Positions 1 through 64,000 of a DNA stretch of 64,000 bases are shown one piece after another. This stretch comes from Methanosarcina sp. KYL-1 (GTDB lineage: Archaea > Halobacteriota > Methanosarcinia > Methanosarcinales > Methanosarcinaceae). Position numbers and translations under genes: made by a program. The notes under the pieces are model-generated. The model had not been told where the DNA came from. It saw only the letters and a list, made by a program, of their open reading frames with translations, and did not search any database. How positions within the stretch are numbered: position 1 is the first letter of the stretch; each line of letters opens with the position of its first letter. Location of the stretch: contig NZ_VOUA01000003.1 of assembly GCF_024372725.1 (NCBI RefSeq), forward strand, positions 1 to 64,000. Reading direction: 5' to 3'.

Positions 1-140
1 ACTCAGGTTCTGGAACTCAGGTTCTGGAACTCAGGTTCTGGAACTCAGGTTCTGGAACTCAGGTTCTGGAACTCAGGTTCTGGAACTCAGGTTCTGGAAC
101 TCAGGTTCTGGAACTCAGGTTCTGGAACTCAGGTTCTGGA
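1..140. repeat. Ten perfect copies of a 14-bp tandem repeat
   Basis: The unit ACTCAGGTTCTGGA is repeated ten times without a mismatch up to base 140 and may extend beyond the window edge. It lies just past the 3' end of the minus-strand MarC gene, so it is noncoding downstream DNA. No open frame or promoter is visible in it. Confidence 0.95.
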
Positions 141-180
141 AATCCCGGCTTTGTAAAACCCCGGCTCTGTGAAATCCTGC

Positions 181-822
181 TTAAACAAGTTTTCCGAGCA
201 TTGGAAAAATATTTTTTATTCCAGTTGCGACCAGGTCCACTGCAAGGGCTGCAAGGAAAAGCCCCATGAGCCTCGTGAAGACCAGCATGCCATTGTACCC
301 TATGAACCTGTGGATCCTCCTTGAGAAGAGGAACATTAACAGGGAGATTGCAAAAGTAAGCACGATTGCAGCTAAAATCATGATTTTTTCCTGAAATCCC
401 GGGGCAGTTCCCATAAGGACGATTACTGCACTGATGGTACCGGGGCCGGTCAGGAGCGGAAGTGCGATTGGAAAGATCCAGATGTCCTCTCTTTCCTGCG
501 AACGGTTGATTTCTTCTTCCGTGATGCTCTCTGCCGAGATCTTTGCGTGCATCATATCGAATGCAATGGTAAAGAGCAGGATGCCTCCTGCAATCCGCAG
601 GGAGTCAACATTGATGCCGAAAACGCCGAGGAGCTTGTTTCCCAGGACCGCAAAAAAGACGGCTATTATGCAGGCCAGGATAACGGCTTTCTTTGCGATT
701 TCGTTTTTTTCATGCAGGGTCATGTTGCTTGTCAGCGAGATGAAAGTCACGACTCCGCTTAAAGGACTCACGATCACAAAGATCGAGAGGAATGCATAGA
801 TAAAAAAGCTAAAACCATCCAT
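181..822 (-). CDS. MarC family integral membrane protein
   Basis: This 213-residue protein has about six hydrophobic segments and the LLTGPGTI motif (around residues 123-130) typical of the MarC/UPF0056 family. Family members are inner-membrane proteins of uncertain transport function; the name comes from a locus once linked to multiple antibiotic resistance, a link that was not upheld. Length is normal for the family. An ATG start with an archaeal TATA box about 55 bases upstream fits a monocistronic gene. The only neighbour is the divergent hydrolase gene. The substrate cannot be inferred from sequence. Confidence 0.9.
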   Translation of the reverse strand: MDGFSFFIYAFLSIFVIVSPLSGVVTFISLTSNMTLHEKNEIAKKAVILACIIAVFFAVLGNKLLGVFGINVDSLRIAGGILLFTIAFDMMHAKISAESITEEEINRSQEREDIWIFPIALPLLTGPGTISAVIVLMGTAPGFQEKIMILAAIVLTFAISLLMFLFSRRIHRFIGYNGMLVFTRLMGLFLAALAVDLVATGIKNIFPMLGKLV

Positions 823-1204
823 TTTGCGCCAACTACCCCTGAAGTTTAGTTAGTTTAGCATTTGGCACGGTACTACTATATTTATTTATTGGAATATCTC
901 TTTCTCAGTAAATTTATCTTTGAGGTAGGTCATCTGTAGGGTCATCTGTAAATGCAAGACCTTCATATCTGACCACCATACCCTGACATCCGGGAAGTAT
1001 CTGGATGTATCCGGGAACTACCTGGATGTTTTCCACCTCTGGTTCGCCGCAAGGGTTTTAAAATAAGTAAAAGGATATTAAATAGGCGTTTAAAGATCGA
1101 AATTCTATTAAAAATTGAGCCCGCAGATTTTGTTGCGTAGAATTTCTTTCAGGAATTTAGAACTTTAGAGAACCTGGAACTTATTTAGAGCTTTTCAGGA
1201 ATCT
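823..1204. other. Gene-free stretch upstream of the hydrolase gene
   Basis: Apart from the MarC promoter I see no gene. Short imperfect repeats occur (a 'gtcatctgta' pair near 930-950 and a 'tccgggaa.ta' pair near 1000). From about 1140 the DNA degenerates into 'ggaact' units that lead into the tandem array at 1205. Confidence 0.6.
873..888 (-). promoter_or_regulatory. Probable archaeal promoter of the MarC gene
   Basis: Read on the minus strand this stretch gives AAATAAATATAGTAG, an archaeal box-A-like sequence about 55 bases before the ATG at 822. Transcription would begin near 855-860. Confidence 0.45.
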
Positions 1205-1314
1205 GGAACTCATTTGGAACTCATTTGGAACTCATTTGGAACTCATTTGGAACTCATCTGGAACTCATTTGGAACTCATTTGGAACTCATTTGGAACTCA
1301 TTTGGAACTTATTG
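1205..1314. repeat. Ten units of an 11-bp tandem repeat ahead of the hydrolase gene
   Basis: The unit GGAACTCATTT is repeated ten times; eight copies are exact, and the fifth and last differ slightly. The array happens to be open in the frame of the downstream gene, which makes an apparent start at 1214 possible. The periodic peptide it would encode looks like translated repeat DNA and not a protein domain. Confidence 0.92.
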
Positions 1315-1345
1315 GGAATCTAAAACATTTCAGGAATTCGGAACC

Positions 1346-2053
1346 ATGATATCAAAAAAATCTTATTCACTGACTGCCGTCCCCATGGGCCACTCCAATG
1401 CTTACCTCCTTACGGCCGGTGGTTCCGCAGTTCTGGTAGATACCGGTTGCCCCGGTAAAATCAACAAGCTCGAATCCGCTCTCCGGGAAAACGGCCTGGA
1501 TTTTCCTGACCTCGGCCTGGTCATCCTTACCCACACCCACTATGACCACGCAGGGTGCCTTGCCGAAATCAAGGAGCGCAGCGGGGCAAAGGTCCTGGTG
1601 CATGAAGCAGAGGCAGGCTGCTTGGAAAAGGGCTATACTCCGTTTCCTAAAGGCACCATGTGGTTTTCCAGAATCATTTCAGGGCTGGCAAACAGCCTGT
1701 TTGCTTTCAGAGCAAAGTACGTACCTGTAAAACCTGACATTGTAATTAATAAAGAGTATGACCTTGGGTACTACCTGCCAGGGACAAAAGCCCGTGTCAT
1801 CCCCACGCCGGGGCACACCGAAGGTTCGGTCTCCGTAGTCCTCGGAAATGAAGAGGTAGTCGTGGGAGATACGCTATTTAACGACTTCCCTAAGACTGTT
1901 TTTCCCCCCTTTGCAAACGACGAAAAACAGCTTTTTAGAAGCTGGGAAAAACTGGCCGAAACAAGCTGTGCGACCTTCTACCCCGGACATGGAGGTGCGC
2001 TCTCGATTGAAAAGCTGGCGGATTCATATAGAAAACTGAGCAAAAGGGTCTAA
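1346..2053 (+). CDS. Metallo-beta-lactamase-fold hydrolase
   Basis: The 235-residue product carries the metal-binding THTHYDHAG motif near residue 66, the later histidine in TPGHTEG, the aspartate in VGDTLF and the C-terminal histidine in YPGHGG. Together these are the usual di-zinc ligands of the fold. The family includes glyoxalase II-like thioesterases and many uncharacterised hydrolases; nothing visible fixes the substrate. I prefer the ATG at 1346 because the longer frame from 1214 reads only through the 11-bp array. Shine-Dalgarno evidence is weak. Confidence 0.88.
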   Translation: MISKKSYSLTAVPMGHSNAYLLTAGGSAVLVDTGCPGKINKLESALRENGLDFPDLGLVILTHTHYDHAGCLAEIKERSGAKVLVHEAEAGCLEKGYTPFPKGTMWFSRIISGLANSLFAFRAKYVPVKPDIVINKEYDLGYYLPGTKARVIPTPGHTEGSVSVVLGNEEVVVGDTLFNDFPKTVFPPFANDEKQLFRSWEKLAETSCATFYPGHGGALSIEKLADSYRKLSKRV

Positions 2054-2174
2054 TCCCAATCATCCCTATACCATTTTCAGCAATAGCTTACGTTTTCCGA
2101 AAACGTTGCGTTTTTCGTAAATAGCCTGGCTTAATTCAGTTTTGTATCCCGGAGAGTACTAATCTGGAGTATTA

Positions 2175-2828
2175 TTGAGCATTATCGAGCATTATCGGGA
2201 TTCTTTTTTGTATAATCAGGTAATTATAATTATTACAGATTTGAGTTCAACAGCTTCTTCCGGGGGGTCTTTACTGAAAGCTGAACCAAAAATCCAACCG
2301 ATAGGTAAACGGAAAACTCCTGAGACGTCTCTTGGACTGAGCGAAAGGATTACGATTGATACGCCTGCAGGTAAAATGCCGGTCCGAACAGGATTCAAGC
2401 TTTATGAAGATGGGAGCATAGAATCCGTAGAGCCGGAAGAGCCGGTTCCCGTCAAAACCCCTCTCGGCTCAATAAATGCGTAGGATGCAAGCGCAATAGG
2501 CATCGATGCGGATAAAAACTCCCTTGGCTTTGACAGGAACGGCAAATTGGCTTCCCTTGCCACCTTCGATATCATTACGGCCAAAAAAAGCAGCGGTGAG
2601 ACGAAGATCACTTTCTCGAAGCTGAAACCGGGCCCAATGGAAGACTACGAAAAAGTGCCGATTAAGTTGCACTTTGGCGATGATACCGTAACTGTTGATG
2701 ACGGCAGCAGCGCAAACGAGTACAGGATATCGGAATCCACGTTCAAAATCACAGGCGGAGACTATACGGAAGTAAAAACCTGTGGGGACTGCTCCAGCTA
2801 CAAGGGCTGCAATGTAACCTGGCTTTAA
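2175..2828 (+). CDS. Conserved hypothetical protein interrupted by an in-frame UAG codon
   Basis: Two open frames, 2175-2480 and 2484-2828, lie in the same reading frame and are separated by one TAG at 2481-2483; the true stop is TAA. Protein-like sequence runs smoothly across the amber codon, from TPLGSINA to DASAIGIDADKNS. From memory, related bacterial and archaeal proteins of this type have an ordinary residue, often Tyr, there. The C-terminal part has a CGDCSSYKGC cysteine cluster. Methanosarcina can decode UAG as pyrrolysine, so this may be one 217-residue protein; it could also be a nonsense-mutated pseudogene. No ATG precedes the amber codon: TTG codons at 2175 and 2241 are the candidate starts, and the N-terminus may be lost. 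Confidence 0.55.
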
Positions 2829-3007
2829 CCGCATTCCATTTTTACAGGTCGTGTGTGTCGTCCTGTATTAAGATTGCCTTTGTACCTTGTGTATGCATAT
2901 GTGTATGCATACACAGAAATCAGGCCCTTCGTCTGGACCGGCGTTCAGGCAGCTCAATATTCCCCTCTTAGTTAAAATGTTTCTCTTAGTTCAATGTCCC
3001 TTTTAGT

Positions 3008-4210
3008 TCAAATGCCCCGCTTCTGCAAAACAAGCCATGCACCAAGAACCAGGGTCCCACAGCCGAGAGCAATTCCTCCCAAAACCGGAATCTTATCGGC
3101 CCAGTCCAGGGAAATGAACCACATCCCGACAGCGCCCAGCGTGAAATATGTGAAAATCAAAAGGGAGGAAGCAGACCCTGCATCCCTGTCGACCTGCTCA
3201 AGCACAAGGTTGTTGCTCGGCGGCCGGCTCAGGCCCATCGAAAAAGTTATCAGGAACATAGGGAGAGCAAAGCTCCAGGGGCCTTGCTGTCCGGCGATGA
3301 GGAGAAAAACACCTCCCAGGAAAATGCCTGCAAAACCGACGGTCATCAGGTGCCTGGAGTTGATGCTTCTTGTCAAGCGGAGGCAGGAGAAGGAGCCGAC
3401 CATCAGGGCAAGGGCGTTGAAGGCAAAGAAGTAACTGTATTTCTGTTCATTCAGGCCGAACTCGTTTACGTAAATGGCAGAAGAACCCGCGATGAAGCTG
3501 TACAGGGGAAAAAGGCTGACTGACATGACCAGGACCATGATAATATAGGAGGGGTTGAGCAGCAGCCGGCCGTAAGCGTCCATTACCTGGGAAATAGGTA
3601 TATCGGACATCACTTTCAATGTTTCCGGGAAGCGGAGGACACCCAGCATCCCGATTACTCCCATAACTGCCTGCACAAAGAAAATCCAGGGCCAGGAGAA
3701 ATCCACAAGGATCCAGCCGCCAACGACGGGGGCAAGCATGGGGGCAAGAGCCATGATAACCGCTATGTAGGCCAGGATCCGTTCCCGCTCCGGGCCTGAA
3801 AAAATGTCCTTTGTCATTGCCATAGACAGGGAGGAACTGGCAGCAGCTCCTGCAGCCTGCAGGATACGAAAGCCGATCAACATGGGGGCGCTGGATGCAA
3901 AGGCACAGAGCAGGCTTGCCAGCACGTAAACCGTAAGTCCGGTGAGGAGGGGACGGCGGCGGCCGAAGCGGTCGGAAATCGGGCCGTAGAAGAGCAGGAA
4001 AAATCCGTAGGTGACAAAAAAGCAGACAAGGATGAGGTTGATAACCGAGAGGGGCTGGTTCCAGTTCTCGGCAAGGGACGGGATGGCGGGTAAAATCATG
4101 TCCGTGGACAGGGCAGGAAAGGCGGTCAGGAGGGCCAGAAGGGGTATGGCTCCCTTTAAGTTTCCACTCAGTCTCCTGTTTAAATTATCTTCTTTTTGCT
4201 GGAAAGACAT
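3008..4210 (-). CDS. MFS drug-resistance transporter, Bcr/CflA type
   Basis: The 400-residue protein has about twelve hydrophobic segments and the family loop motif between TM2 and TM3, seen as GPISDRFGRRRPLL near residues 75-90. The N-terminal pattern (TDMILPAIPSLA) is typical of the Bcr/CflA subfamily of proton-driven multidrug exporters. Length and topology are complete. The gene is alone on the minus strand. The exported compound is unknown. The start is the ATG at 4210, and the preceding 500 bases hold no other gene. Confidence 0.9.
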   Translation of the reverse strand: MSFQQKEDNLNRRLSGNLKGAIPLLALLTAFPALSTDMILPAIPSLAENWNQPLSVINLILVCFFVTYGFFLLFYGPISDRFGRRRPLLTGLTVYVLASLLCAFASSAPMLIGFRILQAAGAAASSSLSMAMTKDIFSGPERERILAYIAVIMALAPMLAPVVGGWILVDFSWPWIFFVQAVMGVIGMLGVLRFPETLKVMSDIPISQVMDAYGRLLLNPSYIIMVLVMSVSLFPLYSFIAGSSAIYVNEFGLNEQKYSYFFAFNALALMVGSFSCLRLTRSINSRHLMTVGFAGIFLGGVFLLIAGQQGPWSFALPMFLITFSMGLSRPPSNNLVLEQVDRDAGSASSLLIFTYFTLGAVGMWFISLDWADKIPVLGGIALGCGTLVLGAWLVLQKRGI

Positions 4211-4722
4211 TGCGAATTCCTTTTGCGTTTTTAGTGGCTAACGAATCAGTAAATGGTTGCATATGAAACTAATCTGATGGATACAGGATACCAGGATAGT
4301 ATATAAGAGTTATCAATGTGGAAGTGATCCCCGGTGTGAAGTAAGCTTGCCCTTTCCCGCAAAATGGTTTGAAAAAAGTTGCCTAAAACTTTACCCAAAA
4401 ACTTTTTCTAAAAAACTTCGTCTAAAACTTTGTCTAAAACCTTCGTCTAATTCTAAAATTGAGGCTGCATTTTATTGTCTTCTTATGAAAAATGAAATTG
4501 TGCCGGCAAGTTTCTGCATTTTTTCCATGAATTTTATGAAAAAGCCGGTCGTGCAGGCACGACCGGCGAGAGCATGGGGTTGTACGAACTGACAGAACCC
4601 CGGCTCCTGTTTGACTGAGGTAAAATACGGGACTTTACCCGCCTGCATGTCTGTATGCTATCCCGACTTCGTTTTCAGGCCCCATCTTTTTTTAACCCGG
4701 AAAGCGTAAAAAGGATTTAAAC
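4211..4722. other. Gene-free spacer with degenerate repeats and a strong hairpin
   Basis: The stretch holds imperfect copies of an 'aaaactttgtcta' unit near 4380-4450 and the palindromic hairpin at 4544-4567. Several stop-interrupted frames are present and no coding signal. Confidence 0.6.
4530..4585 (+). ncRNA. Repeated hairpin element, copy 1
   Basis: A perfect 11-bp palindromic stem (GCCGGTCGTGC at 4544-4554, GCACGACCGGC at 4557-4567) is followed by GAGAGC and GGGGTT. The same layout (A-rich 5' flank, CCGG-containing stem, G-A-G rich 3' flank) recurs at 8490, 17377 (minus strand) and 21989 with compensatory stem changes, which suggests a structured RNA or a mobile palindromic repeat. Function unknown. 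Confidence 0.5.
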
Positions 4723-5529
4723 ATGAAACACTTAAGAAAATACGGCTCCCCTCCCTTCGATATAGCCGTCATCCACGGCGGCCCCGGTGCTCCCGGGGAA
4801 ATGGCTCCCGTAGCCAGGGAACTCTCTTCTATTGATTCTTGTGTTTCCTCCAGCTATGCCCGTGGCGTCCTTGAGCCCCTTCAAACTGAAACGACCCTTG
4901 AAGGCCAGGTCAGGGAACTGAAAACTGTTTTGGAAGAGCATGGAATCCTCCCAGTCACATTAATCGGTTTTTCCTGGGGGGCAATGCTCAGCTACATTTT
5001 CACAGCCAGGCGCCCCGAATTCGTAAAAAAACTCATCCTCGTCGGAAGCGGCCCCTACGAAGAAAAATACGCAGCAAACATCATGCAAACCCGGATAAGC
5101 AGGCTCAGCAAAGCAGAAAAAGAAGAAGTCTTTTCCCTGATGGAAATCCTGGACGGCCTTTCCCCGGAAAAGAAAAACGCTTCCCTGGCCAGATTCGGGG
5201 AGCTGATCTCCAGGGCCGACTCATACGACCCCCTTCCCCACCCCGACGAGGTTCTGGAATGCCGGTACGATATCCACAAAGGCGTATGGGAAGAAGCCAG
5301 TGAACTTAGAAGCAGCGGGAAGCTTCTGGAACCTGGAACGAAAATCAGTTGCCCTGTGGTCGCAATCCACGGGGACTATGACCCGCATCCATTTGAAGGG
5401 GTAAGAGAGCCCCTTTCCCGGGTCCTGAAGGACTTCAGGTTTATTTTGTTGGAGAAGTGCGGGCACAGGCCGTGGGTTGAGAGGCAGGCGAAGGAGAGGT
5501 TTTATGATGTGCTTAAGGGTGAAATTTAA
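4723..5529 (+). CDS. Alpha/beta hydrolase, proline iminopeptidase-like
   Basis: The 268-residue protein has the HGGPGAPG oxyanion-type motif near residue 19, the nucleophile elbow GFSWG near residue 87, an aspartate in GDYDPHP and the C-terminal histidine in KCGHRPW. These complete a Ser-Asp-His triad. The HGGPG signature is shared with prolyl iminopeptidases and related esterases or haloperoxidases, so cleavage of small amide or ester substrates is likely but the exact one is unknown. Length is normal. It starts at the ATG at 4723 after the hairpin spacer and stands alone. Confidence 0.85.
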   Translation: MKHLRKYGSPPFDIAVIHGGPGAPGEMAPVARELSSIDSCVSSSYARGVLEPLQTETTLEGQVRELKTVLEEHGILPVTLIGFSWGAMLSYIFTARRPEFVKKLILVGSGPYEEKYAANIMQTRISRLSKAEKEEVFSLMEILDGLSPEKKNASLARFGELISRADSYDPLPHPDEVLECRYDIHKGVWEEASELRSSGKLLEPGTKISCPVVAIHGDYDPHPFEGVREPLSRVLKDFRFILLEKCGHRPWVERQAKERFYDVLKGEI

Positions 5530-5692
5530 TCAAAGATATAGCAAAAACTGAAGAGATTAATGTGGTTTTGTGCACTGTTGCTGCCATTCTTACCCGTTGC
5601 TGTTCTAATAATTTTCTCTCTTTTTGGAAAGATATTTCAGGGTATAACTCAAATTTATGTAAAGTTCATTAATTTTCACACTGGGTGAGGAA

Positions 5693-6310
5693 GTGTCCAA
5701 AGTTAACAAAAAAATATCAGGGTTCATGATATCAATTCTGGTCTGTATGCTGTTCCTCTCTTCAGTTTGCTCCGGAAAAGAGCTGATTACGGAGAAACAG
5801 GTGATCACATACCATGATGATACATTCGAGGATGAAAGCGAGAACTGGAAAGCAAGATACGAATTGAGCGAAACCCATGTATTCATAACAGCAAACCGCA
5901 AAACCCACTATGACGGGGAACTTGAACATATTCTCTTCGTAACTTACAAAGGTAACCTCTCGGATTTACCTTCCCCTAAACGAATTAACATTTCTTATGA
6001 TGCAGGTTCCTGGGGAGGCGGGAGAGTTGACTCTTTTAATCAGGAAGAATATGTCTTCAAGCGTGGCGCCAAAAGAAAATTAATAAGTGAGCGGAGGCCC
6101 ATTCTCGAATATATCATAGACCCTGTCTGGATAAAGGAGCAAAAGCCCATCTTCGAACACACGATAGGCTTGATTTGCACCTCTCCAAACACTGTTTATA
6201 TCCACCACGAAGCTTCGGGAGGGGCTGCTATTTTCGAAAATGATACGGTAAAGGTCACAGTGGAACTGGACGGCCAGATAGAAACCCTGGAACTGAGGAG
6301 TGCTCAATAA
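5693..6310 (+). CDS. Hypothetical exported protein
   Basis: The 205-residue protein begins with a basic then hydrophobic stretch (residues 6-28, ending FLSSVCSG) that reads as a signal peptide; the Cys hints at lipidation but does not fit a standard lipobox. The rest is beta-rich and mainly polar with no motif I recognise. The start is the GTG at 5693, preceded by GGTGAGG at suitable spacing. The gene stands alone between the hydrolase and the convergent superoxide dismutase gene. Confidence 0.65.
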   Translation: MSKVNKKISGFMISILVCMLFLSSVCSGKELITEKQVITYHDDTFEDESENWKARYELSETHVFITANRKTHYDGELEHILFVTYKGNLSDLPSPKRINISYDAGSWGGGRVDSFNQEEYVFKRGAKRKLISERRPILEYIIDPVWIKEQKPIFEHTIGLICTSPNTVYIHHEASGGAAIFENDTVKVTVELDGQIETLELRSAQ

Positions 6311-6567
6311 TTATTCCGTTCCCCTAATACGGACATAGTTGCAACTGGGTATTGGAAAACAACTACAAAAATAGCAACCGTAATGGAATATCCCCGTCGT
6401 TATCGGCAGTAATCAGGGATAGAAAAGATAAAGAATAGCAAGAGCCACTACATGATCTCTTGCTTTTCATTTCGTTTTTCTTTTCGCTCTCTCTTTTCGC
6501 TTTACTCCTTGACTATCCGTTTCCCTTATTATCAATTCAACAGGAGTTTCCCGGTACAAGCCCGGAA

Positions 6568-7191
6568 TTATTCAGTGCCGTATTTTTGAACCTTCCTGAA
6601 GTATTTGTCGATTTCCTCCCAGTCAAGGATATTCCAGAACGCATCTATGAATTTGCCCCTTTCATTCTTGTAGTCCAGGTAGTAAGCGTGTTCCCACACA
6701 TCTATATCCATGAGGATCGGGAAGTCCGGGACCAGGTTTACGTTATGCTTTTCTACCTGCATGATCCCGAGCCTTTTTGTATCGTTGCAGAAGGTTAATG
6801 CTGCCCAGCCGGAGCCTTCCACACTTGATGCGATCTGGGAAAACTCCTTTTTGAACCTCTCAAAAGACCCGAAGTCTTCTTTGATCATTTCAGCCAATTC
6901 GCCTACAGGCTCTTTGCTCGCATTGCTTGCAGGAGTCATCTCCCACCAGAAATAGCTGTGAAGGACGTGCCCCCCCAGGTTGAAAGCCAGGGATTTTGCA
7001 GCTGTTTTATAATCAAAATCCGTGTTTTCTTTCCTTGCTTTATCCATCATTTGCAAAAGTGAATTCGTATTATTCACATAACCCTGGTGGTGTTTGTCGT
7101 AGTGTATCCGCAGCTGTTCTTCGGAAATATAAGGTTGCAAATCGGCATAACCAAATTTCAAAGGCGGTAATTTATACAATTCTTTAGCCAT
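6568..7191 (-). CDS. sod: Superoxide dismutase, iron/manganese family
   Basis: The protein disproportionates superoxide to oxygen and hydrogen peroxide in the cytoplasm, protecting oxygen-sensitive methanogenesis enzymes. All four metal ligands are visible: His in IHYDKHH, His in GGHVLHSYFW, and Asp and His in MDIDVWEHAYY. The length of about 207 residues is typical. Two ATGs exist: the one at 7197 directly abuts the Shine-Dalgarno GGGGAGG, while the one at 7191 lies six bases from it, so I chose 7191 (N-terminus MAKELYK). The metal (Fe or Mn) cannot be decided by eye. Confidence 0.95.
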   Translation of the reverse strand: MAKELYKLPPLKFGYADLQPYISEEQLRIHYDKHHQGYVNNTNSLLQMMDKARKENTDFDYKTAAKSLAFNLGGHVLHSYFWWEMTPASNASKEPVGELAEMIKEDFGSFERFKKEFSQIASSVEGSGWAALTFCNDTKRLGIMQVEKHNVNLVPDFPILMDIDVWEHAYYLDYKNERGKFIDAFWNILDWEEIDKYFRKVQKYGTE

Positions 7192-7197
7192 ATTCAT

Positions 7198-7723
7198 CCT
7201 CCCCTATGAGAATCAACCGGTTTCACAGAATTTGTTCCGGAAAGTCTGTACTATCCAGTCCAGGAAAATTAATTTACAAATCCTGCTAACCAGTTTCCCC
7301 CGTGCGTTGTGTTAACAGAGAATCTATCTATCAAACTACTCTGCTGCCGTATCTCCTCAGATAAGGCATCTCCTCATATGTATTGAATCGCCATCTGGCA
7401 GTTCCGGATGAGGATGTAGTTTTGCTGGTATTTATATTAAAACTGAATGATATAAACTTATTGGGCACTCTATATAGAAAATCGATCTGATGGATTTGTC
7501 AAAATAATTGACCGAATATATCTGTGACAGAATAATTCGTTCAGGGAATCCTGAAGTTGTGGAGGGGATTTGCAAATAGGAGGTTTCAAAAGTTGAAAAT
7601 GTGGGGTTTAATGCGAGGAAATATCCAGAGCGGCGGGACCGAAATTTAGATTGATCATTTGATTTTCACTTAGCGGGGACCAAAAAAAGTGAAAAAAATT
7701 AAAATTTTGTCGACGGCGGTATC
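7198..7723. other. Gene-free spacer
   Basis: No open frame or repeat worth naming. Regulatory DNA for superoxide dismutase is expected at its left end, but I could not pick a convincing TATA box. Confidence 0.55.
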
Positions 7724-8029
7724 TTATGGAATCCCACACAGACGGCTCAATTTTTCCATCTGCTCTGCGGCAAATTTTTTATACTCTCCGGCTTCCATGA
7801 CAGGGAAGACTTCGACCGTGCATAAATCAGTAAATGGGAAATTGTAAGCCATATAGTCTTCAATGGTCTCTACATCATAAAGGGTAATGACACGCCCCCC
7901 TCCGGCATCAAACCACTGGTTAATGATTTTCAGCCCATTTGGGAAATCCATGCTTTCCACCAGTTCCCACCGTTTAAACAACTCCATGCCCTGTTCAGGC
8001 TCAAATGTTGTTATGTCCAGCAACAGCAT
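7724..8029 (-). CDS. DUF3303 family protein
   Basis: The 101-residue product matches the small DUF3303 pattern: an N-terminal MLLLDITTFEPEQ, a central GGGRVITLYDVE and a C-terminal ferredoxin-like alpha/beta arrangement. Members are soluble and uncharacterised. The frame extends to 8044, but the ATG at 8029 is preceded by GGGAGTGG at good spacing and matches the family N-terminus. It is a single gene with its own TATA box. Confidence 0.8.
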   Translation of the reverse strand: MLLLDITTFEPEQGMELFKRWELVESMDFPNGLKIINQWFDAGGGRVITLYDVETIEDYMAYNFPFTDLCTVEVFPVMEAGEYKKFAAEQMEKLSRLCGIP

Positions 8030-8093
8030 ATTTTCCACTCCCACGATTGGTTTTTTAAATTATTCAATTTTTATCTAAAATGGAATATAAAAT

Positions 8094-8108
8094 ATAGAAG
8101 CTATATAC
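8094..8108 (-). promoter_or_regulatory. Probable promoter of the DUF3303 gene
   Basis: On the minus strand this reads CGTATATAGC, an archaeal TATA box. Initiation about 25 bases downstream leaves a short leader containing the GGGAGTGG ribosome-binding site. Confidence 0.5.
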
Positions 8109-8482
8109 GTTTCGTAAGAAGGATAGAATTTTTTAGATGAAATGAATAGTGGGGGGCCGGAGTTATTTTTAAATCTTACTTCTTTATATTTTGGCGGTTT
8201 TTGGCAGCTGCGTGAACCTGGCCGGAGTAAACGGAATGGCATATCCCACCTTTCTTGTCCCGAGCGCCAGCGAGGCCAGAGCCGTTTGACAAAGAATGTT
8301 CAAAAGCTGAATGAAAGGAAAAAAGGCAAGTTTTAAGCTTTTCTCCGCATTGAATGACCAGCCCCTTACTCCAATTTTGGGCTTTGCTAAAGTCCTCAAA
8401 TCGAGTTGCATTGGAGTTACTATCACCTGAAAAACAAAGGCAGACTTGCCAGGTTTCTGCGTTCTGGCTTATGATTTTTTAT

Positions 8483-8525
8483 GGAAAGGCCGGCCGACTT
8501 CGCGGCCGGTGAGAGTCTGGGGTTA
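8483..8525 (+). ncRNA. Repeated hairpin element, copy 2
   Basis: Stem CCGGCCG (8490-8496) pairs with CGGCCGG (8503-8509) around an ACTTCG loop, preceded by GGAAAG and followed by TGAGAG and GGGGTT, as in the other three copies. The stem bases differ from copy 1 but stay paired. Function unknown. Confidence 0.5.
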
Positions 8526-8591
8526 TGCAAAACATTGTTTGCTCAGGAAGCCTCGTTGACCGAGGAAAAAACAAGATTCAATGGCCACTCT

Positions 8592-9989
8592 TCACCCCCA
8601 AACACCCACCTCTTCTTCTCCCCTACCTTCCATCTTCTCCTCAAAATGCCCAAACCTCCTGTACTCCCTCCACAACAGCCCCGCCGCCAGCCCGAACGCC
8701 ATAAAATCCGAGATCGGAAACGAAACCCATACCCCGTCCAGCCCGTAAAACCTCGGCAGTACCAGCACAAGTGGGAGCAGGAAAAGGAGCTGCCTTGCCA
8801 GCGAAAGGATGAAAGCGGGCCTGGCTTTTCCGAGTGCCTGGAACACGGTGGTCCCTACAATCTGGAAGCCCATAAAGGGCAGGACGAGCACGATAATCCT
8901 CATAGCCGAGGTGCCTGCGGCTGTAAGTTCTGCATCGGGGCTGAAGATGTGGATGATCGGGGCCGGGAAAAGGAAGAAGACAAGGAAACCTGCCAGGGAA
9001 AGGAGGGTGCTCACCTTCAGGGCGACCTTTACGGACTCGATCACCCTTGGAAACTGTTTTGCCCCGTAATTGTAGCCCACGATCGGCTGGAGCCCGAAGG
9101 AGATTCCCAGCATGGGCAGGAAGATGAACATGATCAGGCGCTGGATGATGCCGAAAGCTGCAATCGAGACGTCCCCTCCGTAGGTCCCAAGGGCGTTGTT
9201 TACGAAAATCATCATGAAGCTGTTGGAGGCTTCGATAACCAGGGGGCTCATCCCGATGGCAAGCATTTCCCTGCTTATGCCGGGGTCGGGTTTGAGCATC
9301 CCGATTTTGAAGGGCACGGAGCCTTTGCCTGCAAGGAAATAACGCAGCAGAAAGGCCATGGATACAAACTGGGCTATCACGGTCGCAATCGCAGCCCCCC
9401 TGACTCCCATCCCGAAGCCGAAAATGAAGACCGGGTCAAGCAGGATGTTCAAACCGGCGCCGAGCAGCATTCCAAACATGGCGTAGCGGGCGTTTCCCTC
9501 AGCCCTCACCAGGTCTTCGGCAGCAATCCCGAGGGTAAAAACGACCGAACCTGCCAGGGTGACTTCAAGGTAGTCCCTGGCATAGGGCATGATCCCCCCG
9601 GTTGCCCCGAAGAGTTCCAGCAGCGGGTCAAGGAAGTACAGCCCGACTGCCGCATAGGCGATCCCCAGGAAAATGGCAAGGGAAAAGGCGGTCCCGAGGG
9701 TCTTTTCGGCTTTATTGAGCTCTTTTGCCCCGAGCGCTCTGGAAGTTACGGATGCGCCTCCTACCCCTATCCCGATTCCGATCCCCAGGGCCAGCATCTG
9801 GATTGGAAACGCAATCACAAGCCCGCCGATGCCCTGGACGCTCTCTTCGCCAAGAGCCCTGCCCACGAAGATCGTATCCACTATATTGTACAGGGCGTAG
9901 ACGAGCATCCCGAGGATTGAGGGAGCCGAGAGCCTGAAGAGGAGTTTTCCAATTTTTTCCGTGCCTAAAAAGCTGCTGTGTTCTTGTAT
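8592..9989 (-). CDS. MATE family multidrug exporter, apparent AUA start codon
   Basis: The protein has about twelve hydrophobic segments and the MATE N-terminal pattern ALYNIVDTIFVGRALG. It should export cationic drugs or metabolites using an ion gradient. The first ATG (9908) falls inside TM1 and would drop the LGTEKIGKLLFRLSAPSI segment that members normally carry. In frame, 27 codons earlier at 9989-9987, is an ATA preceded by GGGGAGA with seven-base spacing; no ATG, GTG or TTG occurs between the upstream TAG and 9908. With AUA the product has 465 residues, a normal family length. Either initiation is at AUA or the start was lost by an ATG-to-ATA change. Confidence 0.85.
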   Translation of the reverse strand: MQEHSSFLGTEKIGKLLFRLSAPSILGMLVYALYNIVDTIFVGRALGEESVQGIGGLVIAFPIQMLALGIGIGIGVGGASVTSRALGAKELNKAEKTLGTAFSLAIFLGIAYAAVGLYFLDPLLELFGATGGIMPYARDYLEVTLAGSVVFTLGIAAEDLVRAEGNARYAMFGMLLGAGLNILLDPVFIFGFGMGVRGAAIATVIAQFVSMAFLLRYFLAGKGSVPFKIGMLKPDPGISREMLAIGMSPLVIEASNSFMMIFVNNALGTYGGDVSIAAFGIIQRLIMFIFLPMLGISFGLQPIVGYNYGAKQFPRVIESVKVALKVSTLLSLAGFLVFFLFPAPIIHIFSPDAELTAAGTSAMRIIVLVLPFMGFQIVGTTVFQALGKARPAFILSLARQLLFLLPLVLVLPRFYGLDGVWVSFPISDFMAFGLAAGLLWREYRRFGHFEEKMEGRGEEEVGVWG

Positions 9990-10471
9990 GCTGTTTCTCC
10001 CCTACTTGCGGTTTTTTACAGATAATTTTTAATGGTGGTCTTGCAGGATAATTTCTAGGGAAATTTACAGGGTCTTCAGGTGTGAAAGGTATAAAGCAGT
10101 TTCTTATCAAAAAAATGATGGCGGTTTCTGGTGATGACATCTTGTACCGGTTGCCGTGAAAGGGAAATGGAGTTCAGGCACGTTCTCCTTGCTGGTGGAG
10201 GAGAAAGTGAGTTCCCATATCAGTTACTGTGCTGGCTGTGTAATTGTTACTGTGCCGGCTGTGTACCGGTTATTGTACTGGTTATTGTACTGGTTATTGT
10301 ACCGGTCCTTGTCCCGGTTAAAAAGCTTTCTTATTGTGGCAATACAGGTACTTTTTTAAAGCGTCTTGAATAAATATTAACTGAAAATAGTATGGGTAGC
10401 TAAATTTTACAGACATCAATAAACAGCAATAAACCTTGAAATCTGAATTAAGGGATGAGGAGGCCGGATTA
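9990..10471. other. Gene-free spacer with a short tandem repeat
   Basis: The only structure I see is the 'ggttattgtact' array at 10236-10320. Open frames here are translations of that repeat. The Shine-Dalgarno GAGGAGGC for the surface-protein gene lies at its right end, near 10457. Confidence 0.6.
10236..10320. repeat. 12-bp degenerate tandem repeat
   Basis: Units of GGTTATTGTACT and variants are repeated about six times, continuing more loosely on both sides. Confidence 0.7.
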
Positions 10472-12373
10472 ATGAGGGCTTGCCGGATAAAAAAATATGT
10501 ACTTTTTATAGTTTCACTTCTGTTTTTTATTCAATGCTCAGCCTCGGTGCAGGCCGCAGGTGTAACGGACCCGACAGGAGATTTTGATTATCCTGACATT
10601 ACAGGGCTTGCCTCTGAGAGCAGGAACGGGTATCTTTATGTCGAAATCGATTTTGCAGAAAGCCTTGAAGGGGAGGACTGTGCAGGAGCTGTCTTTATCG
10701 ATACCGACAGGGACCCGAAGACCGGGTACAATGAGGGAAGCGGGGCAGACTACGTTTACGCTTTCAACGTGATGAGTATAATCTATTCCGACCCGATCGT
10801 CACAGCGACATTAAACGACGATCCGGTAAGCGAAGACACGCTTTTTATTTCCGGAAACCAGCTCTATATTGAAATTCCCCTCAGGATGCTCGGGAACGAT
10901 GATGGGGATATGGACATTTTTGTTGCAAGCCACATGGAACTTGTAAAGGCCCTCTTTTTTGACCGGGCTCCTGACTACGGGGTTTTGAACACGGAAACCG
11001 GAAAGGTCAGCATTCCCGTAAAGTCGGGGGACCTGGAGGGAAGTTTTCAGGACAGGTCAGGGGACTCTGAGGGGTCGGATATCACGGGGATCGATACCTG
11101 GGTGCACGACGGGGTCTTTGAGCTCCTGCTCACGTACAAAAACAATGTCAATTCCGGGGGCAACTTTTACGGGGAAGACTTAAACGGCTGGGTCTTCATC
11201 GATTCGGACCAGAATATCGCAACCGGTTTTACAAATACGGAGCAGGCCCCTCCTTCTTTTGGGGTTGACTACCGCCTTGACTACACTATCGGGTCCATGC
11301 TCGGGACGGATGCAAGCCTGGTAACGGAAAACAAGGACTCGGAACTGACGAAAATGGGCTATACACAGACCGGAGGAATTCCCCTGGGCGTGCCCTATAA
11401 CGATGCCATGTTTGCAGTTTCGAAAAACCAGGTCTTTTTCAGGATTCCCCTCGAAATGCTCGGCTCTGACGACGGGAAAATGAGCCTTGTTGCAGACTCC
11501 TTCACGGTTGATGAAGCCCTTTCAGGGAAGATGGACCGGGTCCCGGATTTTGGGGAAGGTGCCCTTGATACCGGGACAGGGAGGCTGAATCCCCTTTTTG
11601 CATATACCGAAAACCCCTCTGAGCTCAGGGACTCTTCCGGGGACTCCACAGGTTTCGGGTATGACGGGGACGACCTTACCTCGGTTGAGATCGGGTACTC
11701 CGGCAATATCATGCTGCTGACAATTACCTACAAAGAACTCGAACTTGACGATGGAGCCATCACCACCGTATTCTTTGACACGGCCAGGGACGCTTCAAAT
11801 CTTCCCGAATACATGCTTGTGTATTCCCTCTACAACGGAAAACTGGACGCCGACATCTTCGGGGACGTGGACGGGAAATACGGGGTAAGGGAAGCCGGGC
11901 ACCTGATCAGCATGAAAGGCAACAGGATGTACCTGAGCATTCCCCTTGAGTTCCTGAAAGACGAAGGAAATATGGATATCTATGTTGAAACAGCTCTCGT
12001 GCCAAGTAAATCTGAGATCCCGCTCACCGAAATGGGCAGGGAATGGATGGCAGGAGAAGAGACAAAGACCGGGACCGGGGAAATACACATCAACCCCGAC
12101 AAGTTTGGAAGGACGATCTACGACAGGGCACCGGATACAGGGTTCATTTCCATTTCAAAGCAGGGCACAGTGCAAACTACCCGGAATCAGCAGGTAAATC
12201 CGGAGGCAAACCCTGAGGACCCGGCACAGCAGTTCCCGGCTGCCGGACAGGATGCCGTCGGCCTGGAAGGGGAGGCTGAAGGCCAGAACCCCGAAAGTCC
12301 CGGACCCGGGACCTTACTCTCTGTTCTGGCGCTGTTTGCGGGAGTATTTGCCTTAAATCGTAAGGACGCCTGA
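10472..12373 (+). CDS. Three-domain surface protein with C-terminal sorting signal
   Basis: A signal peptide (residues 1-28: basic start, hydrophobic core, ASVQA cleavage region) is followed by three homologous domains of about 170 residues. Each opens with a D-x-SGD-like motif (DPTGDF, DRSGDS, DSSGDS) and contains an F-I/F-D-T/S-D motif and an IPLEFL/IPLEML/IPLRML motif. The C-terminus is a Pro/Gly/Glu-rich linker, PGPG, one hydrophobic helix and NRKDA, resembling the PGF-CTERM signal processed by archaeosortase. The protein is probably anchored outside the cell membrane; its binding partner is unknown. The ATG at 10472, after GAGGAGGC, is preferred over a TTG 36 bases earlier. Confidence 0.8.
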   Translation: MRACRIKKYVLFIVSLLFFIQCSASVQAAGVTDPTGDFDYPDITGLASESRNGYLYVEIDFAESLEGEDCAGAVFIDTDRDPKTGYNEGSGADYVYAFNVMSIIYSDPIVTATLNDDPVSEDTLFISGNQLYIEIPLRMLGNDDGDMDIFVASHMELVKALFFDRAPDYGVLNTETGKVSIPVKSGDLEGSFQDRSGDSEGSDITGIDTWVHDGVFELLLTYKNNVNSGGNFYGEDLNGWVFIDSDQNIATGFTNTEQAPPSFGVDYRLDYTIGSMLGTDASLVTENKDSELTKMGYTQTGGIPLGVPYNDAMFAVSKNQVFFRIPLEMLGSDDGKMSLVADSFTVDEALSGKMDRVPDFGEGALDTGTGRLNPLFAYTENPSELRDSSGDSTGFGYDGDDLTSVEIGYSGNIMLLTITYKELELDDGAITTVFFDTARDASNLPEYMLVYSLYNGKLDADIFGDVDGKYGVREAGHLISMKGNRMYLSIPLEFLKDEGNMDIYVETALVPSKSEIPLTEMGREWMAGEETKTGTGEIHINPDKFGRTIYDRAPDTGFISISKQGTVQTTRNQQVNPEANPEDPAQQFPAAGQDAVGLEGEAEGQNPESPGPGTLLSVLALFAGVFALNRKDA

Positions 12374-12530
12374 AGCCATAGATTGAAGTTGCAATTGAAG
12401 CCACATACTGAAGCCACATACTGATGCCCGGGTCTTTCCCGGGAACATATTAATTGGCAGAAAGTAACCGATAGAATGTAACCGACAGAACGTACAAAAG
12501 AGAAATAAAATTGCAAAACCAGTTAAGGGT

Positions 12531-13454
12531 ATGAAAATCCTCACATTCGGGGAAGCCCTCTTCGACATCATCAACGGCTCAGCTCATTTGGGCGGCGCTC
12601 CCCTTAACCTTGCCGCCCACCTTGCAAAACTGGGATCAAAACCGGCAGTTATTTCCGCAGTCGGAAGAGATGAACTCGGAAAAAACCTTCTTTTGAAGGC
12701 TGAGGAAATGGGAATTGACACCTCATACATCCTGACCGATGAACAGAGACCTACTGGAACCGTCACCGTTGAGCTTGAAGGAGAAGGAATTCCTCACTTC
12801 ATCATCAATGAAGGCGTAGCCTGGGACGCGATTACGCTGAAAGACGGGGAAATAGAAGCCCTTACTGCTGAAGAATGGGGCGTTTTCTGTTTTGGGACCC
12901 TTGCCCAGCGCTCGGAAGCAAACAGGAAAACACTTCAGGGGCTGCTTTCGGTACTCAGGGCAAGGCACATTTTCTACGATGTAAACCTGAGGCCCGGGTT
13001 TTACGAAAAAGAGTGGATAGCGGCCTCCCTTGCCTGTGCCGATATAGTAAAAATGAACTCCGAAGAGGCCGGAATAATTTACAGACTGCTTTTCGGGACA
13101 GCAAGGGGCTGCACCTGTGAAGATTTCTGCCGCTTGCTCGTGGAAAAATACCCTGGAATCTCCATAATCTGCATAACAAAAGGGCCTGAGGGGGCAGCAG
13201 TTTATCATAAAGATTCCTGCGGATGTATATTCGAGGAAATCGAAACCACCCCGGTAAAAGTTGCTGATACTGTCGGAGCCGGAGATGCCTTTTCCGCAGG
13301 CTTCCTTTACGCTTACCTCTCAGGGAGCAGCATCCTCAAAGCCGCTGGTTTTGCCTGCGAGCTCGGGACTTACGTGGCTTCGAAACCCGGAGCAATCCCG
13401 GGATATTCGGAGGAGATTCTAAAAAAAGTTGGGGGATTGGAGTGGAGGGATTGA
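12531..13454 (+). CDS. PfkB family sugar kinase (fructokinase-like)
   Basis: The 307-residue protein has both PfkB signatures: an N-terminal GGAPLNLAAHLAKLG substrate-side motif and the C-terminal DTVGAGDAFSAG motif with the catalytic aspartate in GAGD. It transfers phosphate from ATP to a sugar or nucleoside in the cytoplasm; the N-terminus FGEALFDII is closest to fructokinases, but the substrate is not certain. Length is normal. It begins at the ATG at 12531, is transcribed in the same direction as the surface-protein gene about 160 bases upstream, and stands apart from the following membrane operon. Confidence 0.88.
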   Translation: MKILTFGEALFDIINGSAHLGGAPLNLAAHLAKLGSKPAVISAVGRDELGKNLLLKAEEMGIDTSYILTDEQRPTGTVTVELEGEGIPHFIINEGVAWDAITLKDGEIEALTAEEWGVFCFGTLAQRSEANRKTLQGLLSVLRARHIFYDVNLRPGFYEKEWIAASLACADIVKMNSEEAGIIYRLLFGTARGCTCEDFCRLLVEKYPGISIICITKGPEGAAVYHKDSCGCIFEEIETTPVKVADTVGAGDAFSAGFLYAYLSGSSILKAAGFACELGTYVASKPGAIPGYSEEILKKVGGLEWRD

Positions 13455-13503
13455 AAAAGAGAAGGGCTCCTTAAATAATGTATCTAAAAGTTTATGATGA
13501 TCA

Positions 13504-14670
13504 ATGTGCCATTATACGTATATGCTCGATGAAGACCTGATCCGGAAATGGCTGGATGAAGGCACCATTGATCGTACTCAGGCAGAAAAAATGCGGACTG
13601 ACCTTACGGAATACAGGAAGGAACGCAGGTCAAAAAAGCAAATCGTTGCCTTTTCGACCATCGGGGCGATTTTAATCGGGATTGGTGCTATCCTGTTTGT
13701 GGCTTCCAACTGGGAGAAACTCGGAAATACTGTAAAAGTGCTGCTGCTTGTGGGCAGTACTGTGGGCATACACTATACGGGTTATCGTTTGAAATACGAG
13801 AAACAGAAATACCCGCGGGCAGGCTCTGCCCTGATCTTCCTCTCAGCCCTATTCTTCGGAGCCAGCCTCTTTTTAATTGCCCAGATCTACAACATCAACG
13901 CAAACAACAGTACCCTTGTCCTGATCTGGATTCTGGGAGTTTTTCCCCTGGTCTACGGGTACCGGTCTGCCCCGATTGCGGGGCTTTGTTCTCTGCTCTT
14001 TTACCTCTGGATCGGCCTGCTGTACGGGGAGAGGGCTGACTTCAGTGAATTGATTAACATATGGGACCTCTACCTCATATCAGGCATCGGAATCTATTTT
14101 ATCGGGACTTTGCACGGGCTTGCAGATAAAACAAAACATGCTGAAGTGCCGTTTAAGTTCATGGGGCTGCAGGCTGCACTCTTTGCACTGTTCATACACA
14201 CCTTCGAACTCGGGGAATACACAGTTGAAAAAATCGTTCCCGTAATTTATGCTGTCCTGGGAATCCTTTTCCTGGCAGTCCTGCTCTCACCACTCCGGAA
14301 AAGGCTCGCAAGCTTCCAGGCGGATGCTAGCGTATCCGTAATTGCCTTATTGATGGCAGGAATAACCCTCACGACAATATACATCCCGGCATCGGAAAAT
14401 ATTTACATGGTCGTGTTTAACGTCATTTTCCTCGGGATTTTGACCTTCCTGCTGTATGCGGGATATGGCACCGAAAATATCACCATCATCAACACTGCAA
14501 TGTTCTGGTTTATACTCCTGATCTTTGCCAGGTACTTTGACTTTTTCTGGGACCTGCTCCCAAGGTCGCTCTTTTTCATTGTCGGAGGGCTTGTTTTGCT
14601 GGTAATGAGCGTGGTTATGGAAAGAAAAAGAAGGGAGCTGAAAGCTCAGTTTACCGGAGGGGAACAATGA
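13504..14670 (+). CDS. DUF2157 domain membrane protein
   Basis: A soluble N-terminal part (residues 1-50) resembling the DUF2157 head is followed by about ten hydrophobic segments. The family is an uncharacterised bacterial and archaeal membrane family that often sits beside GDYXXLXY genes, as here. Two in-frame ATGs, 13504 and 13522, precede the conserved LDEDLIRKWLDEG segment, and neither has an obvious Shine-Dalgarno. The stop overlaps the ATG of the next small frame (ATGA), which suggests translational coupling. Confidence 0.8.
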   Translation: MCHYTYMLDEDLIRKWLDEGTIDRTQAEKMRTDLTEYRKERRSKKQIVAFSTIGAILIGIGAILFVASNWEKLGNTVKVLLLVGSTVGIHYTGYRLKYEKQKYPRAGSALIFLSALFFGASLFLIAQIYNINANNSTLVLIWILGVFPLVYGYRSAPIAGLCSLLFYLWIGLLYGERADFSELINIWDLYLISGIGIYFIGTLHGLADKTKHAEVPFKFMGLQAALFALFIHTFELGEYTVEKIVPVIYAVLGILFLAVLLSPLRKRLASFQADASVSVIALLMAGITLTTIYIPASENIYMVVFNVIFLGILTFLLYAGYGTENITIINTAMFWFILLIFARYFDFFWDLLPRSLFFIVGGLVLLVMSVVMERKRRELKAQFTGGEQ

Positions 14671-14774
14671 AAATCGGCGTTTTCGGACTTCAGGGTAACG
14701 GAGCCGGGGCTCTTTCAGGATCCGTGGCTCTTTCGGAACCCACGGTACTATCAGGAGCAGGAGGAATCTTATGA
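14667..14774 (+). CDS. 35-codon coupled reading frame
   Basis: This frame overlaps the upstream stop and the downstream start by ATGA junctions on both sides and has a strong Shine-Dalgarno (GGAGGGG) six bases before its ATG. The N-terminus MKIGVFGLQGN resembles the start of PdxT-type glutaminase subunits, but the rest is a Gly/Ser/Leu-rich low-complexity tail read from a short direct repeat (ggctctttc). It may be a real micro-protein, a translational bridge that carries ribosomes to the next gene, or the stub of a deleted gene. The precise overlaps favour translation. Confidence 0.45.
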   Translation: MKIGVFGLQGNGAGALSGSVALSEPTVLSGAGGIL

Positions 14775-15487
14775 GCCCAAAGAAAATCTTTTACCTCACC
14801 GTGGTCTTCTGGCTCCTGATCTTTTCAGGTATTATAGTTTATAAGGAATACACCCTGAGGACCGGCACGGAAGTTGTGCTGAAAACCGTGCCCGTAGACC
14901 CGAGGGACCTCTTCCGGGGAGACTACGTTGTCCTTAATTATGAGATCAGTACCCTGGACCTCAGTGAAATCCCGGCTGAAGATACCCAATTTTGGTACAA
15001 TGACCGGATATACCTGGCCCTGGAAATTAAAGACGGCTACGGAGTGCCCAAAAAAATATACAAAAACCCACCCGAGGATGAGCTCTACATCAAAGGCAAA
15101 GTAACGGGTATATTGTACGAAGAAATACCACTGCCCGAAAGAGAAATCATTCCGGAAGAAGTTGAACCTATCGAAGCTGTACAGCCAGAAACCGAAACAG
15201 CAGAAATTGCGCCATCGGAAGCTATGCCTGAAGAACCGGTTATAGAAGAAACTGTAGTCGAAGAACGCTTACCGGAAGAAATCGAAATATCAGGAGAGGA
15301 AATAACCGTTGATAAACTCATTGTTGAGTACGGCATTGAAAGCTATTTTGTGCCGGAAGGCAGGGGACTTGAAATAGAAAGTGAGCGGTGGGAAGGAAAA
15401 AAGGTCGATGTGGCAGTTGTTATTGACAGGTTTGGAAATGCAGTAATTAGAAATCTGTTAATTGACGGGGAAAAAGTGGAGTTTTAA
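14771..15487 (+). CDS. GDYXXLXY domain protein
   Basis: One N-terminal membrane segment (residues 5-24) precedes an extracytoplasmic domain with the name-giving motif, seen as RGDYVVLNYE near residue 50. Between two conserved blocks is an unusual insert of about 55 residues (roughly 118-175) rich in Glu, Pro, Val and Ile, likely disordered and highly acidic. Family members are membrane-anchored and of unknown function and frequently accompany DUF2157. It starts at the ATG at 14771, overlapping the preceding stop. Confidence 0.8.
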   Translation: MSPKKIFYLTVVFWLLIFSGIIVYKEYTLRTGTEVVLKTVPVDPRDLFRGDYVVLNYEISTLDLSEIPAEDTQFWYNDRIYLALEIKDGYGVPKKIYKNPPEDELYIKGKVTGILYEEIPLPEREIIPEEVEPIEAVQPETETAEIAPSEAMPEEPVIEETVVEERLPEEIEISGEEITVDKLIVEYGIESYFVPEGRGLEIESERWEGKKVDVAVVIDRFGNAVIRNLLIDGEKVEF

Positions 15488-15512
15488 TGAAAAGAGGTTA
15501 CTGCAAGGACTT

Positions 15513-16130
15513 TTAAAAAGGAATCCCCCACAGAGGGTACCATTTCTCCACATTTTTTTCGATTGGCATCTCCCGCTCCATCCCGGTCCTGAGCCTGAAT
15601 TCGAAGGAGCTGTCCCTCTGCCTGCCCGAAAGCGGGATGAAGGGGTAATAGGTCCCCTGCTTGAAATTGTAGATCCAGTAGACCGCTCTTTTGCCTGAAG
15701 TCCTGCCTCCGCTTCCGGAAAGCCCGGGCTCGGGTTCGCTGTCAAAGCGGTAAATGGCGCAGAGGATCTGCTGGCCGAAGCCTTGGTCTTCAAGGGTCTG
15801 GCTGACCAGGTGGATGTTTGCGACCAGGTCTTCGAAGTCGGGGTCCTTGAAAATGGCCCAGAGGAAGTTGTATTCGTCTTTTTCGAGCCTGAATTCGGTC
15901 TCGGTCTCCTTTGCACTGTACTCCAGGAGCTCTTCGATCTCTTTTCTGGCATCAGCGTAGGCGGAAGCTTCTATGGGCTTGAAGCAGATTCCCGCTGACC
16001 CTGAAGGTTTCAGGTCCAGGTTGCTTTCCAGGGTAATGGCTGCTGTTGAGATTGCAAAAAGCTTCTCAGACTTTGCCTCTGGCAGCCTGCTTCTCCCGAG
16101 GACCGTGTCCACAAAATCCCGAAAACCCAT
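15513..16130 (-). CDS. pspAB: PspA-associated protein PspAB
   Basis: The 205-residue soluble protein begins GFRDFVDTVLGRSRL and has the alpha/beta arrangement and aromatic C-terminus (KWYPLWGIPF) that I associate with the archaeal PspAB family, found near HtpX or PspA-type envelope-stress genes. The htpX gene lies 69 bases upstream on the same strand, which supports this reading and suggests an envelope-quality operon. Its biochemical activity is unknown. Confidence 0.75.
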   Translation of the reverse strand: MGFRDFVDTVLGRSRLPEAKSEKLFAISTAAITLESNLDLKPSGSAGICFKPIEASAYADARKEIEELLEYSAKETETEFRLEKDEYNFLWAIFKDPDFEDLVANIHLVSQTLEDQGFGQQILCAIYRFDSEPEPGLSGSGGRTSGKRAVYWIYNFKQGTYYPFIPLSGRQRDSSFEFRLRTGMEREMPIEKNVEKWYPLWGIPF

Positions 16131-16199
16131 TATTTATCTCCTGTGAAAACTCTTCTTTGAAAACTCTTCTGTCCGGTGTCTGCTATTTCCATTCCTTTT

Positions 16200-17084
16200 T
16201 CAGGCCAGCTCTTTCTGAATCTTTTCAAGTTCTGCTATCCTTTTTTCCACAGACGGGTGGGTTGAAAAGAGGTCCATGATGGAAGAGCCTGAGATTGCAG
16301 GGATTATGAAAAAGGCGTTCATCCCCTCGACTTTCCTGAGGTCTTCGGTGGGCACCTTCTGCATGAGCCCGCTTATCTTCATGAGGGCGGACGCAAGGTT
16401 TGAGGGCTGCCCTGTAATGACTGCCGAGCCCCTGTCTGCGGAAAATTCCCTGTAGCGGGAGAGGGCGCGGATAAGCAGGAAACTTATGAGCCAGACCCCC
16501 AGGGAGACGAGCCAGACCAGCAAAATGCCCCCTCCGTCCCTTCTTCTCCCCCCTCCCATGTCCCCGAAGTAGAGGCTGTAGCGGACAACGTAGAAGGCTA
16601 CGGTTGAGAGGAAACTGGCAATGGTCATGACCATGACGTCCCGGTTCTTTATGTGGCTCAGCTCATGGGCAAGCACGGCTTCCAGTTCGGCCGGGTTGAG
16701 TTTGTCCATAATCCCCGTTGTAACAGCAACCACGGCGTTATTCGGGCTCCTGCCCGTGGCAAAGGCATTCGGGACCTGGGTCTGGACAATGGCGACCCTG
16801 GGTATCGGAATGTCGGCTATTGCGCAGAGCCGGGCGATCATCTCATGCAGCTTAGGGGCCTCGCTTTCGGAAACGATATGGGCTCCGGTAGTCCAGAGCA
16901 CCATTTTGTCCGAGTAAAAGTACTGGACTGCCATGAAAAAGCCCACAAAAAACAGCATGAAAACCGGAGGAGTCCCGCTGTACGAAAGAAACGCAAGGAA
17001 AAAGAGGTAAACTGCTGCCAGAAGAAACATCGTAAATAGCATCCTGCCCTGAAGTCCCCAGTCCTGTTCCCATTTTCGCTTCAT
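16200..17084 (-). CDS. htpX: Membrane zinc metalloprotease HtpX
   Basis: The 294-residue protein has two N-terminal membrane segments, the zinc site HELSHIKNRD near residue 140, two further hydrophobic segments, and the downstream ligand region SRYREFSADRGS. This is the M48B layout. HtpX degrades damaged membrane proteins with its active site on the cytoplasmic face. The length is full and the start is the ATG at 17084. The pspAB gene follows on the same strand, so the two are probably co-transcribed. Confidence 0.95.
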   Translation of the reverse strand: MKRKWEQDWGLQGRMLFTMFLLAAVYLFFLAFLSYSGTPPVFMLFFVGFFMAVQYFYSDKMVLWTTGAHIVSESEAPKLHEMIARLCAIADIPIPRVAIVQTQVPNAFATGRSPNNAVVAVTTGIMDKLNPAELEAVLAHELSHIKNRDVMVMTIASFLSTVAFYVVRYSLYFGDMGGGRRRDGGGILLVWLVSLGVWLISFLLIRALSRYREFSADRGSAVITGQPSNLASALMKISGLMQKVPTEDLRKVEGMNAFFIIPAISGSSIMDLFSTHPSVEKRIAELEKIQKELA

Positions 17085-17361
17085 GGATTACTGCCCCCAA
17101 TTATTTATTATGCATTTCTGATCTTGTGCCTGTTAGTTTATGCCTGTTAGTTTATGCCTGCCAATTTGTTATACTTCTTTGTCCTTCATCCTATTTCTTC
17201 TTTCATTTCCGCTGCTTCTTATCATTTACCCTGGTTCCCATCATTTCCGCTGCTTCCTCCGGGTGAGCTCCCCTGACAAGTAAACGGGTTTGATCCGTGC
17301 AAAACCGCTGTAATTCACTCATTCAGTTATCCATTGAAACCTTTTTTGATTTATTTTTCAG

Positions 17362-17410
17362 GTGCCGGCGCTCTCACCGGCTGCCGAAGCAGCCGGTCTT
17401 TTCCAGAAAG
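17362..17410 (-). ncRNA. Repeated hairpin element, copy 3
   Basis: On the minus strand, CCGGCTGC and GCAGCCGG pair around a TTCG tetraloop (17377-17396). The stem follows GGAAAAGA and precedes TGAGAGC, as in the other copies. A C(UUCG)G loop is exceptionally stable in RNA, which favours an RNA-level role. Confidence 0.5.
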
Positions 17411-17502
17411 TATATTTTGATGCCTAAAAAGTTCATTCAGATGACTGACAAAGGAAAGTATATTTTGATGTCTAAATAGTTCATTCGGATGACTGACAAA
17501 GT
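17407..17502. repeat. Two copies of a 48-bp direct repeat
   Basis: Each copy begins AAAGTATATTTTGATG and ends GATGACTGACAAAG, with a few mismatches. A decayed third copy continues to about 17580. Confidence 0.75.
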
Positions 17503-17650
17503 ATAGTTAAATGACCAAAAAGTATATCCAAATAACTGTATAAAATGTATTTTGATTGCAAAAAGAAACTTCGGATGACTTAGCGAAGCACCATAGAAAA
17601 AATACAGATTTGATTTTTATCGGCGCAGGAGTAAACACGAAAATATCACA

Positions 17651-17710
17651 CATGAGATGTATTATACATGAGATGTATTATACATGAGATGTATTATACA
17701 TGAGATGTAC
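17651..17710. repeat. 16-bp tandem repeat, nearly four units
   Basis: The unit CATGAGATGTATTATA is repeated three times exactly, then partially. Confidence 0.85.
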
Positions 17711-17799
17711 GTTAGCTTTAATTCATATTCCAGCTTCACATAACCGTTTACGAGTATTGCAGAAACTGAGAACACTTTCTCAGCCGCCTGATGAACAAG

Positions 17800-17880
17800 C
17801 TGTAACCGCAATATCAGCGTGTATATAAATAAACTGTTATTGCAATATCAGCGTGTATATAAATAAGCTGTAATTGCAAT
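17800..17880. repeat. Two copies of a repeat containing TATA-like sequence
   Basis: The segment GCAATATCAGCGTGTATA followed by TAAATAA-CTGT is present twice. The GTATATAAATAA core resembles an archaeal TATA box, so each copy could act as a promoter, but no gene starts nearby. Confidence 0.6.
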
Positions 17881-18031
17881 TACCAGAACCCGGTCATTCT
17901 GTGAAATCCACCTTCAATCCATTAAAAACACCGATATCTTTTTTATCAGGAAGGGATTCAACAGATTCAGGCAAAAAATTCATTATACCTTTGTTTTTCT
18001 GATACTAAAAAATAGATTTCAGGTCCAAGCA

Positions 18032-18835
18032 ATGCAAAACATCCTCTCAGTCCAGTCCCTTACAAAGAAGTTCGACGACTTAACCGCCGTGGACGGCATC
18101 AGCTTCGATGTCGAAGCCGGTTCTATCTTTGCTTTCCTCGGCCCGAACGGCGCAGGCAAGTCCACGACCATCAAGATGCTCACGACCGTCCTCAAGCCCA
18201 CAAGCGGGGAAATCCGGATAAACGGCTTCAATGTCCTTAAAGAGCAGGACAAAGCCCGCTCCTCTTTTGGCATAGTCTTTCAGGACTACAGCCTGGATAG
18301 CGAGCTTACCGCTTACGAAAACATGGTATACCATTCCGTGGTCTACAAAGTCCCAAAAGCAGAAAGGGACGAGAGGATCAAAAATGCCCTGCAGATTGTC
18401 GGGCTCTGGGACCGGCGGGACGATTTCGTGAAAAAGTACTCCGGCGGGATGAAGCGCAGGCTTGAAATTGCCCGGGCGCTTGTCCACTACCCGAAGGTCC
18501 TTTTCCTGGACGAGCCCACGGTTGGCTTAGACCCCCAGACAAGGAAGTCCATCTGGAACCACATAATGACTTTGAATGAAGAAAGGGGCATGACGATTTT
18601 CCTGACCACGCACTACATGGACGAAGCCGAAGCGATGGCAGACAAAATAGCAATCATCGACCACGGTAAAATAATCGAGTCCGGGACCCTGGAAGAGATC
18701 ATGGAAAGGACGGAAACCGAATCCTTAGAAGAGTCCTTCCTGAAACTTACCGGGAGGGACATCCGGGACGAAAACGGAAATGGAGGAAGTAAAATGCGAT
18801 TTATGAAGAGCATGGGCAGGAGGCACGGGCATTGA
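18032..18835 (+). CDS. ABC exporter ATP-binding protein, DrrA type
   Basis: The 267-residue protein has a Walker A GPNGAGKST near residue 35, signature YSGGMKRRLEIARALV near 140, Walker B VLFLDEPTVGLD near 160 and the switch histidine in LTTHYMDEAE. The layout and C-terminal extension match the daunorubicin-resistance DrrA subfamily, which powers export of drugs or lipids. The start is the ATG at 18032. Its stop overlaps the TTG start of the permease gene, so the two proteins are made together. Confidence 0.93.
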   Translation: MQNILSVQSLTKKFDDLTAVDGISFDVEAGSIFAFLGPNGAGKSTTIKMLTTVLKPTSGEIRINGFNVLKEQDKARSSFGIVFQDYSLDSELTAYENMVYHSVVYKVPKAERDERIKNALQIVGLWDRRDDFVKKYSGGMKRRLEIARALVHYPKVLFLDEPTVGLDPQTRKSIWNHIMTLNEERGMTIFLTTHYMDEAEAMADKIAIIDHGKIIESGTLEEIMERTETESLEESFLKLTGRDIRDENGNGGSKMRFMKSMGRRHGH

Positions 18836-19584
18836 TCGAAGTAATCTACATCCTGTGGCTGCGGCAGCTCAAGCACTACTGGCGCTCAAAAGCCCGGCTG
18901 ATAGGCTCTCTCGGGCAGCCCCTCCTTTTTATGGTCGCCTTCGGCTTCGGGTTCGGGCCCATGTACACCAGAGCCAGCGGCGGGGCAAATTACATGGACT
19001 ACCTGGCCCCCGGGATAGTCTCCATGTCGATCCTCTTTACAGCCGTCTTTTCCGGGCTTGAAGTCATCTGGGACCGGCAGTTCGGTTTCCTGAAAGAGAC
19101 CTTCGTAGCCCCTATCTCCAGGACTGAAATCATGATCGGAAAAACCCTTGGAGGCGCAACCATTGCCATGATCCAGGGCCTGATCGTGCTCAGCCTGACC
19201 TATGTGCTGGGGTTCCGGGTCCCGGGCTTAGGGAGCCTGGCGCTCGGGCTCGTTTTCATGTTCCTGATAGCCCTCTTCTTCACGGGCCTGGGCCTTACCA
19301 TCGCCTCGAAGATGGACGACATGCACGGCTTTCAACTGATCATGAACTTCCTGATCATGCCCATCTTCTTCCTCTCCGGAGCCCTCTTCCCCCTCGAAAA
19401 CCTGCCCCCGGCAATCTACTTCATCAGCAGGATCGACCCCCTCACCTACGGGGTGGACGGCCTCCGGGGAGTCCTGACAGGGATGAACATGTTCGGGATC
19501 TATAACGACCTGGCAGTAATCGTTGTGCTGTCTGCCCTCATCTGCACGATCGGGACATTGCTATTTTCGAAGATCGAAGCGTAA
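18832..19584 (+). CDS. ABC-2 type permease, DrrB type
   Basis: The 250-residue protein has about six membrane segments and the ABC-2 pattern (LYFGFGFGPM-like first loop, ETFVAPISRTEIMIGKTLGG, and the late FFLSGALFPLENLPP motif). It is the membrane partner of the upstream ATPase and presumably exports a hydrophobic compound. It starts with TTG at 18832, overlapping the ATPase stop by four bases. Confidence 0.9.
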   Translation: MIEVIYILWLRQLKHYWRSKARLIGSLGQPLLFMVAFGFGFGPMYTRASGGANYMDYLAPGIVSMSILFTAVFSGLEVIWDRQFGFLKETFVAPISRTEIMIGKTLGGATIAMIQGLIVLSLTYVLGFRVPGLGSLALGLVFMFLIALFFTGLGLTIASKMDDMHGFQLIMNFLIMPIFFLSGALFPLENLPPAIYFISRIDPLTYGVDGLRGVLTGMNMFGIYNDLAVIVVLSALICTIGTLLFSKIEA

Positions 19585-19670
19585 GCAACCTTCTTCTCTT
19601 TTGAGAATGAGAGCTTGATCGGAGTAAATAGCGTAAATTAAATACCAATATTGCCCTATTCACGTCGTTA

Positions 19671-19680
19671 GTGTATATAT
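19671..19680 (+). promoter_or_regulatory. TATA box of the LysE-type exporter gene
   Basis: GTGTATATAT lies about 26 bases before the GTG at 19702, the usual distance to an archaeal transcription start. The mRNA may therefore be leaderless or nearly so. Confidence 0.5.
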
Positions 19681-19701
19681 GTGCAATTTGAGGTATAATA
19701 C

Positions 19702-20334
19702 GTGGGCATGGCAGATATTATTGAGTTTTTATTCTTAGGATCGTTTCTGGGCCTAGCTGCAGGAATGTCTCCAGGTCCACTATTAGCGATAACTATCTCT
19801 GAAACTCTGCAGCACGGCAAATGGGAAGGGATAAAGGTTGCAATATCCCCTTTGATTACAGACTTGCCAATAATTTTATCCGTACTGTTTGTTCTCTCCC
19901 ATTTGACAGGTTATAATTCTACTATCGGAATTATTGCGTTTTTCGGGGCATCATACCTTATATATTCAGGAATTGAATCGCTGAAAATCAAAAAGGACAG
20001 TGTGGAATTAAATTTAGAAAAGAAAGATGCCCTTAAAAAAGGAGTTATTGTCAATTTCGGGAACCCACACCCGTATATATTCTGGCTCTCCATAGGCGGG
20101 CCAATCATTTTTAAAAGTTTAAACACGCATGTCTGGGCTACAATCTTATTCGTAGCCGGGTTCTATATCTTTCTTGTAGGGTCAAAGGTAATTGTTGCGT
20201 TAATTGTAGAAAGGTCAAAATCTTTCATTAACAGTAAATATTATTTTTCCATTATCCGCACTCTGGGAATTGCACAGATTGTATTCGGACTGACTTTTAT
20301 TAAAGTGGGCCTTAATTCATTGAATGTAATTTGA
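19702..20334 (+). CDS. LysE family amino-acid exporter
   Basis: The 210-residue protein has about six membrane segments and the LysE/RhtB N-terminal signature GLAAGMSPGPLLAITISE. The family exports amino acids or similar small metabolites by proton exchange; the substrate is unknown. Either the GTG at 19702 or the ATG at 19708 could be used, and the TATA position favours the GTG. Its base composition is more AT-rich than the ABC genes beside it. Confidence 0.87.
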   Translation: MGMADIIEFLFLGSFLGLAAGMSPGPLLAITISETLQHGKWEGIKVAISPLITDLPIILSVLFVLSHLTGYNSTIGIIAFFGASYLIYSGIESLKIKKDSVELNLEKKDALKKGVIVNFGNPHPYIFWLSIGGPIIFKSLNTHVWATILFVAGFYIFLVGSKVIVALIVERSKSFINSKYYFSIIRTLGIAQIVFGLTFIKVGLNSLNVI

Positions 20335-20368
20335 AGTGGTCACCGTTCACGTTTCCAATTTAAGCTAT

Positions 20369-20560
20369 GAAAGGAGAACAGAGAATGGGGAACGGAGAAA
20401 GGGGAACGGAGAAAGGAGAACAGAGAAAGGGGAACGGGGAAAGGGAAAGAAGAAAGGGGAAAGGGGAAAGGGAAAGAAGAAAGGGGAACGGAGAAAGGGA
20501 AAGAAGAAAGGAAAAAGGGAACAGGGAACAGGGAAAGGAAAAGGAAAGAAGAGAGAATAA
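20369..20560. repeat. Purine-only tandem repeat tract
   Basis: Nearly 200 bases consist almost entirely of G and A on the plus strand, built from short units such as GGGGAACGGAGAAA and GGGAAAGAAGAAA. Such a polypurine tract can form triplex or other non-B DNA and may block transcription between the two convergent genes. Frames across it encode only Arg/Lys/Gly/Glu runs. Confidence 0.85.
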
Positions 20561-20565
20561 AGGTT

Positions 20566-21471
20566 TCACCACACGCTTGGGCTATACTCAAACTCGAGCT
20601 CATCAACCTTTTCTACGGGGAGGCCCAGCTTTTCAAACATCTCCCTAAACACTGCCCTGTATTCCTCTTCAGGGATCTTTTTTCCGGCGCTGGCTCTGTG
20701 CATTAGAATGTCTGCACGTACAAATCCGGAACTGCTCACATGAAGAGTATATCTGTTGAAGTTATGGCTACTGCTGACGGAAATCTCGGGGACAATGTAA
20801 GCTATATACCCTATCTTCTCTCCATCTCTGTAGAATTCTTCATCGTTCCACATTCCGGAGTTGATAATATTTTTCGTACTGCTCTGATTCAGGTAGGCAT
20901 AGATTGCCGGAAAATCTACACTTCCGTTTGTCGCGAGGTTTGCATGCCACTGCTGCGCCGCTCCCTCAAGCTTTAGCCTTTCAAGGAACTCCTGGGAGCC
21001 AGTTTCGTTCAACCCTAAACTCAGCTCTAACATATCAAGCATCCATGAGTCATCTGGAAACTCGGAAGGCTCCAGCGGCGTAGAAATATCTGAATGACTG
21101 TAATTAAAGAGTGTGACAATCGTTTCTGGACCGTCATATTTGCAAAACTCAAGGTAAGTATTTTCATTGTAGTAAAGCTCAACTCTGTGCACCCTGTAAC
21201 CGTTCTGAAACCTTTCCTCAAGGGCTTCAACATTCCCGGGTTCGATTAGGTTTGTCTCATTGAGCCTGATCCAGCCGTCTGTATCATATCCTGAGGCCTC
21301 TGCTTTTGCAAGCACCGAGTCAAAATCAATCGAGCCGATGTAAAGCTCATTTCCGTCATAAGAAGCCTGGTCAGAAAGGATTAATATTGCAGCAAAACCC
21401 CCGTAAAAAAGTATAATCAAACCCACAGGGATCAGCAGTATATATAGTAAAATTTTTAAGGTTTTATCCAT
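20566..21471 (-). CDS. Hypothetical membrane-anchored protein
   Basis: An N-terminal hydrophobic anchor (residues 5-30, MDKTLKILLYILLIPVG) precedes a mostly polar 270-residue extracytoplasmic domain. I do not recognise a family. The frame is open to 21513, but the ATG at 21471 places the anchor at the N-terminus and I prefer it. The 3' end stops a few bases from the polypurine tract. Confidence 0.65.
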   Translation of the reverse strand: MDKTLKILLYILLIPVGLIILFYGGFAAILILSDQASYDGNELYIGSIDFDSVLAKAEASGYDTDGWIRLNETNLIEPGNVEALEERFQNGYRVHRVELYYNENTYLEFCKYDGPETIVTLFNYSHSDISTPLEPSEFPDDSWMLDMLELSLGLNETGSQEFLERLKLEGAAQQWHANLATNGSVDFPAIYAYLNQSSTKNIINSGMWNDEEFYRDGEKIGYIAYIVPEISVSSSHNFNRYTLHVSSSGFVRADILMHRASAGKKIPEEEYRAVFREMFEKLGLPVEKVDELEFEYSPSVW

Positions 21472-22077
21472 GTTCCAACCCTCTGATCTTCCAAAGCTCT
21501 GATTTCGTCCCATTCAGCAAGATACCCCTTACTTAAAAATCCGGCATATCAGGAGGAAGCTTCAGGACTCCTGATTCAAGGACGGTTAAATTTCACCTGC
21601 ATTTGGTGAAAAAACCTCTTTTAACTTTCATTAATAGTTAGTCTGTTCTTTTATATTTTTTGATTATTTAATCAGGTTGTATTTTTAGGTTGTCTACTGT
21701 TACCTGGTTGATGTCTCTGAGTAAAAAGAGAAAAAAACTGGTTTGAAATCTGAAATCCTGAATTCTGACCCGTACAACCATATTAGGCATACGAAACCAT
21801 TTTTGTCACGCTCGACGAAGGAGAGCGGTCTTTTTCAAAAAGACAAAAAAGAAGAAGAGAAGGAGCTAGAGAGCAGCTAATCACAAAGCAGCTACTAAAT
21901 AAGCTTAAAAGGCTCAGAAACTTGTCTTAAAAAGTTTAAAAACTCTTCATTCGGGCTTAAGTGCTTTCTCAGGGTTTTTTGGAAAAATCGGTCGCCTCTG
22001 CGACCGGTGTGAGCGCGGGGTAGTTAAACAGCTGATCCCAGGCCCCACTTCATTATTTTATAACCAGGCAAGTATTT
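21472..22077. other. Gene-free spacer with hairpin copy 4
   Basis: No coding signal is visible. An inverted pair 'gtctttttcaaaaagac' near 21829-21845 forms a small hairpin, and the recurring CGGTCGC hairpin lies at 21989-22006. Confidence 0.55.
21975..22022 (+). ncRNA. Repeated hairpin element, copy 4
   Basis: CGGTCGC (21989-21995) pairs with GCGACCG (22000-22006) around CTCT, with GGAAAAAT before and GTGTGAGCGCGGGG after. It matches the three other copies in layout while the stem sequence covaries. Confidence 0.5.
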
Positions 22078-22302
22078 TCACCCAACATGAAACAGCGAAG
22101 AGCCATCTTCTTCATTTATGTTGCCGGGATATTCGCGGTATACTACGTATTTGCCGTTTGCCTTTTTTATGCATCTGGCCCCGAGCCAGCTCTTTTTTAT
22201 CATGACTTTTCTTTTCTCGGCATCGGATTTATTAAGCCCGAAATAGCTCAGCTCATCGAGCATGTAGGTTTTGCCGTTAAATTCTCTGAAGGTTTTGTGC
22301 AT
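22078..22302 (-). CDS. Small conserved hypothetical protein
   Basis: The 74-residue soluble protein is rich in Lys, Tyr and Arg (FREFNGKTYMLDELSYFG, then KKANGKYVVYREYPG). From memory it resembles a short Methanosarcina protein family of unknown function. It starts with ATG at 22302 and has no close operon partner. Codon pattern and charge distribution look coding. Confidence 0.6.
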   Translation of the reverse strand: MHKTFREFNGKTYMLDELSYFGLNKSDAEKRKVMIKKSWLGARCIKKANGKYVVYREYPGNINEEDGSSLFHVG

Positions 22303-22615
22303 TTTTACCAGACCATGTGATTTCTGGACTTTAAACTTATCACTTCAATTAGTGGTTTTAGTGGATAAATATAATTTCTATCGGCAACTCTGGAGCTTGA
22401 GGATATGGACATGCTGGAGCAGAGGCTGGCTAATGCTCCGAACAGGCTTATTTTTCTACCTTTGAGGGGCATGAGGAGTGCAGATGATCGGAATGGAAGC
22501 ACAAGACATCTGACGTGGAGAGGTTACAGGCAGGACAACACCTCCGGCTTAGAACTGTTTCCGAAGCTGACAAGTAATAGGTTGAAGATAACATTTAATT
22601 GGGGGATTGATCCGG
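22303..22615. other. Gene-free spacer
   Basis: A weak open frame (22405-22677) crosses this stretch but has no recognisable protein and overlaps the flavodoxin gene. I see no repeat or promoter. Confidence 0.5.
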
Positions 22616-23149
22616 ATGCAAATCAAAGTTCTTGTGGCTTATGCTTCCAGGTATGGTTCAACGCAGGAAGTGGCTGAAGCAATCGCGATAACTTTGCGTG
22701 AAAATGGCCTTGTGGTAGATCTTGAGCCCATGCGAGAAGTAAAGGTCCTTGAAGGATACACCGCGGTCGTGATGGGTGCTCCACTCTACATGCTTCACTG
22801 GCACAAGGACGCGCGCGGTTTTCTGTCTCGGCACCGTGAAGCCCTCAGGGATCGGCCAGTGGCTATTTTTGCTCTCGGCCCGTTTCATGATGAGGAAGAG
22901 GATTGGAAGGAAGCGCGCGAACAGCTCGATGAAGAGCTTGCGAAGTTCCCGTGGCTTACGCCCATCGCTATTGAAATATTTGGCGGCAAGTTCGACCCTG
23001 CAAAGCTACGCTTCCCTGACAACTTAATTGCCATTCTGCCGGCAAGCCCTTTACGCAAGATGCCAGCAAGCGACATCCGAGATTGGACGGCGATCCGTGC
23101 CTGGGCGAACGACCTGGCCATGCAGCTTCAGCCTGCTTTGCCACAATAA
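22616..23149 (+). CDS. Flavodoxin domain protein
   Basis: The 177-residue protein begins with the flavodoxin P-loop VAYASRYGSTQEVAEAI that binds the FMN phosphate, followed by MGAPLYMLHWHKDARGF, and resembles HemG or menaquinone-associated flavodoxins. It is likely a cytoplasmic electron carrier. The ATG at 22616 follows GGGGGATTG; a start at 22607 is less likely. Codons are richer in CGC, GCG and CGG than in the neighbours and the bacterial-like C-terminus suggests acquisition by transfer. Confidence 0.85.
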   Translation: MQIKVLVAYASRYGSTQEVAEAIAITLRENGLVVDLEPMREVKVLEGYTAVVMGAPLYMLHWHKDARGFLSRHREALRDRPVAIFALGPFHDEEEDWKEAREQLDEELAKFPWLTPIAIEIFGGKFDPAKLRFPDNLIAILPASPLRKMPASDIRDWTAIRAWANDLAMQLQPALPQ

Positions 23150-23215
23150 TTCACATATTCGCATCCTGGCAGGGAGCAAGCTATGAAACTTGAATCCACT
23201 TATCGTTCCCTTAAG

Positions 23216-23998
23216 TCAAGCAGGAAACTCAAGTTCCAGCCCAACCGGGCAGTGATCTGACCCCATTACCTCAGAAAGTATCGATGCGGATTTAACATTC
23301 TCTTTCAGATTTTCGCTCACGAAAAAGTAATCAAGCCGCCATCCCACATTTCTTTCCCTCGCCCGGGTCCGCACGGACCACCAGGAATAGTTTTCGCCAT
23401 TCTGGTTAAACATGCGGAAAGTATCAAGGTAGCCGGCGGCCAGGAACTTGTCCATCCAGGCCCGCTCTTCGGGGAGGAAGCCCGAGGTGGTTTCGTTTTC
23501 TTTTGGCCTTGCCAGATCGATTTCTTTGTGGGCGGTGTTTACGTCTCCGCAGATGACGAGTTTTTTGCCTTCGGCTTTCAGGGCGTTTGCGTAGTCCAGG
23601 AAGGCTTCGTAAAAGGCCATCTTGTAGTCCAGGCGTTCCCGGGAGGCTTTGCCGTTCGGGAAGTAGATGTTCATGAGGGTAAAGTCCTCGTAGTCAACCC
23701 TGATAAAGCGGCCTTCACTATCAAAGTCCTCGATCCCCATACCGGTCTCGATATTCAGGGGCTTTTCTTTGGAAAAGAGGCCGACCCCACTGTAACCCTT
23801 CCGCTCGGCGGAGACGAAGTAATTGTGGTAGCCGGGTATGTTCTTGACTTCCCGTGGGAGCTTGTCAGGGGAGGCTTTTGTTTCCTGGATGCAGATAATG
23901 TCGAATTTCTGATCCAGCAGGAGCTCCAGGAAGCCTTTTTTCATGGAGGCCCGAAGCCCGTTTACGTTCCAGGAGATGATGTTGTAGTGGCCTGGCAT
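23216..23998 (-). CDS. xth: Exodeoxyribonuclease III / AP endonuclease
   Basis: The 260-residue enzyme shows the complete XthA signature set: [10 protein letters not shown] near the N-terminus, CIQETKA with the metal-binding Glu near residue 38, [13 protein letters not shown] near 148, and the catalytic [10 protein letters not shown] at the C-terminus. It cuts DNA at abasic sites in base-excision repair and trims 3' ends. Length and motifs are full. ATG start at 23998. Confidence 0.96.
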
Positions 23999-24334
23999 TT
24001 TTCTACCTCTTTCTGGGTTTTTTATGTTATGTTGGTTAAAGAAATATTTAGGGTTATTCAGAAGGTGTTATTCTCAGGAAAGAAAAATTTGGAAAAAATT
24101 TACTGAAAAAGTTTCCGTAAACATTTTCATGGGAATTTTTCAGTTAACAACTCAAGGGAAAATATTCAGGGAGCACTTGCATAAAATTTAATAGATAAGG
24201 GGGACATTATTTTAATAAGTTAAGCAGAAAGAGTTTAAACATTTATAGTGCTTGATAGCTATCTTAACTCTAAATTTTATCTCAGAGTATTTTAGAGTGC
24301 ACAAAAAGTTAAGTTGACAAAACAGGGAAATTAC
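23999..24334. other. Gene-free spacer between xth and the cache-cupin gene
   Basis: Mostly AT-rich with no open frame of note. The stretch GGGGGACATTATTTTAATAA near 24199 and the run to 24300 presumably hold the promoter of the downstream gene. Confidence 0.5.
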
Positions 24335-25390
24335 ATGAACTTAATAAAAATAATGTGTGGGATGCTCGCAGTCGCCCTTGTCCTGGGAATTCTTACCAGT
24401 GGGAGTCCGGGTCCCGAAAGTCTGGACGATCCGACATCCGGTTCGGAAGAACCTGCAATTGAAGCTGGGAAAGCTGCTCCGGAAGGGGTGGGAACAGCTC
24501 TGGCTGCAGCTGAATCCGTCGAAGAAATGCCTGTAGCAGAAGATAATGCTGTGCAGGCTAGTGCTGTACAGGAGCCCGGCCTGCCCGAACCCCCTTACAT
24601 TGAGGGGGAAAGTGAGCTGGCAACTAAACAGCAGGACATCGAAAACAAGGTAAAGGCTACGGCCAGGCTGCTTGAAAGCCAGGGAGAGGAGTTATTTCCG
24701 GATTTAAGGGAGGAAGACTCTGCCTGGTTCCACGATGACTTCTACATTTTTGTGTGGAATACCAGCGGGACTCAGGTAGTCTACCCCCCGGACAGCGCCA
24801 GTGAAGGCAAGGATATGAAAGGGCTCATGGATGCCGGGGGCAAGCCCATCGGAGAACTCTTCATAGAAACAGCCCTGAGCAAAGAAGGCGAGGGCTGGAT
24901 AGATTACAGCTGGAAGAAAACTAAGAGCTCCGAGCTTTCCCGCAAGTACACCTTTGTCAAAAGAGCTTCAGTGGAAGGGCGGTCCTACCTTGTAGGAACA
25001 AGTTTTTACGCGGACGACTACATAATCTCAAGGAACCTTGACGAATGCGAGTACCTTGACGACCCCGGAAATATCCACGTTACCGAACTCTTACACCCTA
25101 AAAACTTCAACCGGGACCTTGGCATTGACTACAGTGTTGCCCATTCCATTATAGAACCGGGAGAACATATCGAGCCCCATTTGATGAAAAACCCGGAGGT
25201 CCACTATGTCCTCGAAGGGGAAGGTTTGCTCTACATTGACGACATCCCTGTCGAACTGCGCCCCGACCAGCTCGTGTACATCCCCGCAGGTGCGGTCCAG
25301 GCCACATACAACACAGGAAACACGACCCTTGAGTTCCTGGCTATAAACCAGCCGGCATGGTCAGAGAAAAACACAGAGGTCTTTGACTGA
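24335..25390 (+). CDS. Membrane-anchored cache-like sensor fused to a cupin domain
   Basis: After a hydrophobic N-terminal segment (residues 3-22) come a Gly/Ala/Glu linker, a single-cache-like domain (about 95-235, with the motif FYIFVWNTSGTQVVYPP and GKDMKGLMDAGGKPIG) and a C-terminal cupin barrel (about 255-345, with EPGEHIEPHLM and YIPAGAVQATYN). The cupin has the H-x-H-like ligands and late Pro-Ala-Gly expected of a metal or small-molecule binder. The combination without a kinase or methyl-accepting domain is unusual. The ATG at 24335 follows AGGGA and is preferred over a TTG at 24314. Confidence 0.75.
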   Translation: MNLIKIMCGMLAVALVLGILTSGSPGPESLDDPTSGSEEPAIEAGKAAPEGVGTALAAAESVEEMPVAEDNAVQASAVQEPGLPEPPYIEGESELATKQQDIENKVKATARLLESQGEELFPDLREEDSAWFHDDFYIFVWNTSGTQVVYPPDSASEGKDMKGLMDAGGKPIGELFIETALSKEGEGWIDYSWKKTKSSELSRKYTFVKRASVEGRSYLVGTSFYADDYIISRNLDECEYLDDPGNIHVTELLHPKNFNRDLGIDYSVAHSIIEPGEHIEPHLMKNPEVHYVLEGEGLLYIDDIPVELRPDQLVYIPAGAVQATYNTGNTTLEFLAINQPAWSEKNTEVFD

Positions 25391-25479
25391 AACCTCAAAG
25401 ATTTCTAAAAAAGATAATAAAGATGCCAGGCTCGCTTTTGTCCTGGCTCTCTAAAAGTCTCCGGCTTGAATAAGGAAAT

Positions 25480-25583
25480 AAAACCCTATGATAGAAAACC
25501 CTATGATAGAAAACCCTATGATAGAAAACCCTATGATAGAAAACCCTATGATAGAAAACCCTATGATAGAAAACCCTATAATA
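25480..25583. repeat. 15-bp tandem repeat, seven units
   Basis: The unit AAACCCTATGATAGA is repeated about seven times, the last with one change. It lies between the cache-cupin gene and the MscS gene, just upstream of the MscS start. Confidence 0.92.
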
Positions 25584-25616
25584 GTGGTTTAATACGGAAA
25601 GGGCTTATTATTATTT

Positions 25617-26579
25617 ATGGGGGTAATTCGGGGGCTTAATACTCTTATTTTTCTAATCTTGATTTTCCTGGTCGCATATGCCCGGTATTTCACCGATTTT
25701 TTTATTGAAAGCCAGGTGCTGCTTGATGCTCTTTTGAACTCTCTCATCGTGATCCTGCTGGCGTATACGGCAAACAGCCTTGCCGGGGACTTCATCCGGA
25801 GGAAAGTCTCGGATACCAAAGACCGCTACACCTTCAGAAAAACCGTATCCACCCTCCTGAGCCTCTTTGCTTTTGCCGCCCTCTTTGCTATCTGGTTTGA
25901 GGAGACGGCTACCCTGGTTATCGCCTACGGGATTTTAAGTGCAGGTGTTGCAATAGCGCTTCAGGACCTGCTTAAAAGTGTGGCCGGAGGGATCATCATT
26001 TTCGTGTCCAGGCCTTTTAAGGCAGGGGACAGGATCCAGGTGGGGGACTGCATCGGAGACGTGCTTGACATTGGGAACTTCAGCACCAAACTCATGGAAA
26101 TCAGGGAATGGGTGGACGCGGACCAGTACACGGGAAGGATCATCCAGCTCCCGAACAGCTTTGTTTTGAGTGAAAATATAAAAAATTATACCAGGGATTT
26201 TTCCTTTATCTGGGACGAAATCAAGATCATGCTGATCTACGGCAGCAACTGGAAAAAAGCCGAAGAAATAGCCCTCAAAATCTCAGGGCCCGTTATCGGG
26301 GAATTCGAAGCCCTGGCAAGAAAGGAACTCCAGCGCATGGGGGAGAAATATTTCATCACCACATACGATGTGCAGACGAAACTCTACACGAAAATAGAAG
26401 AGAACTGGATCGAAATGCGGCTCAGGTACGTGGTCGAGCCCAGGAAAAGGAGGGCAGTCAGCCACCTCCTTATCTCTAACCTGCTGCAGGCTTTTGAACA
26501 GGAAGAAGACATAATGGTGGGGACCGCATCAAGCATCGATATTCTGGACAGCTCGCATATAACCGTCGAACGGAAATGA
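25617..26579 (+). CDS. MscS family mechanosensitive channel
   Basis: The 320-residue protein has about four membrane segments, the pore-helix region (ILSAGVAIALQDLLKSVAGGIIIFVSRP split across TM3) and the beta-domain motif PFKAGDRIQVGD. MscS channels release osmolytes when membrane tension rises. The C-terminal domain continues with LPNSFVLSENIKNYTRD and a soluble vestibule. The start is the ATG at 25617, preceded by the 15-bp repeat and an AT-rich stretch. Confidence 0.92.
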   Translation: MGVIRGLNTLIFLILIFLVAYARYFTDFFIESQVLLDALLNSLIVILLAYTANSLAGDFIRRKVSDTKDRYTFRKTVSTLLSLFAFAALFAIWFEETATLVIAYGILSAGVAIALQDLLKSVAGGIIIFVSRPFKAGDRIQVGDCIGDVLDIGNFSTKLMEIREWVDADQYTGRIIQLPNSFVLSENIKNYTRDFSFIWDEIKIMLIYGSNWKKAEEIALKISGPVIGEFEALARKELQRMGEKYFITTYDVQTKLYTKIEENWIEMRLRYVVEPRKRRAVSHLLISNLLQAFEQEEDIMVGTASSIDILDSSHITVERK

Positions 26580-26599
26580 TCTTTCATTCGTCAACGATC

Positions 26600-26757
26600 C
26601 ATCATTTGTAAATGATCTGTTGTTGGTAAATGATCTGTTGTTGGTAAATGATCTGTTGTTGGTAAAATCTGTTGTTGGTAAATGATCTGTTGTTGGTAAA
26701 TGATCTGTTGTTGGTAAATGATCTGTTGTTGGTAAATGGTCTGTTATTCGTAAATGA
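26600..26757. repeat. 18-bp tandem repeat fused to the 3' end of the M4 peptidase gene
   Basis: The unit GATCTGTTGTTGGTAAAT is repeated about eight times, one copy shorter. The rightmost unit grades into the final codons and stop of the minus-strand peptidase gene, which suggests the array grew from the gene end. Confidence 0.9.
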
Positions 26758-29014
26758 TACACAGCCCCCAGCTGTCCAGGGTTCCAACATCCCTCTTTGC
26801 CAGGTCCATGACTTTCAGGGTCCAGATCCCTTTCATCTCTTTGCTCACAGCCAGCTGGAGTTCCTCTTCGAATTTTGTGCTGCACACCTTCTTAATTTCC
26901 TTTCTGCTGTAACCTGTCCTGCTGTGCAGGGCCAGTTTCTCCCCGGACGGCATTACCAGGAGCACTCGCAGGTCTCCTATCCAGGGGTGGGTGATTTCAA
27001 GGGAGATGTCCAGGTTTACGATTTTACCCGGCAGTTCGATTTCTATGTGGCTTTCGATGCCTTTTGGGTCATTGTCCGGGATTTGGACGAAGGGGAATAT
27101 TTCCCGTTTGAGAACCTTCTTTTCAGCCTTCTGTACCAGGAACTTGAGCCCCCAGCTGAGCAGGGATCCTGTGTGTTCTTTTGCATGGTCCGCAACCACG
27201 AGGCTCCATTCCCCATGGACCCTCTCGCCTATGGAGGCCCTGAGTTTCGGGACCGAACCCAGGTTGTATGTCCTGGAAATATTTTTGCCCGGGCCCTTTT
27301 TCCGGTCATGGAGGATGACGCTTTCCCCCGTGGGTGTTAAAAGAGCGACCCTGAGGTCCCGTATATAGGGATGCTCGATATTGACACTCACCCTGATGTC
27401 CTTTACCAGCCCGTCTTCCGAAACCTTAATCGAACTCCGGACCCCTGCAGGGTAGAGGTCGGGAATGGGGATTTTTGGGGAAACTTCTTCTTTAACTATA
27501 AGCAGGTCTCCGGTGGGCTGTCCGAGCCCGACAGCAGCCCAGGCGTTCTTGATTGCAGCGTATTCGGGTCCTTCTTCCCCGTACAGCTGCCTGCAGGCGT
27601 TCAGGAGGGCGTAGCGGGCTTCTTTAAAGGTCCACCTGCTCAGGGTCGCACTGCAGAGGTAAGCGGTCAGGGCGAGGTAGTAAATCTTTTCTGCTTTTTT
27701 CCTATAGATCCCCTCGACCTCTATCCCGTAGTGCACCCCTCCTGCAATGGTCAGGTAGGCAGCCTTGTTCGGGATTCCGCTGTTGTGGTGGATATATCCG
27801 CTTTCATTTTTTTGGATGTCCGGGATTTCCCCGGCGGCAAGGCGCATGAAATTGTCCATGTGGTCAGGCTGCCCGTATTTCGGGGGGTCGGAAAGGGCCC
27901 TGAGGGCGTCTCCCGCATGGTGGGGGGTGTAGACTCCTTCTCCGATTTGCCAGTTCGTTATTTCCTCCCTGTTTGAGATCAGGACTGCAAAAACGTCTGC
28001 AAAGGACTCGTCCAGGGCTCCGGCTTCCTCACTGTATACAAATTTTGCAGTATGGGCAGCAATGGCATGGGTCAGCTCATGGGCCACAATATCAAGGGCA
28101 AAAGCGAGAGGGCTCCAACGGTACCCGTCCCCGTCCCCGAAAACGAGCTGTTTGTGGAAGTCGCTCCAGAAAGAGTTGTTGTAATCCCGCATGAAATGGA
28201 CTGTGGAGACCAGAGGGGCTCCCCGGTTGTCGTAGCTGTCCCTCCCGAAATTGTCTTTGTAATACCTGTACACTGCAGCCATGTTCTCATGGGCTGCCCT
28301 GGCAACCTCGTCCGGGACCGTCTGGTCATTTTCAAGCAGCAGTTCCCCGGGCAGGTTTTCCTCGTTGTGTGCGCTGTATGTCTTTCTACAGAGTGCACCC
28401 CTTATCTGGGAAAATTTGTAAAGAATCTCCCCGGTATGGGCATCAATGAAATGGAACTTTCCTGCAAACCCCACGGCAAAGATGGATTCAACCTGCCAGA
28501 CCAGGCGGACCCGTTCCTCCCTGTCCCTGAAAAACATCAGCCTGGATGCAGGAAACGTCACAGCATGGCCGGGGCCAATATCATTTGTGACGATATCAAT
28601 AGCATCTTCCCTCCGAAGTCCGGGCTCATGGGAAACGGCAAGCTCTGTTATCCGGAAGTCCTTGTACGCTATCACCTCCCCTGCAGGGTTTATGTGGACC
28701 TGGACGGAGCCTTCAAAAACAGGAATCCCGTACAAAAACTGGAGATAAATGCCGTGATGAAACCCGCTGAAGTCAGTCTCGGAAACGGACACTTCAAGCC
28801 TTTCGGCAAGTCCCTCCTGCATTTCCAGGAGGTCCCGGCTCTCTTCAAGAAAATTTTTCGCGATTTTATCCGGGCTTTCGGATGAGGGGCCTGATAGCCT
28901 TCCTTTGATAAATTTAGGAAGTTTCATCCGCTTATCCCAGAATATTTTACAGCCCGGGTCAATTCCCATCAATTTTACTACGGCTTTTGCCTGCTTTTCA
29001 CTCAGTTCTGCCAT
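26744..29014 (-). CDS. M4 family (thermolysin-like) metallopeptidase with two P-domains
   Basis: The 756-residue protein has an N-terminal FTP/PepSY-like propeptide (residues 1-205), a catalytic domain with the zinc site HELTH near residue 311 and the third-ligand region EAGALDESFADV near 333, a family histidine region VHYGIE, and two C-terminal P-domains (about 510-625 and 640-755, each ending near WGL). The zinc peptidase should hydrolyse proteins at hydrophobic residues. No signal peptide is visible at the N-terminus (MAELSEKQAKA), unusual for M4 enzymes. It belongs to a minus-strand run of peptidase genes. Confidence 0.93.
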   Translation of the reverse strand: MAELSEKQAKAVVKLMGIDPGCKIFWDKRMKLPKFIKGRLSGPSSESPDKIAKNFLEESRDLLEMQEGLAERLEVSVSETDFSGFHHGIYLQFLYGIPVFEGSVQVHINPAGEVIAYKDFRITELAVSHEPGLRREDAIDIVTNDIGPGHAVTFPASRLMFFRDREERVRLVWQVESIFAVGFAGKFHFIDAHTGEILYKFSQIRGALCRKTYSAHNEENLPGELLLENDQTVPDEVARAAHENMAAVYRYYKDNFGRDSYDNRGAPLVSTVHFMRDYNNSFWSDFHKQLVFGDGDGYRWSPLAFALDIVAHELTHAIAAHTAKFVYSEEAGALDESFADVFAVLISNREEITNWQIGEGVYTPHHAGDALRALSDPPKYGQPDHMDNFMRLAAGEIPDIQKNESGYIHHNSGIPNKAAYLTIAGGVHYGIEVEGIYRKKAEKIYYLALTAYLCSATLSRWTFKEARYALLNACRQLYGEEGPEYAAIKNAWAAVGLGQPTGDLLIVKEEVSPKIPIPDLYPAGVRSSIKVSEDGLVKDIRVSVNIEHPYIRDLRVALLTPTGESVILHDRKKGPGKNISRTYNLGSVPKLRASIGERVHGEWSLVVADHAKEHTGSLLSWGLKFLVQKAEKKVLKREIFPFVQIPDNDPKGIESHIEIELPGKIVNLDISLEITHPWIGDLRVLLVMPSGEKLALHSRTGYSRKEIKKVCSTKFEEELQLAVSKEMKGIWTLKVMDLAKRDVGTLDSWGLCIIYE

Positions 29015-29131
29015 GTGTCCCCCGTGTCTTCCGTGTCCTTGCGGACCCCCTTAGCCTTTTGAAACATCTGAATCTTTTGAAACACCTGAATCTTCCGGAC
29101 CCTATGATCCGGTTTCTCGTGTTTTCTCCCG

Positions 29132-29506
29132 TCATTCAGGGGGCATGACCTTCGTCAGGATGCCCCAGCAAACCGAAAAAAAGACCAGGATATAGAATAT
29201 TACAACCGCAAACCTGTCAATGCTCTCCACCCATTGCAAAATGCGCGTCCAGAGCAGGGCAAACAGCACCGCGGACACGTACATAAAAGGAGAAGTCCAC
29301 CCGAAGAATGAAAAAATGAGGTAAAGCTGTGCAAACGCAAGAAAACCCATCCCCGCAGGAAAACAGGGATACACGGTATACATGCCTGCAAAGTCCGCCC
29401 CTGCCGTATAAAATAGATGAGGAACAACCGACACAAAAGCAAAAACAAGAAACTGCCAGCTCTTCACAGTTTTTTTTAAGGATTTGATTTTCCGCCTTCG
29501 TACCAC
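29132..29506 (-). CDS. Small integral membrane protein
   Basis: The 124-residue protein has a basic N-terminus (MVRRRKIKSLKK) and about four hydrophobic segments. I do not recognise a family. It starts with GTG at 29506; its Shine-Dalgarno GGGGGAG is contained in the 3' arm of an 18-bp palindrome. It sits between the M4 and S8 peptidase genes on the same strand and could help membrane insertion or export of them, which is only a guess from position. Confidence 0.6.
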   Translation of the reverse strand: MVRRRKIKSLKKTVKSWQFLVFAFVSVVPHLFYTAGADFAGMYTVYPCFPAGMGFLAFAQLYLIFSFFGWTSPFMYVSAVLFALLWTRILQWVESIDRFAVVIFYILVFFSVCWGILTKVMPPE

Positions 29507-29513
29507 AAAACTC

Positions 29514-29531
29514 CCCCTAGAATTCTAGGGG
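29514..29531. promoter_or_regulatory. 18-bp perfect palindrome covering a ribosome-binding site
   Basis: CCCCTAGAATTCTAGGGG is self-complementary over 18 bases and includes the G-run that serves as Shine-Dalgarno for the GTG at 29506. In the mRNA it could fold as a 7-bp stem with an AATT loop and hide the site; in DNA it could bind a dimeric repressor. Confidence 0.55.
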
Positions 29532-29809
29532 TTACTCGTATATTTCGCTTACTGTCTCTGAGTGATAATGAGTGACGAAAGCAGAAAACCTTCTCAGATG
29601 CAAATAAAACACAGAGTGTTATGAAAACCGAGAAATGGTACAGATAAGGGTCTTAGATTGACTGAAAAAAGGGGAAAAACGGTTCAATTGGGGGGGAGAA
29701 TTTTTGAAAAAATGATTCTGGAAACTGAAAAAAGTAAATAAAGCAACTAAAAAGTAATTTGCAACAAATGTACAAATCTTTTGTACGAATTTTTTCAAGG
29801 ACGTTGCTT

Positions 29810-31759
29810 TTACCTGTAACTGATTGCAAGCCCCCACTTTTTGATAGTGCCGGTGTCCCTTTTAGTCGTATCACTTACCTTTAAGCTCCAGTCTCCTTCA
29901 CAGGACCTTCCAATGAGGGAGCTAAAAAGCTCCGGGTTTTCATGAAAACTGAAACTCTCAATGATATCTTTCTTGCCCCCACCGGTTTTGTCTGCCAGAA
30001 TAATTTTATCTCCTAAAGGACTTTCGAGTATAACTCTCAGATCTCCTCTCCAGTTATGTTTAATGTCAAGGTTTACTTCAATGTCCTTGATTGGAGCGGA
30101 AACCGGGAACACGATATTGTCTTCCACTTCCCCCAGGTCAGGTATTGGCTTCTGAATGCGGTGTTCCATGTAGAGCACCTGCAGAGGCACAATACTTTCT
30201 TTTATATGCGCAAGCGCCCTATGAGCATTGATGCGACCGTGTCCGTACAGGGGGGAGTGACCGTTAACATATCCACCGTTTTCGGTATCAATCCTATCCG
30301 CCGTGTCCATCATGATTTGCTTCACTTCAGCCGAAGTGAGTTCATGATTAAGAGAAAGCATGAGAGCGGCAAGTCCGGCTGCCAGCGGTGTGGCACTGGA
30401 AGTTCCGCCAAAGGAATAGGTATACTCTTCAAATGGAGAGTAGCCTTTACTTCCAAACCGGTCTGTGGTTAGGATACCCTTCCCTCGGCTAAAAGTGGAG
30501 TCATTTGAAGGGGCACAGATGGCTATTTCCGGGCCGTAGTTGCTGTAAAGGGAACGCTGATCCCGGCTGTTGGAGGCTGCCACTGTAATCACGTCCGGAT
30601 GCAGGGCAAAGCCCTGGCAGGAAATTCGCCCGTCTTTTACCCCATCAAGAGGGCGGTCCTCATTTCCGGCTGCAAAGAGGATAACACAACCTTTGCCGTT
30701 TCTCCTGCCTCTGGCTGCAGCCTCATGGATGATGGCATGGACCTTGGTTGCGAGTGGGAAATTCCAGGATTCAGCCCCCCAGCTGCAACTGATCACATCC
30801 GCATTGTGGTCGATCGCATACTGGAAAAGATCCACCAGCGACTGGTCGTCAAGCCACATCGATGTCCTGATCGGCATAAAAGCACAGCCTGGAGCCAAAC
30901 CCACAACACCTATCCCATTTTCTTCGGCAATTGCCACCCCTGCACAGGCAGTCCCGTGATTGTCTATGTCTTCAACTGGCCGTGGGTTCGAATCCTTCTC
31001 TCCAAAATCCCAGGGTTCAACTACCTTTCCCTCACCTTTGAAATCCGGGTGATCCAGTTCAAAACCATCGTCCATTATGCAGACCCTGATTTCCCTGGAC
31101 CCGCGGGTATAGTCCCAGGCTTCTTCAGCTTTCACGTCCGCGCCGGCAACCAGCCTTGATTCATTGCCCCTGTTTTTCAGATGCCACTGTTTTGGATAGA
31201 GAGGGTCACCTGGCACATATTTTAAAGAAAGCTTAAAAGCCAGGTCAGGTTCGGCAATTTCTATTTCCTCTCTTTGCTGCAACTTGGCCGCAATTTTCAG
31301 GGGATTTTCCTTCGAAGCTTCCGTAAGCCGGACACTATAACCGTTTTTGATGTACCCGAGTTCTTCCAGAACTTTCAGGCCAAATTCATTCAGGATCTCT
31401 TCCCTTTTTTCTGGACTGACCCCAGGCTTAAACTGGATGGTAAGCACCCCTGTCGGTATCACATATCCTTCCGGAGTCTCGTCTATGGAATACATGTGGG
31501 TTATAACATCGCTTTTCGGGGCTTTTCGAAGTTCATCCATTGTCTCTTCCAGTTTGCCGGGTTCTTTTACGGTAAAAACGTCCATTTTTTCCATGGCAAG
31601 AGACTTTAGATGCTTCACTTCCGATTTCGGCCGGCCGCAACAAGCTTCGAGAGCAGCTTCATCCGAAGCTTCTCCTTCTCTCAAGCGCACTGCGAATTTT
31701 TCTGGCAACTTTTTGAACTTTACGTCCTTTCCACCTCTTTTTAAAGTAAGCTCTTCCAT
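29810..31759 (-). CDS. S8 family subtilisin-like serine peptidase with C-terminal P-domain
   Basis: The 649-residue protein carries an I9-like propeptide (about 85-165), the catalytic triad in CIMDDGFELDHPD (Asp near 228), DNHGTACAG (His near 268) and GGTSSATPLAAG (Ser near 453), and a C-terminal P-domain (about 540-648) related to those of the neighbouring M4 peptidase. The ATG at 31759 after GGGGGACC is preferred over 31792. No signal peptide is evident. An 11-bp inverted repeat covers its promoter. P-domains normally stabilise or activate the catalytic domain. Confidence 0.93.
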   Translation of the reverse strand: MEELTLKRGGKDVKFKKLPEKFAVRLREGEASDEAALEACCGRPKSEVKHLKSLAMEKMDVFTVKEPGKLEETMDELRKAPKSDVITHMYSIDETPEGYVIPTGVLTIQFKPGVSPEKREEILNEFGLKVLEELGYIKNGYSVRLTEASKENPLKIAAKLQQREEIEIAEPDLAFKLSLKYVPGDPLYPKQWHLKNRGNESRLVAGADVKAEEAWDYTRGSREIRVCIMDDGFELDHPDFKGEGKVVEPWDFGEKDSNPRPVEDIDNHGTACAGVAIAEENGIGVVGLAPGCAFMPIRTSMWLDDQSLVDLFQYAIDHNADVISCSWGAESWNFPLATKVHAIIHEAAARGRRNGKGCVILFAAGNEDRPLDGVKDGRISCQGFALHPDVITVAASNSRDQRSLYSNYGPEIAICAPSNDSTFSRGKGILTTDRFGSKGYSPFEEYTYSFGGTSSATPLAAGLAALMLSLNHELTSAEVKQIMMDTADRIDTENGGYVNGHSPLYGHGRINAHRALAHIKESIVPLQVLYMEHRIQKPIPDLGEVEDNIVFPVSAPIKDIEVNLDIKHNWRGDLRVILESPLGDKIILADKTGGGKKDIIESFSFHENPELFSSLIGRSCEGDWSLKVSDTTKRDTGTIKKWGLAISYR

Positions 31760-31804
31760 TGCTGGTCCCCCATTCATTTTATTTTTACACAAGTGGATTT
31801 ATAA

Positions 31805-31847
31805 TTCACAATTATATGTGATGAATATTATATTAAATAATTGTGAA
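31805..31847 (-). promoter_or_regulatory. Promoter with 11-bp inverted repeat upstream of the S8 peptidase gene
   Basis: TTCACAATTAT (31805-31815) and ATAATTGTGAA (31837-31847) are perfect inverted repeats with a 21-bp AT-rich spacer that includes TATA-like sequence (TTTAATATAAT on the minus strand). This is the expected form of an operator for a dimeric regulator overlapping an archaeal promoter. Confidence 0.5.
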
Positions 31848-32045
31848 GATATGTGTAAAACTTGAAAGAGTACATATTTCTCCTGAGACCTCGAAAAACT
31901 TCCGGAAGCCGAAAAAACAGTTCAGATGAAAAAAATCTACAGAAGGATTCAGGCATTCAGGATGTTCAGCAAAGGTCACCTCAATAAAAAAGAGAGGGAT
32001 CTGAAAACCGGAAAAATATTTCAAAGTTTCCTTTGAAGAGATCAA

Positions 32046-33041
32046 TTAACCGATGTCAGGCAGTCCGAATTCCGCAATCACCGGCGCATGGTCTGATTCA
32101 GGAAACTTCGTCTCTGTCGCAAAAGCGATCGATTCGTCATGCAGCAACTCATTATGCACTTCGGAACCCTTATAGTGTGACAGCATACTTCTGGAAACCA
32201 GCAGATGGTCAAGCATCCTCCCCCTGCCCCGGTGGTAAAGCGAAAACCGGGCTGATTCGGGGATGCTCATCTCACAGGGCAGCATGACGCGCCTTGCCAA
32301 CCCGCCGTTGCCCGTATTTTCAACCTCCCCCCGGATGGCTTCCACAGGCACCTCGTCGAAGTCCGCATTGAAGTCCCCGCAGACCACGATCCAGGCATCT
32401 TCGTCTGTATCAAACAGCTTATCAATCAGCATCCGGGCTTCAAGAGCCTGCCCGACTCTTTTCATGGAGGAGAGGAAAAAGCCCTCTGCCCATCCGGAAG
32501 CGGTTTTCCAGGTATACTGATCCAATTTCTGGCCTTTAATGTCAGAAGGCAGCCGGGATTTCAAATGTAGGTTGATAACGTCCAGTACCCTGTCCCCAAC
32601 ACTGATCCTGGCATGAAGGATCGGCCTCTCCCAGGTTATTTTTTTGGCTTTTTGTTCTTCTCCTTCAGTCGTCTCTGCTGTTACTATCCTGTACTGCGGG
32701 GCAGGAGCATAATAGTGCCTGTACTGGTGGTGCTCCTGGATCTCGTAGCGGCTCAGGATTACAAGATTGCGCTCATCGCAGACCTGTGACCCGTCCCCGG
32801 TCATGGTGGAGACCCTGTGGAAACCTGCATATGGGGTGTCCCGAAGAAAGGCGTCCAGAGCCAGAAGGCGGCGAGGGTGCCCTGCCTCTTCCTGTCCATT
32901 GACCTCCTGAAGACAGAGGATGTCGGCATTGAGCCGGAGCAGTTGCGGGCGAATCACGGCGATGCGCTCTTCGAGTGTCGGCTTCTGGCCGGGCTTATCG
33001 TCAAGGTTTTCCAGGTTAAAGGTTGCTATGCGTAGTTTCAA
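32046..33041 (-). CDS. Endonuclease/exonuclease/phosphatase family protein
   Basis: The 331-residue protein has the EEP-fold motifs: IATFNLENLDD at the N-terminus, LCLQEVNG with the metal-binding Glu near residue 45, VINLHLKS, VVCGDFNADFDE near 220 and the C-terminal ESDHAPVIAEF. It is distinct from the XthA protein at 23216 and lacks its extra motifs, so it may act on phosphodiesters or lipids and not abasic DNA. There is no signal peptide. It lies within the peptidase run on the same strand. Confidence 0.87.
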   Translation of the reverse strand: MKLRIATFNLENLDDKPGQKPTLEERIAVIRPQLLRLNADILCLQEVNGQEEAGHPRRLLALDAFLRDTPYAGFHRVSTMTGDGSQVCDERNLVILSRYEIQEHHQYRHYYAPAPQYRIVTAETTEGEEQKAKKITWERPILHARISVGDRVLDVINLHLKSRLPSDIKGQKLDQYTWKTASGWAEGFFLSSMKRVGQALEARMLIDKLFDTDEDAWIVVCGDFNADFDEVPVEAIRGEVENTGNGGLARRVMLPCEMSIPESARFSLYHRGRGRMLDHLLVSRSMLSHYKGSEVHNELLHDESIAFATETKFPESDHAPVIAEFGLPDIG

Positions 33042-33131
33042 CGTGTTGCCTCCTGAAGCTAAGCTACCTTTTTGTATTGTGGAACAGGCCCAGGATTTTA
33101 CTTCTCCTTTTCATTATACCCCAAAGCGCAA

Positions 33132-35414
33132 TTAAGTAATCTTTTGAGCAGTCCATCCAAATGGGTGGTTAGACCACCAAGTTAATCCCGATATCCGCAA
33201 CGGAACCCAGGTATGGACATAGCCGACAAACTTCTGGACGTTGGTGGTTGAGAACGCAATGTTGATCTCGATTTTGTGATCGCTGCGCTTCGATCCTGCG
33301 CCTAACTGGTTGGGGTCGAAGCCGCCCAGAGTTCCCGAAAATGTATAGTTCTTGTTACCGCTAGACACATAGGTCCCTGAGATGTTCCACACCGGCGCCG
33401 CATACCCATGTGATGTCTCTACGCGGTAGTTCCAGATTCGGGTGACCTTTAAAGTACCTCTCCAACCATCATGGTCCATCGCCCAGTCACCTCTCAGCCA
33501 CTCCGCGTTGCTCGCAACGTCTGCGGTTGGGTCTCCAAACAGGTTGTACATGACGGTGTTGTCCAGGTGAGCACTTGATGTGCCATGGTTTTGCACCATT
33601 TTGGTCTTAGCATACCGGATAATGGAAGCTGGACTTTGGCACTTCCCGGTCATGACAGCATCAAACATATACTTGGCGAAGTCGTTGTTGGGGTATGTCC
33701 ACGAATTTCGTGATGATGCAAACACAGCGACGGCTTTCCGTCTGCGGACAAATGCTTCAGCGATCGTTTCCAAGCTGTTGTCGTCTACCCAACCGTTCTG
33801 GCAACACACATTAAGGACAAAAGGAGGGTGCGAAGAGTTGGTAAGGCCGGAGACATCGGTGCTGTTGAGTCCGTTGCTTGAAGACCAAGCTGTCTTAGAA
33901 CCATGACCGCGATAGAGGGCTATCAGGACACCGTCGTTCATCGTCTTCACAACATCGCTCTTCGACGTGTCTTTCGCATATCGCCTGATGGCAGAGAAGC
34001 GATTATTGATTCTGCCGTAGATTTCGTCACAGGTGTTTTCGTATGTTGAGGACTGATACGCGCACAACATTACGCGGTTCTGCCAGCCACCCCAATCGCC
34101 CCCCCTGTAGTTTCCGTAGCGAGAGAGTTGCTCACAGACGCTCTTAAGTTGGGCGGCATCGGAAGTTGGGATGCGAGATACCGTCAGTTCAGGTACGAGG
34201 TCTCCTGAAATATCAGCGTAATAATGATCGGAAGCGTATGTATTTCCACCTCGATCATAAATGTGCATGGGGATTACGTCGCTGTCACCAGCCAGCACAA
34301 CAAAACGAGGGGGAACACGCCAGTTGTTAGTTGCCCACGTAATGAAGGCCTTAATCGACTCTTTCAGGCTGGTGCTCGGAAATTCAGTCCGTATGTCGTC
34401 GGTCAGTGCCACCCTCGCATAGTATGGCCATCCCGTCTTTGCTGTAAGTAGCGGTCCGACTGCAGTTTCGAGCGCCCGAGTTGTGACGATCACGTACTCT
34501 GCAATGAGATTGGACACTTTCAGTTTGGGACGGAGGAGTGTCGCAGCGCCTGCAACGGTGGTGACGAGTGGGGTTACGGCTGTTGTCGCTACAGCTATAT
34601 CCCCAGTGTCAGAAACCCCTTCTTCGACTTCCTCAAGCAGGGAGACACCCTGGCGGCTCAGGGGTGAAGGCTCCTCATCTGCCTCCAGCTCTTCGACAAA
34701 CTCTCGATCCAGTCCCTCCAAGTCCTCAACTTTTGAGGAATAGTCCGTCTGGTCTTCCAGTAGATCCAATCCCAGTATCAGGTCGGCCTCCGGCATTTCA
34801 CGCGGCTTGCGACCGGGATGACGGTCGGTAGCAGGAGGGGTGTGGTACGACACTTCAAGGACCAGCGATTTAATGAGCTCCATTTTCCCTGACAAGGGCC
34901 GGTACTGGCCTAGATATACGAGTATGTGAGCCACCTTCAAGCCAGCTATGGTCTTGAGGCCCAGAAAGTCAAAGTCGCGTCCGGGATATGGGTCATCCGA
35001 TCCGTAGATGGCCGGGTCGGGCTCATAGACCTCCCGGAACTCTTCTTCAATGAATTGCTTGGGAGCAGGTGCGATTCGGATCTCGTGGTCGACGGTGACG
35101 GAGGACTTGTCGGCCACAGAAATCTCTACATCTTCCGCGTCCATCGGGACAGCTACGAAGATGCCGTCCTTTGGTACCGCGGGCGCTCCTTCCGTCTCGA
35201 TCAGTGTTGTTTCTGGAATTTCAACCCTCTGGAACTCTTTAATGTTACCTTCCCAGGCGCCTGATGTCGTATATCGGACCTTTACGGTTGTACGTTCACC
35301 TGCGTCACGCATGCCACGCGTGACAAGATGTTTGGAAGACTTGGTAACCTCAATTTTTGGGGCTTCATTAGCTTCTGATATGTCTAGAAATCCAATCCAT
35401 TTCTTTTCACTCGT
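33132..35414 (-). CDS. C25 family (gingipain-like) cysteine peptidase, apparent ACG start codon
   Basis: The catalytic dyad of peptidase family C25 is visible: His in LYRGHGSKTAW (near residue 503) and Cys in NVCCQNG (near 536). A pro-region of about 240 residues precedes it, and a C-terminal beta-rich domain of about 120 residues follows. The first ATG (35312) has no ribosome-binding site. The same frame is open 34 codons upstream to an ACG at 35414-35412 that lies six bases after a perfect AAGGAGGT; ATG-to-ACG change or ACG initiation would give 760 residues. Base composition is unlike the neighbours and suggests transfer. No signal peptide is visible. Confidence 0.85.
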   Translation of the reverse strand, partial: TSEKKWIGFLDISEANEAPKIEVTKSSKHLVTRGMRDAGERTTVKVRYTTSGAWEGNIKEFQRVEIPETTLIETEGAPAVPKDGIFVAVPMDAEDVEISVADKSSVTVDHEIRIAPAPKQFIEEEFREVYEPDPAIYGSDDPYPGRDFDFLGLKTIAGLKVAHILVYLGQYRPLSGKMELIKSLVLEVSYHTPPATDRHPGRKPREMPEADLILGLDLLEDQTDYSSKVEDLEGLDREFVEELEADEEPSPLSRQGVSLLEEVEEGVSDTGDIAVATTAVTPLVTTVAGAATLLRPKLKVSNLIAEYVIVTTRALETAVGPLLTAKTGWPYYARVALTDDIRTEFPSTSLKESIKAFITWATNNWRVPPRFVVLAGDSDVIPMHIYDRGGNTYASDHYYADISGDLVPELTVSRIPTSDAAQLKSVCEQLSRYGNYRGGDWGGWQNRVMLCAYQSSTYENTCDEIYGRINNRFSAIRRYAKDTSKSDVVKTMNDGVLIALYRGHGSKTAWSSSNGLNSTDVSGLTNSSHPPFVLNVCCQNGWVDDNSLETIAEAFVRRRKAVAVFASSRNSWTYPNNDFAKYMFDAVMTGKCQSPASIIRYAKTKMVQNHGTSSAHLDNTVMYNLFGDPTADVASNAEWLRGDWAMDHDGWRGTLKVTRIWNYRVETSHGYAAPVWNISGTYVSSGNKNYTFSGTLGGFDPNQLGAGSKRSDHKIEINIAFSTTNVQKFVGYVHTWVPLRISGLTWWSNHPFGWTAQKIT

Positions 35415-35718
35415 GATTATACCTCCTTATATAATTGTGGATGATTCGAATTTTAAGCTCTGTTAGGAAGAACATTTCTTTGCTTAAAAGAACAAAAAAT
35501 CTGGAATTTCAGCCTAAAATCTAGAGTTACCACTGACTGCGGAAATTGTCATTGCCCCCCTTGCTCACTCCCGAATATATCCTTAGGCAGAAATATTCTG
35601 GATGCTACTCAAATGTATATTCTTACAATTATATATCAATTCTTATGAAAAAAAAGGTTCAAGAAAATGTTTCACGAACAAAAAACATTAATCTCATGCA
35701 GGATATCCTTCAATTCCA
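35415..35718. other. Gene-free spacer between divergent C25 and taw2 genes
   Basis: It contains the Shine-Dalgarno of the C25 gene at 35421-35428, AT-rich DNA with a TATA-like TTATATATC near 35629-35637, and no gene. The latter may be the taw2 promoter with a leader of about 60 bases. Confidence 0.5.
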
Positions 35719-36750
35719 ATGTACAGAGCAATCCGGGTTCCTCCTGAAAGAGGGGAAGAAATGAAGGAAAGGGCAAAAGCAGGAAATTTCCTGGACAGTA
35801 CCCGAAAAATCCGAAAAATCCAAACCGATGGAGGCATTTTTCTCGAAATCCCGCTCACCGAAACTACAGGCGAAAAAGTTGGAGACTTTCCGGTAATCGA
35901 ACAGGAAAAACCCGAATTACTGGAAAAACCGAAATTTCTCAAAGAATACCTGAAAGGTTCGTTCTCAGAAGCCGAAATGGAACAGCTCCCTTCCGGCTGG
36001 CATGTCCTGGGAGACATCATCATCGTCAGTATCCCCGAAACCCTCGATGACAAAAAGGACCTGATAGCCAACGCCCTTCTTACCATGTACCCGAAATGTA
36101 AAAGCGTGGTAAGAGATTTAGGAATCGAAGGGCAGTTCCGCCAGCCCAAGCGGGAACTCCTCGTCGGGGCAACAACCGAAACCATCCACAAGGAACACGG
36201 CTGCCTCTTCAAGCAGGATGTAACGAAAGTGATGTACTCCAAGGGTAACCTGGATGAGAGAAAGCGAATGAGCAAACTCGGGCAGGGAGAACTCGTTGTG
36301 GACATGTTTGCAGGGATCGGGTACTTTTCAATCCCCATGGCTGTCCATGCAAGGCCAAAAAAAATCTTCTCGATAGAAATAAACCCGGAGTCCTTTGCCT
36401 ACCTCAGGGAAAACATTAGGCTGAACCGCGTTGAGGACATCATCACTCCGGTGTTAGGGGACTGCTCCGAAGTCACTCCCGAAGGGGTAGCTGACCGCGT
36501 GCTCATGGGCTATGTGGGAATCACGCATCACTACCTTGAGCCCGGGATAAAAGCGCTTAAAAAGAGCGGGGGGATTTTGCACTACCATGAAACAGTGCCC
36601 GAAAACCTCGCCGGAACCAGGCCTGAAGAAAGGGTCAGAAAAGCTGCCGGAACTCTCGGGAAAAAGGTAGAAGTCCTGGGTACCCGGCGGATCAAAAAGT
36701 ATTCTCCCGGGGTCCTGCATGTGGTTCTGGACGCCAGGATATTTGAGTGA
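35719..36750 (+). CDS. taw2: tRNA(Phe) 4-demethylwyosine aminocarboxypropyltransferase Taw2
   Basis: The 343-residue protein has the Trm5/Taw2-family layout: an N-terminal MYRAIRVP, a middle domain with GWHVLGDIIIVSIP, and a SAM-binding fold with VVDMFAGIGYFSIPMA (motif I) and SIEINPESFAYLRENI. It transfers the 3-amino-3-carboxypropyl group of SAM to the wyosine precursor at position 37 of tRNA(Phe). The absence of the Trm5-type NPP motif (here LMGYVG occupies that position) supports Taw2. Single gene with ATG start. Confidence 0.88.
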   Translation: MYRAIRVPPERGEEMKERAKAGNFLDSTRKIRKIQTDGGIFLEIPLTETTGEKVGDFPVIEQEKPELLEKPKFLKEYLKGSFSEAEMEQLPSGWHVLGDIIIVSIPETLDDKKDLIANALLTMYPKCKSVVRDLGIEGQFRQPKRELLVGATTETIHKEHGCLFKQDVTKVMYSKGNLDERKRMSKLGQGELVVDMFAGIGYFSIPMAVHARPKKIFSIEINPESFAYLRENIRLNRVEDIITPVLGDCSEVTPEGVADRVLMGYVGITHHYLEPGIKALKKSGGILHYHETVPENLAGTRPEERVRKAAGTLGKKVEVLGTRRIKKYSPGVLHVVLDARIFE

Positions 36751-36751
36751 A

Positions 36752-36852
36752 GGTTCCGGAGATCAAGTGCCCGCTTGACGAAGATTAAGTGCTCTCTTGA
36801 CGAAGATTAAGTTCTTGCTTATAGTGGTGAAGTGCCTGCATGATAGTGGTTA
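36752..36852. repeat. Degenerate repeats of about 24 bp after taw2
   Basis: Units of the type GATTAAGTGC-CTTGACGAA are repeated four times with growing divergence and reach the 3' end of the next, convergent gene. Confidence 0.65.
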
Positions 36853-37506
36853 AGCACCCGCCTGATTGAGATTGAGCTCTAGCTTGCAGTTCTTATCTTT
36901 TAAGGGAGCTGGCCCGATATTTCCTATGTTTCCGAGATTTACTTCCATGCTGAGGATCTTTTCGTATACTTTTTTCTTGTGGACTATCGGCCACCATCGG
37001 TAGAGGAAAATATCCACAGGTTCCCACATGGCAACCCAGCCGATGATGAGCAGCCCTTCGGAAAAGAGGGAGTTCAGCAGGTTTCCTTCAAAGGAAGAGA
37101 GCAGGTGGATCATAAGCAGGCACAAAAAAAGGAAGACTACGGCGATCATAAGGTTCCTCCTTCCCCGCATAAGTAGCCTTTTCAGGTCGATTTCAGTGAG
37201 GACTTTTTTATAGGTGAAATGGTTCCTGATCGCTTCTTTAAGGATGTTTGCCGTTTCCTCACTTATTTCGGAAGGAGGAAGATATATCATTATTTCGAGT
37301 GGTTGTTTCAGAGGAAACTCATCTACGGAGTTGTAAAGGTATACTTCTGCACTCGCATCCAGATCCTTTTCGTGAAATGGAGCAGGATCAAAAGAGTTAA
37401 AGATCTGCATCATGCTGCGAAGTTCAAGTTCGATTACAAGCTTTCCTGCGCGCTCTCTATAGAGAGACTCCGTTCCTTCCTGCGAAAATTCAGTTATCCA
37501 TACCAT
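36850..37506 (-). CDS. Hypothetical membrane protein, paralogue A
   Basis: The 218-residue protein has a soluble N-terminal half with a DPAPFHEKDLD motif and a YLPPSEISEE motif, two membrane helices in the middle (about 118-140 and 148-168, the latter IIGWVAMWEPVDIFLYRWWPI) and a short soluble tail. I do not recognise a named family. It is clearly homologous over its length to the next gene at 37676, so the pair arose by tandem duplication. Confidence 0.7.
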   Translation of the reverse strand: MVWITEFSQEGTESLYRERAGKLVIELELRSMMQIFNSFDPAPFHEKDLDASAEVYLYNSVDEFPLKQPLEIMIYLPPSEISEETANILKEAIRNHFTYKKVLTEIDLKRLLMRGRRNLMIAVVFLFLCLLMIHLLSSFEGNLLNSLFSEGLLIIGWVAMWEPVDIFLYRWWPIVHKKKVYEKILSMEVNLGNIGNIGPAPLKDKNCKLELNLNQAGA

Positions 37507-37675
37507 TTTTTCGGCCTCTCAAGGAGATCCGCTTGAAAACTTTAGTGTGATCCCTACACGCAGCCGCACTTCCATATAAGGCTTTGCTTTTCTTTTCTAA
37601 GTTCAGGGGAGGTTGTTAAAATGAGGATTAAATTGAGTTGATTAAATTGAGTGAATGAAACCTGAATTTTTTTCA

Positions 37676-38311
37676 TTACTCCTTTTTTGAAGGGGTACGA
37701 TACCTGTAACCCCTTGCCTGGGAAGGAGATCCGGTTCCGATAAATACTTCCATTCCAAGGATTTTGTTGTAAATGTTCCGCTGATGAACTATCGGCCACC
37801 AGCCGTAGAGGAAAATGTGTACAGGTTCCCACATGGCAACCCACCCGATGATGAGCAGGCCCTCGGAAATAAGGGTATTTAATAAGTTCTCTTCGAATGT
37901 GGAAAGCAGCTGGATCATGAGCAGGCAGAGGAACAGGAAAAAAAGGGCAATGGCCAGGTTCCTCCTTCCCCGATAAAGGAGCCTTCTGAGGTCGATTTCT
38001 GCGAGGACCTTTTTGTAGGCAAAATGGTTTTTGATCGCTTTTTTAAGGGCAATTTCTATTTCTTCGCTGACTTCGGAAGGAGGGAGGTATATCATGATTT
38101 CAATCGGTTTCTTCAGAGGAAATTCGTCCACAGCGTTGTAAATGTATTCTTCCGCATCCACATCGAGCTCTTTTTCATGGAAGGGGGCCGGGTCAAAAGA
38201 GTCGAAGATCTGCATGAGGCTGTTGAGCTCAAGCTCGATCATTACTTTTCCTGCATGTTTCCTGTAGAGGGCTTCAGTCCCCTTCGGGGAAAAACCCGCC
38301 TTCCAGGCCAT
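37676..38311 (-). CDS. Hypothetical membrane protein, paralogue B
   Basis: The 211-residue protein shares with paralogue A the DSFDPAPFHEKELD motif, the YLPPSEVSEE motif, the HFAYKKVLAEIDLRRLL region and the WEPVHIFLYGWWPIVH membrane helix. Both copies are intact, which suggests each is still under selection. Function unknown; the amphipathic N-terminal half may act on the cytoplasmic side of the membrane. Confidence 0.7.
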   Translation of the reverse strand: MAWKAGFSPKGTEALYRKHAGKVMIELELNSLMQIFDSFDPAPFHEKELDVDAEEYIYNAVDEFPLKKPIEIMIYLPPSEVSEEIEIALKKAIKNHFAYKKVLAEIDLRRLLYRGRRNLAIALFFLFLCLLMIQLLSTFEENLLNTLISEGLLIIGWVAMWEPVHIFLYGWWPIVHQRNIYNKILGMEVFIGTGSPSQARGYRYRTPSKKE

Positions 38312-38539
38312 TTTCCTCCAGGCTATTCCAATCCCCCTTCCCCTGATTATTTTTCTAAAAGTTTTTGTTTTGTGTTTTTATCTGCCCTATATTTCAGCTT
38401 TCAGGAATTCATTTTTGTTTTTCCCTTTTGCTTTTAGCTTGATGCGCTGTCCTGATGAGTATTAAGCATGCAAAATATAAAAAACAGGGTTTTTTTAGGG
38501 GAAAAAAGTCTTATAAAACAGGCTTTCAAGATATTTTTT

Positions 38540-39049
38540 TCAGCACTGTGCAGAAGCCTGCCTTATTGCCCTGCAGAGTTCTTCGGGTTTCCTGGAACTT
38601 ATCAGCATTTTTTTCCCTGAGATGAGCTTCAGGATCACAACAGGGTTGACCTTCTGCATGCCAGGTTCCGGAATTTCTTCTTTTATTTCGGCTTCTTTTC
38701 CAGTTAAAGGGTCATAGGTCCGGAGCCTGCACTCTTCCACCACATAATATGGGATCTTTTTAAAGGAGAGGTTAAGGGGAATGAAGCGGATGTATATCCC
38801 GTCCTTCCGGACCTCGGTAATGTGCTTTGTGCAGTAAAGCATAAAGGGAAAAAAAACTCCGAAGACAAGCCAGAGTAAGGTCAGGTAGAAGTCGGGGATA
38901 TTCTGGACTCCGTCCGGTTTCCCTATGAATATAAACCGGAGTTCGATGTACCAGAGCAGAATCGCAGGATAGAGGACAAAAGCCCAGAAGAAGCTGCTGC
39001 GCAGTTTCTGGACCTCTCGAAAGATTACACCTGATTCCGGCTGTTCCAT
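38540..39049 (-). CDS. DUF6141 family membrane protein
   Basis: The 169-residue protein has two membrane helices (about 20-42 and 60-82) with a conserved FREVQKLR at the N-terminus and the family pattern TEVRKDGIYIRFIPL after the second helix, then a PH-like beta-rich tail that ends ISSRKPEELCRAI. It matches what I know as DUF6141. The following gene on the same strand is a broken paralogue. Confidence 0.75.
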   Translation of the reverse strand: MEQPESGVIFREVQKLRSSFFWAFVLYPAILLWYIELRFIFIGKPDGVQNIPDFYLTLLWLVFGVFFPFMLYCTKHITEVRKDGIYIRFIPLNLSFKKIPYYVVEECRLRTYDPLTGKEAEIKEEIPEPGMQKVNPVVILKLISGKKMLISSRKPEELCRAIRQASAQC

Positions 39050-39265
39050 ATATATCCCTTCTGGAAATGTGCTGTTGCTGAAATGTTTCTATCTCTCTTT
39101 CTAAAACTGAGTAATTAAACTTTCCGAAAAAAGTTACATATTTATACTTCGTTTATTTTAAAAATTCAAACAATATTTTTAATGCAGGAAAGATACTTAA
39201 AAAAGCTTTCGGCACCTCGCGGAAAATTGCATGTAAAAGAAAGCTGCATAGAAAGCTGCATGCAA

Positions 39266-39811
39266 TTAAACGGAGCTTTTCAGTTCCATACCCTGCCGGA
39301 CAGTCAGTGCAAGTTTTTCAGGGGTCTGGGAGCCGATCATAAGTCTCCGGGTCCTATTTCCTTCAACCAGCTCGAAAAGAACCCCACGGTTTCCACTTGT
39401 GTTGTATGCATCTCCTTTTGGCCCGCAGCGTATGCCCCAGCCTCCATAGTCGCGGATAGGGGAATAGGTCAGGGCCTCAAAGTTCCAGATGCTCTCGAAG
39501 GGAAAGTTCCGGAAAGAGGAGTGTAAGGGGTAAAACCGAACATAGAGACCATCTTCCCTGACCTCGGTAACAAGCTTAAGGGAATGGAAAAATAGAGGGA
39601 AGAGGACTCCAAAACCCACAAACAGAACCAGCATAAGCCATTCCGGAGCCGTTTTGGTCCCGAAGGGTTTGCCGAGTATGAGCTGCTGATAGGCCCCGTA
39701 TCAGGTAATAATTGCAATGAATAATATGATAGCTCGGACCCATTTCTGTTCCATTTTCTGCACTTCCCTGAAAAGGACGTGAGAGTTTATCGGCTTATCT
39801 GCGGTGTCCAT
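39266..39811 (-). pseudogene. DUF6141 paralogue disrupted by an in-frame UGA codon
   Basis: From the ATG at 39811 the frame runs FREVQKME, first helix, then a TGA at 39703-39701, and continues in the same frame through YGAYQQLILGKPFG, second helix, TEVREDGLYVRFYPL and SQTPEKLALTVRQ to a stop at 39266. Family alignment with the gene at 38540 places a tryptophan-like position at the stop (TGG to TGA by one base). Methanosarcina does not normally reassign UGA, so a nonsense mutation is most likely. Confidence 0.8.
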
Positions 39812-39884
39812 TTTGTTTCCAGCTCTCAGGACAGTTTCTGTTTCCGGTAATCACTTCCCTGTATAGGGGAAACTCAATAATAGA

Positions 39885-39962
39885 AAAATCTATACACAAC
39901 AGGAAAATCTATGCACAATAGAAATATCAAAAATCTATGCACAACAGAAATATCTATCCACA
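39885..39962. repeat. Degenerate repeat of about 18 bp
   Basis: Units of the form AAATCTATGCACAACAG are repeated four times, the third broken by an extra AAATATC. Confidence 0.65.
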
Positions 39963-40014
39963 GGATTTTGTGGAAAAACCAGAAATTTCAATCAAAAAAT
40001 TAGGAAGCTGGCTT

Positions 40015-40374
40015 TCAGAAACCCAGCTTATCCATTTCTTTGAGCACAACAGCGCTGAAATCCGTGAAGTACTGGATCCCGCCTGTCCAGGCAGCCATCA
40101 TCATGGCGTCCGTGATCTCGGTCCGGGTGGCTCCGAATTTCTTGAGCCTTTCCAGGATCTTGACTGCGCTTTCCGTGTTGTTGTTGGAGCAGGCGACAGT
40201 GAAGACCAGGAGGTGCTTTTCCTTCATGGAAAGCCCGCCTTCCCTTTCGTCCCAGACAGCCTTATAAAAGCCTGCGAGCCCTTCGGCAAAGTCTTCATTC
40301 ATGTCTCCAGCGTACTTGATGGCTCTGGGCAAAAAGCCCTTTACCGTCTTGATTTCTTCGATATTCTTCCCCAT
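40015..40374 (-). CDS. Carboxymuconolactone decarboxylase-like (AhpD fold) protein
   Basis: The 119-residue all-helical protein has the CMD pattern: FAEGLAGFYKAVWDE, SMKEKHLLVFTVACSNNN and the later GATRTEITDAMMMAAWTGG. The active AhpD/CMD motif usually is Cys-x-x-Cys with a His; here there is one Cys (VACSNNN) and no partner, so peroxidase chemistry by the AhpD route is doubtful. It may act as a scaffold or decarboxylase relative. I chose the ATG at 40374 over the TTG at 40383. Confidence 0.85.
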   Translation of the reverse strand: MGKNIEEIKTVKGFLPRAIKYAGDMNEDFAEGLAGFYKAVWDEREGGLSMKEKHLLVFTVACSNNNTESAVKILERLKKFGATRTEITDAMMMAAWTGGIQYFTDFSAVVLKEMDKLGF

Positions 40375-40417
40375 AATTATCAACCTGTCATTTGTTCGGA
40401 TAAGATATAATGTTTAT

Positions 40418-40433
40418 CGTGATATATATCTGG
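40418..40433 (-). promoter_or_regulatory. Probable promoter of the CMD-like gene
   Basis: On the minus strand this reads CCAGATATATATCACG, a good archaeal TATA box about 50 bases ahead of the ATG at 40374. Confidence 0.5.
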
Positions 40434-40489
40434 TTCCTGTCCCTGAATTAAATAAAGCCTGTTTAACCCCTTTTTAACCGTTTTTTCAG

Positions 40490-40556
40490 ACTTTCTTCGT
40501 GTCTTTCTTCGTGACCTTCTTCGTGACTTTCTTCGTGACTTTTTTCAGACTCCCTT
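40490..40556. repeat. 15-bp tandem repeat
   Basis: The unit CTTTCTTCGTGACTT is repeated about four times with small changes, abutting the stop of the DUF2124 gene. Confidence 0.7.
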
Positions 40557-41024
40557 TCAGACTTCCAGGATCTTTACATCCAGGTCGGCATTCATTATGT
40601 AGTCGAAGTTGATTACTTCTTCCCATTTCTGCTGCATGAACATGGACTGGAAACAGACGCCTATGACCTTTCCATTTTCCTTTCCTTCGAGGACCCTGGA
40701 TGCCAGTTCTTTTGCTTCTTCTGCCTTAACGCCGATCTTCGGCATGGCAAGCCCTCCGAGAAGGACAACGGCGTCGGCTTTTGCGTTCGTGGAGTCTCCT
40801 AACTGCATTCCATGTCTGGTCATGGAAATTGTTCTTGCCTCTTCAAAGTCCAGGTTAGGGATGAAAGCAAGCTGTCTGTCCCGCACCACAAAACCGATGA
40901 GTTCGGCAAAGGGAGTGCAGAACCCGGGGGTCCCTACAAATGTTATTTTTTCCGCATTTTCCACAAGACCCTTGAAACCATTCAGAATGCCGCCGACACC
41001 CTGGCCTGTATTTATCACCTGCAT
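40557..41024 (-). CDS. DUF2124 family archaeal protein
   Basis: The 155-residue protein has the DUF2124 features: ITFVGTPGFCTPFAELI, a central FIPNLDFEEA, a GDSTNAKADAVVLLGGLAMPK segment and a late CFQSMFMQQKWEE. The family is archaeal, mainly in methanogens, and uncharacterised. The frame extends to 41099 but the ATG at 41024 follows GAGGTG at good spacing. It precedes mch by about 450 bases on the same strand, which may link it to methanogenesis physiology. Confidence 0.82.
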   Translation of the reverse strand: MQVINTGQGVGGILNGFKGLVENAEKITFVGTPGFCTPFAELIGFVVRDRQLAFIPNLDFEEARTISMTRHGMQLGDSTNAKADAVVLLGGLAMPKIGVKAEEAKELASRVLEGKENGKVIGVCFQSMFMQQKWEEVINFDYIMNADLDVKILEV

Positions 41025-41074
41025 TTTAACACACCTCTGTAATAACTCACTGAAATTATCCGTACATCCTGAGA

Positions 41075-41140
41075 TACCATCATTCTGATACACCATCATT
41101 CTGATACACCATCATTCTGATACACCATCATTCCGAAATT
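41075..41140. repeat. 17-bp tandem repeat upstream of the DUF2124 gene
   Basis: The unit CATCATTCTGATACAC is repeated about four times. Confidence 0.75.
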
Positions 41141-41558
41141 CCTTCATCCTGAGATACTCATAACATTGTACGAATTTTCTACATACTCTGTATGATTTCT
41201 AAGTGTGAAATTGGGGACACATCTTTAAATAAGTGCTGTTAACGGCGTTATTTGGCAAATGAGTGCTAAATATTGCTTGAATCTGCTCAAGTTTGTGACC
41301 GGTCGAAATCCCAATTTCAAATCAGTCGTTATCTTCAAATGTTTCCGGCACCTTGCCGCCTTCGAAGCAAGCGGCGTTTTCCCGGTTACTGAGAAAAAAT
41401 GCCTGAAAAATAAACCGCGGTGGAGTTCTGTACTCATATTTGCCTGCTGCATCACGGCAAAATCACAACTAAACAACAGATTTCTGCAAAAAAAAAGAAA
41501 TCGAAAAGAAAAGAATCGAAAAGAAAAAATAAAGAGAAAAAGGGGAAAGACTACCGTC

Positions 41559-42524
41559 TTACACCTTTTTTATCCCGAAAGACTCGAGAAGGATTTCGGG
41601 GTAAAGCCCGCCGCTTGAAATGGTTTTTGTGCTCTTGAGGTCGTTTACGGTGATGCGGGCGGGGGCAAACATGCCTGCATCAACTTTAAAGAAGTCAAAG
41701 TTTGCTTCCTTGAAAGTCTTGTAGAAGGGCTTTCCAAAGTCGCGGGAGGTTGTTGAGGGTGTTTTCTTTACGAATTCCTCAAGTTCGGCCAGTTCGCCTT
41801 CGAAATCGACGGTGTAGTTTGTCTCACCACAGTAGATCACACAGTCGTTGGTAGAGCCCATGCACTGGACGTCATTGCCAACGATCGGGGCAATCGGGGC
41901 AATTCCGTACCCGCTCTTTATGCAGTTGATGTCAAAACCGATGGATTCGAGCTTATGGATCCCGGTTTCCACAACACGGGCAGAGATCTGGACCGAGCCG
42001 GCAATCGAGGCTGTGGGGGCAACGGCGATCATCACGTTTTCCGGGTCAACGCTGCAGTGTTTTGCAATGTATTCCACCACTTTCTCGTCAGGGATCTTGT
42101 CGGATTCCAGGACCAGGACGGCAGCTTCGAAGTCGTCCTCGTAGCCGATCTCTTCATAGAGCTCTTTGGGCTTCAGGCCAAGTGCCCGGGCAGGCCCGGA
42201 TCCCATACCGAAATAGCCCCCGACTGAAATCCTCCAGCCGGCGTACTGGGAGGCCATGCAGGCAATTACGGGGTTATCCGTTGCCACCTGGATGGCAGGC
42301 CATTTGAGGCCGTTAAGGTCGAAGGTGCTGTATCTCAGGTCAGCCATGTCGGCAAGGCAGAGCCTTGCAAGGTACATTCCTGCCTCGTATCCGCCTTCGG
42401 CATTGACTCCACAGTCAATAATGGTAGCCCCGTTGTCGAGCTTTATAACTTCTGTCTTTATGTCTTCGGCCCAGTCAAGCATTTCTTCTATGACGTCTGA
42501 TCCCATTTCGTTGACGCTTATCAA
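41559..42524 (-). CDS. mch: Methenyltetrahydromethanopterin cyclohydrolase
   Basis: This 321-residue cytoplasmic enzyme interconverts N5-formyl- and N5,N10-methenyl-tetrahydromethanopterin, the third step of CO2 reduction to methane and of methyl oxidation. Recognisable blocks are [53 protein letters not shown] and [20 protein letters not shown]. Length fits the family. The start is TTG at 42524, preceded by GGTGAT at six bases. It is transcribed away from the U32 gene side with a 380-base upstream spacer. Confidence 0.97.
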
Positions 42525-42904
42525 ATTATCACCTTTACTAACTCTGTGTCACCTTTATAATCTCATCAAATTAATGGTGAATGTAAACCTGAATCTTACT
42601 AAACCCGAATCTTACTGACCCGAATCTTACTGACCCGAATCTTACTGACCCAAATCTTACTGACCCGAATTTTGGCGGACCTTTCCGAGAATCAGGCAGA
42701 GTTTTATCCTTCCGGTCAGAGACTTATGCTTTTAATCAGGGATGATTTAGCAGGGCAGAGTTTACTTCCCTTCTCCGGGAATAATTACCCTGATTTCGAT
42801 ATTTCAAAATTTTCCCTGAATTTTGTTACCCGTGATAAGGTAGACTCCAATATATAGATACTGTTATATTATTTTAATCGAATTATATATTTGCTCAATT
42901 TTAA
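42525..42904. other. Upstream region of mch with a tandem repeat
   Basis: The 15-bp repeat at 42597-42675 lies in the probable leader or upstream DNA of mch. AT-rich DNA with TATA-like stretches (AAATATATAATT on the minus strand near 42880-42892) may be the mch promoter. A 61-codon plus-strand frame at 42672 is not convincing. Confidence 0.5.
42597..42675. repeat. 15-bp tandem repeat, five to six units
   Basis: The unit AATCTTACTGACCCG is repeated, with the first unit changed (AATCTTACTAAACCCG) and one CCCAAAT variant. Confidence 0.85.
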
Positions 42905-44128
42905 TTAAATTATAAATACCCGGTCATTCTTCCGGACCGCCCCGTCCACGGCAAGCCCCACTTCATCTCCCATTTCAGCTCTTTCCAGCTCGAAGCCCCC
43001 TTTCCTGAGGGACCTGACCTGCTGCTTGAGGTAGGTGGTGCTACCTTCAATCAAAATTTCGTCTCCGACGGCAATTCCTTCCTCAAGGAGCCTGATCGCG
43101 GCAGCTTGCTGCCTTGGGTAGTAGTTCTCAACAACTCCTGCAGCCCGGCGCTTCTTTTCCGAGGCGTTCATGTCCCTCTCCGGGGAAAAGCCTTCCAGGC
43201 CAGGGACCCCGAAGTAGAAGCCCGTGGAAAAACCCCTGTTGTAGACCGAGGCAAGTTCTTCTTTCCAGGCCCCGGCTCTTTCGGGAGTATAGTTCCCCTC
43301 TGCATAAGCATCGATTGCTTCCCTGTAGCAGCGGGAGACCACTTCAAGGTAGCCCGGGTCCCGCAGCCTTCCTTCCACCTTGAAGGCGGAAATGCCTGCC
43401 TCTATAAGTTCCGGGACATGTTCGACCATACAAAGGTCTTTTGCGCTGAGCAGGTACTTTCCCCGGCTTTCCGCAACAATCCCGTTTTCCCCGTGCAGTT
43501 CCCATTCCCAGCGGCAGGGCTGGGTGCATTCTCCGCAGTTCCCGGACCTCCCCAGGACATAGGCCGAGAGGTGGCACCTGCCGGAAACTGCCATACACAT
43601 GGCCCCGTGGACAAAGGCTTCGATTTCCACCTCGGTGTGCTCTTTGATCTCCTTTACCTCTTTGAGGGAAAGCTCCCGGGAAAGCACGATTCTTTCTGCT
43701 CCCAGGCCCCGGTAGAATTCCGCTGTCTCGTGATTTGTGACGTTTGCCTGGGTGGAGATGTGGACCCTCACCCCTGCCTTCCGGGCCCTGAGGATTACGG
43801 CCGGGTCCCAGGCGATAAGCGCGTCTACTCCGGCTTTTGCAGCTGCCTCCACCACACGGGAAGCTTCTCCCAGCCTTTCTTCTTTTACTGTCGAGTTTAC
43901 TGCCAGGTATGCCCTGAGCCCTCTTGCCCGGACTTCCTTTACGAACTCCTCCAGGTTTTCAAGGGTAATTTCCTTTGCCCGGGCCCGCAGGCTCAGCAGG
44001 TCGGTGGAAAAATACACAGCATCTGCATACCTGTAACAGGCCTCAAGCCCTGCCAGGTTCCTGATCCCCAGGATAAGCTCCGGCTTTGAACTTTTGCGCA
44101 TGGAAAAGGAAAATGCAGCAACTTTCAT
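42905..44128 (-). CDS. U32 family protein (peptidase U32 / TrhP-like)
   Basis: The 407-residue protein has the U32 signature region EAFVHGAMCMAVSGRCHLS, then a cysteine set (GNCGECTQPCRWEW) that fits an iron-sulfur site, and FKVEGRLRDPGYLEVV. U32 proteins long called peptidases include enzymes that hydroxylate tRNA or 23S rRNA (TrhP, RlhA), and an RNA-modification role is as likely as proteolysis here. N-terminal starts at 44128 or 44101 are both possible; neither has an obvious Shine-Dalgarno. Confidence 0.87.
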   Translation of the reverse strand: MKVAAFSFSMRKSSKPELILGIRNLAGLEACYRYADAVYFSTDLLSLRARAKEITLENLEEFVKEVRARGLRAYLAVNSTVKEERLGEASRVVEAAAKAGVDALIAWDPAVILRARKAGVRVHISTQANVTNHETAEFYRGLGAERIVLSRELSLKEVKEIKEHTEVEIEAFVHGAMCMAVSGRCHLSAYVLGRSGNCGECTQPCRWEWELHGENGIVAESRGKYLLSAKDLCMVEHVPELIEAGISAFKVEGRLRDPGYLEVVSRCYREAIDAYAEGNYTPERAGAWKEELASVYNRGFSTGFYFGVPGLEGFSPERDMNASEKKRRAAGVVENYYPRQQAAAIRLLEEGIAVGDEILIEGSTTYLKQQVRSLRKGGFELERAEMGDEVGLAVDGAVRKNDRVFII

Positions 44129-44357
44129 TTAAAAATATCTTTGCTGCGGTACTCCATCGTGAATAATATCTTCATATGTTAACTTTTTCTTTCGGCGAGT
44201 TATCTTCTCTGGTTGACGGAAAGCTTTTTATATTATAACCACATTTTTTTACAATGAAGGTAACCGTGTATGTAATGAAGAAAACGGTCCTTGAATAATT
44301 AAGGGTATGAATTGAATCATAAGGGGATTAAAAAAAATTCAATAGGGGGATTTATAA

Positions 44358-44426
44358 ATGGAATACGAACTTGAAGAAGTTGAGGTGGACTACCTGGCTT
44401 TCAGGAGAGAAATGGGAGAAGATTGA
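44358..44426 (+). CDS. 22-codon acidic micro-frame
   Basis: ATG at 44358 follows GGGGGA by seven bases, and a TATA-like TTATATTATAA lies about 120 bases upstream. The product (starting MEYELEEVEVDY) is acidic. It could be a micro-protein, a leader peptide or the stub of a deleted gene; evidence is only the ribosome-binding site and promoter-like DNA. Confidence 0.3.
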   Translation: MEYELEEVEVDYLAFRREMGED

Positions 44427-44811
44427 AGAAAAGGGGAAAATTTTAATCCAATTTTTCAATATCCTGATAATGACCACATTTTTTTATTTTTTTTATTTTT
44501 TTCGGGTAATCCATGGATTTCCGGATTTTAATTCTAAAAACCGATTCTTAATCGATTCTCGTAACCTGATTCTTAATTGGTTCTCGTAACCTGATTATGG
44601 AGCACAGGCTTTGATGTTAAGGCCATCCGGATGCATGAATTGTCTAAGTTACTGAAGGTGCAGCTGAAGCTAAATAGGACCTGGATGCCAGTTTCAATAA
44701 GCTTTCTTTTCCAGTTGGCCGATTTTATCCCTGAATTTACATTCCTTCTTTTATATGGGAACAGTGACCAATTTTCAATCTTCCACCAATGTGTTAATAT
44801 AGTTATTTGGA

Positions 44812-44824
44812 TTTAATATATATC
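44812..44824 (+). promoter_or_regulatory. Probable promoter of the first sensor kinase
   Basis: TTTAATATATATC is a consensus-like archaeal TATA box, about 65 bases before the ATG at 44886. Confidence 0.45.
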
Positions 44825-44885
44825 AACTTCTTAAAATATGTTCACATATGTGTAAATTTACTCATTCTGTCCGGACTTCTTTAAA

Positions 44886-46931
44886 ATGAGGGGTATGCAT
44901 ATCCTGGACTCTGGAATCAAAAAAACCGTGATAACACCGGGTCAGGCAACATTGTGGGTAGTTGTAGTGGGAGTGCTCTACATAATCAGCCTCAACAACT
45001 ATCTTCTCTTCCACTGCCTTGTAGAGCTGTTCAGCGTCCTGATAGCTTACGTGGTCTTCCTGATTGTGTGGAAATCAAAGGGCTTTGTGGAAAACCGATA
45101 CCTGTTATTCATAGGGATAGCTTACCTTTTTATAGGAATTCTGGATTTCTTGCGCACCCTTTCCTATGAAGGGATGGGGGTATTTCCCGAATTTGATGGA
45201 AACCTTCCCGCCCAGCTCTGGATCGCCGCAAGGTACCTGGAAAGCATTTCCCTTTTTGTGGCCCCGCTGCTTTTAGTATATCCTTTCGAAAGGGACTTCA
45301 AGGAAAACTTCGCACAGAGAAAATCCGAACCCGTGGAAAATGCCCGGCTGGCCAGAAAAGTGCTTTTTGTGTACGCCGGGGTTTCAGGAGCCTGCCTGCT
45401 ATCAATTTTCTTTTTAAGGAATTTCCCGGATTGCTATATCGAAGGCTCAGGGCCCACCCCTTTTAAAATCGTAAGCGAATACCTCATATCCTTTGTGTTT
45501 TTTTGTTCGCTGTTTCTCCTGTACAGGAAAAGGTACAGGTTCGAAAACCATGTTTTCAGGGTCCTTGCAGCATCCATAGGCGTGACAATCCTGGCGGAAC
45601 TGGCTCTTATCTATTACACAAATACGGACGGGTTTTTCAACTTCATCGGGCACTGCCTTAAGTTGCTGTCGTTTTACCTGATCTACAAAGCAATAATAGA
45701 AACAGGCTTTGAAGAGCCCTGCAACCTCCTTTTCAGGGAACTGAAACAGAGTGAAGAAGCCTTCAGGCAGGAGGCAATTTTCCTGAGGGATTCCCAGGGC
45801 CGGATTTACAGGATGCTCGGGGTAAAGCAGGACATGGACGCAGAGTACGGGCCTGAAGCTGAAGACCTTCCGAAAAATGATGACGGCTACCGTTCGTTCA
45901 TGCAAAACTTCCAGGGGATCGGCTTTCAGTTTGACAGGAACTTTGCCCCGGTGTTCATGCACGGGGCCGTGGAAGAAATAACGGGTTACAGTAAGAATGA
46001 CTTCCTCTCCGGAAACGTGAAATGGGACGGGCTTGTAGCAGAGGAAGACCTGCCTTTGATCCTTGCAAAAAGGGAAAAGTCAAAATCCTCTCCCGAACTA
46101 TCCACAGAGCTTGAGTACAGGATCCGCAGGAAAGACGGGGAAATAAGGTGGGTCAGGGAAATCCTCCAGTACCTTGCGGAAAGCCCCGAAGCTCCCAGGA
46201 GGTTCCAGGGTTCGATTTACGATATCACGGAACGTAAAAGGGCCGAAGAAGCCCTGGAGAAAATAGATCAGGTCCGTACAAAAGAGATCCACCACCGCAT
46301 AAAGAACAACCTGCAGGTAATCTCTTCCCTGCTCAGCCTCCAGGCGGAAACTTTCGGGGCCGAAGACGTGCTCGAAGCCTTCCGGGAAAGCCAGAACCGC
46401 GTTATATCCATGGCCCTCATCCACGAGGAACTCTACAAAGGAGGCGAAATCGATACCCTCGATTTTGCGGCCTACCTCCGGAAACTGACTGCAGGCCTTA
46501 TAAGTTCGTACACGGTAGAAAATAAGGATATCAGCCTGAAGCTGGATCTCGAGCAGGTTTATCTGGGAATGGACACCGCAATTCCCCTCGGAATTATTGT
46601 AAACGAGCTGGTCTCAAATGCCCTGAAACATGCCTTTGCAGCCGTACAGGCAGGGGAAATCCGCATAAGCCTTTCCAGGGCGGAAAATTCCGCTCCGGCT
46701 CCCGGAACTTCAGGGACATGCCGGGACCCAGGGCACGAAAATGGTTTGCAGTACACACTGGTCGTTGCGGATAACGGGAAAGGCATCCCGGAAGAAATCG
46801 ATATTACGAGCACGGAGTCACTCGGGCTCCAGCTTGTAAATATCCTTGTGGAACAGATAGATGGGTGCATCGAACTGAAAAGGAATACAGGAACGGAATT
46901 CCTGATCAGTTTCAGCGACATCTCAAAGTGA
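44886..46931 (+). CDS. Sensor histidine kinase with MASE3 and PAS domains
   Basis: The 681-residue protein starts with seven or eight membrane segments matching the MASE3 sensory domain (residues 20-280, including LRTLSYEGMGVFP), followed by a PAS/PAC unit (about 330-455), a HisKA_2 box with the phosphorylated His in KEIHHRIKNNLQ (near 468) and an ATPase domain with NELVSNALKHAF, VADNGKGIPEEI and LGLQLVNILVEQ. It should autophosphorylate in response to a membrane or intracellular signal. No response regulator is adjacent, which is common in Methanosarcina. Confidence 0.92.
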   Translation: MRGMHILDSGIKKTVITPGQATLWVVVVGVLYIISLNNYLLFHCLVELFSVLIAYVVFLIVWKSKGFVENRYLLFIGIAYLFIGILDFLRTLSYEGMGVFPEFDGNLPAQLWIAARYLESISLFVAPLLLVYPFERDFKENFAQRKSEPVENARLARKVLFVYAGVSGACLLSIFFLRNFPDCYIEGSGPTPFKIVSEYLISFVFFCSLFLLYRKRYRFENHVFRVLAASIGVTILAELALIYYTNTDGFFNFIGHCLKLLSFYLIYKAIIETGFEEPCNLLFRELKQSEEAFRQEAIFLRDSQGRIYRMLGVKQDMDAEYGPEAEDLPKNDDGYRSFMQNFQGIGFQFDRNFAPVFMHGAVEEITGYSKNDFLSGNVKWDGLVAEEDLPLILAKREKSKSSPELSTELEYRIRRKDGEIRWVREILQYLAESPEAPRRFQGSIYDITERKRAEEALEKIDQVRTKEIHHRIKNNLQVISSLLSLQAETFGAEDVLEAFRESQNRVISMALIHEELYKGGEIDTLDFAAYLRKLTAGLISSYTVENKDISLKLDLEQVYLGMDTAIPLGIIVNELVSNALKHAFAAVQAGEIRISLSRAENSAPAPGTSGTCRDPGHENGLQYTLVVADNGKGIPEEIDITSTESLGLQLVNILVEQIDGCIELKRNTGTEFLISFSDISK

Positions 46932-47464
46932 ATTCTCCTTACTGGCCTGCTAAATAAGGCGGGAACCCGAGTCCTGCAGAGAAATGCCCCACGAGGCCCG
47001 CCCACAAGGCTCACCCCACAAGGTCCGGGTACTTTCCCTGATTCGTCCCTGCCTCCCAAAAACCGGTTTACAACCCGGATGATGGCGGGTAGCGGACTCC
47101 GCCGGCTTGCCTGGTTGCGCCTCCCAAACAAAAATATCCATCTATTTAAAAAATTTTCATGAAATATTTGATTCTGTTTTGTTAGCGATGAAGAGTTCCG
47201 CCTGTAGGCCCTGATACGGGATTTCGAGCCAGCCGTCCTTTCCGTCCTCAAAATAATCTTAATGTAATGTCGGACCACCTATTTTCATGCAGATATGCAA
47301 AGTATCCCTGAAGGTTCTTCCTCTGTGAGGGCGTCAGATTTCGAAACTTATATATGGTAGTGTCTGTAGTCCGAAAAAAACATCCCATATTTTTATATAC
47401 CACATTTTCGAAATTTAGAGAATTCGCCATAAACTTTTTATTTTATGAAGCACTTGGGGATTAG
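46932..47464. other. Gene-free spacer at the start of the accessory region
   Basis: Pro/Gly-like GC-rich DNA to about 47120 changes to AT-rich DNA at 47130. A 60-codon minus-strand frame at 47248-47430 has no recognisable family. TATA-like stretches (CTTATATATGG at 47347, TTTTTATATACC at 47391 and ACTTTTTATTTTAT at 47434) are present, the last being the promoter of the first structured RNA. Confidence 0.5.
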
Positions 47465-47560
47465 CAAGTTTCGTAAAGAAACCTTGAAAAACGGGAAAAC
47501 AGAATAAAGGAAATCTCAAATGATCCAACCCATGAGATTGAGAGGAAACCTTCACTGCTC
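47465..47560 (+). ncRNA. Putative structured small RNA, copy 0a (truncated 3' end)
   Basis: Hairpin I CAAGTTTC / GAAACCTTG (47465-47486, one bulged C) starts about 25 bases after a TATA-like ACTTTTTATTTTAT. A-rich linker AAAAACGGGAAAACAG, then GATCCAACCC and the core GATTGAGAGGAAACC (47536-47550) follow. The second arm of hairpin II is missing; a minisatellite begins right after. Confidence 0.4.
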
Positions 47561-47580
47561 GTTCCTTGCTGTTTTCAATT

Positions 47581-47740
47581 AAAAACGGAAAAACGGAAAA
47601 ACGGAAAAACGGAAAAACAGAAAAACGGAAAAACAGAAAAACAGAAAAACGGAAAAACAGAAAAACAGAAAAACGGAAAAACAGAAAAACGGAAAAACAG
47701 AAAAACGGAAAAACAGAAAAACGGAAAAACAGAAAAACGG
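47581..47740. repeat. 8-bp minisatellite AAAAACGG/AAAAACAG
   Basis: About 20 units of AAAAACGG and AAAAACAG alternate here. The same octamer occurs once in the linker of the neighbouring RNA (47486-47502), so the array probably grew from that linker. Frames through it encode Lys/Thr/Glu or Phe/Ser runs only. Confidence 0.9.
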
Positions 47741-47791
47741 AACCTTCAGATGATCCAAACTCTGGATTTGAACGAAAGTTCTTATTAATCC

Positions 47792-47850
47792 CTGATACTT
47801 CTAATCCTGATACTTCTAATCCTGATACTTCTAATCCTGATACTTCTACT
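47792..47850. repeat. 15-bp tandem repeat, four units
   Basis: CCTGATACTTCTAAT is repeated four times, the last ending ACT. Confidence 0.9.
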
Positions 47851-48084
47851 GGTTCTTTTTCAATACGGTCTATTGAGTGTATGTCACTTTTTCTTAGTTT
47901 CTTGTCTTTGCGACACCCGGGTATTTGTGCTTCCTGGCAACTGAAACCTAATTTCTCAGCGTATTTCCAGGGCATCATAAAGATTCTAAAATTGGCTCAT
48001 GAGAATAGTCGACAATATTTAAAAAGATTTTCAATGTGAAACGTTGCAAAAAACTTTTATTCCATGCAACTCCATGAAGAAGTA

Positions 48085-48190
48085 CAGGTTTGGGAAAACC
48101 TGAAAAACAGCAAAACAATAGTCCAACGTGATCCACTCCCCTCCCGATTGAGAGGAAACCCTTATCCTCTCAATCCTCCTCCTTTCTATG
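48085..48190 (+). ncRNA. Putative structured small RNA, copy 0b
   Basis: TATA-like ACTTTTATTC at 48053 is followed 25-30 bases later by hairpin I CAGGTTT / AAACCTG (48085-48102), an A-rich linker, GATCCACTCCCCTCCC, and hairpin II ATTGAGAGG (48147-48155) / CCTCTCAAT (48166-48174) ahead of T-rich DNA. The third base pair of hairpin I is G-C here and A-T in copies 2b and 3b, a compensatory change. Confidence 0.55.
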
Positions 48191-48390
48191 ACCTTTCTGA
48201 AGCTTTTTCCTGAAAATAAACACTTTGTGTCATAAAATATTGCGAGTTTTGCTAAATGTAATTTATTAAAGATATAAAAATAACCTGTTTCGTTATTTGG
48301 GTGATATTAAAGAATAACCTGTATGAAACTGGTATATATATAATTAGACTTTTCTACTGAATACGGTTGTGCAATATCCAGCCGTATCAG

Positions 48391-48908
48391 GCAGGGCAGT
48401 TTCCGGAGAGTTAGGAACATCAACTTATTGGTGGAGATCACCGGAATTTTGGGGGAGCAATATATTAAGCACACAAGGTGTTGTACTATTCGAAGAGATT
48501 ACTATATAACAATATAATAAAGGTTGAATCATGTTAGACTAATGATGAAAAGTTAGAGAGATGTGCCAATATTAGAATCGGCGAGTAACATTATGTGTTA
48601 CATATATGTTCAAAAATATTAAATAGTGGAAAGTCGTAGTATACATTGCGTTCTCATCCCTTTATCCCCATAGCGAACACTTCCCCACACGAAACAATGA
48701 AAACCGGGAATTAGGGAGATACTCGTAAAAAGCGACAGAAGCAACCACACATTGAATTCAATATTTTGTATATATTCCCAGAAAAACTCTCTTGCATGCT
48801 TTTCAAGAATTCCAGGTTTTCCTGGATGGGAACGCAGACTTTTCTTTTTTTAGAGCTTCATAAATCAAAATAGTTATTTACAGACTCTCCGATTTTCATA
48901 AATAGAGT
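48391..48908. other. Gene-free AT-rich stretch between the diverged module copy and the zinc-finger fragment
   Basis: I see no coding frame. Inverted stretches are weak. Nothing here resembles a transposase. Confidence 0.5.
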
Positions 48909-49106
48909 TCATTTCATCTGACATGGACAATGTAAACCTGAAGCCTCAGTATCCAGCCAGACCAGACTGTTTTCTATCGCATACCTGTAGGCCTGCTTTT
49001 CCCCTTCAAAGTGCAGATGCTCCAGGGCGTGCAGCCTTATGTTTTGATACAGGTCAGTACCGCATACAGGACAGTGTGCTTTAATGAACATTTTTGAAAT
49101 CCCCAT
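48909..49106 (-). pseudogene. Truncated duplicate of the zinc-finger-like protein gene at 62843
   Basis: The first 45 residues match the intact protein almost perfectly (MGISKMFIKAHCPVCGTD through YRYAIE) with the CPVC and HALEH motif. Then homology stops at about 48971 and a different 20-residue tail leads to the stop. Upstream DNA is also duplicated, so this is a 3'-truncated copy and not an independent gene. Confidence 0.75.
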
Positions 49107-49326
49107 TATTTACCGGAGATAAAACATTCTGACATATATAAAAAATAGTGAAGCGATATGAAAGTAATAAAAATTAAGGGTGTGGGCGAACCCGTTTCAT
49201 TTTTTGAGTGTTGTATCTGACTAAAATCCGAAATCAATCTAAAAATTTAGAAATATATCGAATAGAAATTTACATTTTTTAAAGAAACCATACATATTTA
49301 TATTTTAGAACTGTTTCATCAATCCC

Positions 49327-49512
49327 AAGTTCTTACGAACTTAGAAAAACGGAAAAATAAGGCCACCAAAATGATCCAACCCATGCGATTGAGAGGAAAC
49401 CCCAATTCAAAAACTCTTACATAAACATGGGAAAACTAAAAAACGGAACCCCAAAACAATCAAACCCCGGCGATTGAGAGGAAACCCTTAATCCTCTCAA
49501 TCATACTCTTTT
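49327..49512 (+). ncRNA. Putative structured small RNA, copy 2a (double core)
   Basis: TATA box ATTTATATTTTA at 49294-49304 lies 25-30 bases ahead of hairpin I AAGTTC / GAACTT (49327-49342). Two cores follow: GATCCAACCC with GATTGAGAGGAAACC at 49387, and again at 49472, the second forming hairpin II with ATTGAGAGG (49473-49481) and CCTCTCAAT (49493-49501), then T-rich DNA (ACTCTTTTCT). Confidence 0.55.
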
Positions 49513-49667
49513 CTATGATCTTTTTCTTGTAAAGGCCTGTGATAAAATTCTAAAACTGGCATATGTAACATACGCCGACATTTTAAATGATGTCCAATTC
49601 ATGACAGTGTGGTATATTTTATGAATACTGAAAAAACTTTTATATTGTGTAACCATATGAAGAAATG

Positions 49668-49775
49668 CAAGTTTGGAAAAACTTGGAGAAACAGAAAAAC
49701 AATAGACAAGTGTGATCCACCCCTCCCCGATTGAGAGGAAACCCCTTATCCTCTCAATCCTTCTCTTTTCCATAA
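49668..49775 (+). ncRNA. Putative structured small RNA, copy 2b
   Basis: TATA box CTTTTATATTG at 49638-49646 is 25 bases before hairpin I CAAGTTT-GGAA-AAACTTG (49668-49685). The linker AGAAACAGAAAAACAAT, the C-rich GATCCACCCCTCCCC and hairpin II (49730-49738 with 49750-49758) follow, then CTCTTTTCC. This is the clearest unit of the family together with 3b. Confidence 0.6.
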
Positions 49776-49875
49776 TACCTTTCTGGAACTTTTTTGAAAC
49801 GAAAACGGTATGACTTGAAATAGTACAAGTCTTGCTAAATGTAATGCACGTAAATAAAAAAGTTGACTCGTTTAA

Positions 49876-50064
49876 TTATGTAAGGGATGGATAAAAATAA
49901 TATTTGTAAAACTGGTTACTATATAAACTGGTTTTACTACTAGATAAAGTTATGCAGTCCCCAGCCAGGCCAGCCCCTCCAGCCCCCCTAAAGACCCTCG
50001 GCCCCTCCGATCTGCCTGCTGCCTTCCTCCCGAAAGCCCCTGAGAGCCTGGACTGAGGGAGCAT
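49876..50064. repeat. Repeated GC-rich element, copy 1
   Basis: The segment with CCCCTCCGATCT and CGAAAGCCCCTGAGAGC (about 49965-50065) is repeated at 53140-53205. On the minus strand both encode a similar peptide (LSGAF-R then R-SEG), so they may be remnants of one gene. The GC content stands out from the AT-rich surroundings. Confidence 0.55.
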
Positions 50065-50221
50065 GAAGAAACATTTTGTAATACTGTAAAATAATTGTAA
50101 TTCTCAATGTTTATTCTTTTACGCCGCCTGCGATTCTGTCAGGCATTGAATATCTTTATGGATTTGAATCTGCAAAATCATTTAAGGATACAACAATTAT
50201 CAATTATTAAATATTATAAAT

Positions 50222-50240
50222 AAGTATATATTATATGTAA
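50222..50240 (+). promoter_or_regulatory. Probable promoter of the PAS-rich kinase
   Basis: AGTATATATTATATG is an archaeal TATA-like sequence about 45 bases before the ATG at 50279. Confidence 0.4.
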
Positions 50241-50278
50241 TTGAAAATAAAGCCGAGAATTCATCAAAAAACGGACTG

Positions 50279-52915
50279 ATGTACATTACAAATACATACG
50301 AATTTTGTACAACCCTTCTTGAAACTTCTCTTGAGGGGCTTTTAATAATTAACGCTACCGGGAAGATTGAAGAGGTTAATGATCCATTTTTAAATATTAT
50401 CAAAAGGGACAGGGAAAGCTTTGTCGGTAAACAGTTTGATGAACTGCCGGTATTAGACGGGGAAAAGGCTGAGACAAACCTGTTTTTTCAGATCAAACAA
50501 GATTTAGGAAAAGGCTTTGAGGCAAGCCTTTTAACCGGGCAAAAAACAAAAAAGAGGATTCATTTCACCTGTATAAAATTTAAGTTTGGTGAAGAGATAA
50601 AATATTGTGTTTTTGTGAGAGAAGTTTTTGCAAGAGAACATGGCCTGCAAAAAAGTGAAAACGGGAACTTAACAATAGATGAGCTATGTAACTGCCCGGT
50701 CTTCAAACAGTTCCAGATAGGCATGGCCATCGTCGGGACAGACGGCAAATGGCTGAAGGTAAATTCTGCATTATGCAGGATTCTGGGATATTCCAATGCC
50801 GAACTTCTTGAACTGGATTTCCAGTCCCTCACCCACCCTGATGACCTTAACCCAAATCTCCGGATTTTCAATGAAATATTAAATAACCCACAGGGAGTGT
50901 ATCAGACAGAAAAACGCTACATAAGAAAGGACGGAGTCCCTATCTGGGCCAGGGTTTCAACCTTTCTTTTCAGAGACCATGAGTACAGGCCCCTATATTT
51001 TATTTCCCAGATTGTAGATATAGACGAGCAAAAAAAATCAGTACTTGCTCTGAAAGAATCCCGGGAAAAGTTGAAAACTATATTCGAAAATGCCGATGAA
51101 GGAATCATTATTAGTGAGCCCGGAGGCTGTTTTTTAGAAGTAAATGCGAAAGTGTGTGATATTCTGGGTTATACTCCAGATGAACTGCTTCAAATGAAGT
51201 CTGAAAATCTTATTTCCCCTCAATCCGCAGAGCAGTTTTCCACAGCTACCAGAGAATTAAGGCAAAAGAATCATGCCACTTTTGAGAGTATTATTACTGG
51301 CAAAGATGGAAAACTCATCCCCACTGAAGTAAAAATGCGTTTTATCGATTATGGCGGGAAAGAAGCCGTACTTACCCTGATCCTGGATGTTACCGAGCGC
51401 AAGCAAGCTGAAAGAGACCTTCAGAACCAGGTCCAGTTCTTGAAAACTCTGCTCAATGCTATCCCTGCCCCTGTTTATTACAAGAACAGGGAAGGAAAGT
51501 ACCAGGGCTGTAATGAACGCTTTGCCAGTGAAATCATAGGCCTCCCGGAAGAGTATATCGTTGGCCACACAGTTGACGAACTTTCGTGCTCAATTCCAAA
51601 AAGAATGGCTGCTCTTTATAAAAAAAAGGACCTGGAACTGTTTGAAGCGGGAGGGACACAGTTGTATGAGGGCAAGATCCTGTGTGTGGGTAAAAAAATA
51701 CGGGACTTTTCTTTCAGTAAGACAACATACGGGACAGTCTCAGGCGAGGTACAGGGAATTATTGGGGTGATGCTGGATATAACCGAGCGCAAAAAGGTAG
51801 AAAAAGACCTCAAGACTAAAAATACTGCGGTAGAGTCCTCCATAAATGCCATCGCCATGGCTGACCTTAAAGGAAGGTTGACTTATGTTAACCCTTCTTT
51901 CCTGATGTTGTGGGGGTATGAGGACAAGCAAGAGCTGCTGGGAAACAGCTGTAAATTCCTCTGGGAAAATCACAGGAAAGCTTCAGCAGGTTTCTGGAGG
52001 CTGTATTCCGAAGGGGCCTGGGAAGGGAACCTGGTTGCCAGGAAAAAAAATAACGCTTTATTCGATGTCCACATTTCGGCAAACCTGCTATTTAATGAAA
52101 ATGGCCATAAAATAGGGATGATGGGGTCTTTTATTGATGTGACCCAAAAGAGAAAAGCACAAGCTGCTTTGCTTGAAGCAAAGTTGAATGCTGAAGCTTC
52201 CAACCGTGCCAAGAGTGAGTTTTTAGCCACAATGAGCCACGAACTGAGGACACCGTTAAATGCTGTTATAGGCTTTTCAGACATTCTTCTAAGCCAGAAC
52301 TTCGGCCAATTAAATGAAAAACAGTTGAGGTACACAGGCAATATCCTGAAGAGCGGAAAGCATCTCTTGAAATTAATAAATGACATCCTTGATCTCTCAA
52401 AGGTTGAATCCGGGATGACGGAACTTAACTTAGAGGAATTTTCCCTGGTAAATGCAATCGATGAAGTGAGGACTATGCTTATGCCCCGCTCATCCCAGAA
52501 AAACATCAGAATTGTGACTCTAATCAGCTCAGGAAAAACTAACGTAGTAGCTGATAAGACCAGGTTTAACCAGATCTTATATAACCTGGTGGGCAACGCC
52601 TTAAAGTTTACACCTGATGGAAGCATGATTACGATCTCCATCCAGGCGTCGGAGGATAAATTCCAGATCAGTGTTGCAGACCAGGGAAAAGGAATTTTGC
52701 AAGCAGAATATCAAAGAATCTTTCAACCTTTCGTCCAGCTGGAAAAATTTGAATCGAGGGAACAGGCGGGGGCCGGTCTTGGCCTTGCCCTTGTCAAACG
52801 CTTTGTAGAGATGCACGGCGGGGAAATATGGGTAGATTCCGAAGTTGGAAAAGGGAGTGCTTTTACGTTCACTTTGCCTAAAAACCAGGAAAAAGAAAGG
52901 GAAGAACAACACTGA
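50279..52915 (+). CDS. PAS-rich sensor histidine kinase
   Basis: The 878-residue soluble protein has five PAS/PAC units (about 6-115, 140-255, 265-385, 395-510 and 520-635) and then HisKA with the phosphorylated His in ATMSHELRTPLNAVIGF (near 658) and an ATPase domain with NALKFTPDGS, VADQGKGI and GAGLGLALVKRFVEMHGG. It lacks membrane helices and a receiver domain, so it senses a cytoplasmic signal such as redox state or ligand and phosphorylates an unlinked partner. It lies between the two module copies in the accessory region. Confidence 0.92.
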   Translation: MYITNTYEFCTTLLETSLEGLLIINATGKIEEVNDPFLNIIKRDRESFVGKQFDELPVLDGEKAETNLFFQIKQDLGKGFEASLLTGQKTKKRIHFTCIKFKFGEEIKYCVFVREVFAREHGLQKSENGNLTIDELCNCPVFKQFQIGMAIVGTDGKWLKVNSALCRILGYSNAELLELDFQSLTHPDDLNPNLRIFNEILNNPQGVYQTEKRYIRKDGVPIWARVSTFLFRDHEYRPLYFISQIVDIDEQKKSVLALKESREKLKTIFENADEGIIISEPGGCFLEVNAKVCDILGYTPDELLQMKSENLISPQSAEQFSTATRELRQKNHATFESIITGKDGKLIPTEVKMRFIDYGGKEAVLTLILDVTERKQAERDLQNQVQFLKTLLNAIPAPVYYKNREGKYQGCNERFASEIIGLPEEYIVGHTVDELSCSIPKRMAALYKKKDLELFEAGGTQLYEGKILCVGKKIRDFSFSKTTYGTVSGEVQGIIGVMLDITERKKVEKDLKTKNTAVESSINAIAMADLKGRLTYVNPSFLMLWGYEDKQELLGNSCKFLWENHRKASAGFWRLYSEGAWEGNLVARKKNNALFDVHISANLLFNENGHKIGMMGSFIDVTQKRKAQAALLEAKLNAEASNRAKSEFLATMSHELRTPLNAVIGFSDILLSQNFGQLNEKQLRYTGNILKSGKHLLKLINDILDLSKVESGMTELNLEEFSLVNAIDEVRTMLMPRSSQKNIRIVTLISSGKTNVVADKTRFNQILYNLVGNALKFTPDGSMITISIQASEDKFQISVADQGKGILQAEYQRIFQPFVQLEKFESREQAGAGLGLALVKRFVEMHGGEIWVDSEVGKGSAFTFTLPKNQEKEREEQH

Positions 52916-53035
52916 ATGGAGCATTTTTTAATATCAGTTTCTTTCTTAATTTCGAACTTCCGGCCCCTATCCTCCCTTCTTCTTTTTGTCCCCCTTGCTC
53001 TTCTCCTCCTCCCTCTTTCCCTTTCCCGAAGTCCT

Positions 53036-53224
53036 CTAAGCCCCTGAACCTTTCGACTTCACAAGCCGCTTTGTAAACCGATCCGCAGCTGCAAGGATCG
53101 CTCGAAGTTCCGGGACCAGGCCTTTGTAGCTACCGGAGAAGCTCAGCCCCTCCGATCTGGCTGCTGTCCTCCTCTCGAAAGCCCCTGAGAGCTTAGTCAA
53201 GGGAGCAGGAAGAAACACACGCAC
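53036..53224. repeat. Repeated GC-rich element, copy 2
   Basis: It shares CCCCTCCGATCTG and CGAAAGCCCCTGAGAGC with the copy at 49965. Its left part (cccctgaacc-ttcgac, aggcctttgtagct) is shared, with a deletion, with 55280-55360. On the minus strand it reads LRAILAAADRFTKRLVKSKG, which looks like the C-terminus of a lost protein. Confidence 0.55.
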
Positions 53225-53383
53225 CTATTCAAAAAAAGCGAATGTAGGGCAAATCTGAAGGCTGTTTTTTAAGATGGGTGCTGAAAGGCCAGGCAGGGAA
53301 GGTACTGAAGAAGCTCAAGGTCTCCGGGCTGACCCCCTCAAAGAATCCAGAAAGCTAAATACGAAACTGTTTTAAGCATTAGT

Positions 53384-53395
53384 CTTTATATAAAT
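53384..53395 (+). promoter_or_regulatory. TATA box of the HEAT-repeat gene
   Basis: TCTTTATATAAA centred near 53390 predicts transcription from about 53412-53416, at the TTG start codon, so the message is probably leaderless. Confidence 0.5.
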
Positions 53396-53411
53396 TTCTG
53401 GTGTTGGGCAG

Positions 53412-55157
53412 TTGATAGACCAGGAGAAGATTCACCAACAATGTCTTAGCGATGACCCACAAGTTAGGTATGGGGCCACCTCTGCCCTTGGCTCTGCCTT
53501 TTCTCACGTGCCTGATAAAGAACAGGCATGGAAGGATTTAATTCAGCTGACCAGTGATGAATACAGTTCTGTGAGGTCTGGGACCGCCTCTGCCCTTGGC
53601 TCTGCGTTTCCTCATGTCCCTGATAAAGAACAGGCATGGAAGGATTTAATTCAGCTGACCAGTGATGAATACAGTTTTGTGAGGTATGGGGCCGCTTCTG
53701 CCCTTGGCTCTGCGTTTCCTCATGTCCCTGATAAAGAACAGGCATGGAATGACTTACATAAGCTGACCAGTGATGAATACAGTTCTGTGAGGTCTGGGGC
53801 CGCCTCTGCCCTTGGCTCTGCATTTGCTCATGTGCCTGATAAAGAACAGGCATGGAATGACTTACATAAGCTGACCAGTGATAAAGACAGGATTGTGAGA
53901 GTAAATGCAAATCACTCCCTTGGAAAAGTTTCCATACTCAAGGCATCCCAAGCAAAAAAAGACGATGATTATAAAAAGGAATTGGAAACAGCAATTGAGT
54001 TTTTTGAAAAAGCGTCACATGAGTCTCTTTATGTATTGAGTAACCCATCCCAATTTTGCCTTCCTTTTTACCGTTCTTATTATACAATAGTTTTCAAGAA
54101 ACAGGAAACGAAGGAAGAAGTAGATAAATATCTAGCAGAAGCAAAAAGAGTAGTGAAAGGCTCAAAGAGTAAAGGAACACTTTTAAAAGCTGTTGAAAAC
54201 CTTGCAAATGCATTAAAAGAAGTCCAGAATCTGGAAAATCTGGACTTAGAGGCAAAAAAAGGCGAGCTTAATTATTTTAGGCAATACTGTGATCGTGCAG
54301 CTGAGCTAATGATAGATTCTGAGAAGGCGGCGCCTCATGCTACAGAAGTTCTAAGAAAAGGGTTGCCTATTTTTGACAGAAAATTAAAAGAGCTTCTCGA
54401 AGAGATTCAAAATAAAGCAAAGATCGTATGCAAGGAAGCTGAAGGAACTGCTACAGAAAAAATTGCATGCGCTGTCAGTAGAGAAGTTCAAAAATGGGAA
54501 ATCGGCAGCCAGGAAGAAATGACACAAATGATTGAGAACCTTGCATATGTCCTTGAAGAAAAAATATCCGTTCAACCTAAAAACCAATTTATTCTTAGTA
54601 AAATAGAGCAAATGAAAAGCGAAAGAAACCTTGTAAACCAGTACGAAATTCTAGCTCAAATAATTCCTCTGATCCGTAACGTCGAAGTGGTACCAGCAGA
54701 CCATGTTAAGGAAGGATTCGAAAATCTCAATAAGGGCATCAAAGATATCAAAGAAGACACCACAAACATTAAAGTTGAGTTAGACATAATGTGTCAAAAA
54801 CTGGACAATATAAGTTTTGGTGTATCCAAACTCAAACTGAATTCGTATAATGTAACCTCAAACCTTCCTGAAATAAAAAAGGAATTGGAAAAACTAAATG
54901 AAGTAGTGAATCTTAACACATTCTCTATAGATAAATTGAACACCAGCCAAGCTGAAAAATTAAACGAGTTAAAGAATGATCTGATAGAACGCCTGGAGGA
55001 AATCAAAGTTATAGTAACTAAACTTCCTAATGAGATAGACACTGAAATTACTAATTTAGTGAGCGAATTGAAACAATCAGACTTAAATAAGTTCCTACAA
55101 GGGTCCTCAGGGATTGCTTCAATAATTGGCCTTATAATTTCGCTTGCGCTTCTGTAA
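53412..55157 (+). CDS. HEAT-repeat protein with coiled coil and C-terminal membrane anchor
   Basis: Residues about 15-175 hold four near-identical 37-residue repeats (ASALGSAFPHVPDKEQAW plus KLTSDEYSSVR), each a helical HEAT-like unit. A helical middle region (180-440), a coiled coil with heptad-like KLN/LD/IK patterns (440-555) and a terminal hydrophobic helix (about 560-581) follow. It resembles a family of HEAT-repeat proteins common in Methanosarcina; the role is unknown and might be protein scaffolding at the membrane. It begins with TTG at 53412, the first codon after the predicted transcription start. Confidence 0.82.
   Translation: MIDQEKIHQQCLSDDPQVRYGATSALGSAFSHVPDKEQAWKDLIQLTSDEYSSVRSGTASALGSAFPHVPDKEQAWKDLIQLTSDEYSFVRYGAASALGSAFPHVPDKEQAWNDLHKLTSDEYSSVRSGAASALGSAFAHVPDKEQAWNDLHKLTSDKDRIVRVNANHSLGKVSILKASQAKKDDDYKKELETAIEFFEKASHESLYVLSNPSQFCLPFYRSYYTIVFKKQETKEEVDKYLAEAKRVVKGSKSKGTLLKAVENLANALKEVQNLENLDLEAKKGELNYFRQYCDRAAELMIDSEKAAPHATEVLRKGLPIFDRKLKELLEEIQNKAKIVCKEAEGTATEKIACAVSREVQKWEIGSQEEMTQMIENLAYVLEEKISVQPKNQFILSKIEQMKSERNLVNQYEILAQIIPLIRNVEVVPADHVKEGFENLNKGIKDIKEDTTNIKVELDIMCQKLDNISFGVSKLKLNSYNVTSNLPEIKKELEKLNEVVNLNTFSIDKLNTSQAEKLNELKNDLIERLEEIKVIVTKLPNEIDTEITNLVSELKQSDLNKFLQGSSGIASIIGLIISLALL
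53464..53919. repeat. Four 111-bp tandem repeats inside the HEAT-repeat gene
   Basis: The DNA units are nearly identical (for example GATAAAGAACAGGCATGG in all four), including synonymous positions, so they arose by recent tandem duplication or are kept uniform by gene conversion. Confidence 0.9.
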
Positions 55158-55694
55158 TAGCAGTACAGGCAGTTAAAAGTAGATACCTATTCTTTCTCCT
55201 GCTGTTTTCAATAACAAATCTGCCTTTTTTTGAAAATCCCCCTTGCTCCTCTCCCTCTCTACCTTTTCTTTTCCCGAACCCGCCCTCTAACCCCCTGAAC
55301 CCTTCGACCTAACTTGCCCGAAGCTCTGGACACGACTAGGCCTTTGTAGCTCCTCACCATAACGTGGGTAAGTTTGAATTGTATTTATAGAAGAAAGTGT
55401 TCTGATTTACTGTTAAGCATATAGATATCAGGATAAATGGTACTATTTGGAATGGAGTCTAAATAAAAATAAGTATACTTTACCATGGTAAAGACAATTT
55501 TATGAAAAGAAAAATAGAAGGGATATTTTAGCTTAAATTTCTCACATAATGTTGGACACATATGGTAAAAATAAGTGAAATCAAAAAATATATATTGAAT
55601 ATGTAGTACAAAGTATAGACAGTTAATCAACAGAGAAAAGGCTGGAGAATATATCCACTTAATCCGAGAATAATCTCACTTTGGGGAAAGTAGC
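55158..55694. other. Gene-free spacer before the Gabija-like operon
   Basis: Left part 55195-55370 is T/C-rich and contains a decayed copy of the GC-rich element (ccccctgaacccttcgacct, aggcctttgtagct). The right part is AT-rich; no gene. The promoter of the nuclease gene should lie near its right end, but no single TATA box stands out. Confidence 0.5.
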
Positions 55695-57788
55695 ATGTAT
55701 GTATCAAAGTTGGAAATTAGTAACTTCCGGAATTTTCAAACTGGTGTAATTGAATTTACGCCCAAAATAAATGTCATAATTGGGCATAATAACGCAGGTA
55801 AGACTAATCTTATAAATGCTTTACAGTTAATTTTTGACCATAAAAATAATCGAGCAAGATTACCTATTGATGATTTTAACAAAGAGTATGCTGATTTTTC
55901 TACCCCACCGGAGATTATTATTTCTGTCACACTCACTGAACATAATGATTCAGAAGATGAAAAAAATGTTGTTTACGACTGGCTTGTAAAACATGATTCA
56001 CCTTATGAAGCAAAGCTTACTTTTAACTATTTTTTACCTGAAGGCGACGATTACTGTTCTTACCAAAAAGATATTGAAGAATATAAAAATGATGATGGCA
56101 CCTATGATCGTGATAAATGCTGGAAATTAATCTCAAAATATTATCTTCCAAAATATGTATCTCGGATTTATGGAGGGAATCCAGAAAAAAAAGAAAGGGT
56201 TGACTCAGAATGGCTTGATAAATTTGATTTTCAGTTTCTAGATGCAATTAGGGATGCTGAAAAACAAATGTTTTATGGTAATAACACAATTTTGAAAAAT
56301 ATACTGAGTTATTTTTTAGATTATGATTTAACAAACGGAAAGAAAAGAGCAAATTTGTCCGAAGAGACCTTAAGAAAAGTGAAAGATAGGGAAAATAATT
56401 TTCATTCATCAGGAACAAATTTACTAAATTCTTTGATTGATCGAATAAAAAAAGGTGAAATCATAGAGTATTCAAAAGATACGGGAGCTAGAAAAGGTGG
56501 AGAACCTGATTTTGACTCAGATATATCTGAAGAAGATTTACTTTTTGCTTTACGTCTAATTGTAGAAAGAAATGGATATAAGATACCAATTAGCAATAAT
56601 GGATTAGGGTATAATAATCTTCTTTTCATAGCGCTAATTTTATCCAAAATACAGATGGAATGTTCAAGTTATATGGGTGAAAATGCGAAAGTTTTCCCAA
56701 TTTTAGCAATAGAAGAACCTGAAGCACATCTTCATCCATCAATGCAATTCAGTTTTTTGAAATTTTTGCAAGATAATATTAATAAAAAACAACATGTTCG
56801 ACAAATTTTCATTACAACTCATTCAACTCATATTACTTCAGCTATTGATTTGGATAATTTAATTTGTCTCTATGAAGACATCAAAGGTAAAATAAACATA
56901 GGATATCCTGGGAAAGCATTTGGAGAAGATACTGAATCTAAAATGTACGTACAAAGATTCCTTGATGCTACAAAATCAAACATGCTTTTTGCTGACCGTA
57001 TACTCTTCGTTGAAGGTTTAGCAGAGCAGCTTTTAGTTCCTTGCTTATCAGCCTACCTTAACAAAGAAGAAGACCTTATTTCTAAGCATGTAGCCATAGT
57101 CAGTGTGGATAGTCGTACTTTCACTCATTTTGCGAAACTATTTCTGCATTCCGAAGAAAATAAGAATGCTATTTACAAAAAAGTGGCATGTATCACTGAT
57201 GCAGATCCGGTTAAGAAAGAGAAAGAGAAAGAGAAAGAGAAAGGAGAAAGTAAATGGAAGGCTTGCTTACCTATTGAACTGGGAAGTAACGAGGATCTTT
57301 TTGAATATAAGAGTTTATCAGATCATGTCAAACAATTAATAGATCAAACAAAAGATTACAATAACATCAAAGTTTATCATCCTGAAGAAGGCAAAGGTAA
57401 GACTTTAGAGTATGACTTGGCTCTATTCAATCCATGTTCTAAACTTTTACTAACAGATGAAATGACGGATACTGGTAAGAATGGCCGCCAAAGCCTTAAA
57501 GCTATGTTTGAAAAATATGATACTGGGAGTTCGATTGATGATCTTTTATCGTCATGTAAAAATGCTGAAATTAAAGGAATGATAAACAATTCGAATTGGG
57601 ATGAAGATAATAAGAAGAAAGCTTTGATAGCTTCTGTTTACTATCGATCCGTTAAAAGTACTAAAGGGATACATGCTTTCATCCTTGAAAAGCAGCTAAG
57701 ATATAATCTTGTTAAAAATAATGACAAAGAAGATTTTAAAGTCCCGAATTATCTGAAAAATTGCATTGAATATATATCAGAGGACTGA
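55695..57788 (+). CDS. OLD-family ATP-dependent nuclease, GajA-like (Gabija defence)
   Basis: The 697-residue protein opens with an ABC/SMC-type ATPase: Walker A GHNNAGKT (30-37), signature region, Walker B AIEEPEAHLHP (338-348) and the switch FITTHSTH. A TOPRIM nuclease follows with FVEGLAEQLL (Glu440 and Glu444) and ITDADP (Asp502, Asp504). This is the OLD/GajA layout, and the UvrD-like gene immediately downstream completes a Gabija-like pair, which cuts viral DNA when nucleotides are depleted. It is longer than typical GajA. A KEKEKEKEKGESK run near 508 comes from an AAAGAG microsatellite. ATG start at 55695. Confidence 0.85.
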   Translation: MYVSKLEISNFRNFQTGVIEFTPKINVIIGHNNAGKTNLINALQLIFDHKNNRARLPIDDFNKEYADFSTPPEIIISVTLTEHNDSEDEKNVVYDWLVKHDSPYEAKLTFNYFLPEGDDYCSYQKDIEEYKNDDGTYDRDKCWKLISKYYLPKYVSRIYGGNPEKKERVDSEWLDKFDFQFLDAIRDAEKQMFYGNNTILKNILSYFLDYDLTNGKKRANLSEETLRKVKDRENNFHSSGTNLLNSLIDRIKKGEIIEYSKDTGARKGGEPDFDSDISEEDLLFALRLIVERNGYKIPISNNGLGYNNLLFIALILSKIQMECSSYMGENAKVFPILAIEEPEAHLHPSMQFSFLKFLQDNINKKQHVRQIFITTHSTHITSAIDLDNLICLYEDIKGKINIGYPGKAFGEDTESKMYVQRFLDATKSNMLFADRILFVEGLAEQLLVPCLSAYLNKEEDLISKHVAIVSVDSRTFTHFAKLFLHSEENKNAIYKKVACITDADPVKKEKEKEKEKGESKWKACLPIELGSNEDLFEYKSLSDHVKQLIDQTKDYNNIKVYHPEEGKGKTLEYDLALFNPCSKLLLTDEMTDTGKNGRQSLKAMFEKYDTGSSIDDLLSSCKNAEIKGMINNSNWDEDNKKKALIASVYYRSVKSTKGIHAFILEKQLRYNLVKNNDKEDFKVPNYLKNCIEYISED

Positions 57789-57792
57789 TTTT

Positions 57793-59562
57793 ATGGATAT
57801 GAATACGTGTTCTGATGTATATACAATGGAAAATATTGAACATCACTTTAAAGTATTTGCTGGACCTGGTGCTGGTAAAACTAAATGGCTCATTGACCAT
57901 ATTGGACGTGTTTCAAGAGAATCTACTCGTCTTGGAAAAACACGAAAAATAGCCTGTATCACTTACACTAATGTAGCAGCAGATGAGATTAAGAAACGGT
58001 TAAATTGCGACTTATACAGAATTGAGGTCTCTACAATTCACAGTTTTTTATACCGAAATTTAATAAAACCTTTTTCTTTTTTAATTGAAAACGACCAAAG
58101 TGGAAATCCCCTAGTTAATGTTAATGAAATAACAGGACATGTGGAACATATTCCCCGATTGGATAGAGTTTCTAGCTGGATTGAAGAATTAGTGAAATTA
58201 AATTCAAGAAAATATGGCTACTTATATAACTACTTAAAAAATAACGAAGATAAGCAAAGAATATACGAATATTTTCCAACAATGTATTGGTCTCTTTCAG
58301 GCGAACAGTGCGAATTAAAGTTTAGAGAGCCTTACCAAAATCCTGGCATACCAATAAGAAACGGAGAACTCTTACTGTATAAAAAAGCATATTGGAAATA
58401 CGGTATTTTACATCATGAAGATGTTTTGTATTTTTCTCATTATATAATTACTAATTATCCAAGTACTCTCGATTTTATCAGAGCAAGATTTCCTTATATT
58501 TTCATTGATGAATTTCAAGATACAACACAATTGCAAACAAATATTATAAAAACTATAGCTGAAAAGGAAACGACAGTTGGTGTAATTGGGGACCTTGCAC
58601 AATCAATTTATATGTTTACTGGTGCACAAAGGCATGATTTTGAGTCTTTTGCTCTTGATAGAATGCAAAACTACAAAATAGAACAAAATCATCGGAGTAG
58701 CCGAGAAATTATAACTTATTTAAACACTCTTCGAACTGATATCCAACAGAGAAAAGTAGAAACTACTATTGACATTTATCCTGTGACTTTACTAATAGGT
58801 GATATAGAATTAGCACGGGAATGGATAAAAGAAAACTGCCATATTGAGCCAATAATTCTGACTCGTAATAATTCTAAAGCTAATGAGTTAAAGAATAATT
58901 TAAATGGCATCGAATCAACTTATAACTTGATAAATGAGCTATACGGTTCTGATTCTGACAAAAAGAGGCCCGCATTCATAAACTCTTTGTTGGTTGCTAG
59001 AGACTACTCAATCAAAAGTAACAATAAAGATTCCATTAAAGAAATATCCAAATATCTAAAGTTGGATAAAAATGGGCAAAAAGTAAGTTCATTAATCATC
59101 AGAAAACTCTCAGTTACTCTAATAAATGAGATGTCTGACAAAGATTTCATGGACAAAACAATATTTGATGCATATGCTTCGATAACCCGGCTACTTGATG
59201 ATTACAATATTAAAATTGCAGGAGCGTATGGAAGAGGGAATGCTAAAGAGTTTGCCAAAAAACATACTTTAGCTGATTTAGTGCCATATATAAAAACAGA
59301 AACAAAGCAAGAAGAAATGATAAGAACAATTCATAGCGCAAAAGGTGCAGAATTTGATTCAGTCTTACTAGTTTTGGAGGACGAAGAAGAATTCAAAAAA
59401 TGGATTGTTGATTGCGTGAATCAAGTTGAAAATGTGAGAAAAGATGAAGCAAGAATATATTATGTTGCTATGAGTAGAGCAAAAAATTATCTTTTTATCA
59501 ATGTTCCCACATTGGAAGATGATTCTAATTTGTATGAAGGATTTAACATTGTATATATGTGA
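57793..59562 (+). CDS. UvrD-like helicase, GajB-like (Gabija defence)
   Basis: The 589-residue protein has the superfamily 1A set: Walker A AGPGAGKTKW (24-33), Ia ITYTNVAADEIKKR, II FIDEFQDTT (Asp239-Asp243), III GVIGDLAQSIYMFTGA, IV EQNHRSSREI, V TIHSAKGAEFDSVLL and VI YYVAMSRAKNYL. It should unwind or sense DNA and partner with the upstream TOPRIM nuclease. The start at 57793 lies 4 bases after the upstream stop; a TTG at 57766 would overlap. The Gabija assignment rests on gene order and domains and not on a search. Confidence 0.85.
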   Translation: MDMNTCSDVYTMENIEHHFKVFAGPGAGKTKWLIDHIGRVSRESTRLGKTRKIACITYTNVAADEIKKRLNCDLYRIEVSTIHSFLYRNLIKPFSFLIENDQSGNPLVNVNEITGHVEHIPRLDRVSSWIEELVKLNSRKYGYLYNYLKNNEDKQRIYEYFPTMYWSLSGEQCELKFREPYQNPGIPIRNGELLLYKKAYWKYGILHHEDVLYFSHYIITNYPSTLDFIRARFPYIFIDEFQDTTQLQTNIIKTIAEKETTVGVIGDLAQSIYMFTGAQRHDFESFALDRMQNYKIEQNHRSSREIITYLNTLRTDIQQRKVETTIDIYPVTLLIGDIELAREWIKENCHIEPIILTRNNSKANELKNNLNGIESTYNLINELYGSDSDKKRPAFINSLLVARDYSIKSNNKDSIKEISKYLKLDKNGQKVSSLIIRKLSVTLINEMSDKDFMDKTIFDAYASITRLLDDYNIKIAGAYGRGNAKEFAKKHTLADLVPYIKTETKQEEMIRTIHSAKGAEFDSVLLVLEDEEEFKKWIVDCVNQVENVRKDEARIYYVAMSRAKNYLFINVPTLEDDSNLYEGFNIVYM

Positions 59563-59597
59563 GAAATTGTAAACAGAGTGTTTTTTCTCTGGATATA

Positions 59598-59690
59598 TTA
59601 ATCGAAAACAACCTTCCGGGTCATCCCCTCTACATCCCCCTTCTCCTTTTCCGATCCATAGCGTTTCTCCATTCCCCCTCTTTTATCCCT
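59598..59690 (-). pseudogene. Remnant of a ribbon-helix-helix gene 3' end, copy 1
   Basis: Read on the minus strand, the last codons encode GSEKEKGDVEGMTRKVVFD and stop. This matches the C-terminus of the intact regulator at 61456 (GSEKKKGDVEGMSRKVIID). The remainder of the gene is missing, so this is a fragment lying convergently downstream of the helicase gene. Confidence 0.7.
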
Positions 59691-59774
59691 AGAATATGAG
59701 CTTTTGAAGCTCTCACCTGAAAGGCAGTTCTGGATTAAAAAACTTTTATATAGTTTTCATTACTACTTTTTTTC

Positions 59775-60565
59775 ATGGGAGTGTTAGAGCGGATAGATTC
59801 TAGGATAATCAGCAAATGCAAAAACAGGGATTATATCTTACTATATAAATTCATAAAATGGTCCACAATTTCCTTTCTTTGCTGGAAGTTATTGAAATTA
59901 GGTTTAATAGACCTTGTTAATTGGGCTGAACCAAGAAGCGGCTATGTGTACTTACTAATCGTTGAAAAAACACCAAATTTTATATATTTTTTTGACGGGC
60001 TTTTTGCATTGCTTTTATTAATAGTTATGTTCATGCTGTTTACTTTACTTGCCTTTGGAATCATTATTAAGCCAGGAAAAGAACAAGAGCCTGAATCCCC
60101 TCTCAAAAAAACAGAAATCCCAATACCCAAAAAGCCAACACAAGCTCAGAATAAAGACTTTACTTCCAAATTCACTGGCTATATACTAGTAGGCATATTT
60201 CTTCTTTGTGTGGTTTTATGGGCCGGTGCTATGGTTTTAGAAGAAGAAAAAGACTCAATAAAAGTAGACTTGATTGACTCTCAATATCGTTATAATGAGG
60301 TTGAAATTACATTCCAGACATATAACGAAGGTTTTTTTTCAGCCCGGAATGTGAAAGTGAAAATATCAGTAATTGAAGATACCGGGGAATGGGGAAAAAA
60401 TTACAATAAATTTGCTACTGGTGATATTTTAGGTTCTATATTTTAGGTTCTAAAACTTATTTTGTTGGAACCATTAAAGGCGGAGAATCAAAAACAAATA
60501 CAGTAACCGTGCGATTAGATGAATCTCCGGAAAGAATTTCGATGCGTGCACAAATTGTTAAATAA
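59775..60565 (+). pseudogene. Membrane protein gene frameshifted by a 14-bp tandem duplication
   Basis: The open frame of 223 codons (59775-60446) has two or three membrane helices and a C-terminal beta domain that begins DSIKVDLIDSQYRYNEV, resembling CARDB-like or FxLYD sandwiches. It ends soon after TATTTTAGGTTCTA, which occurs twice in tandem (60425-60438 and 60439-60452). Removing one copy restores the frame as GDILGSKTYFVGTIKGGES, running to a TAA at 60563-60565. The gene is therefore likely intact in relatives and recently broken here. TATA box TTTTATATAG at 59745 suggests a leaderless mRNA. Confidence 0.75.
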
Positions 60566-60670
60566 TTTTGTCAACTCAGAGTGCGGCAACTCTAGAAAAA
60601 ATTAGTTTTCATCACAAAAAACAAACATTTCTTTTTTTTGAGAATCTGCGGCAAAAAGCTGCCTCACTAT

Positions 60671-60752
60671 TTAATCAAAAATGACCTTCCGGATCATCCC
60701 TTCTTCATCCCACGTCTCCTTTTTCGACCTCTGTTTTTTGCTTACATCACAT
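60671..60752 (-). pseudogene. Remnant of a ribbon-helix-helix gene 3' end, copy 2
   Basis: On the minus strand this reads DVSKKQRSKKETWDEEGM then IRKVIFD and stop, homologous to the end of the regulator at 61456 (DVSKNAQGSEKKKGDVEGM then SRKVIID). It lies downstream of, and convergent with, the broken membrane-protein gene. Confidence 0.7.
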
Positions 60753-60782
60753 CTATATAATTTGAAACGTTGAGTAAATACT

Positions 60783-61253
60783 ATGAAAGATTTTGAAGAT
60801 GCAATGCTGGAAGTTGCTTGGAATAACCTTGATACTGTGATTAAAAGGTTTTATTCTCTAGATAATAAAAGTGCCGGAATAATCACAATCTCAGGTATAT
60901 TTTTTAGTCTCCTAGAAGGTATAGGAAACGGCGAAAATCTCATATCAAATGTGCTGTTTTTAGTGACTGGAATTTCCTTTATAGTTACCATAATTCTCGC
61001 AATCCTCGCTCTGAGAACTATGGAAATCGGAGATGTTTCTACTAACAACCTGCTCAAAGAATTAAACAATGACGATGAAAAAGAAAAGATTATGAGGATT
61101 GTAGCAACCATGGGAAATGCAGAGGACCTCTGGAGGGAGAGGTCCACAAAAAAAGCTGCTAAGATAGGGATGGCAATCTATGCCCTTGGGCTTAGTGTGT
61201 TACTAATGATCGCCACAATTCTATCGCAAGCAGACCTAACGTTTATTCTTTGA
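60783..61253 (+). CDS. Small three-helix membrane protein
   Basis: The 156-residue protein has hydrophobic segments near residues 33-48, 57-77 and 128-150 separated by a charged cytoplasmic-type loop (LLKELNNDDEKEKIMR). I do not recognise a family, but small membrane proteins of this design often act as pore-forming effectors in defence loci. TATA box ATCTATATAA at 60751 lies 25-28 bases before the ATG, so the mRNA is probably leaderless. Its 3' end overlaps the convergent 48-codon gene. Confidence 0.65.
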   Translation: MKDFEDAMLEVAWNNLDTVIKRFYSLDNKSAGIITISGIFFSLLEGIGNGENLISNVLFLVTGISFIVTIILAILALRTMEIGDVSTNNLLKELNNDDEKEKIMRIVATMGNAEDLWRERSTKKAAKIGMAIYALGLSVLLMIATILSQADLTFIL

Positions 61254-61382
61254 AATGTCCCTTGAAGTTTCCTTCTGAAATTTCTCTATTGACAAACCTC
61301 TTGCAAGAGCAACGGGTTCAGGCATATTTCCTGAGTTCCCTTTATTCCCTTTATTTTCAGAGTTTTTGTTTTGATCACTCAT
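61236..61382 (-). CDS. 48-residue hydrophilic protein
   Basis: ATG at 61382 follows GAGGGA by about six bases; the TATA box TATTTATATA lies near 61424-61434, giving a leader of about 22 bases. The product starts MSDQNKNSENKGNKGN, continues MPEPVALARGLSIEKF and ends NKR before a TAG. Promoter, ribosome-binding site and codon pattern support a real gene. It overlaps the end of the membrane-protein gene by 18 bases, tail to tail. Function unknown. Confidence 0.55.
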   Translation of the reverse strand: MSDQNKNSENKGNKGNSGNMPEPVALARGLSIEKFQKETSRDISKNKR

Positions 61383-61455
61383 TATATCCCTCTTGAAATT
61401 TCATCCACTTTTCCACACATAGTATTTATATAAACAGTTGAATAATCGAAAAAAA

Positions 61456-61821
61456 TTAATCAATAATTACCTTCCGACTCATCCCCTCTACATCCCCCTT
61501 CTTCTTTTCCGACCCCTGGGCGTTTTTACTTACATCCTCTAATCCCTTATACAAAAGAATTCCCAGCGTATCTTCAGGACTAAGATTTAATTTTTCAGCT
61601 ATCCGGGTAAGGATTTGAGCGTTCTTCTTTGACAAAAAAACAGGTTCTACCTCTTCTTTACCCCAGTGTAAGAGCACAACTTTCTCGATATCCATTTTTT
61701 TGATTTGCTTGACGCAAAACTCTATCCCATGACTTCGACTGCTGAATATTTTGTCATCACTTAAATTGTCGAGCCATGCTGCAAGATCATCATCCATCGA
61801 GATAGTAAACCGTTCTTTCAT
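61456..61821 (-). CDS. Ribbon-helix-helix regulator
   Basis: The 121-residue protein starts at the ATG at 61821 with MKERFTISMDDDLAAWLDNL, a strand-helix pattern typical of the MetJ/Arc ribbon-helix-helix DNA-binding fold, and has a charged C-terminal tail (GSEKKKGDVEGM). The frame extends 27 codons upstream, but the promoter and operator-like repeat sit there. Two fragments of its 3' end occur at 59598 and 60671. It may regulate itself and the divergent RHH gene at 61920. Confidence 0.75.
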   Translation of the reverse strand: MKERFTISMDDDLAAWLDNLSDDKIFSSRSHGIEFCVKQIKKMDIEKVVLLHWGKEEVEPVFLSKKNAQILTRIAEKLNLSPEDTLGILLYKGLEDVSKNAQGSEKKKGDVEGMSRKVIID

Positions 61822-61827
61822 CGCTAG

Positions 61828-61864
61828 TTCATACAACTGATTGTAATATAAATAATTGTATGAA
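61828..61864. promoter_or_regulatory. Operator-like inverted repeat around the RHH promoter
   Basis: TTCATACAA (61828-61836) and TTGTATGAA (61856-61864) are perfect inverted repeats with a 19-bp spacer containing the TATA box (TTTATATTA on the minus strand). This is a natural site for autoregulation by the ribbon-helix-helix dimer. Confidence 0.55.
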
Positions 61865-61919
61865 GTTAGAACCAAAAAAAACCATTTATATGAAAATTTC
61901 ATAATTAGTTAATTGATGT

Positions 61920-62102
61920 ATGATGAATTCACCACAAGAAATTAACAAACAGGATTGCAGGAAAACTATCAATTTAGGCCCGGATGTTTTTGAAATTTTA
62001 ACACGGGTAGTTGATAAGGAAAAACAATACGACAGCTATTCTGCCGCCGTCCGCCGTGCCGTGCGCTCCACCTTCGGAGAAAAAGAGGGGGTCCCCGCAT
62101 GA
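61920..62102 (+). CDS. Small ribbon-helix-helix protein
   Basis: The 60-residue protein has a strand CRKTINLGPDVFEIL and helices DSYSAAVRRAVRSTF, the usual ribbon-helix-helix layout. A TATA box CATTTATATG at 61882 is about 30 bases before the start. Its TGA overlaps the ATG of the next small frame (ATGA). It is divergent from the other RHH gene with about 100 bases between starts. Confidence 0.7.
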   Translation: MMNSPQEINKQDCRKTINLGPDVFEILTRVVDKEKQYDSYSAAVRRAVRSTFGEKEGVPA

Positions 62103-62206
62103 CCGGAGAAAAAGCGACAGAATCAACACCCTTCCCTTCCGCAGGGAACAAACCAATCGAGCACAAGCCGCCAAGCAAAGAGCCGATTCCGGGGGGGAGG
62201 GCATGA
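62099..62206 (+). CDS. 35-codon coupled reading frame
   Basis: It begins at the ATGA junction with the RHH gene and ends at another ATGA junction with the next frame. The product (MTGEKATESTPFPSAGN then IEHKPPSKEPIPGGRA) is Pro/Lys/Ser-rich. A strong G-run (GGGGGGGAGG at 62191) lies just before the next start. It is possibly a micro-protein or a linker for translational coupling. Confidence 0.45.
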   Translation: MTGEKATESTPFPSAGNKPIEHKPPSKEPIPGGRA

Positions 62207-62397
62207 GCGCAGAAATTGCCGCACTTTCCTTTCCCTATCCTGGACCTGTCCCTGAAAACCCCAGCCTCGAAGACCTCAGCAAAAACCCGCTGGTCCGGCA
62301 GTTCGCCGGCGTAAGCGAAGAGATCAAAAGGCACCACTCAACCATCGGGATGCTCTCCGAACTCTGCAAAATGATCTGTGAAAGCAGCCCCGAATAA
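62203..62397 (+). CDS. 64-residue helical protein of the RHH operon
   Basis: ATG at 62203 follows GGGGGGGAGG by two to five bases. The product begins MSAEIAALSFPYPGPVPENP, contains DLSKNPLVRQFAGVSEEIKR and ends with a helical Cys-containing segment (LCKMICESSPE). I do not recognise a family. It is the third frame of a coupled operon with the RHH protein, suggesting they act together. Confidence 0.55.
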   Translation: MSAEIAALSFPYPGPVPENPSLEDLSKNPLVRQFAGVSEEIKRHHSTIGMLSELCKMICESSPE

Positions 62398-62842
62398 CAC
62401 AGGGGAAAAGGGCCGCAATCAGGAAGAACACCGCGCCGTTGACCAGGGGAGGACTTTTTCTAAAACCCTGAACCAAAGGCCCACGTATCCCCTAAAAATC
62501 TCCTTTAACACAGTTTATTAGCAAGTTTATCGATGGTCTGAACACCAGTTTGGATTAAACCGAAACAAAGAACAGCTCATTTTGAACCTTCACCGGGTTT
62601 TTGCTTCATGGTGCGGCAACAAGAACGGAACCAGTTAGCATGTAAAAAGGTTACGATTTGGTGGTAAAAAGCCTGAAAACAAAAAAGAAGTGGACGCTGA
62701 GGAGGAGAGTATTACCCTGAGTTTAAAGCCTATCTTAAAAAAGCACTCCTTTTTTTATATGCTTATCGGTCTTCTCCGAGTAAGCCCCCTCCCCCTGATC
62801 CAGCCAGCTTCCCGGCAAGCACTAACTGCCACAGTAATCCTT
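62398..62842. other. Gene-free stretch after the RHH operon
   Basis: No reading frame of note. One plus-strand stretch near 62543-62640 reads like a decayed protein end (EHQFGLNRNKEQLI, SWCGNKNG) and could be a transposase or other gene relic, but I cannot name it. Confidence 0.5.
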
Positions 62843-63235
62843 TTACTTTTCTCCGCATAACTCGCCAGGTCCTTCAGGATCGACAAAATAAAGCCTCTTC
62901 ATATCCGGGCAATACATGTCAAGCTCAACCTGGATCATCTCTATAAGCCCCCTACAGCAAGCCCCCGTAACCCCATAGTTCTCCTCCAGGATCCCTGCCA
63001 GGACCTCAACTTCTATTCCGTCATGGATGATCCTGTGCAGCCCCTTTAAAATATCTCTGATAAGCTCCTCTTCTGTGAGGGTATCAGTTACATCAATGCT
63101 TTCTATCGCATACCTGTAGGCCTGCTTATCTCCTTCAAAGTGCAGATGCTCCAGGGCGTGCAGCCTTATGTTTTGATACAGATCAGTACCGCATACTGGA
63201 CAGTGTGCTTTTATGAACATTTTTGAAATCCCCAT
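62843..63235 (-). CDS. Zinc-finger-like small protein
   Basis: The 130-residue protein starts MGISKMFIKAHCPVCGTDLY and has a C-x2-C with H-x3-H spacing (CPVC then HALEHLH) that fits a zinc finger, followed by an acidic helical domain (residues 55-95) and a second cysteine pair (GACCRGL). A truncated copy is at 48909. It lies next to, and diverges from, the structured RNA genes in both module copies, so it may be functionally linked to them, for example as an RNA- or DNA-binding partner. Confidence 0.7.
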   Translation of the reverse strand: MGISKMFIKAHCPVCGTDLYQNIRLHALEHLHFEGDKQAYRYAIESIDVTDTLTEEELIRDILKGLHRIIHDGIEVEVLAGILEENYGVTGACCRGLIEMIQVELDMYCPDMKRLYFVDPEGPGELCGEK

Positions 63236-63454
63236 TATTTACCGGGAAATAAAACATTCTGACATATATAAAAAATAGTGAAGCGATATGAAAGTAATAA
63301 AAATTAAGGGTGATAGGCGAACCAGCTTCATTTTTTGAGTGTTATATCTGACTAAAGTCAGAAATCAATCTAAAAATTCATATGTCTTTCTAAAAAAAAT
63401 AAATCCCTTATTAAAAATTCCACAAAGTATTTATATTTCAGAACTGTTTGATAC

Positions 63455-63647
63455 GCTTGGAGCTCTTACGTACTTGAAAAAACGGAAAACAAATAATCAA
63501 AATGATCCAACCCCCTGCGATTGAGAGGAAACCCCAACCTAAAACTCTCATACAAAAATGGGAATACTAAAAAACGGAACCCCTAAACAATCAAACCCCG
63601 GCGATTGAGAGGAAACCCTTTACACCTTTCAATCCCTACTTTTTCTA
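63455..63647 (+). ncRNA. Putative structured small RNA, copy 3a (double core)
   Basis: TATA box TATTTATATTT at 63428-63438 precedes a weaker hairpin I (near 63459-63476). Two cores, GATTGAGAGGAAACC at 63519 and 63603, follow. In the second, hairpin II pairs ATTGAGAGG (63604-63612) with CCTTTCAAT (63625-63633), one G-T wobble replacing a G-C pair of other copies, then TACTTTTTCT. Confidence 0.5.
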
Positions 63648-63800
63648 TAACCTTTTTCTTGTGAGGGCCTGTGATAATATTCTAAAACTGGTCTATGTTA
63701 ACATACGCCGACATTTTAAAAGGCATCCAATTCAAAACGTTGTAATATTTTCAAGGAATGCAGGAAAAACTTTTATATTGTGTAACCATATGAAGAAATG

Positions 63801-63907
63801 CAAGTTTGGAAAAACTTGGAAAAAGCAGGAAAACAATAGACAAGTGTGATCCACCCCTCCCGATTGAGAGGAAACCCTTATCCTCTCAATCCTACTTTTT
63901 TCCCATA
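63801..63907 (+). ncRNA. Putative structured small RNA, copy 3b
   Basis: TATA box CTTTTATATTG at 63770 is about 25 bases before hairpin I CAAGTTT-GGAA-AAACTTG (63801-63818). The linker, GATCCACCCCTCCC, and hairpin II ATTGAGAGG (63863-63871) / CCTCTCAAT (63882-63890) are followed by TACTTTTTTCCC. The predicted RNA is about 105 nucleotides. Confidence 0.6.
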
Positions 63908-64000
63908 ACCTTTCTGAAGCTTTTTCTTGAAGGGGTAATGGTGACCAGTTTCAGTATAGGAGAGAGTTTTCTAAATAATATTTATGAAACTGGTCAATAT

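Follow-up and report, generated by a model that had tools for sequence, protein, structure and literature searches.

An in-frame amber codon of Methanosarcina sp. KYL-1 lies in what is very probably a recently decayed pseudogene

The window analyzed here is the stretch of 64,000 nucleotides at the beginning of contig NZ_VOUA01000003.1 of Methanosarcina sp. KYL-1 (assembly GCF_024372725.1), a draft genome of 4.04 Mb in 66 contigs that is 99.74% complete. Close to its start, between genes for an MBL-fold hydrolase and an MFS-type transporter, lies the remnant of a protein-coding gene that is interrupted by a TAG codon. The features of this locus, with the evidence on which each was delimited, are the following:

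1346 to 2053, plus strand: MBL-fold hydrolase gene, upstream of the remnant
2175 to 2339, plus strand: 5' part of the open reading frame as first described, open by chance and of non-coding character (codon score, no homologue)
2325 to 2814, plus strand: remnant of the 3' half of the family gene, corresponding to orthologue residues ~150-312 (tblastn and blastn, syntenic locus of genome G004)
2481 to 2483, plus strand: in-frame TAG at the conserved Tyr202 (codon alignment)
2799 to 2801, plus strand: TAC (Tyr) replacing a Cys of the terminal Cys cluster (alignment position 161, C to Y)
2811 to 2817, plus strand: extra A (2811 or 2812) and the ancestral ATG TAA (2812-2817), out of frame (blastn against G004)
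2826 to 2828, plus strand: TAA now closing the frame, not the native stop of the family (translation, blastn alignment)
3008 to 4210, minus strand: MFS-type transporter gene, the downstream neighbour, named from its sequence character (synteny with G004, G026 and G009)
4723 to 5529, plus strand: alpha/beta hydrolase gene (proline iminopeptidase-like), common to the orthologous loci (synteny)

Two tandem arrays precede these genes. Positions 1-141 of the window consist of ACTCAGGTTCTGGA in 10 copies that are 100% identical, and positions 1204-1318 consist of 10.5 copies of TGGAACTCATT. The motif GGAACTC is present in both arrays, a membrane-protein gene lies between them, and part of the second array is open in the frame of the MBL-fold ORF.

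The protein family to which the remnant belongs was detected in 16 of 60 genomes (the window's own plus the relatives searched, one genome per species), all 16 of them within the window's own genus. Intact orthologues measure ~312 residues, run from a conserved MLTVET start to a terminal KGCM followed by the stop, and carry no stop at the position matching the TAG. Searches of Pfam and NCBIfam gave no match to the read-through product or to either of its halves, and for an intact orthologue the sole match was to MORN_2, below threshold (E 0.007). Judged from these searches, the family is probably restricted to Methanosarcina, with no function assigned. The MFS transporter followed by the alpha/beta hydrolase is also found 3' of the orthologue in G004, G026, and G009, and this shared gene order indicates that the remnant locus is orthologous to theirs. 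Frameshifts affect the same gene in other relatives, namely Methanosarcina sp. DH2 (G009), G020, and G018. Given these copies, the gene appears to be dispensable, and it would have been lost repeatedly unless the frameshifts are draft-assembly errors in those genomes.

Translation of positions 2175-2828 yields a frame that ends at the TAA and contains a single TAG, at residue 103, which is also the only stop across the 158 codons of the remnant frame. The G004 orthologue, which occupies the syntenic locus, aligns without interruption across this codon (73% amino acid identity by tblastn and 81% nucleotide identity by blastn). Since one orthologue is continuous over the TAG, its two sides have not been joined by chance, and coding sequence of one protein family flanks the codon on both sides, as a reading made from the sequence alone had proposed. 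The gene start at 2175 assumed in that reading did not hold. Homology to the family begins only at about 2325-2342, no in-frame ATG lies 5' of the homology in the remnant frame, and the first one (2373) falls within the homologous region. Moreover, the codon score against host usage is -0.20 per codon for positions 2163-2339, compared with +0.05 for 2340-2480 and +0.12 for 2484-2825.

At this locus the first ~150-155 residues of the family protein are missing, and the alignment sets in at orthologue residue ~150. Orthologue residues 1-149 had no match anywhere in the 99.7%-complete genome, nor was a divergent N-terminal half found when it was sought in other frames and elsewhere in the genome. 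Likewise, no paralogue of the remnant was found in the host genome. The DNA between 2054 and 2345 has no counterpart in 29 relatives, except for a match of 26 bases in one genome. These results suggest that positions 2175-2339 (~50 codons) are open by chance and occupy the place of the lost N-terminal half. We also considered a simple deletion joining the family gene to an MBL gene that always precedes it. This was rejected, as the MBL gene is absent upstream of the orthologue in both G004 and G026; MBL-fold orthologues are present in relatives.

Further lesions were found within the part of the gene that remains. At the position of the TAG all 11 aligned orthologues carry TAT or TAC, which agrees with the earlier suggestion of a tyrosine-like position one base away from these codons, and TAG was found there in none of the 11; the conservation used as a test for a pyrrolysine protein is thus lacking, and the window copy has changed from Tyr202 to TAG. 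At the 3' end, alignment to G004 revealed that relatives finish with TGC ATG TAA and the window copy with TGC A ATG TAA. The native stop (2815-2817) sits one base out of frame, and because of the extra base at 2811/2812 the frame runs on to an unrelated TAA. The sequence-only reading was therefore right that the frame closes at a TAA (2826-2828), but this codon is not the gene's own terminator. Ten other orthologues were compared, and all of them keep a terminal Cys that is replaced by Tyr in the window copy. Taken together, the window copy has six unique changes (the TAG and the Cys-to-Tyr change included) at 66 positions that are invariant in the other ten, compared with 0-4 for each other copy.

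Measured against intact orthologues at the same locus, the gene carries at least three lesions (the 5' loss, the TAG and the one-base insertion), where two independent disabling ones would mark a pseudogene, and for intactness (start, full length, and native stop) it falls short by ~150 N-terminal residues and by a stop that is out of frame. We are therefore confident that the remnant is a recently decayed pseudogene, truncated at its 5' end, interrupted by an amber codon and deprived of its stop, at the family's usual locus beside the MFS transporter. What decides for this reading is that the 5' half is missing and the native stop lost, neither of which was visible from the sequence alone, and we conclude that this is an ordinary broken gene rather than a new pyrrolysine protein. 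The 5' half, presumably along with the promoter, would have been removed by a deletion or rearrangement that broke the locus near 2325-2342, and the point lesions may have accrued while the gene was escaping selection or after it had escaped. Of the origins initially entertained for the TAG, a recent nonsense mutation is favoured by the Tyr in relatives and the other lesions in the gene.

Three observations count against a pseudogene. The first is that dN/dS is still low: pairwise values between the remnant and relatives (0.10-0.15) are not raised above those of other pairs (0.11-0.30), and hence give no direct sign of relaxed selection. Since dN/dS reflects the average over a long period in which the gene was functional, low values are compatible with recent loss, and they failed to separate recent decay from constraint; by recent decay we mean, from these values, only recent relative to species divergence. 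The second is that over 158 codons the frame has no stop other than the TAG. The third is that the TAG and the one-base insertion might each be draft-assembly errors, an origin that is hard to imagine for the missing half. We consider it very improbable that both are assembly or sequencing errors in an otherwise real, truncated gene: each is a change of one base in a draft of 66 contigs, but the genome is nearly complete (99.74%), no base-call error can remove the 5' half and put unrelated unique sequence there instead, and two separate errors plus a Cys-to-Tyr change inside 350 bases are unlikely.

The host is equipped to decode pyrrolysine. A profile match to PylS above the family cut-off, a tRNA-Pyl with anticodon CTA (pylT), and ORFs arranged as pylS, pylB, pylC, and pylD on the same 10-kb stretch were identified in its genome, and internal TAGs occur in its mtmB matches, mtbB, and mttB. 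The presence of pylTSBCD together with these methyltransferase genes makes UAG a readable codon in this host, and the use of UAG for pyrrolysine, initially assumed from the genus, is confirmed by the genes themselves. A full-length MtmB-family protein without TAG (C1:344408-345766) has Thr where pyrrolysine would stand (GRPGLSITG, compared with GRPGMGI-TAG-G), and two further TAG-free MtmB-family matches lie nearby (C1:326387-327709 and C1:346867-348186). In a host with tRNA-Pyl, a change from TAT or TAC to TAG is expected to be leaky. If transcribed and translated, the TAG of the remnant could be read as pyrrolysine, incidentally and with no sign of selection for that residue. The sequence-only reading had named TAC/TAT in orthologues combined with a host lacking pylT as evidence against pyrrolysine; the orthologues do carry these codons, but pylT is present. 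It is very hard to sustain that the C-terminal half is a functional truncated protein into which tRNA-Pyl inserts a pyrrolysine that is tolerated or adds function at the former Tyr site, for which the pyl genes, the amber-bearing methyltransferases, the near absence of TAG as a terminator (making UAG readthrough plausible) and the low dN/dS may be cited, when the TAG occurs in no orthologue and at an ordinary Tyr site, both ends of the gene are damaged independently of the TAG, with N-terminal half, native stop, and shared Cys all lost, and the only upstream codons are non-coding in character and lack an ATG.

Stop codon usage was sampled on 464 kb of the host genome (the window plus 400 kb) with a simple gene caller based on codon usage. 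The 306 called genes terminated in TGA (167), TAA (132), and TAG (7). In-frame coding sequence continued beyond the stop for four of the seven TAGs versus 10 of 299 TAA and TGA codons (Fisher p 9e-5, or 0.013 once two known methyltransferases are left out). These four internal TAGs belong to mtbB, mttB, and two unrelated genes, of PspC type and NosD type, and about three of the seven are plausible as true stops. In the PspC-domain gene (C1:7064-7858, minus strand) the TAG lies in the linker that leads to a transmembrane part of LiaI/LiaF type, where its paralogue (C1:5809-6318) and the G004 homologue have sense codons straight through; stop versus readthrough would yield two protein forms. In the NosD-like beta-helix protein (C1:226026-227243, minus strand) the TAG is inside the domain and is covered by the Pfam Beta_helix match. 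These two genes are better pyrrolysine candidates than the remnant. In two relatives the orthologue of the window's MBL-fold gene also has a single in-frame TAG, at different positions (a Ser in one case, an Arg in the other) and in an otherwise intact frame (G013:C14:7639-8322 and G008:C1:1456223-1456909). Coming from a small sample, these counts are suggestive of amber tolerance in the host lineage and do not amount to a test of it. Some archaea have reportedly (2025) been found to read every TAG as pyrrolysine. We tentatively raise the possibility, which we hold to be rather unlikely, that in this Methanosarcina lineage, with UAG rarely terminating genes and readily taken as pyrrolysine, a change from TAT or TAC to TAG is close to missense, and ambers drift into ordinary genes (the remnant, the PspC-LiaF-like and NosD-like genes, and the relatives' MBL-fold genes), giving scattered pyrrolysine proteins that are not methyltransferases. 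On its own the remnant carries little weight: one false candidate is struck from the pyrrolysine proteins, and a check of gene length and native stop suffices to dismiss such a candidate. A genome in which TAG is rarely terminal and several unrelated genes have a single in-frame TAG is, in turn, suited to asking how far a stop has moved towards sense.

Among known systems, the methyltransferases MtmB, MtbB, and MttB share with the remnant an in-frame TAG, coding sequence on both sides and a genome with pylTSBCD. Their TAGs are located in the active site and conserved across species (PMC8211752), whereas that of the remnant occurs in one genome only, at a Tyr position, in a gene with half of its length missing. 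Also comparable are the species-specific amber-interrupted genes of M. acetivorans (one annotated methylcobamide:CoM methylase and four annotated transposases), in which the TAG is likewise not conserved in other species. The remnant differs from them by its further disabling lesions, which make the pseudogene reading stronger than it is for those genes. It has been suggested that in genomes with tRNA-Pyl neutral evolution may permit in-frame UAG and be a source of pyrrolysine genes (PMC3639795), and the usual filter demands that the in-frame stop be conserved in another species, which excludes pseudogenes and sequencing errors (PMC1914089); the remnant does not pass it. A further parallel is a homologue of CobN that was at first put forward as a pyrrolysine protein but afterwards reinterpreted as a pseudogene (PMC1914089). 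Both are amber forms confined to a single species and accompanied by other lesions: an extra in-frame TAA in the CobN homologue, and in the remnant the lost 5' half together with the base inserted at the stop.
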